37,025 bases of DNA, taken from a virus. A program made the translations under genes and the position numbers. Under the pieces are notes generated by a model, which worked only from the letters and a program-made list of their open reading frames with translations, made no database searches and was not told the origin of the DNA. Shown here piece by piece: positions 1-37,025 of this stretch. The stretch spans positions 1 to 37,025 of IMG/VR virus record IMGVR_UViG_3300042934_000636; one strand, written 5' to 3'. Within the stretch, counting starts at the first letter, position 1. Each line of letters opens with the position of its first letter.

Positions 1-741
1 ACCCGACTTCGGACGCGACGCCACATCGGCAACCCACGAGTTCAGCGTGGGCGTCCACGAACCATCCACGAACGCCGGGATCCGCTCCTCAACGATCCGC
101 TCCAACGACAGGCCCAGCTTGTCCGCCTGCTGCTTCCAGTGAGCGACGACCGCCTTCGGGAACCGCATATCCAGGCTCTCCGCCCTCGCGGTACTCGCCA
201 ACTCCACACCCAGCTCATCGCACACGTACGTGAGGATGATGCTCGACTCCGTCAGCCCCCTCTCCTTGTAGCCGAGAGCCGCACGGACCTCCGGAAGCTT
301 CTCCTGCACCTCCTGGCGAAGCGCACTGTCGACCTGAACCTGAAGGACACTCCTGGGCACAGCCTTGCCTCGACCCACCTGACGCGTCTCCGGCGGCACG
401 AAAGAACCGTTCAGGAACTTCCGATAGGCGTCCTCCGCCAGAGCGTCCAAGACCAGGTCGAACCGCTCCGCTGACGCCACCAGCGATTCCTTCAGCGTCG
501 CCGGAATCGTCAGCGACAGCGGACTCGTCTCCCCCTCCTCGGTACGACGCAGGAGCAGATAGCCACGCGGGCCTGTCACCGACTCGATGGCGGCTGCCTC
601 GTCGTAGGCGCCGGCCTCCTTCAACTTGGCGGTGGCACTGGCCAGGCGTGCGCGGATCGAACCAGCCACGGGGCGGGGTCCTCTCTGTGGGCGCCGCCGG
701 TCCGGGTAGTTCTTCGGGCGGCGCGTGGGGGCATGTGCCAC
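1..741 (-). CDS. Conserved hypothetical protein, C-terminus cut by left window edge
   Basis: The frame is open from a GTG at 741 to base 1, giving 247 codons with no stop in the window. I chose GTG 741 because GGAGG lies 8 bases upstream. An in-frame GTG at 669, preceded by AGAGAGGA, would give a protein 24 residues shorter. The first 25 residues are rich in Arg and Pro. The rest is hydrophilic and probably helical, with a segment reading GAYDEAAAIESVTGPRGYLL and later YVCDELGVEL. I recognise no domain, signal peptide or membrane segment. It is divergent from the WYL-like gene at 899, and the 157 bases between them hold a promoter and a palindrome. The function is unknown. Codon use makes me confident it is a real gene, but the start is uncertain. 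Confidence 0.75.
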   Translation of the reverse strand, partial: MAHAPTRRPKNYPDRRRPQRGPRPVAGSIRARLASATAKLKEAGAYDEAAAIESVTGPRGYLLLRRTEEGETSPLSLTIPATLKESLVASAERFDLVLDALAEDAYRKFLNGSFVPPETRQVGRGKAVPRSVLQVQVDSALRQEVQEKLPEVRAALGYKERGLTESSIILTYVCDELGVELASTARAESLDMRFPKAVVAHWKQQADKLGLSLERIVEERIPAFVDGSWTPTLNSWVADVASRPKSG

Positions 742-833
742 GCCAGTTTCCTCCATTTCGCATGACGACGCCATGCCCTACTCGGCACGGTGGTCGGAGC
801 AGCGCCCCAACACATCCAACTGTACCGTCCCAG

Positions 834-865
834 GCATTGCAGCGCAATGCGTCACGCGGTACGGT
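834..865 (+). promoter_or_regulatory. Promoter with overlapping 17-bp palindrome, upstream of the WYL-like gene
   Basis: TTGCAG (837-842) and TACGGT (860-865) are separated by exactly 17 bases, a good sigma-70/HrdB-type match. The palindrome GCATTGCAGCGCAATGC (834-850: two 7-base arms, 3-base centre) covers the -35 box, which is where a repressor operator would be expected. The GTG of the downstream gene is at 899. The sequence match is direct; the regulatory role is inferred. Confidence 0.55.
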
Positions 866-898
866 GGCTCCATCGCACCAACCACGGGGGAGCCCACA

Positions 899-1345
899 GT
901 GAAGCTGACCGGACGCCAGACCCAGACCAAGACGCTCACCGACCTCTACCGGGCCCTGGACCGCCAGCACGCGGCGACCATCACCTACCTCAAGCCCGGC
1001 GAGACCAAGCCCACCGTGCGCACCATCGAAATCATGGAACTGCGCACCACCAGCATCCGCATCACCAAGACCGGCGAGGTCCGCGGCGGCGGCATCGTCA
1101 TCATTGCCATGTGCCGGCTCCGCCAGGAACGCCGCGAATTCCACCTCGCCGGCCTGCTCTCCTACACGGTCCACCGGATCGGCTACGTCCTCACCCCGCC
1201 CGCCAACCGCACCTACGAGCGCCCCGAGCCCCAGCCGGCCGACGACGTCCAGGCCCTGTTCTTCTACGAGCTGGCCCGCGACAAGGACGACGCCGACTAC
1301 CGTCCCCGCAAGCTCATCCAGTCCGACACCGACCTCGCCGCCTGA
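899..1345 (+). CDS. Small WYL-like domain protein
   Basis: 148 residues. The frame is open further upstream, but GTG 899 is preceded by GGGGGAG at a spacing of about 7 bases and follows a promoter, so I start there. Residues 25-95 resemble the core of a WYL domain: an ITYLKPGE strand, a second strand around residue 40, then IVIIAMCRLRQERREFHL, which corresponds to the family pattern of a hydrophobic strand, CRLR, and R.F.L. The WYL triad itself is not conserved. WYL domains sense ligands or nucleic acids in regulators of phage defence and DNA damage; here there is no helix-turn-helix, so it would be a stand-alone sensor or binding module. The gene is followed after about 70 bases by a Cys-rich protein in the same direction. 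The family assignment is moderate and the role is inferred. Confidence 0.65.
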   Translation: MKLTGRQTQTKTLTDLYRALDRQHAATITYLKPGETKPTVRTIEIMELRTTSIRITKTGEVRGGGIVIIAMCRLRQERREFHLAGLLSYTVHRIGYVLTPPANRTYERPEPQPADDVQALFFYELARDKDDADYRPRKLIQSDTDLAA

Positions 1346-1413
1346 CCGGAGGCAACGACCTCTGCCGGACAAGCCATCGTGAACAAGGACCCCCTGCACC
1401 AGGAAGGAACCCC

Positions 1414-1707
1414 ATGGGCAACATGCACGGCACCGTCTACCGAAACGGACGGCAGATCGACGTCGGCTACGGCGTCCCCACCACCTGTGAGCACCCCGGC
1501 TGCACCGAACAGATCGACCGCGGCCTCGGCTACCTCTGCGGCAGTCTCCACGGGGGCGACGAGTACTCCTGCGGCGGCTACTTCTGCGGCCAGCACCTCT
1601 ACACGGCGCCCGAGGGCCACCACGGCAACCGGTGCATCCTGTGCCAGGACCGCGGGGCCGACCCGACCGAGGACTCCCCCGACGCCATGGTCGCCACCTT
1701 CAACTGA
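1414..1707 (+). CDS. Cys-rich, probably zinc-binding small protein
   Basis: 97 residues from the ATG at 1414, which has AGGAAGGAA about 6 bases upstream. It contains CEHPGC near the N-terminus, further single Cys residues in LGYLCGSLHG, EYSCGG and YFCGQH, and a final CILCQD, giving three CxxC-like or Cys/His groups. This spacing suggests two structural zinc sites of zinc-ribbon or treble-clef type. The C-terminal 20 residues are acidic and probably disordered. It is co-directional with the WYL-like gene 68 bases upstream and is followed by a hairpin, so the two probably form one short transcript. No specific family is recognised. Zinc binding is inferred from the Cys pattern. Confidence 0.65.
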   Translation: MGNMHGTVYRNGRQIDVGYGVPTTCEHPGCTEQIDRGLGYLCGSLHGGDEYSCGGYFCGQHLYTAPEGHHGNRCILCQDRGADPTEDSPDAMVATFN

Positions 1708-1722
1708 CCCCAGGCACGAGGA

Positions 1723-1755
1723 AGGCCACCGTCCCGAACTCGGGGTTGGTGGCCT
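1723..1755 (+). terminator. Hairpin terminator behind the WYL-like/Cys-rich pair
   Basis: AGGCCACC (1723-1730) pairs with GGTGGCCT (1748-1755), and an inner CCCG/CGGG pair (1733-1736 and 1741-1744) extends the stem. It begins 15 bases after the preceding stop codon. There is no T-run, which is usual for high-GC actinobacterial terminators. Confidence 0.6.
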
Positions 1756-1835
1756 AGTCACAGTGATCGCGCAAGCGCAGCATACTTCCGGAACTCTCGC
1801 ACCGACAACCCCAACGCAGGGATCACACTGGAGCC

Positions 1836-2027
1836 ATGGCCGACAGACGGCAGGAGACGCTGCTCATCGACCCCGGCGGCCGCGCCCGTATCTGGTGCCG
1901 GGAATGCGGCAGGGAGCTGACGGACGAGGTCTCGCGCAACCGGCGCCTGGGCCCGGAGTGCGATCCCGAACCGCGGACCGGCTACGACCGGCACGACGTC
2001 GACCAAGACCCCATACCCGGCCTCTGA
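1836..2027 (+). CDS. Small Cys protein of the DUF6011 type
   Basis: 63 residues from the ATG at 1836, with CTGGAG just upstream. The core reads WCRECGRELTDEVSRNRRLG followed by PEC. This is the typical pattern of the small DUF6011-like proteins common in actinobacteria and their phages: CxxCGxxL, SR, LGPxC. Three Cys and possibly a later His could hold one zinc ion. The C-terminal third is acidic and lacks predicted structure. It stands alone between a terminator and a 265-base non-coding stretch. The function of the family is unknown. I am fairly confident the gene is real, and moderately confident of the family name, which rests on motif memory. Confidence 0.65.
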   Translation: MADRRQETLLIDPGGRARIWCRECGRELTDEVSRNRRLGPECDPEPRTGYDRHDVDQDPIPGL

Positions 2028-2292
2028 AACGCCGCCGCGGTGCGGGGGGAATGCCGGCCCGTATCGGCCGTAGCGTGATCCGTACGACCGGGCCCCGGCC
2101 CGGCACCGCCCCTCCACCCGCCAACCTGATCTTTCAGTAAAACCTCGGGACACCCCAGCCCAGAAGCCCCGTCGTGGTACAGAACCGCGGACCCAGCCCC
2201 GCCCCTCGCCCACGCGACATCCCCTAGTGGGTGGTCTTCCGAGGTTTTACTAAAAATCTTGATCATGGGTGGGGTGCGGGCACAATAGGCCC
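2028..2292. promoter_or_regulatory. Non-coding region before the recombinase-like gene; 13-bp inverted repeat
   Basis: No gene is visible here. AGTAAAACCTCGG (2136-2148) is repeated perfectly as its inverse CCGAGGTTTTACT (2239-2251), 90 bases apart. The A/T-rich arms stand out against the GC-rich surroundings. Inverted arm-type sites next to recombinase genes are typical of attP regions or of operators bridged by a looping regulator. The repeat is seen directly; a role in recombination or control is inferred. Confidence 0.55.
2259..2292 (+). promoter_or_regulatory. Possible leaderless promoter of the recombinase-like gene
   Basis: TTGATC (2259-2264), a 16-base spacer, then CACAAT (2281-2286), which ends 6 bases before the ATG at 2293. 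No ribosome site precedes this ATG. The distance fits transcription starting at the A of the start codon. The -10 box is imperfect. Confidence 0.4.
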
Positions 2293-3150
2293 ATGGAACC
2301 CCGCGTACTCCTCGACACCTGGCTGGACACCGCAACCAACCTGCGGCCCTCCACCCGCATCGAGTACCAGCGCGAGGTCACCCGCTGGCTCACCTGGTGC
2401 GAAACCCAGCACCCCCCGATCAACCCCTACCAGTGCGGCATCGAAGACATTGCCGCCTGGGCCGGCACCCTCCTCACCGACCAGCTCGACGGACGGCCCT
2501 TCGACGGACCCGACGCCCTCGCCCACGTCGCCGAACACCACCGCGCCGCAGCATTGACCCACGACCGGCGGATCACCGCCATCACCCAGTACTACGAAGC
2601 CTGCAAAGACCGCGGCGCAATCCGCCTGGCCCCCGACCTCACCATGCTCCGCAGTGGTGTCGACCGGGACGCGGGCACCCCCCGCCGGCTCACCCCCATG
2701 GAACGCACCGTCTTCCTCATCTGCATCGGCATGTGGGGCCCCGACCGCGCCCGCCACTACCGCCGCGACCGCCTCATCGCCTACCTGCTCCTCGAAGGCC
2801 TACGGCCCGCCGAAGTCGCCCGCGTCGACATGCGCCACCTCTACGACCTCGGGACCGGCGTGTGGGAAGTCCGCGCCCCCGACTACGAGTACGAGGCCGT
2901 CGGCAAGAAACACGTCCTGGAGCCGGTCACGGTCGCCGCGCTGATCGAATACCTGCCGTACCGGATCAAACCCGCCGGCGGCGTCCACACCCTCATCACC
3001 GTCCAAGGCGGCGGCCCCCTCGACTCCGGCTACCCCAACCTGATCGTCCGACAGATCGCCGCCCTCCACCCCCTCCTCGCGCAGCGCACCCCGCCCGTCA
3101 CCGCGGACACCATCGCCCACACCGGATACTGGGAGACGCCGGCGGGCTAG
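2293..3150 (+). CDS. Tyrosine-recombinase-like protein lacking the C-terminal catalytic residues
   Basis: 285 residues from the ATG at 2293; a GTG at 2269 is an alternative. Residues 1-105 match a SAM-like core-binding domain (LRPSTRIEYQREVTRWLTW, then THDRRITAITQYYE). The catalytic-domain half follows: RRDRLIAYLLLEGLRPAEVA carries the equivalent of the first catalytic Arg, and VGKKHVLEP is where the beta-hairpin Lys lies. The protein then stops at about where box II begins: the end reads VTADTIAHTGYWETPAG, with no HxxR, no second His and no Tyr nucleophile. It should therefore bind DNA at most. It converges on the complete integrase, and both genes end within the same CTAG (3147-3150). It could be a truncated relic, or an accessory DNA-binding protein kept for regulation. 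The homology is clear; the role is inferred. Confidence 0.75.
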   Translation: MEPRVLLDTWLDTATNLRPSTRIEYQREVTRWLTWCETQHPPINPYQCGIEDIAAWAGTLLTDQLDGRPFDGPDALAHVAEHHRAAALTHDRRITAITQYYEACKDRGAIRLAPDLTMLRSGVDRDAGTPRRLTPMERTVFLICIGMWGPDRARHYRRDRLIAYLLLEGLRPAEVARVDMRHLYDLGTGVWEVRAPDYEYEAVGKKHVLEPVTVAALIEYLPYRIKPAGGVHTLITVQGGGPLDSGYPNLIVRQIAALHPLLAQRTPPVTADTIAHTGYWETPAG

Positions 3151-4241
3151 GGGACGAAGCGGTCCACCAGGCGGTCGTAGACGGCGACGGCGGCCGCGGC
3201 GTGCCGGGCCTTGCGCGCGGAGTCGTCCCTGCGGCGGATGTAGCGCAGCGTCGTCTCAATGGCGGCGTGGTCGGCGTACTCCTGGATCTCCTGGACGGGT
3301 ACGCCGGCGTCGTGCATGTGGGTCAGCTTGGAGGCGCGCAGCACGTGCGGGGTGAGGTCCCGCCCGGGCAGCACGCCCGCTTCCTTGCCGAGGCGGTTGA
3401 GGAGCCGGTCGACAGCGTGCCGGTCCATCGGACGGTCCTGGTCGTCCAGGAGCAGAGGGCCTTGGGTGCGGTCGGTGGTGGCGACGTCGATGAGGTCGCA
3501 CAGCCTCTCCGGGAGGGGCCAGCTGCGGCCCTTGCCGCCCTTGCGGGATAGGTCCAGCTTGCGCACGCCGTTGACGCTCTTGAGGTGGTAGAGGTGGGCG
3601 GAGCAGCACTCGGTGACCCGGCCGGCCAACGTGTAGATGAGGACCGGGACGAGGGCCTGGCGCGGGGTGGCGGCGGCGTTGACGATGGCCTGGAACTCCG
3701 GCACTTCCAGGATGGGTGTGGCCGTGGTCTCGTCGCGGGGGTCGACGCGGGGCCTGTCGTACTTGGTGACCGGGGAGGCGATGGACTGGTCCTTGGTCTT
3801 CCACTTGGCGTACTCGGACAGCGCGGTGAGAACCGAGAGGCGCCGGTTGATGGTGCGCGGCGCCTTGCCCTGGGCCTTCTGGGTCTTGGTCCAGGTCTCG
3901 ATGATGCCGGGGGTGATGGCGCCGATGAAGAACCGTTCGTGCCCGCCGAGTTCGCGCGCGACCTGGGCCCAGAGGCGGAGGTCGTCGGCGTAGGCCTGCT
4001 TGGACTTGATGGCGGGGACGGCTTCGGAGCCGAGCCAGGAGGTGACGAGGAGGAAGGTGTCGCGGTCCAGGAGCTCGGTGAGGAGCTCGAGCCGATAGCG
4101 GCGTTCGCCGAGGCGTCGGTTGACCGGGTTGCGGGGGGCGACGGTGCCGAGGACATCGCGGAGCCAGAACAGAGCCTCCTCCGCACTGCCGGGTGCGGCA
4201 AGTTCAGCTCGGGGCCGGGTGGTGATGTTCTGGTCGGTCAC
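3147..4241 (-). CDS. int: Tyrosine recombinase (phage integrase)
   Basis: 364 residues from GTG 4241, which overlaps the stop of the preceding gene as GTGA, so translation is probably coupled. The frame is open far upstream, but that part lies inside the upstream gene. Core-binding region about residues 55-165; catalytic domain about 175-350. The visible catalytic set is complete: Arg208 (LAGRVTE), Lys234 or Lys237 (SRKGGKGR), His299 and Arg302 (TPHVLR), His325 (ADHAAIETTLRY) and nucleophile Tyr334. The normal LGH before the second His reads ADH here. Enzymes of this kind insert the phage into a host attB site and, with an excision factor, release it. No excisionase is recognised nearby. The nearest non-coding candidates for attP are 2028-2292 and the repeat region at 6180-6460. 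Confidence 0.93.
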   Translation of the reverse strand: MTDQNITTRPRAELAAPGSAEEALFWLRDVLGTVAPRNPVNRRLGERRYRLELLTELLDRDTFLLVTSWLGSEAVPAIKSKQAYADDLRLWAQVARELGGHERFFIGAITPGIIETWTKTQKAQGKAPRTINRRLSVLTALSEYAKWKTKDQSIASPVTKYDRPRVDPRDETTATPILEVPEFQAIVNAAATPRQALVPVLIYTLAGRVTECCSAHLYHLKSVNGVRKLDLSRKGGKGRSWPLPERLCDLIDVATTDRTQGPLLLDDQDRPMDRHAVDRLLNRLGKEAGVLPGRDLTPHVLRASKLTHMHDAGVPVQEIQEYADHAAIETTLRYIRRRDDSARKARHAAAAVAVYDRLVDRFVP

Positions 4242-4648
4242 GGCCGCCAACTGTCCCTGTAGTCGGGGTGCGTGGCGTACAGGGTGGCAAGCCGCTGGGT
4301 GAAGGGGCAGTCGGTTCCGTCGGTGCGGCACACCGTCATCGGCGTCACCACGTCGTCCTTCACTGCCGCTTGGAGATCCGGTTCGTGCTCTTCGAGTTCC
4401 AAGCGCTTGAAGGCGATGTCCGCAAGGCCGAACTCCGGGTCCCTGTAGGGCGTTGCCTGGGCTGCTGCCAGGTGCAGCGCGCAGGAGTCGTGGCTGTCGT
4501 AGTCTGCTGGGCTCTGGCCGACGTAGTTGATGCAAGGGCCCTTGTGGCCGTCGCGGAGCTCCAGCAGCGCGGTGGCGGCCTCATCGAGACGTGCGTGGCA
4601 GAACGCCCAGACTTCATTGAGGCGGATCGGCGCTTCGGCGTTGCTCAT
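4238..4648 (-). CDS. DUF6221-type hypothetical protein
   Basis: 136 residues. It has the features of the DUF6221 family frequent in Streptomyces phages and integrated elements: an N-terminal helix with ARLDEAATAL, an ELEEHEP segment in the middle, and the characteristic ending LATLYATHPDYRDSWRP. Cys residues at CHARL, PCINY, SCALH, VCRTDG and DCPF may be structural. The start ATG at 4646-4648 lacks a ribosome site, but TAGGCT (4655-4660) sits exactly 6 bases before it, which suggests a leaderless transcript. The stop overlaps the integrase start (GTGA), so the two are probably co-expressed. The function of the family is unknown. Confidence 0.7.
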   Translation of the reverse strand: MSNAEAPIRLNEVWAFCHARLDEAATALLELRDGHKGPCINYVGQSPADYDSHDSCALHLAAAQATPYRDPEFGLADIAFKRLELEEHEPDLQAAVKDDVVTPMTVCRTDGTDCPFTQRLATLYATHPDYRDSWRP

Positions 4649-4654
4649 GATCTG

Positions 4655-4660
4655 AGCCTA
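4655..4660 (-). promoter_or_regulatory. -10 box for a leaderless DUF6221/integrase transcript
   Basis: On the minus strand TAGGCT ends 6 bases before the ATG at 4648. It fits the actinobacterial TAnnnT -10 pattern. No convincing -35 box is seen. Confidence 0.45.
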
Positions 4661-4691
4661 CCGCGATCATGCTTAACACACGTTATGAGCG

Positions 4692-4892
4692 TCAGGAGGA
4701 GCGATCCTGCGGCGAGGTCAACTCGTCGGTCTCATCACGCCAGTCCGTACGACCGCAACGCGGGCAAGGTGGCACGACCATCAGGTGTGCGCAGTCCAGC
4801 GCAGCGAACATCTGGCGCGCGCCGCAGAAGCCGCACCAGTGAGGGTGGGTTTCGCGCGGGTCGTCGCACCCGTCGCCGGGACGTCCAGCCAT
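4692..4892 (-). CDS. Small zinc-finger-like protein
   Basis: 66 residues from the ATG at 4892, preceded by GGGAGAGG at a spacing of 4-5 bases. The core is HWCGFCGARQMFAALDC, then PPCPRCGRTDW: two CxxC pairs about 25 residues apart with an extra Cys/His between them, a standard zinc-ribbon spacing. The tail is acidic. It is co-directional with the DUF6221 and integrase genes, 43 bases upstream of them. No function is recognised; zinc binding is inferred from the pattern. Confidence 0.6.
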   Translation of the reverse strand: MAGRPGDGCDDPRETHPHWCGFCGARQMFAALDCAHLMVVPPCPRCGRTDWRDETDELTSPQDRSS

Positions 4893-4960
4893 CAGCCTCT
4901 CCCGCCTTGTCGGCCCTGAGGAGGAACATTAAAACGAGCTATAGGGATCGTTGCCCTGCG

Positions 4961-5284
4961 TCAGGCCAGACGGTTGGTGATCGTCACCAGTGACCGTTCC
5001 ACAGCCTCTTCAATGGTCATGACTCCGTCCCGCACTTCGACGGAGATTCCGCCCGGAAGAACCGCCCGCCCAGGCGCTACCTGGAGATAGGGAAGCTTCG
5101 GCGGAGTGACGGCACGGGCAGACTCGGCGAACGCCTGAAACGGGGCTGCGATCTGGGCGCCTACGGCAGCACCCCATCCGCTGGGGGGCTGCGCCCACTT
5201 CACGACAGGCTCACTCGGTGCGTTGTAGTGGCGGCTCAACTGGCGGAGAGCGCGTTCGGCGTTCGGGTACGGGCGGTGGCTCAT
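4961..5284 (-). CDS. Hypothetical protein of the control region
   Basis: 107 residues. The frame is open upstream, but ATG 5284 has GGAGGT at 5 bases and is the clear start. The N-terminal third is basic and helical (AERALRQLSRHY), the middle is Pro/Ala-rich, and the C-terminal 40 residues read as a small beta domain followed by MTIEEAVERSLVTIT. I recognise no family and no helix-turn-helix I would trust. It is divergent from the ribbon-helix-helix gene at 5487; the 202 bases between them carry the control signals of both, including two GCTTAT direct repeats (around 5310-5325) close to its likely promoter. Its position suggests an early or regulatory role, but nothing in the sequence proves one. 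Confidence 0.6.
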   Translation of the reverse strand: MSHRPYPNAERALRQLSRHYNAPSEPVVKWAQPPSGWGAAVGAQIAAPFQAFAESARAVTPPKLPYLQVAPGRAVLPGGISVEVRDGVMTIEEAVERSLVTITNRLA

Positions 5285-5438
5285 GCTGACCTCCACGGTC
5301 TGCCGGGGCTTATGTGAGCTTATAAGGAACCTGACGACCCGATCCCCGCGGACCTCACCTGACAGGCCGTCAGATTCTTCATCAGGAGCGATTCTGAGCG
5401 CGGGGCGCATCGGGGAGAATCGACGCCCATCAAGGTTG

Positions 5439-5480
5439 GTGCACCATACTGGTGCACATTTGATGTAGCACTGGTATCGT
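5439..5480 (+). promoter_or_regulatory. Operator and leaderless promoter of the ribbon-helix-helix gene
   Basis: The inverted repeat GTGCACC-atact-GGTGCAC (5439-5457; it also contains two direct copies of TGGTGCAC) is followed by TATCGT (5475-5480), which ends 6 bases before the ATG at 5487. The repeat occupies the -35 position. Ribbon-helix-helix repressors commonly bind such short repeats in their own promoters, so autoregulation is a reasonable inference. Confidence 0.55.
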
Positions 5481-5486
5481 GGCCTT

Positions 5487-5711
5487 ATGAGCGAGCCCAC
5501 CGACCTCAAGTCGTCCAAGCGAATGAGCATCACCTTGATCCCCCGGGCCAACACCGAACTGGAGTGGCTCCAGGGGCAAACGCAGATGAGTCAAACCGAT
5601 CTCATCAACCGCGCCATCCAGATCATGGGGTTCATCGAACGCCAGCTTGCGGATGGCAAAGAACTCCTTGTCCGCAAGGACGGAGAAGTCGAGAAGATCA
5701 CCATCGTCTAA
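5487..5711 (+). CDS. Ribbon-helix-helix (CopG/Arc-like) DNA-binding protein
   Basis: 74 residues. KRMSITLIPRANTELEWLQ gives the N-terminal beta strand and helix A, MSQTDLINRAIQIMGFIERQ gives the turn and helix B, and a short ending KELLVRKDGEVEKITIV follows. This is the usual layout of ribbon-helix-helix repressors and antitoxin-like proteins, which dimerise and insert the paired beta strand into the major groove. The start has no ribosome site; a -10 box 6 bases upstream suggests a leaderless message. An inverted repeat overlaps the promoter and is the natural candidate for its own binding site. Two small genes follow in the same direction and end at a strong terminator. No toxin partner is recognised next to it, so I favour a phage regulator over a toxin-antitoxin system. 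Confidence 0.7.
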   Translation: MSEPTDLKSSKRMSITLIPRANTELEWLQGQTQMSQTDLINRAIQIMGFIERQLADGKELLVRKDGEVEKITIV

Positions 5712-5743
5712 CGCCGCGCCGCCGAGAAGTGAGGACACCGATC

Positions 5744-5932
5744 ATGAGTAACCGACAGGACACCATCACGCAGGCCATCCACCGCCTCGCCGAAGGCGCA
5801 CCCGTCCCCGACGGCGTGACGGCACGGGACCCGCTGGCCCTCGCCGAACAGCTCCAGGACGCGAGCGAGGCGGGTGGCTCCCGCGCCTTCGCCGCTTACA
5901 AGACCGCGCAGCGCATCGTCACCGGGAAGTGA
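5744..5932 (+). CDS. Small hypothetical protein
   Basis: 62 residues from the ATG at 5744. It is entirely soluble and mostly helical (ITQAIHRLAEGA, LALAEQLQDASEAGG, AAYKTAQRIVTG). No motif is recognised. Its leader carries GAAGTGAGGACACC (5726-5739), and the same 14 bases stand before the next gene exactly 200 bases downstream, which supports both starts and hints at a duplicated expression unit. It lies 32 bases behind the ribbon-helix-helix gene and is probably co-transcribed with it. Confidence 0.55.
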   Translation: MSNRQDTITQAIHRLAEGAPVPDGVTARDPLALAEQLQDASEAGGSRAFAAYKTAQRIVTGK

Positions 5933-5943
5933 GGACACCAACC

Positions 5944-6123
5944 ATGATTGTGCAGGTCGATGACCGAGTGAAGTTTCCTCAGGCTCCCGCGCTATGGAAC
6001 CGGGACCGCGTCTACCGCGTGGCCGACGTGTATCCGGGCGGAGTCGTAGTCGAGTGTGACGGAAACACCTACCGGCTGACCAGCGATGACATCGACCGGA
6101 TGGAAATGACGGCCGCCGAGTAG
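5944..6123 (+). CDS. Small beta-rich hypothetical protein
   Basis: 59 residues from the ATG at 5944; a GTG at 5929 is possible, but the shared leader favours the ATG. The sequence alternates short strands (IVQVDDRVKF, RVYRVADVYPGGVVVECDG, NTYRLTSDDIDR) in the manner of a small SH3-like barrel of the KOW or Tudor type. No family is named with confidence. It is the last gene of the rightward trio and is followed within 25 bases by a 13-bp stem terminator. Confidence 0.55.
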   Translation: MIVQVDDRVKFPQAPALWNRDRVYRVADVYPGGVVVECDGNTYRLTSDDIDRMEMTAAE

Positions 6124-6146
6124 CAGCCAGGCAGCCGCAGCAGCGG

Positions 6147-6179
6147 TGCCCCCGACCTACTGCAATTAGGTCGGGGGCA
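6147..6179 (+). terminator. Strong stem-loop terminator
   Basis: TGCCCCCGACCTA (6147-6159), loop CTGCAAT, TAGGTCGGGGGCA (6167-6179): a perfect 13-bp stem right behind the rightward trio. No T-run follows. The stem would form in either direction. Confidence 0.8.
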
Positions 6180-6240
6180 CTGTCATGCAGGCTACCGTCC
6201 GGCGAGAACCGGACAACCCGAGAAGCCGCAGGCCAGAGGT

Positions 6241-6280
6241 ACCTGGCAGTACCTCGCAGATACTCGCAGCTACTTGCGGG
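6241..6280 (+). repeat. Four tandem decamer repeats
   Basis: ACCTGGCAGT, ACCTCGCAGA, TACTCGCAGC and TACTTGCGGG follow one another without gaps, with consensus (A/T)(A/C)CT.GCAG. The 10-base period places every copy on nearly the same face of the helix, as in iterons or cooperative binding sites. Confidence 0.6.
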
Positions 6281-6341
6281 GCGTTGCCGACTTCCCGCCG
6301 AATCCCGTGACTGCCCGGCCGTGACCTGCGGCAACGCCCCG
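6277..6341. repeat. 13-bp perfect inverted repeat, 39-base spacer
   Basis: CGGGGCGTTGCCG (6277-6289) and CGGCAACGCCCCG (6329-6341) are exact inverses. The left arm overlaps the last of the tandem decamers. It could be a large hairpin or a pair of protein-binding sites. Confidence 0.6.
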
Positions 6342-6740
6342 ACAAGCAGGTGTACGGCGCGAATTGCAGACCCCCAGCACGCGCAACCCCCGATCTGCCC
6401 TACTGTTCCCACGTCCAGCCATTAGTGGGTCCAGGCAAGAGACGGAAGGTAGAGGTGTGTGCCACGTCATACAGCGGGATGTGGAGGAGGCTGTTCCTCC
6501 AGGTTTCTCCCGTGTTCCCCGGGACTGCTCAGGACTGGCCGGGACCAGCCGGTACGAGACATCACGAACAACAGTGACGAGCAGTCAGCCGGGCCCGGAG
6601 GTTTTGTAGTTCTGCTTGCACACCCTCCTACACTGGTGGAAGCAGAAGGAGCCCAGCCCCGACGCGAGTTTCTCAGGCCAGCGTCAGGCGGGCTCCTACC
6701 TGATGTCACTACCCGCCCAGCAAGAGACAAGGAGCAACAC

Positions 6741-6923
6741 GTGCAGGGTAACAAGGACATGGGCAACGTGGACAGGTGGTGGGCCCGCGGTACCCGCTAC
6801 CTGCGGGAATGGCCGCGCCGTCATGGACGCACTGTCCACGATCAGATGGTCCGGGGCGTGTCGTACGGCGTCGGGAGCGGCGCTGTAAGCGTCCTCGTCG
6901 TCTGGTGGCAGAGCCGCCACTGA
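6741..6923 (+). CDS. Small protein with a C-terminal hydrophobic segment
   Basis: 60 residues from the GTG at 6741, which has AAGGAG at 6 bases. The N-terminal two thirds are basic and aromatic (DRWWARGTRYLREWPRRHG); the C-terminus GVSYGVGSGAVSVLVVWW is hydrophobic enough to be one short membrane helix ending in QSRH. The pattern suggests a small inner-membrane protein with its charged part in the cytoplasm. It is alone in its direction, has its own promoter-like sequence at 6604-6634, and faces the dCTP deaminase gene across a hairpin. The function is unknown. Confidence 0.55.
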   Translation: MQGNKDMGNVDRWWARGTRYLREWPRRHGRTVHDQMVRGVSYGVGSGAVSVLVVWWQSRH

Positions 6924-6939
6924 CCGCGATCAGATTCAC

Positions 6940-6967
6940 GATGGCCTCCGCTACGGCGGGGGCCATC
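6940..6967. terminator. Bidirectional hairpin between convergent genes
   Basis: GATGGCC (6940-6946) pairs with GGCCATC (6961-6967), with CCGC/GCGG pairing inside. It lies between the small membrane-protein gene (ends 6923) and the dCTP deaminase gene (ends 7008), and so can serve both. Confidence 0.6.
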
Positions 6968-7007
6968 GTCGTTCCAGGAGGTTCCGGTGGCCAGGACGGC
7001 ACGGGCA

Positions 7008-7604
7008 TCACTGCGGTTCCTGTCGGTCCGGGATCTTCGTGCGGTGGAAGTTCTGCCAGGAACGGGAGGCGGTCGGCCCGCGCTGCCCCTGATACCGGGA
7101 CCCGCGGACCTCGCTCCCGTACGGATACTCCGACGGGGACGACAGAGCGAACACGCAGATCTGCCCGATCTTCATGCCCGGCCACAGCTTGATCGGCAAG
7201 GTGGCGAGATTGCTGAGCTCCAGGGTTACGTGCCCCTCGAACCCCGGGTCGATGAACCCCGCCGTGGAGTGCGTGATCAACCCCAGCCGCCCGAGCGACG
7301 ACTTCCCCTCCAGCCGGGCCGCGAGCGTGTCCGGCAACGACACCCGCTCCAACGTCGACCCCAACACGAACTCCCCCGGATGCAACACGAACGCCTCCCC
7401 CGCCGGAACCTCCACCAGCCGCGCCAGGTCATCCTGCCGTCGGGCGGGATCAATGAAGGCGTGCCGGTGATTCTCGAAGACCCGGAATGAGGCGTCCAGT
7501 CGGACGTCGATGCTGGCGGGCTGAAGCATCGCCTCGTCGTACGGGGAGATACCGAGCCGGCCGTCAGCTATCGCGGCCTGGAGGTCTCTGTCGGAAAGGA
7601 GCAC
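7008..7604 (-). CDS. dcd: dCTP deaminase
   Basis: 198 residues; converts dCTP to dUTP plus ammonia (bifunctional relatives go on to dUMP). The signature [19 protein letters not shown] plus [16 protein letters not shown] is intact: Ser102/Ser103 and Arg106 hold the triphosphate and Glu129 is the catalytic acid. The usual C-terminal lid [14 protein letters not shown] is also present, followed by about 12 extra basic residues. The length is close to bacterial Dcd (about 190). The sequence alone does not let me decide between the mono- and bifunctional forms. The start is a GTG at 7604 with no ribosome site but with TAGCCT 6 bases before it. With ThyX 1.8 kb away it supplies precursors for dTMP during infection. 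Horizontal carriage by phages is well known for this family. Confidence 0.93.
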
Positions 7605-7610
7605 ACCGCG

Positions 7611-7616
7611 AGGCTA
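7611..7616 (-). promoter_or_regulatory. -10 box for a leaderless dcd transcript
   Basis: On the minus strand TAGCCT ends exactly 6 bases before the GTG start of dcd, in the 40-base gap behind the zinc-ribbon gene. No Shine-Dalgarno sequence is present. Confidence 0.45.
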
Positions 7617-7644
7617 CGGCCGTCCCGCCGTCGTGTTCCCTGCG

Positions 7645-9048
7645 CTAACGAGTGCGGCCCTTACGTGCGCAGTATCGGCATCGGCTTCCCTTGCTAACAG
7701 AACTGAGGTGGGGACTGCTTTCGTTGCCGCAGGTGGTACACCGACAACGCCAGGGCTTTTTACTTCCCGGGTACGGTTCGAGGGGCTCGAAGCAAGCGGC
7801 ACGCATTGTTGTTACGGCCTCGTCGGCAGCCAGCCGACGAGCGCAGAAGCGGCAGCCGGTGCCCCTTCGAACACTGTGAAGGGCTGGGCTACTTTCCCCT
7901 CCGCACTGCTTGCACACACAACGCCACTGGCGGTGCGCGTTCCCAGGGTATGGCTCCAAGGGATCAAACCCCGCAGCGCGCATTTCCTCCTCAGGATCTA
8001 CCGGTCGGCCCGCGCAGAATCTGCATCCAGACCCTTTTCGCACGCCGCTGAGGGCCTTGTCACTCTCGTTGCCGCAAGTGGTACAACGACAACGCCAGGG
8101 CTTCTTGACGCCTGGGAAAGCTTCCAGGGGTTCAAATCCGACCGCTCGCATCTCCGCTTCGGGGTCGACCGGCTGCCCGTATGCGCAGTGTCTGCACCCA
8201 GATCCCTGTCTGATGCTTGTCAGGCGTGGAGCGCTCTCGCGATGACAAGTAATGCAGCGACAGCGCCAGGGGAGCTTGTTAGATCCCGGATAGGGTTCTA
8301 GGGGTTCAAATCCGACAGCTCGTGCACTGGCGAAGGCTGCTTCGGAAGGAAGTCGGCTGTTGGCCGTTCGTCGCGCTGTTGCGCAGATTGGGCATCCGCT
8401 TCCTCTTCGCACGAATTCCAGCCGGGGAGCAGTCTGAGTCCCGCAGGTGGTGCACAGGCAGCGCCAGGGTGTACGCGTGTTCCCCGGGTAGGGCTCCAGC
8501 GGTTCAAAGCCCGCCGCCCGGATGTCGGCATCAGCTGCGGCTGGCTGCACTGGGGCGTTGGGGGCGCAGTACCTACAACCAGCTGCGCTTGTGCGTATCG
8601 AAACCAAGCGCTTTGGGGAAGGGCGGCCACAGACGATGCAGCGGCAAAGCCAGTGGAGGTCCACGGACTGAGGGTAGGGCTCTAGCGGCTCAAAGCCAGC
8701 CGCCCGCATCTCTTCCTCGGCACGTTCCTTGGGCACGCCATGCCACTCGTCTGACATGAGGGGGATCATCTCGACCCACCGCTCGACAGTGTCGGCCCGT
8801 CCGGCACCGGCGTAGAAGGTGTGCATGTGTGCTTCCCGCTCAGCGTCCTTTCGTGCTGCCTCGCAGGTGATGCAAGCACGGCCGCTGCGTACCTTGATAA
8901 GTCGTGGCTTGCTTTCAACTCCGCACTTCAGACAGCGTGCACGCCAGGGTTTGACCGTGCTCCCCGGGTAGGGATCAAGCGGTCGGAAGCCAGCCGCCCG
9001 CATCTCTTCCTCGGCACGCTGTAGGAACTCCGCCCGACTTTCCCCCAC
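7645..9048 (-). CDS. Protein made of seven tandem zinc-ribbon (treble-clef-like) repeats
   Basis: 467 residues from GTG 9048, with AAGGGGAG at 7 bases. It consists almost wholly of seven repeats starting near residues 16, 114, 176, 242, 300, 356 and 415, about 56-66 residues each (98 for the first because of an inserted, less conserved linker at 63-110). Each repeat has a helix and loop of the form MRAAGFEPLEPYPGS, an aromatic W.C..C knuckle such as PWRCRCTTCGNES, a linker SPRLSSVRKGSG, and a second CxxC. This resembles the treble-clef zinc-ribbon family often found in front of Vsr-like nucleases, but no nuclease or other catalytic domain is present. Such arrays normally bind nucleic acid. 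The gene has its own probable promoter (TAACAT) and lies 40 bases upstream of dcd. The repeat architecture is seen directly; DNA or RNA binding is inferred. Confidence 0.85.
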   Translation of the reverse strand: MGESRAEFLQRAEEEMRAAGFRPLDPYPGSTVKPWRARCLKCGVESKPRLIKVRSGRACITCEAARKDAEREAHMHTFYAGAGRADTVERWVEMIPLMSDEWHGVPKERAEEEMRAAGFEPLEPYPQSVDLHWLCRCIVCGRPSPKRLVSIRTSAAGCRYCAPNAPVQPAAADADIRAAGFEPLEPYPGNTRTPWRCLCTTCGTQTAPRLEFVRRGSGCPICATARRTANSRLPSEAAFASARAVGFEPLEPYPGSNKLPWRCRCITCHRESAPRLTSIRQGSGCRHCAYGQPVDPEAEMRAVGFEPLEAFPGVKKPWRCRCTTCGNESDKALSGVRKGSGCRFCAGRPVDPEEEMRAAGFDPLEPYPGNAHRQWRCVCKQCGGESSPALHSVRRGTGCRFCARRLAADEAVTTMRAACFEPLEPYPGSKKPWRCRCTTCGNESSPHLSSVSKGSRCRYCARKGRTR

Positions 9049-9149
9049 CCCGCCACTCCCCTTCGTGCCCCACTAGGTTCCGTCTCATGTTACACGCTTT
9101 GCCTAGGGTGGTAGATGCCTAGAAGGCGCTAGACGAAGACGGTGATTAG

Positions 9150-9317
9150 CTACCTCCCGGCCCGCCGTTCCTCCAGTGCCCGCGTGCACAGGACGCACAG
9201 CGGGTTTCCGCCCAGCCCGTACCGGTGGGTGGGGTGCTGGCAGCCGCGGCACGGTCCCACGAGGGACGGCGCGCACTCGGGGGCCGGCGGGGCAGGTCTG
9301 TCGGAGATCGTGCTCAT
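9150..9317 (-). CDS. Small Cys-rich protein (55 residues)
   Basis: The frame runs from ATG 9317 to TAG 9150. After a Pro-rich start the core reads PCRGCQHPTHRYGLGGNPLC followed by VLCTRALEERRAG: two CxxC motifs about 15 residues apart, with two His between them, a compact zinc knuckle. TAGGCT (9325-9330) lies 7 bases before the ATG, so the message may be leaderless or nearly so. It is divergent from thyX. No function is recognised; small proteins of this pattern are common in Streptomyces phages. Confidence 0.6.
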   Translation of the reverse strand: MSTISDRPAPPAPECAPSLVGPCRGCQHPTHRYGLGGNPLCVLCTRALEERRAGR

Positions 9318-9410
9318 GCCCGCCAGCCTACGACCGAGCAGGGGGAACGCCCGGATGGAGCGGCGGGAGACTGGTCACACCGCCCCACCCCGCGATCGGA
9401 GCCCTTCCCC

Positions 9411-10139
9411 ATGCCCGACATCCTCGAGCCCGTCTTCCGCAGCGACGTCACCGTCCAGCTGGTCAAGGCCACCGCGTCCGACGCCGACGTCTTGTTCGCC
9501 GCCCGTGTGTCCACCCTCGGGGAGCAGTCCATCGACGAGGTCGGCAAGGACCCGGAGCGGTCCAAGGGGCTGCTCAACTATCTGATGCGGGAGCGGCATG
9601 GTTCGCCCTGGGAGCACACGTCGATGACGTTCCTGATCAGCGCCCCGATCTTCGTATTCCGGGAGTTCCACCGTCACCGCGCCGGCTGGAGCTACAACGA
9701 GGAATCCGGCCGCTATCGGGAGCTCCACCCCGTCTTCTACATCCCCAGTGCGGGTCGGAAGCTGGTTCAGGTCGGCAAGCCCGGTGCATACACCTTCGAA
9801 TACGGGACCCTCGATCAGCACGACCTGCTCGAGAACACGATGAAACGCTCCTACACGGAAGCGTTCGAGGCGTACCAGCTACTGCTGCGAGATGGTGTCG
9901 CTCGCGAGGTGGCACGGGTCGTGCTGCCGGTGGGCCTGTACTCGTCCATGTACGCGACGTGCAACGCGCGGTCGCTGATGCACTTCCTCGGGCTGCGCAC
10001 CACCCACCCGAATGCGGCGATCAAGTCCAGCCCCCAGCGGGAGATCGAGATGGTCGCCGAGCAGATGGAAGCGGCCTGGGCGGAGCTGATGCCCCTCACC
10101 CACGCCGCGTTCAACGCCAACGGACGCATCGCCCCCTGA
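9411..10139 (+). CDS. thyX: Flavin-dependent thymidylate synthase
   Basis: 242 residues from the ATG at 9411 (GGAG about 10 bases upstream; the open frame extends further but without coding character). It makes dTMP from dUMP with methylene-tetrahydrofolate and FAD/NADPH, without producing dihydrofolate. The ThyX signature is clear: REFHRHRAGWSYNEESGRYR at about residues 84-103, where Arg88-His89-Arg90, Ser94, Asn96, Glu97 and Ser99 form the substrate and flavin loop. Eight residues separate RHR from Ser99, one more than in the textbook RHRX7S spacing. The C-terminal part LPVGLYSSMYATCNARSLMH, then FLGLRTTHPNAAI, is typical. It is the only rightward gene among the leftward late genes, and forms a pyrimidine route together with dcd. 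Confidence 0.95.
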   Translation: MPDILEPVFRSDVTVQLVKATASDADVLFAARVSTLGEQSIDEVGKDPERSKGLLNYLMRERHGSPWEHTSMTFLISAPIFVFREFHRHRAGWSYNEESGRYRELHPVFYIPSAGRKLVQVGKPGAYTFEYGTLDQHDLLENTMKRSYTEAFEAYQLLLRDGVAREVARVVLPVGLYSSMYATCNARSLMHFLGLRTTHPNAAIKSSPQREIEMVAEQMEAAWAELMPLTHAAFNANGRIAP

Positions 10140-10157
10140 CCCAGATCGCACACCAGT

Positions 10158-10502
10158 TCAGGCAGACGGCGGCCCCGACGGATCCCGAGGCGCCTCATGC
10201 AGGGGCAGCCGATGCTGAGCCCGCACCACCATGCTGATCCGCTGCACCACCAGACAAGCGATCACCAGCAGAAGCAGCGTCCGGACCGTACGGAACACCA
10301 TCGCCGGCGCCCCGTGATCCCACACCGTGATCGCGACCGTGTACGCGCCCAACGCGCCGATCGCCAGGGTGAACGTCATGATGTGCCGGCCCACCGCCGT
10401 CGACCGCCACGGCGCGAACCGGCTGTACACGATCCCGAAGACAAGGCTGCACAGGGCGACCAGGCTTGAGGCTGCCAGGTTGGCGAGCTGTGCGCAGTCC
10501 AT
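10158..10502 (-). CDS. Membrane protein of the lysis region
   Basis: 114 residues with three probable membrane helices: about 5-27 (ANLAASSLVALCSLVFGIVY), 40-62 (IMTFTLAIGALGAYTVAI) and 68-90 (TVRTLLLLVIACLVV), then a charged tail. ATG 10502 overlaps the upstream stop by one base (TAATG), so translation is coupled. It is the last gene of the leftward late block and converges on thyX. It could be a second holin-like protein, a spanin-independent lysis accessory or a superinfection-exclusion protein; nothing here decides between them. Confidence 0.65.
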   Translation of the reverse strand: MDCAQLANLAASSLVALCSLVFGIVYSRFAPWRSTAVGRHIMTFTLAIGALGAYTVAITVWDHGAPAMVFRTVRTLLLLVIACLVVQRISMVVRAQHRLPLHEAPRDPSGPPSA

Positions 10503-10747
10503 TAGCGGGGGCCTCCCTCGAAGGCTTGACGGAAGAGTTCCGCGAAGTGGTTCTGTTCCCGCTCGCTGGCGAGGCGTGCGGCGACGCGGTCAACGAGCGG
10601 GCGGTGTGCTTCCACCGTCCGGCGGGCCTTCTGGGCGCGGGACAGGGCCTTCTCGGCTTCCCGCTGCCCGTGTGTCTTGGCGGCCTGGTCCGGGCGCTGC
10701 GGGGCGGGCTCAGGACGGCGGCGCAGCAACCGACTGATCCATCGCAT
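10502..10747 (-). CDS. Small basic helical protein
   Basis: 81 residues from the ATG at 10747, which lies inside the end of the preceding gene (38-base overlap). It is highly charged and helical: MRWISRLLRRRPEPAPQRPD, then a long helix with AEKALSRAQKARRTVEAHRP and ERVAARLASEREQNHFAELF-like heptads, probably a coiled coil. It has no membrane segment apart from an amphipathic N-terminus. It is embedded in the lysis cassette and was probably acquired with it. The function is unknown. Confidence 0.6.
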   Translation of the reverse strand: MRWISRLLRRRPEPAPQRPDQAAKTHGQREAEKALSRAQKARRTVEAHRPLVDRVAARLASEREQNHFAELFRQAFEGGPR

Positions 10748-11045
10748 CCCCGGGCACCTCCCCTCGTATGGCGCGCAGAACGTGGTTGGCGACTCTCGAC
10801 AGTTCGAGGAGTTCACCGACTTGGTTCTGTGCTTCGATGCGTGCGGCTTCGCTCTCCCGGTGCGCTGCTCTCCATGCGTCCCGTTCCGCGATGACTTCTG
10901 CGACGCGGGCGTCGCGGTCTTTGCGGACGTCTTCGAGGACGGCGCGTGAGACGAGACTGCCTCGGAGGATGAGCAGCACGATAAGGGTGACGATTGCCCC
11001 GGCCCCGCCCGGCAGTAGGACGCTGACGGCCGACAGGTCATTCAC
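10710..11045 (-). CDS. Single-helix membrane protein with coiled-coil tail
   Basis: 111 residues from GTG 11045, which has AAGGAG 8 bases upstream. One membrane helix spans about residues 5-28 (SVLLPGGAGAIVTLIVLLIL). A long charged helix follows, RAVLEDVRKDRDARVAEVIA and on through about residue 90, with coiled-coil heptads. This is an N-in or N-out membrane anchor with a rod-like soluble part, as in some actinophage lysis accessory proteins. It lies between the holin-like gene and the small helical protein it overlaps. A holin partner or regulator role is an inference. Confidence 0.65.
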   Translation of the reverse strand: MNDLSAVSVLLPGGAGAIVTLIVLLILRGSLVSRAVLEDVRKDRDARVAEVIAERDAWRAAHRESEAARIEAQNQVGELLELSRVANHVLRAIRGEVPGDAMDQSVAAPPS

Positions 11046-11123
11046 CTCTGCTGCTCCTTGTAGTGGGGGGTGGGGTACGCGGGTGCCGCTGCCAGTCGAC
11101 ACCGTGCGCACCATCGGGGTTGG

Positions 11124-11510
11124 TCAGACCGAGGTGGGGCCCGGCCGCTTGGCCAGCGGGCCGGACTGCTCGATGCTCAGGGCCGGGACGGGCGCGGTGA
11201 CCTCCCGTCGGAGGAACAGAGCGACGGCGCCCTCCACCACCAGCATCCACAGGGCCTGCTGCTCTGCGCTCATGGCGAGGCCGAAGCCGAGGAACAGGGC
11301 CAGGACACCCTGGGCGAGGTTGACGATGGCCGCGGCGGCCGCGCCGGTGCGCAAGACGATCGCTTCGGCGAGGGCGACGACGCCCGACAGGACGGCCATG
11401 ATGACGGCCTGCTGTTCTGCGGAGACGTCCAGGCCGTACGCGGAGGACAGCTTGAGGGCGACAGCGACGAAGCCGAGCAGGAGGACGGGTTCGCGTCCGA
11501 GGATCTTCAC
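11124..11510 (-). CDS. Holin-like membrane protein with internal duplication
   Basis: 128 residues from a GTG at 11510 whose AAGGAG lies within the last codons of the amidase gene. Hydrophobic helices are visible at about 7-25, 35-58, 60-80 and 85-103. The halves repeat: VSAEQQAVIMAVLSGVVALA and MSAEQQALWMLVVEGAVALF are clearly related, so the protein is an internally duplicated helical hairpin. Its size, its position immediately behind the endolysin and its membrane content fit a holin that opens the membrane for the amidase. The C-terminal 25 residues are soluble and Pro-rich. Confidence 0.75.
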   Translation of the reverse strand: MKILGREPVLLLGFVAVALKLSSAYGLDVSAEQQAVIMAVLSGVVALAEAIVLRTGAAAAAIVNLAQGVLALFLGFGLAMSAEQQALWMLVVEGAVALFLRREVTAPVPALSIEQSGPLAKRPGPTSV

Positions 11511-11512
11511 GG

Positions 11513-12274
11513 TCAGGACTCCTTCTTGAGGGCTGCGACGTCGGCGCGCAGGGCTGCGACGTCCTTACGGAGGGCGGAGACGGCGCCGGGCAGTCCGACG
11601 ACGGCGTTGTAGATGGACTGGACGTAGCTGGACAGCGTCCACTTCGTGTTCTTGGCCTTGTCCGGGGCGGACTTCGGCGCGGGAATGTTGTCCCGGTGGA
11701 TGACGGCGTCGCCGATGTCGGCCTTGCTGTAGCCGGCCATGGGGTCCTCCTCGGTTGCTGGCGTCTTCGTGGTGGGCCTGGGGGCGCCCTTTTGGACCCA
11801 GGCGTAGAGCGGTCCGCCGGGGCAGGCGGTGGCGTAGCCGTCGCGGTGGCCCTTGATCTCGTTGCCTGCGCCGTTCTTGCGGAGCAGGTCGATGCCGTCG
11901 CGGATCGCGGACAGCATGGCGTCGGTGGGCTGGGTCAGACCCTCGGATCCGACGAGGCCGACGATGGCGTAGTGGCCCTGGTTGAGGGCCTGGTTGCCGT
12001 TGGCGCCGGTGCGCTTGCGGAGGCCGCGGCCCTCGAGGAGGTAGCCGTGCGGGCAGGCCGCGTAGTTGTAGGCGACGTCCGAGTAGTTCTCGGTCTTGTT
12101 CGCCAGGTGCGAGGCGCGGATGGCCTTCCACTCGGCGATGCACGCGTTGTGGTCGCTGAGCAGCTTCGTACTGACTGGGGCGCCTTCGTAGTGGACCTTG
12201 ACGCCCTTGGTGCTGGTCTGGGTGGGGGCGGCCGACGCCGGCCAGCCGAGCTGCGCCCGGGTTACGAGCTTCAT
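11513..12274 (-). CDS. Endolysin: zinc N-acetylmuramoyl-L-alanine amidase (PGRP/amidase_2 type)
   Basis: 253 residues. The T7-lysozyme/PGRP-like amidase fold covers about residues 20-165. Zinc ligands appear as His28 (KVHYEG), His143 (KGHRDG) and Cys151 (ATACPGG), with VAYNYAACPHGYLLEGRG in between, as the family requires. It cleaves the bond between muramic acid and L-Ala. The C-terminal third is not a known wall-binding module: a linker, then TLSSYVQSIYNAVVGLPGAV and a short heptad coiled coil LRKDVAALRADVAALK, which could oligomerise the enzyme. No signal peptide, so export should need the holin. The wall-binding-like domain normally fused to such enzymes is encoded separately just upstream. 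The start ATG has AAGGAG 9 bases upstream, inside the previous gene. Confidence 0.9.
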   Translation of the reverse strand: MKLVTRAQLGWPASAAPTQTSTKGVKVHYEGAPVSTKLLSDHNACIAEWKAIRASHLANKTENYSDVAYNYAACPHGYLLEGRGLRKRTGANGNQALNQGHYAIVGLVGSEGLTQPTDAMLSAIRDGIDLLRKNGAGNEIKGHRDGYATACPGGPLYAWVQKGAPRPTTKTPATEEDPMAGYSKADIGDAVIHRDNIPAPKSAPDKAKNTKWTLSSYVQSIYNAVVGLPGAVSALRKDVAALRADVAALKKES

Positions 12275-12277
12275 GAG

Positions 12278-12670
12278 TCAGGACTCCTTCGGGAGGGGGC
12301 TGACGCGGGGGACCTTGAGCTGCCGCCAGGCGGTCTCGTCGGGGGTTCCGGAGGTGTCGCCGTCGCCCTTGGGGCGCAGGGTCTTCTGGTAGGCCTGCCA
12401 GGCAGCACGGTGGGCGGTCGTCCAGTCCGGGCCCAATGTCTTGCCCTGGGGGGCGTGGCCTTCGGCGGTGAGGCGGGCGCCTGCTGCCGTGTTGATGGGG
12501 CTGTAGCGGCCGCCGTGGAAGAACTCGGGCCCGGGGTAGGGCTCGTACCTGCTGGCGTCGTCCGGGGCCTCGACGGGGGCGGGTACCGGTGCCGCGGCCG
12601 GGGTTGCGTCGGGGACGTCGGCGGTCTTCTTACGGGCAGCCGTCTCATCCTGCTGCTTCGGATCGGGCAT
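12278..12670 (-). CDS. Peptidoglycan-binding-like protein of the lysis cassette
   Basis: 130 residues from the ATG at 12670 (CAGGAG about 9 bases upstream). The first 38 residues are a Lys/Ala/Pro-rich linker. Residues about 44-125 read YPGPEFFHGGRYSPINTAAG, then ARLTAEGH, GPDWTTAHRAAWQAYQKTL, and TPDETAWRQLKVP. This resembles the module found at the ends of Streptomyces wall-lytic proteins with the pattern SPI..aG.RL.aeG, GP.WT, aWQ..L, G..sW..LkVP, thought to bind peptidoglycan. There is no catalytic domain and no signal peptide. It ends three bases before the amidase, so the two together look like a split endolysin. The family similarity is from memory of the pattern; binding is inferred. 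Confidence 0.65.
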   Translation of the reverse strand: MPDPKQQDETAARKKTADVPDATPAAAPVPAPVEAPDDASRYEPYPGPEFFHGGRYSPINTAAGARLTAEGHAPQGKTLGPDWTTAHRAAWQAYQKTLRPKGDGDTSGTPDETAWRQLKVPRVSPLPKES

Positions 12671-12788
12671 TGCCCGTACTCCTGAACTCCCCGCGCCCAG
12701 GTGAACTTGGTGGCGGGCCGCTGTGGTGCGGCCGTCCCTCAGTTGGGTGGGGCAAGGGCGGAGGGTCGCCCTCTATGATCAGAGTAGA

Positions 12789-12819
12789 GGCGGCCAAGGC
12801 AGTCGTTCCCCTGGCCGCC
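12789..12819 (-). terminator. Hairpin between tail and lysis genes
   Basis: GGCGGCCA (12789-12796) and TGGCCGCC (12812-12819) form an 8-bp stem about 10 bases behind the Pro/Cys-rich gene. On the minus strand the stem is followed by the pyrimidine-rich TCTACTCT. It probably ends the tail-gene transcript. Confidence 0.6.
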
Positions 12820-12827
12820 CGGGGGCC

Positions 12828-13193
12828 CTACTCTTCGATCGGCTGCGGGTCGAGCTTCTCCGCGGTGAGGATCCGGCAGTCCTTGCCGCAGCAGCCATCG
12901 GACCCGCACACCACCCGGATGAACTTCAGCTCACCGTTGTTGGAGTAGAACATCGGGAAGTACACGATGACGTTCTCCTGCGGGCAGCCAGGCGTGACGC
13001 ACGCGGAAGTGATCGAGTACCAGGTCTGCGGCTCCCAGTCGATGACGCCGGGTTCCGGGACCGGGTCGGGGGTGGGCGGCGGCTCTGACGGGGGCGGTTC
13101 GAGCGGCGCGGGCGGCGGCGGCTCGATCGGTATCGGGTCGGACTCTGCCGACTCGGGGGCTGCGGACTGCGGAACGGGTGCGCTCTCGCTCAT
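12828..13193 (-). CDS. Pro-rich and Cys-rich hypothetical protein
   Basis: 121 residues. The ATG overlaps the stop of the tail-fibre gene (ATGA). The first 50 residues are a Pro/Glu-rich, surely disordered region (repeats of PPP, PEPP). The remainder, about 50-121, contains SACVTPGC, then VVCGSDGCCGKDCRILTAEK: six Cys close together, a probable zinc-binding or disulphide-bonded small domain with beta strands between the two Cys groups. It is probably a late protein attached to the fibre or acting with it; nothing identifies the function. Similar small proteins occur at this place in actinophage genomes. Confidence 0.6.
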   Translation of the reverse strand: MSESAPVPQSAAPESAESDPIPIEPPPPAPLEPPPSEPPPTPDPVPEPGVIDWEPQTWYSITSACVTPGCPQENVIVYFPMFYSNNGELKFIRVVCGSDGCCGKDCRILTAEKLDPQPIEE

Positions 13194-15703
13194 GATCCAA
13201 TCACCATCCAGTTCACGACGGTTGCTGTGGTGTTCTCGCGGTTGACCCAGACGAGCATCCCGGTGGACGTCACGGAGGACACGGCGACGCCGGTGACGCC
13301 CTGGGCGCCGACGGGGGTACGGACGCCGGGCACGGTGGTGGCGGCGGTGGCGTAGCCACGGAACGTGGTCCCCTTCAGCGCGGTGAAGGAGACGGATGCG
13401 CTGGTGGGGGTGTGCGCGGCGGACGGGGTGATGGTGGTCGTGCCGGTGATGATGTTCCCGGCGGTCATCATCCCGGCGATGTTGGTGTTGCCGTCCTTGT
13501 CGACGGTGAACTTGTCAGCGTCGCGGAACAGTCGCAGGAGGGGCCCGGTGTGTGCGGTGTTCGCTGCCACGTAGAGGGTGCTGAAGGCGCTGGCGGGAGG
13601 CAGGTCCACGGCCAGGCGCCCGTTCCTGAGAGTGGCCAGGTTCGCCTCAACGTCGATCCGGGTGTTCTGCGTGGTGTCGTCGTCGTTGATGAACCCCACG
13701 TAGCCCCGGGTGGGGAGAAGGATCATCTGCCCGCCGATTTTCCGCGCTGGACTGGTGTCCGTGGTGTACCGCTCAATGCCTGCTACGTCCCGGCCAAGGG
13801 TCGTGTGCCAGAACACGTCGGTGTAGCCGCTGGCGGGGAACCTGCCGCTGACCATCTCAAGGGTGGCGTCGCCTGTGACCGGCTCCGATACGGCGATCTT
13901 GGCGCGGTTCGAGTCGGCCGCGTTGCTCAGGGTGAACATCGGGTAGGTGGCGTTGGGGTTGAGCCAGAGGATGGCGCCGCTGGTGCCTTTGACGAGGAGG
14001 CCGCGGGCGGACAGTTCATTGACCGCTACGTTGTCCGCGTTGTATCCGATGAACTTGTTGGCGTCGCCCTCGTTCAGGGCCATGCGCTCGCCAGTGGTGT
14101 CGGTCTGGATGACGGCGCCGGTGATGATGGATCCGTTGATCTCCCCGCCGGTGATGGTCTTACCGGTGATGGCGTCGGCAGCGAGCGCGGTCGTGGTGAC
14201 GGCCCCGGCAGCGAGCTTCCCGACAGTGATGGCATTAGCTGCGATCTTGTCGCTGGTCACGGCGAGCGCGTCCAGTTTCGCGGTCGTCACCGCACCCGAT
14301 GCGATCTTGTCAGCGTTCACCGCGCCCGCATCGATCTGCAACGCCTGCACCGCCGCCGCAACCAGCTTCTGCGTCGTGATCGCACCATCCGCGATCTGCG
14401 TACCACCCGCAACCGGCCGCACCGCCGCATTGTCGAACCACAGCCGACCCGCTGAGCCAGCCGTTGACGCGACCATCAGCTTGAACCGGGCCGCATTGGC
14501 AGGTGCCGTCACCGTGGCACTGATGCGCTGCCACGTGGCGCCGAGCGTGGGAGGGCTAGCTTGTGCGGCACCCGTCGACAGGAATCCTCCAGTCGAGTTC
14601 TCCCAGCGGGCAAAAATCCGCGGGGTCCCCACGTAGTCCGTGGACGCCTGGTAGTCGACCGCCAGATACAACTGATCGCCAGGCAGGGCGGCCATGCTGA
14701 ACAGGGCCAGATCCCGGTTTGTCGAAGACGCGGCTGCCGCGTTCACCTGCAACGACTTGGCGGAACCGTTGCCCTTGCTTGCGTCTACGGACCAGAACGC
14801 GTCCCCTGCGACAAGGGCTTCCGTGTAGGCGCCTTCGAAGCTGGGGTCGGACAGCAGGTTCCCTCCCCCAGACACGGTCAGCTTGTCCGTGGTGATGGCC
14901 CCGGCTGCGACCTTCGCCGACGTGACCGCCCCCGCCTGAATGTTCCCCGCCACCACCGAGTCCGCAGAGAGCTTCCCCGCGGTCACCGCCTCCGACGCGA
15001 TAGCCGGGCCCGTCACCGCATTGTCCGCGATCTTCCCGACCTCCACCGCAGCGTCCGCCAAGTTCTCGGCGAGGACCGCGGAGTCCTGGAGAGCGACGCT
15101 ACCGACGGCGTCGGCTGCGATCTTCGCTTCGGTGACGGCGCCCTCAGCGAGCTTCACCGTGGTGACGATGCCGTCCACGATGTCCGTCGCCACCACCGGA
15201 GCAGGCCCCAGCGGACCCGCCTGCAAGGTGGGCTCCGACGGGGTACCGGACGTGCTCCGGGCGATCAGCCGCACATACACGGGCTCCTCGCACGGGACGA
15301 CGACAGTGCCGCCCTGCGGGGTTTCGAACGTGCTCTTCAGCGTCTCCAGTGACGCTTCGAACCCGTCCAGGGTGGAGGCGTGGACTTCGACGCGCTGCCA
15401 GTCCAACGGCGCCACCACCCCGTCCACGAAGCCGCCGTTCCACGACACGGTGACCCCACCCAGCACCGACCCAAGAATCGGCGCCGACGGTGACGGGGGC
15501 GGGGGCCCGTTCACGATGTTCACCGCGGTCGTGCCGTCGCTCTGCACACCGACAATCGCACGGAGACTCCCAGCACCGTCCTTCACCTCGAGGGCACTGT
15601 CCTCGATGCTGCCGCCGTGCGCGTACCGCTGACCCCGCTTGATCTCCTTCAGCTCCTGCCGGAGCCGGGCAACTTCAGTAGTCAGATCGCGTGCCATCGT
15701 CAT
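13190..15703 (-). CDS. Tail fibre / receptor-binding minor tail protein
   Basis: 837 residues; the ATG overlaps the upstream stop (ATGA). The first 25 residues are a coiled coil (LTTEVARLRQELKEIKRGQR). About 75-175 is a fibronectin-like beta domain (APILGSVLGGVTVSWNGGF). About 175-285 and again 430-530 hold tandem 8-12-residue repeats of the form DGAVTxxKLAxGAI, as in trimeric phage fibres. Between them, about 290-430, lies a jelly-roll domain starting NLLSDPSFEG and ending WFDNAAVRPV, the typical frame of carbohydrate-binding modules. The last 250 residues are beta-rich and probably the receptor-facing tip. No protease or sugar-hydrolase motif is seen. It probably binds the Streptomyces wall; the domain calls come from recognisable patterns and the binding target is inferred. 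Confidence 0.8.
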   Translation of the reverse strand: MTMARDLTTEVARLRQELKEIKRGQRYAHGGSIEDSALEVKDGAGSLRAIVGVQSDGTTAVNIVNGPPPPSPSAPILGSVLGGVTVSWNGGFVDGVVAPLDWQRVEVHASTLDGFEASLETLKSTFETPQGGTVVVPCEEPVYVRLIARSTSGTPSEPTLQAGPLGPAPVVATDIVDGIVTTVKLAEGAVTEAKIAADAVGSVALQDSAVLAENLADAAVEVGKIADNAVTGPAIASEAVTAGKLSADSVVAGNIQAGAVTSAKVAAGAITTDKLTVSGGGNLLSDPSFEGAYTEALVAGDAFWSVDASKGNGSAKSLQVNAAAASSTNRDLALFSMAALPGDQLYLAVDYQASTDYVGTPRIFARWENSTGGFLSTGAAQASPPTLGATWQRISATVTAPANAARFKLMVASTAGSAGRLWFDNAAVRPVAGGTQIADGAITTQKLVAAAVQALQIDAGAVNADKIASGAVTTAKLDALAVTSDKIAANAITVGKLAAGAVTTTALAADAITGKTITGGEINGSIITGAVIQTDTTGERMALNEGDANKFIGYNADNVAVNELSARGLLVKGTSGAILWLNPNATYPMFTLSNAADSNRAKIAVSEPVTGDATLEMVSGRFPASGYTDVFWHTTLGRDVAGIERYTTDTSPARKIGGQMILLPTRGYVGFINDDDTTQNTRIDVEANLATLRNGRLAVDLPPASAFSTLYVAANTAHTGPLLRLFRDADKFTVDKDGNTNIAGMMTAGNIITGTTTITPSAAHTPTSASVSFTALKGTTFRGYATAATTVPGVRTPVGAQGVTGVAVSSVTSTGMLVWVNRENTTATVVNWMVIGS

Positions 15704-16791
15704 GCCTCCGCGGGGCCGTAGTGGAAGGAATCAGCGCGCTGCAACGTCAGCACCGCCTGATCCGGGGATTCGGTGGGCCGGTAGGAGTCGGCCAGGACAC
15801 GGCACCAGCCCGACCATGACGTCCACTGGTTGTTGACCGTGACCTGCACGTCGTCACCGATCTGCCACGACCCCAGCGGCGCGTTCGGATGATGCCGGAC
15901 CGTCACCGACTCGACCTGGCCCATGACCCGCCGGCGTTTCAACTCCGCGGCCGCCCGCTTCCCAAGGACGTCGTTGCCGTTGACCGTGGGCAAAGCCAGG
16001 ACCGTCTCCATGCGCAGCCCACCGTCCCTCGAGGGGGCTTCCGCCCGGCGGGTGGCAGTGCCCTCACCCGAGCCGGTCGCAATGACCACGTTGGCAAAGT
16101 CGTCGCCGCTGTAGGTGACGGGGACGGCGTCGATGATGTTCACGCCGGTCCGGAAGGCGATGTCCGTACGGCGGGCCCCCAGCCGCGGGTAGCCGAGCTT
16201 GAGGCGCTTCTCCACGCCGCCGCCGAGGTAGCGGCAGGTGTTCGTGTACTGGGGTGCGCCCTCCTCTGAGACGAGGTCGTCCAGGTGGTCGCCCAGGTTG
16301 GGGTTCTCGTACCAGTACGAGTGCCACGGCTCCTTGGGTGTCCCCACCGTGATCTTCGAGGCGGTGGAGTCGACGACCACGCCCAGGTTGCCGTCAGGCT
16401 GGGACTGCGCATACGCCCACACGTCCCGGATGATTTTGCACGGATCGGTGTTCACGTACGGGCCGCGGCCGGCGAGTTCGCCGTGGGTGTCGTGGCGTTT
16501 CGTCAGGTACGACGACCAGGACGCGGCCTCGATCTGGAATTCGCCGTCCTTGACGGTGATGTCCCAGATCAGGCCGCCCCACCGCAGGTAGCCGTCGGCT
16601 TCGGCGTAGATGACGGCCTTGCCGGGGATCAGCGAGGCGACGTTGGCTTTCACGAACCGCGGCGTGAGCGTGCCGGTGAGCTGGCCGGGCCCGTTGAGTT
16701 CGTTGCCGAACTCGGCCTGCGCCAGGGGCAGGTCGGGGTGGAGTTGAGAGCCGGTGAGGGCGTGCTGGGTCCAGAACCGCCAGCGGCCCAC
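15700..16791 (-). CDS. Minor tail (tail hub/baseplate) protein, ReqiPepy6 Gp37-like
   Basis: 363 residues from GTG 16791, overlapping the upstream stop by one base. The N-terminus, LPLAQAEFGNELNGPGQLTG followed by WGGLIWDITVKDGEFQIEAA, is characteristic of the siphovirus Gp37/gp27-like tail hub family in actinophages. The C-terminal LGSWQIGDDVQVTVN and YRPTESPDQAVLTLQRAD match its usual end. These proteins close the tail tip and form the ring from which the fibre hangs. Its place between the distal tail/minor tail genes and the fibre gene agrees. Confidence 0.78.
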   Translation of the reverse strand: MGRWRFWTQHALTGSQLHPDLPLAQAEFGNELNGPGQLTGTLTPRFVKANVASLIPGKAVIYAEADGYLRWGGLIWDITVKDGEFQIEAASWSSYLTKRHDTHGELAGRGPYVNTDPCKIIRDVWAYAQSQPDGNLGVVVDSTASKITVGTPKEPWHSYWYENPNLGDHLDDLVSEEGAPQYTNTCRYLGGGVEKRLKLGYPRLGARRTDIAFRTGVNIIDAVPVTYSGDDFANVVIATGSGEGTATRRAEAPSRDGGLRMETVLALPTVNGNDVLGKRAAAELKRRRVMGQVESVTVRHHPNAPLGSWQIGDDVQVTVNNQWTSWSGWCRVLADSYRPTESPDQAVLTLQRADSFHYGPAEA

Positions 16792-17744
16792 TACAGCCGT
16801 CCCTCAAGGAACTCCACGTCGATCTTGAAGGTGGTGCGGGAGTCCACGCCGATCAGTCCGTCGTTCAGCGGGTCCGTGCGCATGCGGGAGACGATCGGCT
16901 GGTTCGTGCCGCGCATCGCCGCCCCCGCGGTGGTGGTGAGGTCGATCGTTTCGACCATCTCCACGTTGATGCGGCGGGTGACCGCGCCCTGGTTGTCGTC
17001 GATGAAGACCTCTTGGAACGCCTCGACCGTGCCGAGCTTGAAGCGGAACGCGCCGAACACGTCGCCGACTGCGAGACGCAGGCCGTTCACGGAGAACACG
17101 ACCTTGGCGGTGGCCGCCCAGGAGGGGATGGCGAGGGTGGCGAGGGTGACGTTGGGGTGCGTCTTCCACGTGCTGGACGTGCCGGAGATCTCGATGACCG
17201 GCCCGCCAGGCTGGTAGTAGGGGGTGAGGACCCGGTCACGGCGCGGGTTGGCGACTTTCCGCAGATCCTTGACCATGGCGTTGGTGATGGTGGCCGTGGA
17301 CGCCGGTATGTCGATCCGAGCGAGCGGAATCGCGGAGTACCCGGCTGGAACGGTGGTCGCGGTGGAGGACACGTTGCCGATGACCTCGAAGAACACGATC
17401 GGGTCCACGGCCGGGTCGCGGGTGCCCTCGTACTCGGGGTCCTCCACCCGCAGCACCAGCATGTCGGAGCGGCCCGTGCCGCCGGTCGCGGATATATCCA
17501 CGGTGTCGGAGCCGATGTTGTAGGCGTTGTAGTAGCCCTGAACGGGGCTGACCTTCCCGGCGATGACCGCGGACCCGTCACCGATCTGCACGCCCGCACC
17601 CGGCGTCGACAAGGCCGTCACCTTCAGGTCGGAGCCGGTGGTGACGCCCTGGTTGTCCCGCGCCAGGTCTTTGATCATCATGCGGAACTGCTGCGCGGAG
17701 TGCTCCGCGCCCAGCGTCGCGATCGGGACAGGTACGAGTGCCAT
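16791..17744 (-). CDS. Minor tail / upper baseplate protein
   Basis: 317 residues. The N-terminal half (LGAEHSAQQFRMMIKDLARD, VSPVQGYYNAYNIGS, GRSDMLVLRVEDPEYEGTRD) is typical of actinophage proteins that sit between the hub and the fibre; the second half (THPNVTLATLAIPSWAATAK) is a beta sandwich. It has no signal peptide or enzyme motif. Stop and start overlap with the downstream gene. It was probably made as part of the same tail-tip operon. The exact place in the particle is inferred from gene order. Confidence 0.7.
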   Translation of the reverse strand: MALVPVPIATLGAEHSAQQFRMMIKDLARDNQGVTTGSDLKVTALSTPGAGVQIGDGSAVIAGKVSPVQGYYNAYNIGSDTVDISATGGTGRSDMLVLRVEDPEYEGTRDPAVDPIVFFEVIGNVSSTATTVPAGYSAIPLARIDIPASTATITNAMVKDLRKVANPRRDRVLTPYYQPGGPVIEISGTSSTWKTHPNVTLATLAIPSWAATAKVVFSVNGLRLAVGDVFGAFRFKLGTVEAFQEVFIDDNQGAVTRRINVEMVETIDLTTTAGAAMRGTNQPIVSRMRTDPLNDGLIGVDSRTTFKIDVEFLEGRL

Positions 17745-17751
17745 CAGTGCC

Positions 17752-18645
17752 TCACAGGGCCTTGTACGCCGGCCACCAGGTGACGGCGAGAGAGCTGGTC
17801 AGGGTGGGGTCGGTCGCGTTCCAGTGGATTTCGTTCAGGCCCGGGTCGAGACGGAACAGGTCGATACGGGACTGCGGGGTCAACGCCATGCCGCCGCCGT
17901 TGCTGCGGAGGACGGTCCGCCAGCCGGGCCGGGTGTCGATCTCCACCCACTCCCCCGCCAGCAGCGACCCCTGCACGGTCAAAGTCCGTCCGGATGCGAC
18001 GTGCTTGATGACGGGGTTGGCGCACGGTCCGGTGATCCGCAGGACAGGCCACGTTGGCGCGGTCCCAGCGGTGTCGATGAACCCGGGCCGTCCGACGGCT
18101 CCGGCCGTGTACTCGATCGTGAACGGGAACACGAGGGGGAAGGTGAGTCCGCCTTGGGTGAGGGCGCCGAGCGGCATGGACGTGGTCTGCTGCTCGTCGT
18201 AGAACAGCTGGTCCTGGCCGGTGAACTCAATGTCGAGGGGTATCAGGCCGTGCTTGGCCTGGGTCAGGACGGCGGCGAGTTCGCGGATCCGTCCGCGGAC
18301 GATGCGCGCGGGCCGTCCGGGGAACTTCAGCCGCAGGTCGGTGGTGGCCCCGCCGGCGAGGCGGACAGCTTCGTTGTCGGCGGCTTCCTGAAGCTGGGCG
18401 TGGACGTCAAGGGCGGCCTGCTGGTTCCCGGGGGTCTTGATACTGGCGTCGATCTTGATGGTGCGGCCGTTGAACAGGTCTGGACCCAGCCACAATCCGT
18501 CCTGGCCCGGGGGTTCCACATCCGCGGTCCGCTGCGGCGCCCGGCCGAGCCCTTCGATCGCCGCGATGACGACGGGGGTGCCCTTCCCGATGAGGACCCC
18601 CGCCAGCTCGTGCTGGCCGTCGACCAGCTCCACGGGTGTACTCAC
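17752..18645 (-). CDS. Distal tail protein (Dit-like)
   Basis: 297 residues; ATG overlaps the tape-measure stop (ATGA). The gene directly behind the tape measure in siphoviruses is normally the distal tail protein. Sequence support: the N-terminal LVDGQHELAGVLIGKG strand, TIKIDASIKTPGNQQAALDV, then the ring-forming core LDIEFTGQDQLFYDEQ and the beta-sandwich end WVEIDTRPGWRTVLRSNGG, ending LDPGLNEIHWNATDPT. This last motif is common to siphovirus Dit proteins (the ring joining the tail tube to the baseplate). No extra carbohydrate-binding insertion is visible. Confidence 0.75.
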   Translation of the reverse strand: MSTPVELVDGQHELAGVLIGKGTPVVIAAIEGLGRAPQRTADVEPPGQDGLWLGPDLFNGRTIKIDASIKTPGNQQAALDVHAQLQEAADNEAVRLAGGATTDLRLKFPGRPARIVRGRIRELAAVLTQAKHGLIPLDIEFTGQDQLFYDEQQTTSMPLGALTQGGLTFPLVFPFTIEYTAGAVGRPGFIDTAGTAPTWPVLRITGPCANPVIKHVASGRTLTVQGSLLAGEWVEIDTRPGWRTVLRSNGGGMALTPQSRIDLFRLDPGLNEIHWNATDPTLTSSLAVTWWPAYKAL

Positions 18646-21600
18646 GACGCCCCCCTCGCGGCCACGCCGCCACGCGCGAGACGCCGCAGCTGGTAGCCCT
18701 GCCTGGTTTCGATCTCGCGGGCCAGGTCACGGTCCGACTGGCGGTCGGCAATGTGGACGTGGGACTCGCCGACGAGCGGGCCCTGCTCGCGGATGATGAC
18801 GACCCGTCCGGCCTGCCCGTCCGTGAGGCCGAGCCCGAACCGGGAGGCGACGTCTCCGAGGACGCGGGTGGCGGAGCCGCGCTTGTTCTGGCCGAGGGGG
18901 ATGTACGCCTCGCCGCGGGTGGTTGGTTCCGCGAAGCGGATGATGCCGCCCTGGGTGGCGTACATGCCCGCCCGGATGCCGCCGTTCTCGTACGCCTTGC
19001 CAGCGTTGGCCTTGCCCAGGTCTTGCAGGAACTTGAACGCCTTCGCGCCGAGCAGCTGGTGCAGCTTCAGCTTGCCCTTGTTCCCGACCTCGATGATCTC
19101 GTCTTCACCCAGGCCGGTCTTGTCCGCGACCTGGTGAATGCCGATGTTCTTCGACGTGATCGCGGCAATGATCTCGATGAACTTGTTCATCTCGTCGGAG
19201 GTCATTTGCGCCTTGCGCTGCTTGACTTCCTCGTTCGCCTTCTTCGCCTTCGACTTGCTGCCCGCGGCCTCCGCCGCCAGGTCCATGGCCGCCTGGTCGC
19301 CCTGCGCAGACAGTTGGGAGGCAAGGTCGCCATATCCCATCGCTGCCAGCCGGGCGAGGTTGTTCTGGAAGATCTGCTGGTTGCCCGTGTCGTGGGACAG
19401 CTGCTCCGTGAAGTCGGAGAGGCGCGCGCGGGCTTCCTTCTCCAGGTTCCGCAGGGCGATGGACATCTGGGCCACGTACTTGTCGGTGCCCTTGGCCATC
19501 TTCTCGGCGATCTTCAGGCCGTCCTTGCCCATACCGGCCAGGGCCCGCGCCACGTCCCCGCCCGCCCGGTCTGCGACCTTCTCCAGATTGCGGTTCCACG
19601 CCGCGGTGGCCTCGCCCAGGTCCCACAACTTCCGCTCGACCGCGCCGAGGTCGTAGTACTCGACCGACTTGCCCTTGACCTTCTTCGTCTTCTTCCCCGC
19701 GGCCGCGGCGTCCGAGGCCGAGTACAGGGACCCTGACACGGGGTCGAACTGCCAGCCGGAGATGCCGCCGGACGCGTACCAGTCGATGCTGCTGGGGTCG
19801 CCCCCGAGGCGCTTTACGGTCTCCTCGGCAATCCTCCGGGACCGGGGTCGCTTCGTCGGGCTGAGGGGTATGTACGATTCCCCGCCTGTCTCCCGCTCCG
19901 CAAAAATGCGGTAGGACCCGGCCGGGGCGATCTCTGCGACGTGCTGGTTCGGGCGGTCGCGGGAGTCCCGCATGCCGCCGTCGGCGTAGAAGGTGAGGAC
20001 GCTGCCACGGGCTTGCGGCGTGACACCCGGGTACTTCTTGCCGTCGATCGCGGACCCGGTACGGACGGTGTTCAGGTACTCCGTCTTGTAGATCCCGATC
20101 CCGATGTTCTTGCCTTGCATGCCGTTGATGGCGCCCTGAATGGCGTTGACCGCGCTGATGGGGGTGCCGGTCGGGATGGTGATCTTGACGTTCTTCGACC
20201 CCGGCACGTCCTCGATCTTGAAACCGAGGGCTTCCAGCTGCGCCCGCGCGGCAGCGGTCGGCGCCGCCATCGTGATTGTCTTGCCGTGGGTGGAGGCAAC
20301 CTGCGCCTTGACCGCCTCAAGGTCGGTGATTGCAGCCTGCGTCTCCGCCTTGATGAGCGTCTCCACCTCGCTGGGCACTCCCAGCAAAGTGTTGACGTAC
20401 TCGGTGGCCTTCTGCTTGTTCCCGTCGAAAGCCTGCGTTGCCAGGGTCAGCATCGACGCACGCAGCTTGTCGGTCTTGCCGGTCATCGTCTCGAACGAGT
20501 CACCGGCCGCGATCCCGGAGGCGATCAGTTCGTCCTGGGACTGCGCCGCCTTGGTCATGGCCTCGGCGTTGCGGCGTCCGGCGTCGGTGTTGAGGTCCAG
20601 GGTCGCCCCGTGCTCCTTGAACGAGGCGGTCAGGTCGTCGATGGACTGCTCAAAGCTGATCTCGGCGGAGTAGGCGTCCCGGTTGGTTTCGTTCAGCGCG
20701 ATCAGCGACGCACGCAACCCGTCTGCGGCACCCTTCTGCGCTGACAGCTTCGCCGTGGTGTCGAGCGCCGCCTGCCCGAAGATCCCCTGGGACTGGGCCG
20801 TCAGTTCCTGCTCGAACGCCAGGTCAGCAAGCGCGTCGTCGTACGCGTCCAGCTGCTCACGGAACGCCCCGACGTCCTTGCCGTCTGACTTGAGGGCATC
20901 CATGGTGCGCTTGAGCGCCAGTTCCGCCTGCTCCGCGTTGCCGTTCTTGACCAGGCCAGCCAGGCCCTCGTCAAAGTCGTCGATGTTCTTCTTGGCGTCC
21001 TTGATCGGCGTCGAGTCCATGCCGAAGAACGACACGACCGACTGCTGGACCTGGTCCAGGCCCTCGGGATCGACGACCTTCTGGAGGCTGTCGCCCAGCT
21101 TGCTGAAGTCTTCGCCGAACACGCGGGCGGACTCCCCAGCAAGCTCTCCAGTTGCTCCGAACCGCTTCAGGGAGGACGAGACCTTGTCCAGGTCTGCGGG
21201 GGCGTCCTTGCCGACGGACGTGAGTTCGTGCAGCGCGTAGACGGCAAGGCCGATACCGGCGACGATGACGGACGCCTTCGCAGCGGTACCGAGGGCCAGG
21301 AACGCGGCACGCAGTCCGGCGAGACCGCCGCCCGCGGCAGCGGAAGCGCCGGCCAGTCCGAGGATCGCGGCCCTGACGGCGGTGATACGCCCTGCGACGG
21401 CGCCCGCTGCTGCCCCGGCGAGGGTGAGCACCTTGAGGGCGACCGCGGCCTGGAGGATGACGGCGACAGCTTGCGGAGGGATCGCGGCGACCAGGTCCGC
21501 GGCCGCGGTGACCAGGGTCAGCATGGCCGGCCCTGCTTCGGACGACGCCTCGAGGAGGTTGCCGACCGCGTCACCGATCGAGTTCAGTGCCTCGCGGGCG

Positions 21601-22835
21601 GCCGGGCCGTTCTCCCGCATGTAGGCGATGATCTGGCCGATCACGCCCGCGTCCGTGCCACCCTCGGACAGGACCCGCATCAGATGAATGACCTGGTCGG
21701 TGAAGTCGTCCAGCTTCGCCTCGGTCAACTCGGCGGCCTTGTCCGACAGGTGGTCGAAGGCGGCGGTGTTGATGGCGCCGCCAGCCACGGTCACCAGCCG
21801 GTCCATAGACCCGGAGAACGCTTCGACCTCAGGCGACAGGTGGGGCAGCAGCTCCCCGAGAATGGTCATGCCCTTGGTGACGGGGGCCATGGTGAAGCCG
21901 GACAGGTCGTCGGACCAGTCGCCGAACGTCGTCTTCAGCCGGGACAGGGCGACTGCGGCCTTCTGCGTCTCGGGCGGCATTGAGGCGAGCTGCCGCTGGT
22001 AGGCGAGCTGCGCCTGTGCGGCTTCCTTCGAGGCTGCGCCGTGCTCGCGTACGGCGTCTTGGTACTTCTTCTCCGCGTCGGCGGCTTCGGTGAGGGGGCC
22101 GATCTGTCCGGCGAGGGCGATACCGAACGCGGCTGCTGCCCCGCCGGTCGCGGCGAACATGCCGGCAAGCGGGGCGAGGCTCGCTGTGATGCCGGCGATG
22201 AGGGGGATGGCAGCGGTGGCGATGGGCAGCAGACCGCCAAGGCCGAAGGCCGCTCCCCCACCTCCGCCTCCGCCGCCGGGAAGGCTGGGGAGGGGCATCC
22301 TCAGGCGGGAGGTGTCGGGGTCGACGCGGACACGGATGGTTTGGTGCATCGACGCCCAGCGGACGGCGGCGGATACGTCCCTGCGGAGCTGCATCGGATC
22401 GGCGAGGCCGATGGGGATTTCGATGCGGTGTCCCCACGCCGCCCACCGCACGGCGTCCTCCACCTCACGCCGCAGCTGCATCGCGTTGCCGAGGCGGAGG
22501 TTCACGGCCAGGCCCTGCCCGGCGCCCGCGGCGGTGAGGGCGGAGGTGACCTCGCTGCGGAGGTGGTCGGCGTCCAGGTCCAGGCGAACCTGGAGACCCT
22601 GACCGGACCCGGCCGCGGTGAGCGCCGCGGTGACGTCGGAGCGGAGGTGCCCGGCGTCGATGTCGAGGCGGACCGTGATGTCCCCGGCGGCCGCCGTACG
22701 CAGGAGGGCGAGTTCCTCGCGGGCTTCCTTGATGCGGTCGCGGAGCTTGCGAGCCTCCTTCGCGGAGTCCTTCAGTGTCTGCTTGAGGTCGGAGCCCTGC
22801 CCGGTCAGGCGTACCGACAGATTCCACTCGGACAC
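18642..22835 (-). CDS. Tail tape measure protein
   Basis: 1397 residues from GTG 22835 with AAGGAG about 8 bases upstream; by far the largest gene. It sets tail length; at about 0.15 nm per residue this implies a tail near 210 nm. The N-terminus is a coiled coil (KQTLKDSAKEARKLRDRIKE), followed by five tandem repeats of 28-29 residues around HLRSDV/QLRREV (about 54-180), a Gly-rich hinge, and hydrophobic helices about 195-250 and 450-560 (GGLLPIATAAIPLIAGITAS). Near the C-terminus two copies of the motif FAE..TGGESYIPL occur, as in other actinophage tape measures. No lytic domain is evident. It is preceded by the two chaperone frames. Confidence 0.95.
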   Translation of the reverse strand: MSEWNLSVRLTGQGSDLKQTLKDSAKEARKLRDRIKEAREELALLRTAAAGDITVRLDIDAGHLRSDVTAALTAAGSGQGLQVRLDLDADHLRSEVTSALTAAGAGQGLAVNLRLGNAMQLRREVEDAVRWAAWGHRIEIPIGLADPMQLRRDVSAAVRWASMHQTIRVRVDPDTSRLRMPLPSLPGGGGGGGGAAFGLGGLLPIATAAIPLIAGITASLAPLAGMFAATGGAAAAFGIALAGQIGPLTEAADAEKKYQDAVREHGAASKEAAQAQLAYQRQLASMPPETQKAAVALSRLKTTFGDWSDDLSGFTMAPVTKGMTILGELLPHLSPEVEAFSGSMDRLVTVAGGAINTAAFDHLSDKAAELTEAKLDDFTDQVIHLMRVLSEGGTDAGVIGQIIAYMRENGPAAREALNSIGDAVGNLLEASSEAGPAMLTLVTAAADLVAAIPPQAVAVILQAAVALKVLTLAGAAAGAVAGRITAVRAAILGLAGASAAAGGGLAGLRAAFLALGTAAKASVIVAGIGLAVYALHELTSVGKDAPADLDKVSSSLKRFGATGELAGESARVFGEDFSKLGDSLQKVVDPEGLDQVQQSVVSFFGMDSTPIKDAKKNIDDFDEGLAGLVKNGNAEQAELALKRTMDALKSDGKDVGAFREQLDAYDDALADLAFEQELTAQSQGIFGQAALDTTAKLSAQKGAADGLRASLIALNETNRDAYSAEISFEQSIDDLTASFKEHGATLDLNTDAGRRNAEAMTKAAQSQDELIASGIAAGDSFETMTGKTDKLRASMLTLATQAFDGNKQKATEYVNTLLGVPSEVETLIKAETQAAITDLEAVKAQVASTHGKTITMAAPTAAARAQLEALGFKIEDVPGSKNVKITIPTGTPISAVNAIQGAINGMQGKNIGIGIYKTEYLNTVRTGSAIDGKKYPGVTPQARGSVLTFYADGGMRDSRDRPNQHVAEIAPAGSYRIFAERETGGESYIPLSPTKRPRSRRIAEETVKRLGGDPSSIDWYASGGISGWQFDPVSGSLYSASDAAAAGKKTKKVKGKSVEYYDLGAVERKLWDLGEATAAWNRNLEKVADRAGGDVARALAGMGKDGLKIAEKMAKGTDKYVAQMSIALRNLEKEARARLSDFTEQLSHDTGNQQIFQNNLARLAAMGYGDLASQLSAQGDQAAMDLAAEAAGSKSKAKKANEEVKQRKAQMTSDEMNKFIEIIAAITSKNIGIHQVADKTGLGEDEIIEVGNKGKLKLHQLLGAKAFKFLQDLGKANAGKAYENGGIRAGMYATQGGIIRFAEPTTRGEAYIPLGQNKRGSATRVLGDVASRFGLGLTDGQAGRVVIIREQGPLVGESHVHIADRQSDRDLAREIETRQGYQLRRLARGGVAARGAS

Positions 22836-22851
22836 GGGCGGGCTCCTTCCT

Positions 22852-23229
22852 CTAGTGCTGGTGCTGCTTCTGGAATTGCAGGGCGGTGTGGACGCTGGTC
22901 GGGATCAAGGCGACCTTCACGCCGTGGCCCTCGCTCCCGTCCGGGATCTGCTTTTGCCGGTCGGCGAGGATCTGGCAGCCGACACAGCGGTGGGTGGTGG
23001 CCCGGTAGGCGTCCTCGTCACCGCCGAGGTCTTCGTCCCACTCCTCGGGTCGGGTGCCGCAGGTCGGGCAGACCTGCTTGAGGTACGCCTCGTAGGCGCG
23101 GGCCTTGCGCCGGTCGAGATCCGACCAGGTGCCGTCTCCGTGACCGCGGTAGTAGGAGTGCGGGATCCGGTAGGCCCGGCACAGCTCCATCTCGGTACGG
23201 AAGTCGGCATCGTCGATCAGCCTTTTCCC
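22852..23229 (-). CDS. Tail assembly chaperone, -1 frameshift extension (T part)
   Basis: This frame has no convincing start of its own in the right place and overlaps the end of the upstream frame at a GGGAAAA heptamer. After a -1 slip the sequence continues RLIDDADFRTEMELCRAYRI for 123 residues to TAG 22852; together with the first 174 residues of the upstream frame the fusion would have about 297 residues. It carries CPTCGTRPEEWDED and THRCVGCQ, a zinc-ribbon pair usual in actinophage T extensions. The fusion acts with the short form to fold and arrange the tape measure before the tail tube is laid down. Confidence 0.85.
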   Translation of the reverse strand, partial: GKRLIDDADFRTEMELCRAYRIPHSYYRGHGDGTWSDLDRRKARAYEAYLKQVCPTCGTRPEEWDEDLGGDEDAYRATTHRCVGCQILADRQKQIPDGSEGHGVKVALIPTSVHTALQFQKQHQH

Positions 23230-23744
23230 AGGTCGGAACGCTTCCGCTGCTGCACCAACCAGGCGGCGCCCCACAGGGCTTTCCAGTCGTCCAGCGGCCA
23301 CGCCTGCATGGCGTGCTGCGCGTACTCCAGGGGCATCTCGTCGGTGCTGGCGGCAGCGATGAGCGCTGGGGCGAACGTGTCGACGTGGAACTCTGTGCTC
23401 TGTTCCTCGTCTTCGAGGGGAGGGTGCTCCTTAATGAGGGCTTCGAGCCGTCCGCGCTCAAGGGCCTGGAAGGTGAGGGTGACGGTCGCTGCTTCGTACG
23501 CCTCCGTGGCCGCCTTCAGCTCGGCCTGGGCTTCACGTGCCTGCGCTCGGACGTGGGCGGCGGCTTCCTGGTCGGCGTCCTTCGGCAGGGACTTCTTGTA
23601 GTCCTCCACGCGGGCCGCGGCCTGCTTGGCTGTCTGGTAGCGGTCGCGGACGTCGGGGTCGGCGCACAGGCGGAGGGTCTGCGTGGGCTTGGGCATGCTG
23701 TCCAGCTGCTTCTGGATGGCGTCCCAGGCGTTGGTGCTGGTCAT
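23217..23744 (-). CDS. Tail assembly chaperone, short form (G part)
   Basis: 175 residues ending in DLGKG just past the slip site. It is helical and charged, with a central region LKAATEAYEAATVTLTFQAL, then GRLEALIKEHPP, and the aromatic MPLEYAQHAMQAWPLDDWKA near the end, characteristic of gpG-like chaperones that bind the tape measure. It lies immediately between the major tail protein and the tape measure genes, as in lambda and nearly all siphoviruses. Most ribosomes should stop here; a fraction shifts into the T frame. Confidence 0.85.
   Translation of the reverse strand: MTSTNAWDAIQKQLDSMPKPTQTLRLCADPDVRDRYQTAKQAAARVEDYKKSLPKDADQEAAAHVRAQAREAQAELKAATEAYEAATVTLTFQALERGRLEALIKEHPPLEDEEQSTEFHVDTFAPALIAAASTDEMPLEYAQHAMQAWPLDDWKALWGAAWLVQQRKRSDLGKG
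23223..23229 (-). promoter_or_regulatory. Programmed -1 frameshift site GGGAAAA
   Basis: Read on the minus strand in the zero frame as CTG GGA AAA GGC TGA, so the heptamer is phased X XXY YYZ, the canonical slip arrangement; the stop follows after one codon. A -1 shift opens the 123-residue extension. Two-tRNA slipping on GGGAAAA is established in lambda-like phages (lambda uses GGGAAAG). Confidence 0.88.
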
Positions 23745-23768
23745 ACGGAGGGTCTCCTGTGGGAAGGG

Positions 23769-23821
23769 ACCCGGCCGGGCGCGTGGCGCCCTTCCCTGAA
23801 CCGCGACGGGCCCGGCCGGGT
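23769..23821 (-). terminator. Strong hairpin behind the major tail protein
   Basis: ACCCGGCCGGGC (23769-23780) and GCCCGGCCGGGT (23810-23821) form a perfect 12-bp stem with a 29-base loop, starting 17 bases after the stop of the major tail protein. It probably lowers read-through so that tail tube subunits exceed chaperones and tape measure. Confidence 0.7.
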
Positions 23822-23837
23822 GCTGGTGGGACCGGGA

Positions 23838-24308
23838 TCAGCCGGCGGTCGGGACGGTCTGGTTGAAGACCGGGCGGTCAGTGATCGTGAACTGGACGGT
23901 CACCTTGGCGGCCTCGTTGTCGGCCGTGTACGCCTTGGAGTTGGACACGACGGTCACAGGGAAGACGTCCATACCCTTGTTGCCGGCGGTCTTGCCCTTG
24001 GAGAAGATGACGACGAAACCGCTGGTGCCCTTCGCGAGCTCGGTTTCGACGTCGTCGAGGGTGCTGTCCTCGTAGAACGTGAGGCTGGAGTCGGCCGCGG
24101 AGTCGTCACCGCCGATCTTCGACACGAACGTGGACCCCATGTCGGGGGTCTCGATCGGGGTGTTCTCCAGCGACCAGCCGTCGATCGCGTTGATCTGGTC
24201 GGTGTAGTCCGTACCGGCGGTGATCTCCGCATCGGTCGGGATCAGGGTGGTCGCGGCGATCGTCGGGACGAAGTAGATCCGGGTCAGAGTCTTGCGGTTG
24301 AACCTCAT
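23838..24308 (-). CDS. Major tail (tube) protein
   Basis: 156 residues from the ATG at 24308 with GAGGGG at 5 bases; the frame extends upstream but that part is not coding-like. The sequence (LTRIYFVPTIAATTLIPTDA, TDYTDQINAIDGWSLENTPI, then DSSLTFYEDSTLDDVETELA, GTSGFVVIFSKG, and the end KVTVQFTITDRPVFNQTVP) is the compact beta-sandwich tube subunit of actinophage siphoviruses, smaller than those with an Ig-like tail. Many copies stack around the tape measure. It is flanked by strong hairpins on both sides, consistent with high and separate expression. Confidence 0.85.
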   Translation of the reverse strand: MRFNRKTLTRIYFVPTIAATTLIPTDAEITAGTDYTDQINAIDGWSLENTPIETPDMGSTFVSKIGGDDSAADSSLTFYEDSTLDDVETELAKGTSGFVVIFSKGKTAGNKGMDVFPVTVVSNSKAYTADNEAAKVTVQFTITDRPVFNQTVPTAG

Positions 24309-24335
24309 GGTGGCCCCTCGCGGATAGGGGCCGAT

Positions 24336-24399
24336 GGGACCCCTGCTACACGTGTCGGTGTGGCGGCCACCTGTGGTGGTGGCGTCCGCGTGGGGTCCC
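24336..24399 (-). terminator. Compound inverted repeat before the major tail protein gene
   Basis: GGGACCCC (24336-24343) and GGGGTCCC (24392-24399) bracket an inner GCCACC/GGTGGC pair. The 125-base gap has no gene. It may end the connector transcript, or be a structured leader of the tail protein message. Confidence 0.5.
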
Positions 24400-24433
24400 G
24401 CCGCGGTGCGGTCAAGCGCTCCCCTTGTCGGGG

Positions 24434-24907
24434 CTATCCGGCCGGCTGCTCCTCGAGGAAGAGCCGGTAACGGATCACTGATGTGATGATGGCATCTCCT
24501 GGGTCGGACGTTCCCCCCGCTTCGCGTGCCTCCCGCCGCCAGCAGTTCACGCCCGTCCCGACGTTGAGCGGATGCATATATCCAGGGCCGCCATCTGCGG
24601 GGCGGTCGACGACCTTCCAGGCACGGTCGGCCATCCACTGCGCCTGCTCGTCGCCGCCGCGGCTGTCGGGAACTCCGGGGGTGGGCCCGGACACGAATGT
24701 CGCCTGGTAGTCGAGGACGGCGGCTCGCTGATTGTCGGCGAACGTGGCGGTGGCGTCGGTGCGGTCCAGGGGGTACAGGATCGTGTACGGCGGCGGTACC
24801 GGACTGCCCTTGCTGTCCAGGGGCACGGAGCGCAGCCCGACGGGCTTGCCGGTGAGCGAAGCCAGGAGGGACTGGAGGCCCTGGGTGACGGGGAGTCTCT
24901 GGATCAC
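24434..24907 (-). CDS. Tail terminator-like protein
   Basis: 157 residues. The long upstream extension of the frame is a shadow of the neighbouring gene; GTG 24907 lies two bases behind the upstream stop. The order and content, VTQGLQSLLASLTGKPVGLR, PPPYTILYPLDRTDATATFA, RAWKVVDRPADG and the end AIITSVIRYRLFLEEQ, fit the small alpha/beta protein that caps the tail tube and joins it to the head. Position directly before the major tail protein supports this. No motif proves it. Confidence 0.6.
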   Translation of the reverse strand: MIQRLPVTQGLQSLLASLTGKPVGLRSVPLDSKGSPVPPPYTILYPLDRTDATATFADNQRAAVLDYQATFVSGPTPGVPDSRGGDEQAQWMADRAWKVVDRPADGGPGYMHPLNVGTGVNCWRREAREAGGTSDPGDAIITSVIRYRLFLEEQPAG

Positions 24908-24909
24908 AG

Positions 24910-25305
24910 TCAGCTCCCGAAGATCCTGGCCAGGGCCGCCTTGAACGCGTCCTCGTACTCGTCGGACAGCTCGTTCACCGCGGGCTCCACGTGCGGGTAC
25001 GGCGGCTGGAAAAAGTGCCGGCCAATACTGTCCGTCATGTCCCAGAACCCAAACTCGAGGCGCCGCCCGTAGGGCTGGGTCGTGCCGAGCGTTGCTCCCC
25101 CGCCGTCCGGCACGGCGAAAGGCTGGGCGGGCCCCCAGGAGTCGAAGTACTGGCCAGTGATGATGTTCGGGCCGGGACGTCCGGACGCGTTCCAGCGGAT
25201 CATCGCGCGCAGGAGGCGGGCCTGCTGCTGCACCGTCCGGTTGACCTCCGGCCCGACACGGTCCGCAGCCTGCTCCAGCCGGTCGGCAAGTTCGTCCAGG
25301 TCCAT
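24910..25305 (-). CDS. HK97-gp10-like head-tail joining protein
   Basis: 131 residues if the ATG at 25305 is used (TGATG overlap with the preceding gene); a GTG one codon earlier is possible. LADRLEQAADRVGPEVNRTV, then QQQARLLRAMIRWNASGRPG, TGQYFDSW, QPYGRRLEFGF, and PPYPHVEPAVNELSDEYEDA form the usual gp10-like pattern: a helix, a short strand pair, Y-G-RR-LE-G and a final helix. These proteins form the neck ring between connector and tail. Confidence 0.75.
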   Translation of the reverse strand: MDLDELADRLEQAADRVGPEVNRTVQQQARLLRAMIRWNASGRPGPNIITGQYFDSWGPAQPFAVPDGGGATLGTTQPYGRRLEFGFWDMTDSIGRHFFQPPYPHVEPAVNELSDEYEDAFKAALARIFGS

Positions 25306-25751
25306 CACGCCTCCCCGCCAGCCTGTTGGATCTGGTCAAGGCTGGTGATGCGGACGACGCCGAGGGTGCCGCCCTGGGAGGGGTCCATGGCCCGCCACTG
25401 CCGTCCGACGAGGGTCAGGTCGCCGCCTGCGTGGATGGCGGTGACGGTGACGATGGTGTCCCGGGGGGCGATCGGCGCTGTGAGGGGGGTGAACGCCTTG
25501 TACTTGCTGGTGGTCTCGTTCACCCAGGGTTGTGTCGCGGCGACTGCGGATGCGCTCTCAGACACGGAGCCTGGCTGTACCGCGCCGAGCCCCTCGTAGA
25601 GGACGGTGCCTTCGGGAACCTCGTAGAGGCCGGTGCCGGGGTTGAAGACAGGCGGCCCGCCGGGGCTGGCGAAGCGAACGGTGTCGAGGAAGAGCATGCC
25701 CTCCACGAGGGGGGTGACGTTGGCGAGGATCCGGGCGAGGTCGACAGCCAT
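25305..25751 (-). CDS. DUF6093-type connector-region protein
   Basis: 148 residues from ATG 25751, one-base overlap with the upstream stop. The frame goes on upstream but lacks coding character there. The beta-rich core with GMLFLDTVRFASPGGPPVFN, then YEVPEGTVLYEGLGAVQP, and the end TLVGRQWRAMDPSQGGT is familiar from Streptomyces phage connector regions (DUF6093). It probably acts as head-tail stopper or joining factor; the evidence is position and family resemblance. Confidence 0.62.
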   Translation of the reverse strand: MAVDLARILANVTPLVEGMLFLDTVRFASPGGPPVFNPGTGLYEVPEGTVLYEGLGAVQPGSVSESASAVAATQPWVNETTSKYKAFTPLTAPIAPRDTIVTVTAIHAGGDLTLVGRQWRAMDPSQGGTLGVVRITSLDQIQQAGGEA

Positions 25752-26146
25752 CAGCGGGTCCCCCCTTCCGTGTTCCGCGCCCACTCGGTGAGGGTCATGA
25801 GCATCGCGTGTGCCGTGGCGCCGGGCCCGCCGCCGTAGTCGGCGCGGTTGAGGGCCTCCTGGTCGAGAAGCTGCGGGTCAACCGCGTTCAGGAACTCGCA
25901 GATCTGGTCGGCGGGCGTCTTGGCCACCCCGACAGCAACGCGGGCGAGCCCCTGGAAGACGACTCCGTCGGGCTGCCGGGTGTGGAGGATCAGCATGGGC
26001 AGGGCGGCGGAGATGTCGTGCTGGAGGACGTAGCCGGTGACTGTGCCGGGCGGGAGGGCTTCGCCGCCGATGCGGATGGTGGCCTGCCCAGGCTGGCCGT
26101 CGATGTGGACGGCGTGCGCCTGCGGCTCGGTCGGCTGATCAGGCAT
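25751..26146 (-). CDS. Conserved connector-region hypothetical protein
   Basis: 131 residues from the ATG at 26146, which overlaps the preceding gene by 8 bases. The N-terminal part is beta-rich (HAVHIDGQPGQATIRIGGEA, LPPGTVTGYVLQHDIS), followed by a helical second half ending AHAMLMTLTEWARNT. No motif is recognised. Its setting in a chain of overlapping genes between capsid and tail makes a role in head completion or in the particle likely. Confidence 0.6.
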   Translation of the reverse strand: MPDQPTEPQAHAVHIDGQPGQATIRIGGEALPPGTVTGYVLQHDISAALPMLILHTRQPDGVVFQGLARVAVGVAKTPADQICEFLNAVDPQLLDQEALNRADYGGGPGATAHAMLMTLTEWARNTEGGTR

Positions 26147-26708
26147 CGCCACCCACCTGACGCTCGCGCTCCGCCTTCTTGGCCGCCATCTGTTCATGCC
26201 ACTTCGGCCAGCCTTGCCAAGTGGGGTCCGGCTCGATCGGTACCTGCTGGACGACCCACCGCTGGAACGTGAGGGCCCCGTCCAACGTCCTGGCGTTCAT
26301 CTCGCGATGGCCGTCGGGAGACTCGTAGAACTCGGTGAACCCGATGACCTGGCGTCCTGGCTGGTCACCGTGCATCTTGTACTCCACGGTGATGTCACCG
26401 AACGCGACCTTGTTCGGGTCGATTCCGTTCGCTCGGAGCCACGTCTTCACACGCTCATGCTGTTCAGGGCTGATCCTTTGCCCTTCGGCGACGACGGTGA
26501 TGACGCGTCGTTCTACTGGGTGCGGGACTGGAACGCTTCCCGGTTCCTGTAGCGGCAGCTTGATCGGGCGGTGGGCCACATGTACGTCTCCCTCCAGGCC
26601 CGTCACCAACTGAACGGTGGCTTCGTGCACACGGTGTCCCTCGGGCACGGCAAGATCCAGACCCAAGGCATCCAGTTGCTGACCGATAGTCAGGTGGACC
26701 TCACTCAT
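26139..26708 (-). CDS. Conserved connector-region hypothetical protein
   Basis: 189 residues; the ATG overlaps the upstream stop (ATGA). The first 60 residues alternate short strands and loops; the middle includes ERRVITVVAEGQRISPEQHE and RVKTWLRANGIDPNKVAFGD, a helix and a strand; the C-terminal end is a charged helix (KWHEQMAAKKAERERQV). No family is recognised. Gene order suggests a protein of the head or connector, but a regulator cannot be excluded. Confidence 0.58.
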   Translation of the reverse strand: MSEVHLTIGQQLDALGLDLAVPEGHRVHEATVQLVTGLEGDVHVAHRPIKLPLQEPGSVPVPHPVERRVITVVAEGQRISPEQHERVKTWLRANGIDPNKVAFGDITVEYKMHGDQPGRQVIGFTEFYESPDGHREMNARTLDGALTFQRWVVQQVPIEPDPTWQGWPKWHEQMAAKKAERERQVGGDA

Positions 26709-27046
26709 TCGGAATCACCAGCCTTAAGGGATCCCAGAAACTTGACCAGGTGGTACTGAGCGCGTGCTCCACGAGTCCGTTCGGTGTCGTGGCTGGCGTC
26801 TGGGCAGGAGAGGCCCGCCAGTCTCTCGGCGAGGGTAGTGAAGGCGTAGAAGTCGTCGAACGTGGCGGACTCGGCCGCCTTCTGCGCGAGGACGCGGTAG
26901 GAGCGTCGGGCCGGTTCGGAGATGTCGTTCCAGGAGGGCAGGGGGGTATCGGGCGTCGTTGCCCTGGTGTGGGCTTCGGCCAGGTGGTGGAGGGACTGCG
27001 CCGCGATCTCCATGGCGTTGTTGAGGGTTGGGGTGGAAGTGGTCAT
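26705..27046 (-). CDS. Small helical protein of the connector region
   Basis: 113 residues from the ATG at 27046, overlapping the upstream stop (ATGA). Almost entirely helical: NAMEIAAQSLHHLAEAHTRA, WNDISEPARRSYRVLAQKAA, FDDFYAFTTLAERLAG, then a short basic tail. A DNA-, RNA- or protein-binding adaptor is possible. No motif is recognised; it is part of the same overlapping operon. Confidence 0.58.
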   Translation of the reverse strand: MTTSTPTLNNAMEIAAQSLHHLAEAHTRATTPDTPLPSWNDISEPARRSYRVLAQKAAESATFDDFYAFTTLAERLAGLSCPDASHDTERTRGARAQYHLVKFLGSLKAGDSE

Positions 27047-27870
27047 AGGGGCGCTCCGGTACGGATCTCGGTTCGGCCGATCAGGTCGAGACGGGGTAGA
27101 AACTCGCGAATGCAGTGCGGATGGCTGGTCGGGTGGGCGAGGGCATCCTGAACGGTGCGCAGGGTGCGGTTCGCCTTGTCCCCTGAGTCGTGCGTCTCCC
27201 ATCCGCACGCGGCGCCATCGCGGACTTCCACCCACTCCGTGCCCAGCTCCTGCAACGCAGTCCGGGCGGCCCCGCTGTTCGCGGTGGTCACGGCTTGCCA
27301 GGTGATTGCGGCGCTGGCCCACGAATCGACCGGATGCCGGGCGTTGTTGGCGTAGACGACCGCGTCCAAGGGGTGGTCGCGGCGCAGCTGCGCCGAGCTG
27401 AAGTGTGCACTGCCGCGCACAGCGTCCTGTGCGGCACGGAGGAAGACCCGGGCCCGGCGCAGCGCCTCGCTGATCCGGCCGGTGAGGTCCGCGTAGTACT
27501 GGGCGGACAGGGCCGTCACCTGCTGCTGGTGGAGCAGCGTCCACGAGAAGCGCACGCCGGGCCGTCGGGCGTTGTCCAGCATCGTCAGCGCACCCTCGCG
27601 GTAGACGAGGGGGAGGTCGACGGATGCCCACTGGTCGGCGAAAGCTCCAGCTTCCCGGTTGAAGTCGATGATGGCCTGCTGGAACTCCTGCGCGGCAGCT
27701 CGGATCCGGGCGCGCGCTCGGGGACCGGGTCGGACGCGGGACAGTCGGCTGAGGAGTCTGACCTGAGCGGCGGCCAGGATTCGCCAGGCGGTACGGATCC
27801 TGTTGATGCCGCCGCTGATGTAGCTGATGAGGCGGGACCGGAGGGTCCGGCGCCGGACGGGGGTGGTCAT
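27043..27870 (-). CDS. MuF-like minor head protein
   Basis: 275 residues from ATG 27870 (ATGA overlap). The N-terminal half is basic and helical (RARARIRAAAQEFQQAIIDF). The C-terminal third has the typical minor head pattern: AITWQAVTTANSGAARTALQ, then TEWVEVRDGAACGW with Cys222, and SHPHC at 249-253, i.e. a V.DG..C followed by HPxC. The SPP1 gp7/Mu F family enters the head with the DNA or stabilises the capsid. The unusual point is its place: it lies several genes behind the capsid rather than next to the portal. The family assignment rests on this motif only. Confidence 0.7.
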   Translation of the reverse strand: MTTPVRRRTLRSRLISYISGGINRIRTAWRILAAAQVRLLSRLSRVRPGPRARARIRAAAQEFQQAIIDFNREAGAFADQWASVDLPLVYREGALTMLDNARRPGVRFSWTLLHQQQVTALSAQYYADLTGRISEALRRARVFLRAAQDAVRGSAHFSSAQLRRDHPLDAVVYANNARHPVDSWASAAITWQAVTTANSGAARTALQELGTEWVEVRDGAACGWETHDSGDKANRTLRTVQDALAHPTSHPHCIREFLPRLDLIGRTEIRTGAPL

Positions 27871-28196
27871 CGGCGGGCCCGTGGCTGAAGGACGATCCAC
27901 CCGATGCCAGTCCCCGCGTCGGAACCGCCCGGATCGTCAGGGGCGGGGATGTCGCCGTCCTGGAGTGCCGCGATCTTCCGTTCCAGGGCCTTGATGTTCT
28001 CCCCGAAGCCGAGTCCGACGACTCCGCTCACGTTGAGGGTCGTGGGCTGGGCCAGCAGGTCGGCGAGGCGCCCGTTGAGGACTTCGATAGCGACCGCGCG
28101 TGCGGATCCGAGGCGGGCGTACCGGTCTTCGAGGTCGGTGACGTCGGTGGCTGCGCCGAGCTGGGCAAGGAGCCAGGCCCGTATGGCGGTGTCCAT
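27867..28196 (-). CDS. Small connector-region protein
   Basis: 109 residues from the ATG at 28196 with GGAGG at 5 bases; the frame extends upstream into the terminator, which excludes a longer start. MDTAIRAWLLAQLGAATDVT, then DLEDRYARLGSARAVAIEVL, is a compact helical domain; FGENIKALERKIAALQ is another helix; the rest is flexible. The beginning (RAWLLAQLG..TDVTDLEDRYARL) is a pattern common in actinophage neck proteins. It is the first gene of the connector operon behind the hairpin. Confidence 0.6.
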   Translation of the reverse strand: MDTAIRAWLLAQLGAATDVTDLEDRYARLGSARAVAIEVLNGRLADLLAQPTTLNVSGVVGLGFGENIKALERKIAALQDGDIPAPDDPGGSDAGTGIGWIVLQPRARR

Positions 28197-28235
28197 GGCT
28201 GCCTCCAAGACTGTTATGGGAAGGGGTGGTGCGGG

Positions 28236-28280
28236 AGCGGGCCCGCCCTGTGGCGCCCCCACCGTGGGGGCGGGCCCGCT
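28236..28280 (-). terminator. Very strong hairpin between head and connector genes
   Basis: AGCGGGCCCGCCC (28236-28248) and GGGCGGGCCCGCT (28268-28280) form a perfect 13-bp stem, just behind the gene ending at 28286. It probably separates the abundant capsid messages from the connector operon. Confidence 0.75.
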
Positions 28281-28285
28281 TCCCG

Positions 28286-28579
28286 CTAGTCGCCGCTGGT
28301 GCCCTCGTCAGCGGCGTCCCGGCCCCGGGCCGGCTTCTTGGCCGCAGGCTTGCGCGCTGCGGGCTTGGTGACCGCGGGTGCGGTCTCGGTGGTGTCCTGC
28401 TGGGTCTTGCTGTCCGGGTCGGCGGCGGGTGCCGTGTCGGGCAGTTCGCCGTTTTCCCAGCACGCCGGGTTCCGGATGAGGGCCGCGTACTCGGGTGCGG
28501 GTTCCTCGCCGGCGCGTAGCAGGATGTCGCGGTGCTTCTTCTGGTCCCGTACGAAGACGGACCGGGCGAGCCGGGCCAT
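28286..28579 (-). CDS. Small protein downstream of the major capsid gene, A/K-rich tail
   Basis: 97 residues from the ATG at 28579, five bases behind the capsid stop. The first 50 residues have a conserved look: MARLARSVFVRDQKKHRDIL, then LRAGEEPAPEYAALIRNPAC and W. The remainder is a flexible tail, ending in alternating Ala/Lys/Arg (AVTKPAARKPAAKKPARG), similar to nucleic-acid-binding tails of histone type. It could bind DNA in the head or stay in the virion as a minor component; no family function is known to me. Confidence 0.65.
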   Translation of the reverse strand: MARLARSVFVRDQKKHRDILLRAGEEPAPEYAALIRNPACWENGELPDTAPAADPDSKTQQDTTETAPAVTKPAARKPAAKKPARGRDAADEGTSGD

Positions 28580-28584
28580 CCGGA

Positions 28585-29652
28585 TCAGGCCTCGTCCAGG
28601 ACGGTCGCGGCGATGTGGAAGTTCGGCACGTACAGCACCGGCATCGCGATCGCGTTGGCCGTGGTGGAGAACTGGACGGGGTTGGACTTCTTGTCGTAGG
28701 AGACGTAGATGCCCGGTTCCCGGGACGCCTCGAGGCCGGGGTTGTCGCCCGGGTCGAGGTTGTCCTGTTCGGCGGTGATGCCGTACTGGGTCTGCGCCCA
28801 CTGATCCGGGTTCGGCGGGACCATGGCCCACAGGCTCTCGGGGGTGACGCGGACGTACTGGTCGTCGCTCCAGACCTGCTCGTCGTAGATCTCGATGGGC
28901 GGCAGGTTCCAGCGGGCGCGAACGCTGTTGACGTCCGGCGGTGCGAGGGTGGTGGAGGGGGTGGTCTCCGGGCTGGAGGAGTTCCAGAACGCGGTCCGGT
29001 ACTCCAGGTTGGAGGCGAGGACGGACGCCGCACGCTCGGAGGTGATGACGCGGGCGGGCTTGGGGGCGCCGACGCTCTTGAGGTAGCGCAGCCACGCCAT
29101 CTCGTCGGTGAGCGGGGTGGCGCCTTCCTGGTCCCACGGAGTGGCGGCGACGGGCTTGTTCTCGGTGGGGACGTTCCAGTCGACGTTGAGCCACTGGCCG
29201 CTGTCGCCGATGCCGGGAAGGTCGACAACGCCGGTGGACAGGAGCTGTCCGGCGGCGAGCTCCATGGCAACCTTGATGGAGGTGAAGTGACGCTCGAGGT
29301 CGTCGTAGAGGGCCTCGATGAACTCCTGGTCGTCCGCGCCGCGGCGGGCGTTGTGGAGGATGAGGGAGAGTTCGCCCATTTCGAGGGTCTGGCCGACCGG
29401 GGGCAGCATGCCCTCGTTGACGACCCGCTCGGCCTGCCGCTTGGCCAGCGCGTGCGGGGTGTCGAAGGCCCGGAACTTCGCGGCGTTGACGCGCCGCTTG
29501 TTCGACTCGATGCGGAACTTCGGACCGAAGATCTTCCGCTCCGGGATCACGCTCTGCGTGAGCGCGAACGTGTTCGGGGTGGGCAGTCCGTTGATGTAGG
29601 CGTTGATGTCTTCCGGCGTGACGTTCTGGAGGAGCCGGTCGAGGGTGCTCAT
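28585..29652 (-). CDS. Major capsid protein (lambda gpE family)
   Basis: 355 residues from ATG 29652. The order of motifs is that of the capsid E family: LTQSVIPERKIFGPKFRIES, RVNAAKFRAFDTPHALAKRQ, EFIEALYDDLERHFTSIKVA, MELAAGQLLSTG, and the end AIAMPVLYVPNFHIAATVLD. The HK97-like fold is expected. It lacks the N-terminal scaffold and cleavage domain of HK97 itself, and no protease gene is seen, so a separate scaffold, as found here at 30518-31279, is needed. Decoration and scaffold genes lie just upstream in transcription order. Confidence 0.9.
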   Translation of the reverse strand: MSTLDRLLQNVTPEDINAYINGLPTPNTFALTQSVIPERKIFGPKFRIESNKRRVNAAKFRAFDTPHALAKRQAERVVNEGMLPPVGQTLEMGELSLILHNARRGADDQEFIEALYDDLERHFTSIKVAMELAAGQLLSTGVVDLPGIGDSGQWLNVDWNVPTENKPVAATPWDQEGATPLTDEMAWLRYLKSVGAPKPARVITSERAASVLASNLEYRTAFWNSSSPETTPSTTLAPPDVNSVRARWNLPPIEIYDEQVWSDDQYVRVTPESLWAMVPPNPDQWAQTQYGITAEQDNLDPGDNPGLEASREPGIYVSYDKKSNPVQFSTTANAIAMPVLYVPNFHIAATVLDEA

Positions 29653-29670
29653 GAGGATCGGTCTCCTTGT

Positions 29671-30417
29671 TTACCGGTAGTGGATGTTGACGCCGGGCGC
29701 GGTGGAGGCGACGTCGGTCGGGTCGAACGGGATCGGGCACTTGTCCGCGAAGACCTCGCCGTACCAGAGGAGCGCGCCGGAGGTCTTGGTGGACCCGGGG
29801 GCGAACAGGGACTCGGTGGCGAGGAACCCGGCGAGGACTTCGGTGCCGTCCGTCGCGGAGGCGCCGCCGCCTGCGGTGGTGGTGGCCACGGCGACGGCCG
29901 GGCTGGTGCCACCAGTGAGGGAGGCGCCGGACGCGGTCATCTGGGCGACGTCCTCGCCCAGGTACTGGCCGCCGAAGGTGACGACGACCGCGGTACCCGG
30001 GTGGGGGCCGCCGGACACGGCGACGTCCCCGACCTCCACGTTCGACAGGGCCTCCAGCGCGGCCTTCACCTGCGCGGCGGTCGCGTTGTAGGGGATCGCG
30101 GCGGTGGTCTGCCCGGAGAACGTCAGCGTGTAGCTGCCGCCGGTCGGTCCGCCGGTGATGGTGACGGTCTGGACCTCGGAGCGCGGCCCGGAGTACGGGG
30201 CGTACATCTTGGAGGCGGTGACCCGTCCCAGCGGGATGCCGGACTTGAGGACGTTGCGGGGCTGAAGGGCGTGGCCCTTCTCGTAGTGCACGCCCTCGGT
30301 GAACTTGGTGAGGTCGAGCAGGATGGTGTTGCAGTCGTTGGTGCCGACCAGGGAGGCGAGCCACGGCCGGTCGGCGGTGGCTTCCTCGCTGACGCGCACG
30401 GGCTGGAAGTCGTTCAC
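29671..30417 (-). CDS. Head decoration protein with an inserted beta domain
   Basis: 248 residues from GTG 30417 (AGGAGAGGGAC before it). The lambda-gpD-like frame is split: VRVSEEATADRPWLASLVGT, then GIPLGRVTASKMYAPYSG at the front, and TDGTEVLAGFLATESLFAPG, ALLWYGEVFADKCPIPFDPT at the back. Between them, about residues 79-186, lies a separate domain with FSGQTTAAIPYNATAAQVKA, then ALEALSNVEVGDVAVSGG and a final TGGTSPAVAVATTTAGG. This module is frequent in structural proteins of actinophages. The decoration protein locks the capsid hexamers; the insertion would project from the surface and may bind cells or mucus-like polymers. The split architecture is direct observation, the surface role inference. 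Confidence 0.8.
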   Translation of the reverse strand: MNDFQPVRVSEEATADRPWLASLVGTNDCNTILLDLTKFTEGVHYEKGHALQPRNVLKSGIPLGRVTASKMYAPYSGPRSEVQTVTITGGPTGGSYTLTFSGQTTAAIPYNATAAQVKAALEALSNVEVGDVAVSGGPHPGTAVVVTFGGQYLGEDVAQMTASGASLTGGTSPAVAVATTTAGGGASATDGTEVLAGFLATESLFAPGSTKTSGALLWYGEVFADKCPIPFDPTDVASTAPGVNIHYR

Positions 30418-30420
30418 GTC

Positions 30421-30486
30421 CCTCTCCTGAGGTGGGGTGACAGCGTTCGTTCTCTGCGGCGCCGGTGGCGCGTCCACGTGGAGAGG
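30421..30486 (-). promoter_or_regulatory. Inverted repeat that can cover the decoration gene ribosome site
   Basis: On the minus strand CCTCTCC (from 30480-30486) can pair with GGAGAGG (from 30421-30427), which is the ribosome site of the decoration gene; 52 bases lie between. Translational control is a possibility only. Confidence 0.35.
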
Positions 30487-30517
30487 TCGTGGTCCCAGGT
30501 CTGTCGGGTGGTGCGGG

Positions 30518-31279
30518 TCAGGCGTCGGCGGGGATCTTTCCGCGGCGCTTGAGCATGGCGAGGCCTCGCTCGCCGGGCTTGGGCTGGGCTCCGCCCGGCC
30601 GGGGCATGCCGGGGGCGGGCATGCCGGACGGCGCCGGCGGCGGTGTCTGTGCGGCCGGGGCGGTGGTGCCGAACAGTTCGGGCCTGCGGGCCTTCAGCTT
30701 GGCGGCGGCTTCGGCGACGGTCTGCTCGTCGGCGTCGGGGGTGGCGGCGAGGTCCCGGTCGAGCATGGCCAGGGCGTCCTGAAGGTTCGGGATGGTGTTG
30801 CCCTGATCGTCGGTGGCGTCGATGGCTCCGAGGCGGGACAGGGCCTGCTCGCGGCGCAGGGTGCGGCGTTCCGCGGCAATGGTCTGCCGCTCGGCTGCGA
30901 TGGACTGCTGGTCCGCTTCAAGCTTCTTCTGGACGCGTTCCTGCTCGGACAGGGCGTCTTCCTGGGCCTTGCGGGCGGCCGCGATGAACGCCTTGGCGTC
31001 GTCCACGTTGCTGAAGCCGTGTTCGGCGGCGAACTCCTCGAGGGCCTGGCGGGCCCCGGCGCGCTGGCCCTGGGCCTTCTCCTTCGCGGCGATACGGTCC
31101 AGGTCTTCCTGCGTGAACGCGGGCGGGTTCGCGGGCGGGGCGGGCTTGGGCGGGGCGGGAACGGGAGCCGCCGGGTCTCCGTCGGCGTAGAACACCGGGG
31201 AGAACAGACCGGACGGGTAGGGGTGGGCCCATCCGGTGTGGCCGGTCGGGTTGGGGTGGTGCTGCGCGGGGCGACGCAT
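30518..31279 (-). CDS. Capsid scaffolding protein
   Basis: 253 residues from ATG 31279 (GGGAGGA about 9 bases upstream). The middle is a long charged helix (about 55-150) with repeated EERVQKKLEAD, QSIAAERQTIAAERRTLRRE-type heptads; the ends are Pro-rich, low-complexity regions and the C-terminus KPGERGLAMLKRRGKIPADA is basic, as needed for binding the capsid protein. Coiled-coil core, flexible ends and position between portal and decoration/capsid are the normal marks of siphovirus scaffolds. No protease Ser motif is seen, so it is a pure scaffold. Confidence 0.82.
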   Translation of the reverse strand: MRRPAQHHPNPTGHTGWAHPYPSGLFSPVFYADGDPAAPVPAPPKPAPPANPPAFTQEDLDRIAAKEKAQGQRAGARQALEEFAAEHGFSNVDDAKAFIAAARKAQEDALSEQERVQKKLEADQQSIAAERQTIAAERRTLRREQALSRLGAIDATDDQGNTIPNLQDALAMLDRDLAATPDADEQTVAEAAAKLKARRPELFGTTAPAAQTPPPAPSGMPAPGMPRPGGAQPKPGERGLAMLKRRGKIPADA

Positions 31280-31313
31280 CAGTACAAGTCCTCCCAGACT
31301 CGTTGTCGTTCCA

Positions 31314-31325
31314 GGCCCCGCGCCT
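31314..31325 (-). repeat. 12-bp motif AGGCGCGGGGCC, copy 3
   Basis: The same 12 bases also occur at 33285-33296 and 35484-35495. This copy begins 35 bases before the start of the scaffold gene and is followed on the minus strand by TGGAAC. Confidence 0.7.
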
Positions 31326-31350
31326 AGATCCAAGTGGAGCACAGAATCTG

Positions 31351-33252
31351 TCACGCGTTCCCCCCGCTCCCCTGCGGCCCCTCTTCGCCGTCCCCTCCGC
31401 CGGTCAGATCGGTCTCGTTTCCGGCGGGCGGGAACTGCGGCGGCGGGGCGTCGGCCGGGTCGGGTTCGGTGACGGTTACCCCAAGGAAGTCCCCAACGAG
31501 GCCGGTGTCGCCGGTGGCGTCGGCCAGGGCGCGGGCCTTCTCGAACTGGCGGGCCTGGATCCGTTCGATCTCTTCGCTGACGTCGTCGATGGGGAACCCG
31601 ACATCGACGAGCATCCGCACTGCGGTCTCCAGGGACATGACGCCGCCTTCGACGGCTTCCCGGACCATGGTGAGGGTGGCTGCCTTGTCGGTGGGCTTGT
31701 ACGTGCCCCACGCCAGGCGGGCATCGACGACGGGACCGGTCCAGTCGGGGTGCTGCCCGGCGAGGTACAGGCGCTGCACCATCTTGAACAGGAGCTGGTA
31801 CTTGTGGTCGCGGGCGAGGTGCATGGAGTCCATGAGGGGGTCCATGGGACCGTAGGACAGGTCGATGGCGAACCCGGACGGTGCTTTGGTGGGGTCGAGA
31901 GTTCCGAGGGCGACGGCGGGCATGCGGGCGTTCAGCGACAGCCGGTCCTGAAGTTCGGCGGTCTTGTCCCGCAGCTCGGCAAGGTTCTTGCTGGTGTCGA
32001 CAGTCTTGATGTCGCCGCCCGCCGCAAGTTCGATGACCATGCCGGGGCGGACCTGCCGGTTGACGGGTTCGCTGCGGCGTGAGGAGACTTTGTCGCCGCC
32101 GTTGACGATGCCGATGATCGGGGCGCCGGTCGTCGCGGAGGCGAGAGCACTGTCCCGGTCGGTGCCGGCGAGTTCGTCGAAAAGCTGCATGAGAAGCGCC
32201 AGGGACGACTCTCCCCAGTGTCCGTCCTCGGGGATCGTGTTGGGCAGGTGAACGACCGGAATGTAGTCCTGCCACAGGTCGAGGTGGTCGAGGACTTCCC
32301 CGTCGGGCCGGGTGAGGTAGGTGGCGTACCGCTCGTCGAGGGTGTGGACGTCCTGGTCGGCTTTGATGTCGTCCAGGTCCCATTCGGCGTCGGTGAGGTA
32401 GCAGGTCAGGTGGGTGGGGTCGTCGTTCCACGGGTACTGGCGCAGGATCTGCCCGCTGGCGGGGTCCCAGGTGTCGCCAGAGGTCATGAGGGGGGTGGAC
32501 CCGTCGTCGGCGAGGGCGGCGGCACGGGCGGGTCGTTCGCCGTCGGTGACGGAGACGGTGCGGGTGCCGATGGGGGCGAGTTCGTAGGTGATGCGGCGCA
32601 GACGCCGTTTCTGTCCTGGCACGCGGGGGTCGGGCTCGACTTCCCAGGCGAAGTGGACGCGGGTGGGGTAGTCGGCGGAGTCGCCGGCGTTGTCGGGCAG
32701 GTCGGGGAAGTAGAAGCCGGGGTCGACGACGGACAGCCGGGGGCGCATCTTCTCTGCGTCCCAGGCCAGGGTGTATATGCCGTCGCCCTCGCGGACGGCT
32801 TTGCGTTCGTTCTGTTGCAGGCGGAGGCTGAACAGTTCCTTCTTCGCCCAGTCCCGGAGCTTGTCCTGTACGTCGGCGGCGTGCACGGCCTCAGGGTCGG
32901 GGCTGCTGCCGTCGGTGGGTTCGGCGTTGTCGGCGTCGTCTACGACGATGGTCTGTTCCCGGCCCAGGAGGTGGCTGGTGAGGGACGCGACGAGCATCGC
33001 GGGGTCGCCGAACTCGCGGCGCATCCGTGCTTCTGCACCGTGTTGCAGGGCGTCGATCTCCCAGGCCTGGTTGTGGCCGTAGGCGGCGAAGATGGTGTAG
33101 GAGGCGAGGCGGCGACGGTCCTCTTCGGGTACCCAGGTGCGCATGGCGCCGGGGAACGCACTGCGGTCGGGCGTCTTGTACACGGGGTCGGCGAAGGACC
33201 GCTTGTAGTTCAGCGGTCCCCACCGGTCCACGATGAGACGGAACAGGCCCAC
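31351..33252 (-). CDS. Portal protein
   Basis: 633 residues from GTG 33252 (GGGAGC about 6 bases upstream). The ring-forming DNA channel of the head. The order matches the SPP1-like portals of actinophages: RMRREFGDPAMLVASLTSHL near the N-terminus, KLRDWAKKELFSLRLQQNER, the wing region with DGIYTLAWDAEKMRPRLSVV, the stem and crown (VEPVTG-like region VNRQVRPGMVIELAAGGDIK), PMDPLMDSMHLARDHKYQLL, and ending in a Pro/Gly-rich tail. The preceding and following genes are terminase and scaffold, as usual. It is separated from the terminase by a long hairpin containing the repeated 12-bp motif. Confidence 0.88.
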   Translation of the reverse strand: MGLFRLIVDRWGPLNYKRSFADPVYKTPDRSAFPGAMRTWVPEEDRRRLASYTIFAAYGHNQAWEIDALQHGAEARMRREFGDPAMLVASLTSHLLGREQTIVVDDADNAEPTDGSSPDPEAVHAADVQDKLRDWAKKELFSLRLQQNERKAVREGDGIYTLAWDAEKMRPRLSVVDPGFYFPDLPDNAGDSADYPTRVHFAWEVEPDPRVPGQKRRLRRITYELAPIGTRTVSVTDGERPARAAALADDGSTPLMTSGDTWDPASGQILRQYPWNDDPTHLTCYLTDAEWDLDDIKADQDVHTLDERYATYLTRPDGEVLDHLDLWQDYIPVVHLPNTIPEDGHWGESSLALLMQLFDELAGTDRDSALASATTGAPIIGIVNGGDKVSSRRSEPVNRQVRPGMVIELAAGGDIKTVDTSKNLAELRDKTAELQDRLSLNARMPAVALGTLDPTKAPSGFAIDLSYGPMDPLMDSMHLARDHKYQLLFKMVQRLYLAGQHPDWTGPVVDARLAWGTYKPTDKAATLTMVREAVEGGVMSLETAVRMLVDVGFPIDDVSEEIERIQARQFEKARALADATGDTGLVGDFLGVTVTEPDPADAPPPQFPPAGNETDLTGGGDGEEGPQGSGGNA

Positions 33253-33284
33253 AAGTCGCTCCCTGGGATGGGACGTACATTTCA

Positions 33285-33319
33285 GGCCCCGCGCCTTTGA
33301 TCAGGATAGGCGCGGGGCT
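33285..33319 (-). repeat. 12-bp motif AGGCGCGGGGCC, copy 2, within a hairpin
   Basis: GGCCCCGCGCCT (33285-33296) pairs with AGGCGCGGGGCT (33308-33319): 11 Watson-Crick pairs plus one GU, loop of 11 bases. This is the only copy with an inverted partner. It lies between terL and portal, 33 bases before the portal start. Confidence 0.75.
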
Positions 33320-33343
33320 CCCAGGGCATCCCCTGGCTGCGGG

Positions 33344-34906
33344 TCAGCGGCCGCGGGGGTCGGGCCGGTCGTAGTCGCCGTACAGGGTTTCGCCGCCGTC
33401 GATGTCGGCGAGTTCCGTGATGGCGTGGACGGCGGCGTCCATACGGTCCGGGGAGTCGAGTCCGGGCATCCACGTCACCATCTGCGACTCCAGTTTCGGG
33501 AACGTTCCCACGTGGTGGACTCGATCCTGCTGGTACAGCTGGGCGATCGGCTCTGCTCGAAGCCGCTTGCCGCGTTTGGCGGTTACGGAAACGATCCGCG
33601 GCATGAGCTGACCACGAGTGAGGCGCCTTCGGGCTAGCTCGTGCCATGCCTGGGTGATGACCTGCCGGGTCATGTCACCGCCGAAATTCGCCTCACACAC
33701 GATCGCGTCGGCCTGCCATTCGATGGCGAGCTGGCAGGCGACGGTTCCCCACTCGTCAGCCCCGAGGGAGGCCGACTTGTCGTCCAGAACGTAGTACTCG
33801 TCCCGGTACTCAGATCGGTCGTGCCTGTCGGTGATGGCCTCGGATTCGGCAACGGCGGCAGCGACGATGCCGACCTCATCATTCACGGAGGTGTTGCCGC
33901 CGGCTGGGTCTACGGCGACAACGATGCGGTCCAGGTCGATACCGCGGAGTGCGGCGGTCGACAGCCGGTTGCCGTCGATCCAGGACTGTTGCCAGACTCC
34001 GCCGGACTGCGGCCTGGGCTGCTGCTGGTACAGGGCCCACCAGACGCGTTCGCCAACGGATTTACGGATGCGGGCGTAGTCGTCGGCGTTGTACCGCTCT
34101 GGCCAGAGGGCTTCGCCGGGCTGCCGGCCGAGGGGGTCGTCGGCGGTCAGGGCGAGGGCGGGAAGATCGATGACGATCCAGTCTTCGGGTTCTTCCTTGA
34201 GGAGCCTGCCGGACAGATCGTCCTCATCCCAGCGAGTGTTCACAAGGAGCACGGAGCCTTGGGGTTCGAGGCGGGTAAGGAGGACGGACTGCCACCAGTC
34301 CCAGACCCGGTCTCGCTGGGTCGGGGAGCCGGCGTCCTCTGATCCTTTGAATGGATCATCCACGCAGGCTACGTGCGCGCCGCGGCCGGTAAGGGGCCCT
34401 CCGACGCCGGCGGTGACCATGCCGCCTTCGTGGCCGTCAATGTCGAATCGGTTCGCGGCCTGGGATCCGTACTTGAGGTTGATGCCGAGGGTCGGGGCGT
34501 GTTCGGTGATCGTGTTGCGGATCCAGCGGCCGTGGTCGTCGGCGAGGTGGGCGGCGTAGGAGGCGAGCATGAACCGGTGGTCGGGCTGCCGGCGGAGGTA
34601 CCAGGTGGGGCCCCAGCGTGAGGTGCGGCGGGACTTCCCGGCGCGTGGGGGCATGGTGACCATGGCGCGGATGCGTTCGCCGGCGGCGATGCGCTGGTAG
34701 ATCCGGTCGATGATGTCGAGGTGCCGGGCTTGCATCTCTTTGCCGTGGGTGAGGACTGCGGCGAGGGCACCCGGGGAGCGGTCCATGGCCATGTCGGCTT
34801 CTACCGCGGCGAGCTGCGCGCGCAGGTCTCCGGATGCCTGTTGGATGATGGCGCGCCGCTCGGGGGCCGGGAGGGACCGGTAGCGGGTGAGGACGTCGTC
34901 AGCCAC
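33344..34906 (-). CDS. terL: Terminase large subunit
   Basis: 520 residues; overlaps the small-subunit gene by 8 bases. N-terminal ATPase: Walker A MPPRAGKS at 85-92 (the P-loop Lys is Lys91), Walker B HVACVDDP at about 178-185 with the DD acid pair, and coupling motif LLVNTRWDEDDLSG. C-terminal RNase-H-like nuclease: first acid in VVAVDPAGGNTSVNDEVGIV, second in CEANFGGD, third in PDRMDAAVHAI. It cuts concatemers and pumps DNA through the portal. Motifs and spacing are complete, so it should be active. Confidence 0.93.
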   Translation of the reverse strand: MADDVLTRYRSLPAPERRAIIQQASGDLRAQLAAVEADMAMDRSPGALAAVLTHGKEMQARHLDIIDRIYQRIAAGERIRAMVTMPPRAGKSRRTSRWGPTWYLRRQPDHRFMLASYAAHLADDHGRWIRNTITEHAPTLGINLKYGSQAANRFDIDGHEGGMVTAGVGGPLTGRGAHVACVDDPFKGSEDAGSPTQRDRVWDWWQSVLLTRLEPQGSVLLVNTRWDEDDLSGRLLKEEPEDWIVIDLPALALTADDPLGRQPGEALWPERYNADDYARIRKSVGERVWWALYQQQPRPQSGGVWQQSWIDGNRLSTAALRGIDLDRIVVAVDPAGGNTSVNDEVGIVAAAVAESEAITDRHDRSEYRDEYYVLDDKSASLGADEWGTVACQLAIEWQADAIVCEANFGGDMTRQVITQAWHELARRRLTRGQLMPRIVSVTAKRGKRLRAEPIAQLYQQDRVHHVGTFPKLESQMVTWMPGLDSPDRMDAAVHAITELADIDGGETLYGDYDRPDPRGR

Positions 34907-35444
34907 TGCTGTTGCTGTCCTGCTCCCCCGAGGAGTCTCCGGAGGGTTCCTCGGTGTCCAGGGCAGGGCCCGGTCCGGCGTTCATGATGGCTTCCAGTTC
35001 GGCGCTGCTGGTCTGGCTCATCTGGAGCGGCCCGCCGTTGGCGCCGGTGATCTCTGCCTTGACGGGCATGTCGAGGCCGTTGAGTTTCGCGCGGCGGTCC
35101 ATCAACCGGAGGACGGTGTCGACGGCCCGCATGTCGATCTCTTCGCCAACGATGTCGCCTTCCTTGTTACGGATGGCCTTGGGGGTGGTGGCTGCGGGCC
35201 AGGCGGCTTCGAGGAGGGCGTCGAGGCGCTCGTTCTCCAGCTGCCGGTAGACGCTGACCTCGGCCCTCTCCTCGTCGCGGTGGGCTTCGAGGGCGCGTTT
35301 GAGGTCGCTGCGGGCGGTGGCGGGGCTGTTGTAGCCGAGGGAGAGGATGCGTTCGTCGTCGTAGCGGACGCCTTCGCGGCGGAGTTTGAGGAGGGCGGTG
35401 CGGCGTACGGCGACTTCGTCTTGCTTGAGTTTGGACCAGGGCAT
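34899..35444 (-). CDS. terS: Terminase small subunit
   Basis: 181 residues, ATG 35444. The N-terminal 55 residues carry a helix-turn-helix-like stretch (LKLRREGVRYDDERILSLGY, NSPATARSDLKRALE), which should recognise the pac or cos site; then a coiled coil EERAEVSVYRQLENERLDAL for oligomerisation and an acidic, flexible end (EEPSGDSSGEQDSNSSG) that usually contacts the large subunit. Its place before terL is normal. The packaging site could lie within or next to this gene. Confidence 0.85.
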   Translation of the reverse strand: MPWSKLKQDEVAVRRTALLKLRREGVRYDDERILSLGYNSPATARSDLKRALEAHRDEERAEVSVYRQLENERLDALLEAAWPAATTPKAIRNKEGDIVGEEIDMRAVDTVLRLMDRRAKLNGLDMPVKAEITGANGGPLQMSQTSSAELEAIMNAGPGPALDTEEPSGDSSGEQDSNSSG

Positions 35445-35483
35445 GGCGGTGGGGCTCCCGCTTGGGTGAGTGTGTGGTTGTTT

Positions 35484-35495
35484 GGCCCCGCGCCT
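35484..35495 (-). repeat. 12-bp motif AGGCGCGGGGCC, copy 1
   Basis: This is the first copy in transcription order, beginning 40 bases before the terS start. It is followed on the minus strand by AAACAACC. No inverted partner is close by. Confidence 0.65.
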
Positions 35496-35544
35496 GGTCA
35501 GATGATCGCCGATTTTCGTGGGTGTGTTCCCTTTGGACGTGGGG

Positions 35545-35577
35545 CGGCCCCGCCGGCGGGGGTGGCTGGCGGGGCCG
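35545..35577 (-). terminator. Hairpin in the gap before terS
   Basis: CGGCCCCGCC (35545-35554) and GGCGGGGCCG (35568-35577) form a perfect 10-bp stem. It lies in the 285-base gap between the membrane protein and terS and probably ends the upstream transcript. Confidence 0.6.
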
Positions 35578-35594
35578 TGATGGGGGTCTTTGTG

Positions 35595-35675
35595 GCACGG
35601 CCCGGGTCCTTCTGGGGCGCGGGGACACCAACAGAAAGGAGTTCTATGCCACGTCGAGCACTTCCCGGGCCGTGC
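35595..35675. repeat. 12-bp inverted repeat in the gap before terS
   Basis: GCACGGCCCGGG (35595-35606) and CCCGGGCCGTGC (35664-35675) are exact inverses, 57 bases apart. The loop contains AAAGGAGTTCT followed by ATG (35646) on the plus strand, i.e. a complete translation start in the direction opposite to the neighbours. Confidence 0.6.
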
Positions 35676-35729
35676 AGTTTCGAGTGTGGGGCACAGATCG
35701 CGGTTTGTCTGAGACGCATTCCCCTGCGG

Positions 35730-36239
35730 CTACTTCGGCAGCTGGTTGCGGGTGGACGCCCACATGCCGCGGGTGGTGGTGTTCACGGTCCGATGGTCCT
35801 GGATAACGGTGCCGGTGTAGTGCTGGTGGATGGTGGGCGGGGCGGCTTGGACGGTTTCCTTTGCGCGGCGTACGAGGCGGGTCAGGGCGAGGATCGGGAC
35901 GGCGAGGGCGATGGGGGCGGCGGCACCGACGGCGAGGGCTGTGGGGTCGGCGTTGCCGAGGACGTAGATGATCAGGGCGGTGACGCCGCCGAGGGGGACG
36001 GACGCTGCGCCGGCGGAGAGCATGAGGACGCTGGCGTCGGTGGCCTTCTGAGACATGGGGGTGCGGCCGGGCTGCGGGATGGGGAGGGCGTTGCCGATGG
36101 CGGGCACGGGCGTCTCGTCTCGGAAGCTGGTGGGGGTGGCCATGGCGTCATTGACGGCCGCAATGAGTCGCTGCGCCTGGTCGTTGATGGCGGGGGCCGG
36201 GCCCGTGGTCGGCGTGGGGTCGGGGAGGCTGGCGTTCAT
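35730..36239 (-). CDS. Membrane protein with two helices
   Basis: 169 residues from ATG 36239 (AAGGAA about 10 bases upstream). A Pro-rich soluble N-terminal part of about 65 residues (NALPIPQPGRTPMSQKATDA) is followed by two membrane helices at about 68-95 (SVLMLSAGAASVPLGGVTAL) and 98-122 (PTALAVGAAAPIALAVPILA), then a basic stretch LTRLVRRAKE and the end IHQHYTGTVIQDHRTVNTTT, RGMWASTRNQ. Proteins of this general type occur in Streptomyces conjugative plasmids and integrated elements as well as in phages. The function is unknown. It is followed by hairpins and preceded by a terminator, so it has its own transcript. Confidence 0.72.
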   Translation of the reverse strand: MNASLPDPTPTTGPAPAINDQAQRLIAAVNDAMATPTSFRDETPVPAIGNALPIPQPGRTPMSQKATDASVLMLSAGAASVPLGGVTALIIYVLGNADPTALAVGAAAPIALAVPILALTRLVRRAKETVQAAPPTIHQHYTGTVIQDHRTVNTTTRGMWASTRNQLPK

Positions 36240-36284
36240 CGGTTGGGGTTCCTTCGGGGCGGCTGGCGGGCGGTGGGAGACACA

Positions 36285-36315
36285 GAAAGCCCCCGGGTAC
36301 GACCCGGGGGCTTTC
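36285..36315 (-). terminator. Perfect 14-bp terminator stem
   Basis: GAAAGCCCCCGGGT (36285-36298), loop ACG, ACCCGGGGGCTTTC (36302-36315). It stands 17 bases behind the small acidic gene. The strongest terminator in this part of the window. Confidence 0.85.
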
Positions 36316-36331
36316 CTGGTCGCTGGTTGGT

Positions 36332-36511
36332 TCAGTCGGTGTCGTCGTCGGAGACGCTGCCGGACGACTCGGCGAAGTAGATGGCTGCGAAGCGCACTGC
36401 GGAGTGCTCGCTGAGCCCGGCTTTCTTCAGGCCGTCGATCAGCTCAGCCATGTGGGCCATCGCCTGGTCCATCGGCGTCATCTTCAGGTCCGGGAACTCG
36501 TCCGGCTGCAT
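36332..36511 (-). CDS. Small acidic hypothetical protein
   Basis: 59 residues from the ATG at 36511 (GGGG 6 bases upstream); ATG 36556 would add 15 residues. MDQAMAHMAELIDGLKKAGL, then SEHSAVRFAAIYFAESS, looks like one helical domain, then an acidic end (SVSDDDTD). It overlaps the end of the upstream gene by about 68 bases. A pattern of two helices and an acidic tail is common in small actinophage proteins without known function. It is followed by a perfect terminator. Confidence 0.6.
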   Translation of the reverse strand: MQPDEFPDLKMTPMDQAMAHMAELIDGLKKAGLSEHSAVRFAAIYFAESSGSVSDDDTD

Positions 36512-37025
36512 CAGGAACCCCATCACCGCTGTTGGTTGCCGCGTAGGTTCCATCATCGCCCTTTACGAGCTTGTCTTGCAGCCCTAGGCGGGCGCAGAGG
36601 TCGCGGAAGGTTCGGTCGGACTTGTCGTATCCGGCCTTGACCATGAGGGGGTAGATCTCGGACGGCTTGGCGGGCCTGCCGAGGGACGTGAACAGTTCCA
36701 CGGCGAGCTGGTCGTGGGTCTTGGGGGTGACGCGGGTCTTGGCGAGTTCGATCGCGGCGTCTTGGGCGGCGACCCGCTCGAGTTCGGCGTCGTCGAGCAT
36801 GGTCTCGGTCAGGCGGGGGATCTCCGTGCTCGCGCCGCGGGCTTCGACGGGGTAGCCGTCGTCGTCGAGGGCGGTGCCGAGGAGGACGTCGACGGGGGTG
36901 GGCTTGGGCCAGGACTGGTACAGCTCCCACACGGACTCGTGCATGCGGTCGGGTCCGACGTTTCCGTAGGAGTCGCCGCGGAGGTTGGGGATGCAGCGGG
37001 CCCAGCGCTGGCCGTAGGCGAGGCC
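36444..37025 (-). CDS. C-terminal part of a large protein, start beyond right edge
   Basis: The frame is open from the right edge (GLAYGQRWARCIPNLRGDSY) to TGA 36444, 193 codons. It continues with HESVWELYQSWPKPTPVDVL, an acidic connecting segment, and then VTPKTHDQLAVELFTSLGRP, SEIYPLMVKAGYDKSDRTFR, DLCARLGLQDKLVKGDDGTY, which reads like a winged-helix domain, and a Gly/Pro/Asp-rich end. A winged helix at the very C-terminus is found in FtsK/TraB-type DNA translocases, and also in other replication or segregation proteins; the ATPase part, if any, lies outside the window, so I leave the function open. It is transcribed together with the small acidic gene it overlaps. Confidence 0.7.
   Translation of the reverse strand, partial: GLAYGQRWARCIPNLRGDSYGNVGPDRMHESVWELYQSWPKPTPVDVLLGTALDDDGYPVEARGASTEIPRLTETMLDDAELERVAAQDAAIELAKTRVTPKTHDQLAVELFTSLGRPAKPSEIYPLMVKAGYDKSDRTFRDLCARLGLQDKLVKGDDGTYAATNSGDGVPDAAGRVPGPEDDADGPGDGPHG

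Follow-up and report, generated by a model that had tools for sequence, protein, structure and literature searches.

A 12-base word, AGGCGCGGGGCC, precedes three predicted packaging and head genes in the window, the 37,025-base stretch of an IMG/VR record analysed here, and raises the question of what it does there. We searched the window and found exact copies on the minus strand in the gaps before terS (ATG 35444), portal (GTG 33252) and scaffold (ATG 31279), and no other exact copy (Table 1). This agrees with a preliminary description of the DNA, which had placed three exact copies, and no more, in the intergenic gaps upstream of these genes. Its further claim that the portal copy is doubled by an inverted copy into a hairpin was also borne out. 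Copy number alone was at chance level: six different 12-mers are present in three copies in the window, compared to 8.2 ± 3.2 expected under an order-3 Markov model. The case for an element therefore rests on comparison with relatives, and it is the placement of the word and its conservation in relatives that are non-random, not its count.

The window shares 69% nucleotide identity with Streptomyces phage ZL12 over the late region, and its gene order is that of the ZL12-type phage-plasmids (ZL12, pSAM1, pCQ3, pCQ4 and pSLE1). By sequence, it is a member of this group. PHROGs profiles clearly identified the terminase large subunit (terL), portal and scaffold in the window, and also supported the decoration and major head proteins. 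The sole PHROGs match of terS was to a family labelled Rnase E, and its identity rests on synteny. A search with terL returned 80 related loci; the elements that carry them are in many cases 85-93 kb long. The scaffold leader also matched 24 Streptomyces plasmids, including pSAM1, pCQ3 and a pSLE1-sized plasmid of S. leeuwenhoekii. The relatives live as plasmids.

Conservation was assessed in about 70 relatives of ZL12. Counted over loci with a placeable start and a site found, an exact copy of the 11-mer GGCGCGGGGCC lay upstream of terS in 59 of 60, of portal in 70 of 71 and of scaffold in 43 of 43. The portal proteins of these relatives are mostly only ~50% identical to that of the window. 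The portal exception (L080) is short of a single G, and the word is intact on a second contig from that isolate (L065). No core was found at four distant terS loci (L053-L055 and L077; terS 38-39% identical), and the three long outlier contigs (L053-L055) carry the portal copy only. In nine whole records (eight from IMG/VR, of 86-92.6 kb, and ZL12, of 90,435 bp) GGCGCGGGGCC occurs exactly three times each, always on the coding strand and always at the terS, portal and scaffold gaps, with one site per operon. Other genomes have the same three copies plus a few scattered or antisense-coding matches. The preliminary description had named random scatter across coding regions, or absence from the same gaps in related phages, as what would speak against an element; scatter of this kind was not seen in the complete genomes, and the relatives carry the motif at the same gaps. 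In some relatives, extra antisense copies lie ~285-295 bp into terS; from their position, these are probably coding matches (TGG CCC CGC GCC, W-P-R-A).

An alignment anchored on the core revealed a further conserved block, GGGG(G/C)AAC, whose first base lies 39-41 nt upstream of the core. With at most one mismatch, this box was present at 160 of 171 sites compared to 0.9% of random positions. At this tolerance it was found at 39-41 nt in 63 of 70 relatives in the portal class and in all 43 in the scaffold class, at exactly 40 nt in 41 of these. The mean distance from box to core was 39.9, 39.8 and 39.95 nt in the three classes (standard deviations 0.66, 0.48 and 0.22 nt). The distance from core to start codon had standard deviations of 3.9, 6.2 and 2.6 nt and ranged from 9 to 40 nt. 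Rigid spacing to the box together with free spacing to the start codon indicates that the core belongs to the upstream boxes and not to the start codon. The near-constant start-codon distance noted earlier is correct for the window (40, 33 and 35 nt), but does not extend to the relatives and is a coincidence of this one genome.

All three classes have a -10-like hexamer, which follows the box at a distance of exactly 18 nt. In the portal class of the relatives this is TACCCT, with T1, A2 and T6 each at 95%, and in the terS class it is GATCAT, with A2 and T6 at 100% over 45 distinct sites having the 18-nt spacing. The scaffold class has TGC-TNNNCT, with T1 at 86%, T6 at 89% and the preceding TG of an extended -10 at 95-97%. 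The 18-nt spacer is found in all four promoters predicted in the window, the fourth of which is described below. The -10 feature of late promoters used by bacterial RNA polymerase is thus present, with T6 at 89% or more in all classes and A2 in portal and terS only. The -35 feature is present at constant spacing, with the sequence GGGG(G/C)AAC and not the TTGACA consensus. This box is not a textbook HrdB -35, and in the window the portal box has three mismatches and the terS box two. We also considered a GATC methylation switch and rejected it, as GATC is frequent near the core but absent in several relatives.

Table 1. Predicted late-promoter and leader features in the window.
Feature	Position	Strand	Remarks
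terS-leader core AGGCGCGGGGCC	35484..35495	-	A at 35495 is predicted +1; exact 12-mer; 11-mer in 59/60 relatives
terS -35-like box AAGGGAAC	35526..35533	-	39-41 nt upstream of core in relatives; 2 mismatches here
terS -10-like GATCAT	35502..35507	-	18 nt after box; A2 and T6 100%
Near-invariant terS initiation region GCGGGAGCCCCACCGCC	35445..35461	-	adjoins ATG; SD-like GGGAG; gapped core complement
Portal-leader core AGGCGCGGGGCC	33285..33296	-	A at 33296 is predicted +1; exact; 70/71 relatives
Degenerate portal -35-like box AGGGGATG	33327..33334	-	3 mismatches; at most 1 mismatch in 63/70 relatives
Portal -10-like TATCCT	33303..33308	-	18 nt after box; TACCCT in relatives
Inverted core copy, DNA hairpin	33308..33319	.	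1 mismatch; upstream of predicted portal +1
Scaffold-leader core AGGCGCGGGGCC	31314..31325	-	A at 31325 is predicted +1; exact; 43/43 relatives
Scaffold -35-like box GGGGGAAC	31357..31364	-	exact
Scaffold -10-like TCCACT, preceded by TGC (extended -10)	31333..31338	-	18 nt after box
Scaffold codons 3-6 CGCCCCGCGCAG, with 9-nt exact core complement GCCCCGCGC	31262..31273	-	fixed third bases; 9-mer in 23/43
Predicted fourth late promoter and leader	12670..12812	-	box 12812-12805; -10 TACTCT 12786-12781; spacer 18; predicted +1 at about 12773

The A that usually precedes GGCGCGGGGCC comes 6-8 nt (about 7) after the -10-like hexamer. The core is too GC-rich to contain a -10. In some portal leaders the start codon follows the core by only ~20 nt, in which the SD is included, so the transcript must begin at or before the core. 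Taken together, the spacing to the boxes and these short leaders suggest that the core is +1 to +12, with the A as the predicted start. We therefore consider it probable that a late promoter specific to the phage is used three times and that the 12-mer forms approximately its +1 to +12. The three uses would be for terS-terL, for portal, and for scaffold plus the following head and tail genes. The proposed module would consist of GGGG(G/C)AAC, 18 nt, a -10 hexamer ending in T (TACCCT, GATCAT or TGC-TNNNCT), ~7 nt, A and GGCGCGGGGCC. One trans-acting factor, presumably a phage-induced regulator, would read the core during initiation or very early elongation, on DNA or on the nascent 5' end, and a single reader of this kind would switch on the three packaging and head operons together, at a late stage. 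The preliminary description had offered a late activator site, an RNA element controlling translation and a processing site; the first came closest, since a word rigidly spaced from promoter-like boxes is likely to be part of a late promoter or transcript start.

To see where else the arrangement occurs, we scanned IMG/VR blindly with a pattern of box, gap and core. The scan gave at least 121 sites in newly fetched loci, and among the matches listed at least 109 immediately preceded homologues of terS, portal or scaffold; of the remaining twelve listed, four were scaffold leaders cut by a contig end. In a set of one genome per bacterial species, matches to the same pattern were scattered over unrelated coding sequences in a chance-like manner, with the exception of ~25 in Streptomyces prophage-like contigs. 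The arrangement is thus specific to this phage group. Use of the element by the host was rejected, as the bacterial matches outside prophage-like contigs look random. A looser pattern, TGATC plus core, was also discarded; it returned mostly unrelated coding matches.

Could the word be a chance repeat in a GC-rich genome, or the arm of an intrinsic terminator? The window copy count is not above chance and the portal copy forms a hairpin, but chance is contradicted by the conservation, the exclusive placement and the rigid spacing, and we regard the probability of either as negligible. A hairpin with an inverted arm of at least 8 nt was present at 12 of ~60 distinct portal sites and at none of the terS or scaffold sites. 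A terminator was rejected because terS and scaffold lack a hairpin, the portal hairpin occurs in a minority and there is no T-run. As the hairpin arm lies upstream of the predicted +1, the portal leader transcript would not contain it. A phage antisense RNA was likewise rejected, since apart from the arms of the hairpin the complete genomes have only a small number of reverse-strand copies, either scattered or within coding sequence.

The preliminary description had also seen a resemblance to the start-associated sequences (SAS) of Cluster K mycobacteriophages, which would have the core act in translation initiation. Like SAS and their extended form (ESAS), the core is a short, asymmetric repeat that precedes phage genes in a single orientation, and one class has a hairpin extension. 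The Cluster K SAS is a 13-bp sequence, GGGATAGGAGCCC, that covers the ribosome-binding site at 3-7 bp from the start codon and is found 11-19 times per genome, in its non-structural part (PMC3203893). In contrast, AGGCGCGGGGCC has three copies per genome, before terS, portal and scaffold, and lies 9-40 nt from the start with a separate SD. Sequence, start distance, copy number and gene set all differ (PMC3203893), so the resemblance did not hold up, and a role as a Cluster K-type sequence, already contradicted by the spacing, is barely credible.

Nearly every complete genome also has this promoter upstream of the lysis region, as shown by a profile of the upstream boxes alone. No core follows it; a different, structured leader is present instead, consisting in order of GGGCGACCCTCCGCC, GAGGGAC, a variable hairpin and GGGCGCGGGGA adjoining the SD. 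In the window, this leader is followed by a gene with its start at 12670 and by the endolysin. In 26 aligned sequences three blocks were invariant and the variable hairpin covaried, with 18 double-change cells, where shuffles gave 9.7 and slid controls no more than 7; in the same sequences the invariant helices were without covariation support. Rfam gave no match above the gathering score in the window, and at a lax threshold nothing credible for the core leaders or the fourth leader. The four promoters, serving terS-terL, portal, scaffold onward and lysis, would together cover the late region.

The structured fourth leader is relevant to whether the core acts as DNA or as RNA. One alternative, which we regard as unlikely, is that the core is an RNA element at the mRNA 5' terminus, working as a protein-bound mini-hairpin or by pairing with the terS and scaffold initiation regions so as to tune their translation. 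It keeps the same promoter start and places the function after initiation, and a covarying structured RNA with GGGCGCGGGGA in the fourth leader is in its favour. The 13-mer AGGCGCGGGGCCT is self-complementary (AGGC-GCGGG-GCCU; 4-bp stem, 5-nt loop), but the closing pair is often broken, by T.T in 13 portal sites and by A.G, A.C or A.A in 14 terS sites. In 23 of 43 loci, compared to 1.6% of control windows, codons 3-6 of scaffold hold a stretch of 9 nt exactly complementary to the core. This part of the gene is strongly constrained at the nucleotide level, as the third bases of codons 3, 4, 6 and 7 are 100% fixed, compared to a mean of 0.67 in conserved codons elsewhere in the gene. More than a third of the scaffold partners, however, have an uncompensated A.C mismatch. 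In terS, an invariant GCCCC-AC-CGCC adjoins the ATG, but terS-core complementarity is ordinary for GC-rich start regions (~20th percentile). Portal leaders have no general pairing partner and an unconserved spacer. General cis pairing between core and initiation region was rejected, as scaffold alone stands out. A role of the core as DNA or in early elongation is favoured, since the portal site has stayed conserved although it has no conserved partner.

A related idea, possible though rather doubtful, is that all packaging and head mRNAs begin with 5'-AGGCGCGGGGCC as an RNA tag recognised in trans, and that the fourth leader is part of the same RNA-based switch. Recognition might occur on the nascent or the mature transcript, through RNAP-modifying antitermination or through shared translational or stability control, which would coordinate the amounts of terminase, portal and scaffold.

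Operators often overlap +1, and the core might instead be the operator of a phage repressor, an imperfect 11-bp palindrome over +1 that silences the three late operons in the plasmid-prophage state. GGCGCGGGGCC has 4 of 5 symmetric pairs and the relatives exist as plasmids. However, immunity operators normally diverge between phages, whereas the core does not vary between phages whose proteins are ~50% identical; it is also confined to late operons, and no early promoter or repressor gene has it. We consider an operator quite improbable.

Turning to proteins that might read the late-promoter core, we found no match to sigma region 2 (PF04542) in 12 records, while the control matched in 10 of 14 genomes, which suggests that no complete phage sigma factor explains the box. 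pZL12.7c, annotated as sigma-H-like, was rejected as a sigma factor, being without a Pfam or PHROGs sigma match. Single-subunit RNA polymerase (PF00940) also gave no match, a weak result since no control genome matched either. Protein searches showed that the pZL12.110c and pZL12.24c families recur in all complete genomes tested. pZL12.110c matched GerE (E 7e-12) and the PHROG 'sigma factor' (E 2e-13), and one of its homologues scored above the Pfam sigma region-4 cut-off. The pZL12.24c family was WhiB-like in 8 of 8 members (best E 4.8e-8). By eye, the C-terminal part of pZL12.24c looks GerE-like. Our guess is that these conserved WhiB-like (pZL12.24c) and GerE/sigma-region-4-like (pZL12.110c) proteins are candidate readers of the core.

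For a sigma-dependent promoter it is unusual to have twelve invariant nucleotides after +1; this lies outside the usual picture, so the reader should be interesting. T7 class III promoters are conserved to +6 and are read by a single-subunit phage RNA polymerase. Like them, the element described here is one sequence repeated before late operons with conservation past +1; unlike them, it has upstream boxes resembling those of bacterial RNA polymerase promoters, and the part conserved after +1 is twice as long. In the lambda Q/qut and HK022 put RNA systems, late-gene control works through recognition at or just after the promoter. The likeness lies in a short element near +1 of the late (lambda Q) or leader (HK022 put) transcripts, acting with one trans factor or RNA polymerase. 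The put RNAs are much longer two-stem structures. In the phages described here, three separate operons each have a site.

In the ZL12-type records examined and the open-access papers searched, no comparable transcription element was annotated or described. The open-access literature held no paper on the word in phages or on ZL12-type late promoters; subscription papers, including the original pZL12 study, were outside this search. The element is real, conserved and apparently undescribed, and most likely represents a class of late promoters in which the initial transcribed sequence is invariant. By RNA-seq, pSAM1 of S. ambofaciens is reported to be strongly expressed in HT medium (PMC11302927), which makes the predicted start sites testable. 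On the minus strand of NZ_CP012383.1 these would fall within 2-3 nt of 2,590 (terS), 89,446 (portal) and 87,497 (scaffold), if pSAM1 has the coordinates of the IMG record, with which its scaffold match agrees.

Little is known of how structural genes are switched on in actinobacterial phages, particularly in Streptomyces phage-plasmids. In dozens of phage-plasmids, among them sequenced laboratory plasmids such as pSAM1, pCQ3 and pSLE1, one invariant word marks all three predicted packaging and head starts. The element gives start predictions at the level of single bases, a means of finding the late regulator and a candidate part for use as an inducible promoter in Streptomyces.

Late leaders of the ZL12-type Streptomyces phage-plasmids share an invariant 12-mer, the core, upstream of terS, portal and scaffold. 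A fourth, structured late leader precedes the lysis region. It was aligned across more than 25 sequences, including those of the window and of L433, L435, L440, L455 and L471 (L-numbers denote fetched loci of related phages and plasmids). The parts of this leader follow the order GGGCGACCCTCCGCC, GAGGGAC, a covarying hairpin and GGGCGCGGGGA. No match for the leader was found in Rfam. It is possibly a new regulatory RNA family.

Coordinates of the candidate regulators and of the leader and scaffold-start features
Feature	Position	Strand	Source
WhiB-like protein, about 320 aa	ZL12 15462-16424	minus	L126 (part of ZL12)
GerE / sigma-region-4-like protein, 116 aa	ZL12 88773-89123 (L127 38773-39123)	minus	L127 (part of ZL12)
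Structured late leader before lysis region	window 12670-12812	minus	alignment A1
Scaffold codons 1-7	window 31259-31279 + relatives		
Scaffold SD	window 31284-31301 + relatives		

In the window and its relatives, synonymous positions are fixed in the first scaffold codons, far above the remainder of the gene, and the complement of the core sits within these codons. The scaffold SD seems to occupy the loop of a small hairpin, with a stem that varies among relatives (AGTC..GACT, GTCC..GGAC).

Two ZL12 proteins are candidate late regulators. The WhiB-like protein, whose C-terminal part is apparently GerE-like, has homologues in seven further complete genomes and is kept in all eight compared. The GerE / sigma-region-4-like protein is likewise a candidate and is kept in 8/8 complete genomes compared.

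In many relatives (L070, L072, L074, L076, L078 and others), 1-2 kb of extra sequence interrupts the terL coding region, which then spans about 2.5-3.6 kb rather than 1.5 kb; the extra sequence possibly represents inteins or homing elements. Many relatives (e.g. L009-L016, L025, L050 and the pCQ3 region L552) carry an additional 0.6-0.9 kb between terL and the portal promoter, and HNH-annotated genes lie upstream of portal in the pCQ3 region.

At about position 1976 of L170 (minus strand), a terS-type promoter, the core and the conserved GCGGGAGCCCC initiation region precede a gene other than terS, a ParB/methyltransferase-like ORF as judged by eye. Here a different gene seems to have taken over the terS-type leader. 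The box-gap-core pattern, a GGGG(G/C)AAC box ~40 nt upstream of the core, was also observed with late-promoter-like spacers in L149, L164, L173, L203 and L299, before genes that were not recognised as terS, portal or scaffold. These sites may mean that further phage groups carry the element as well.
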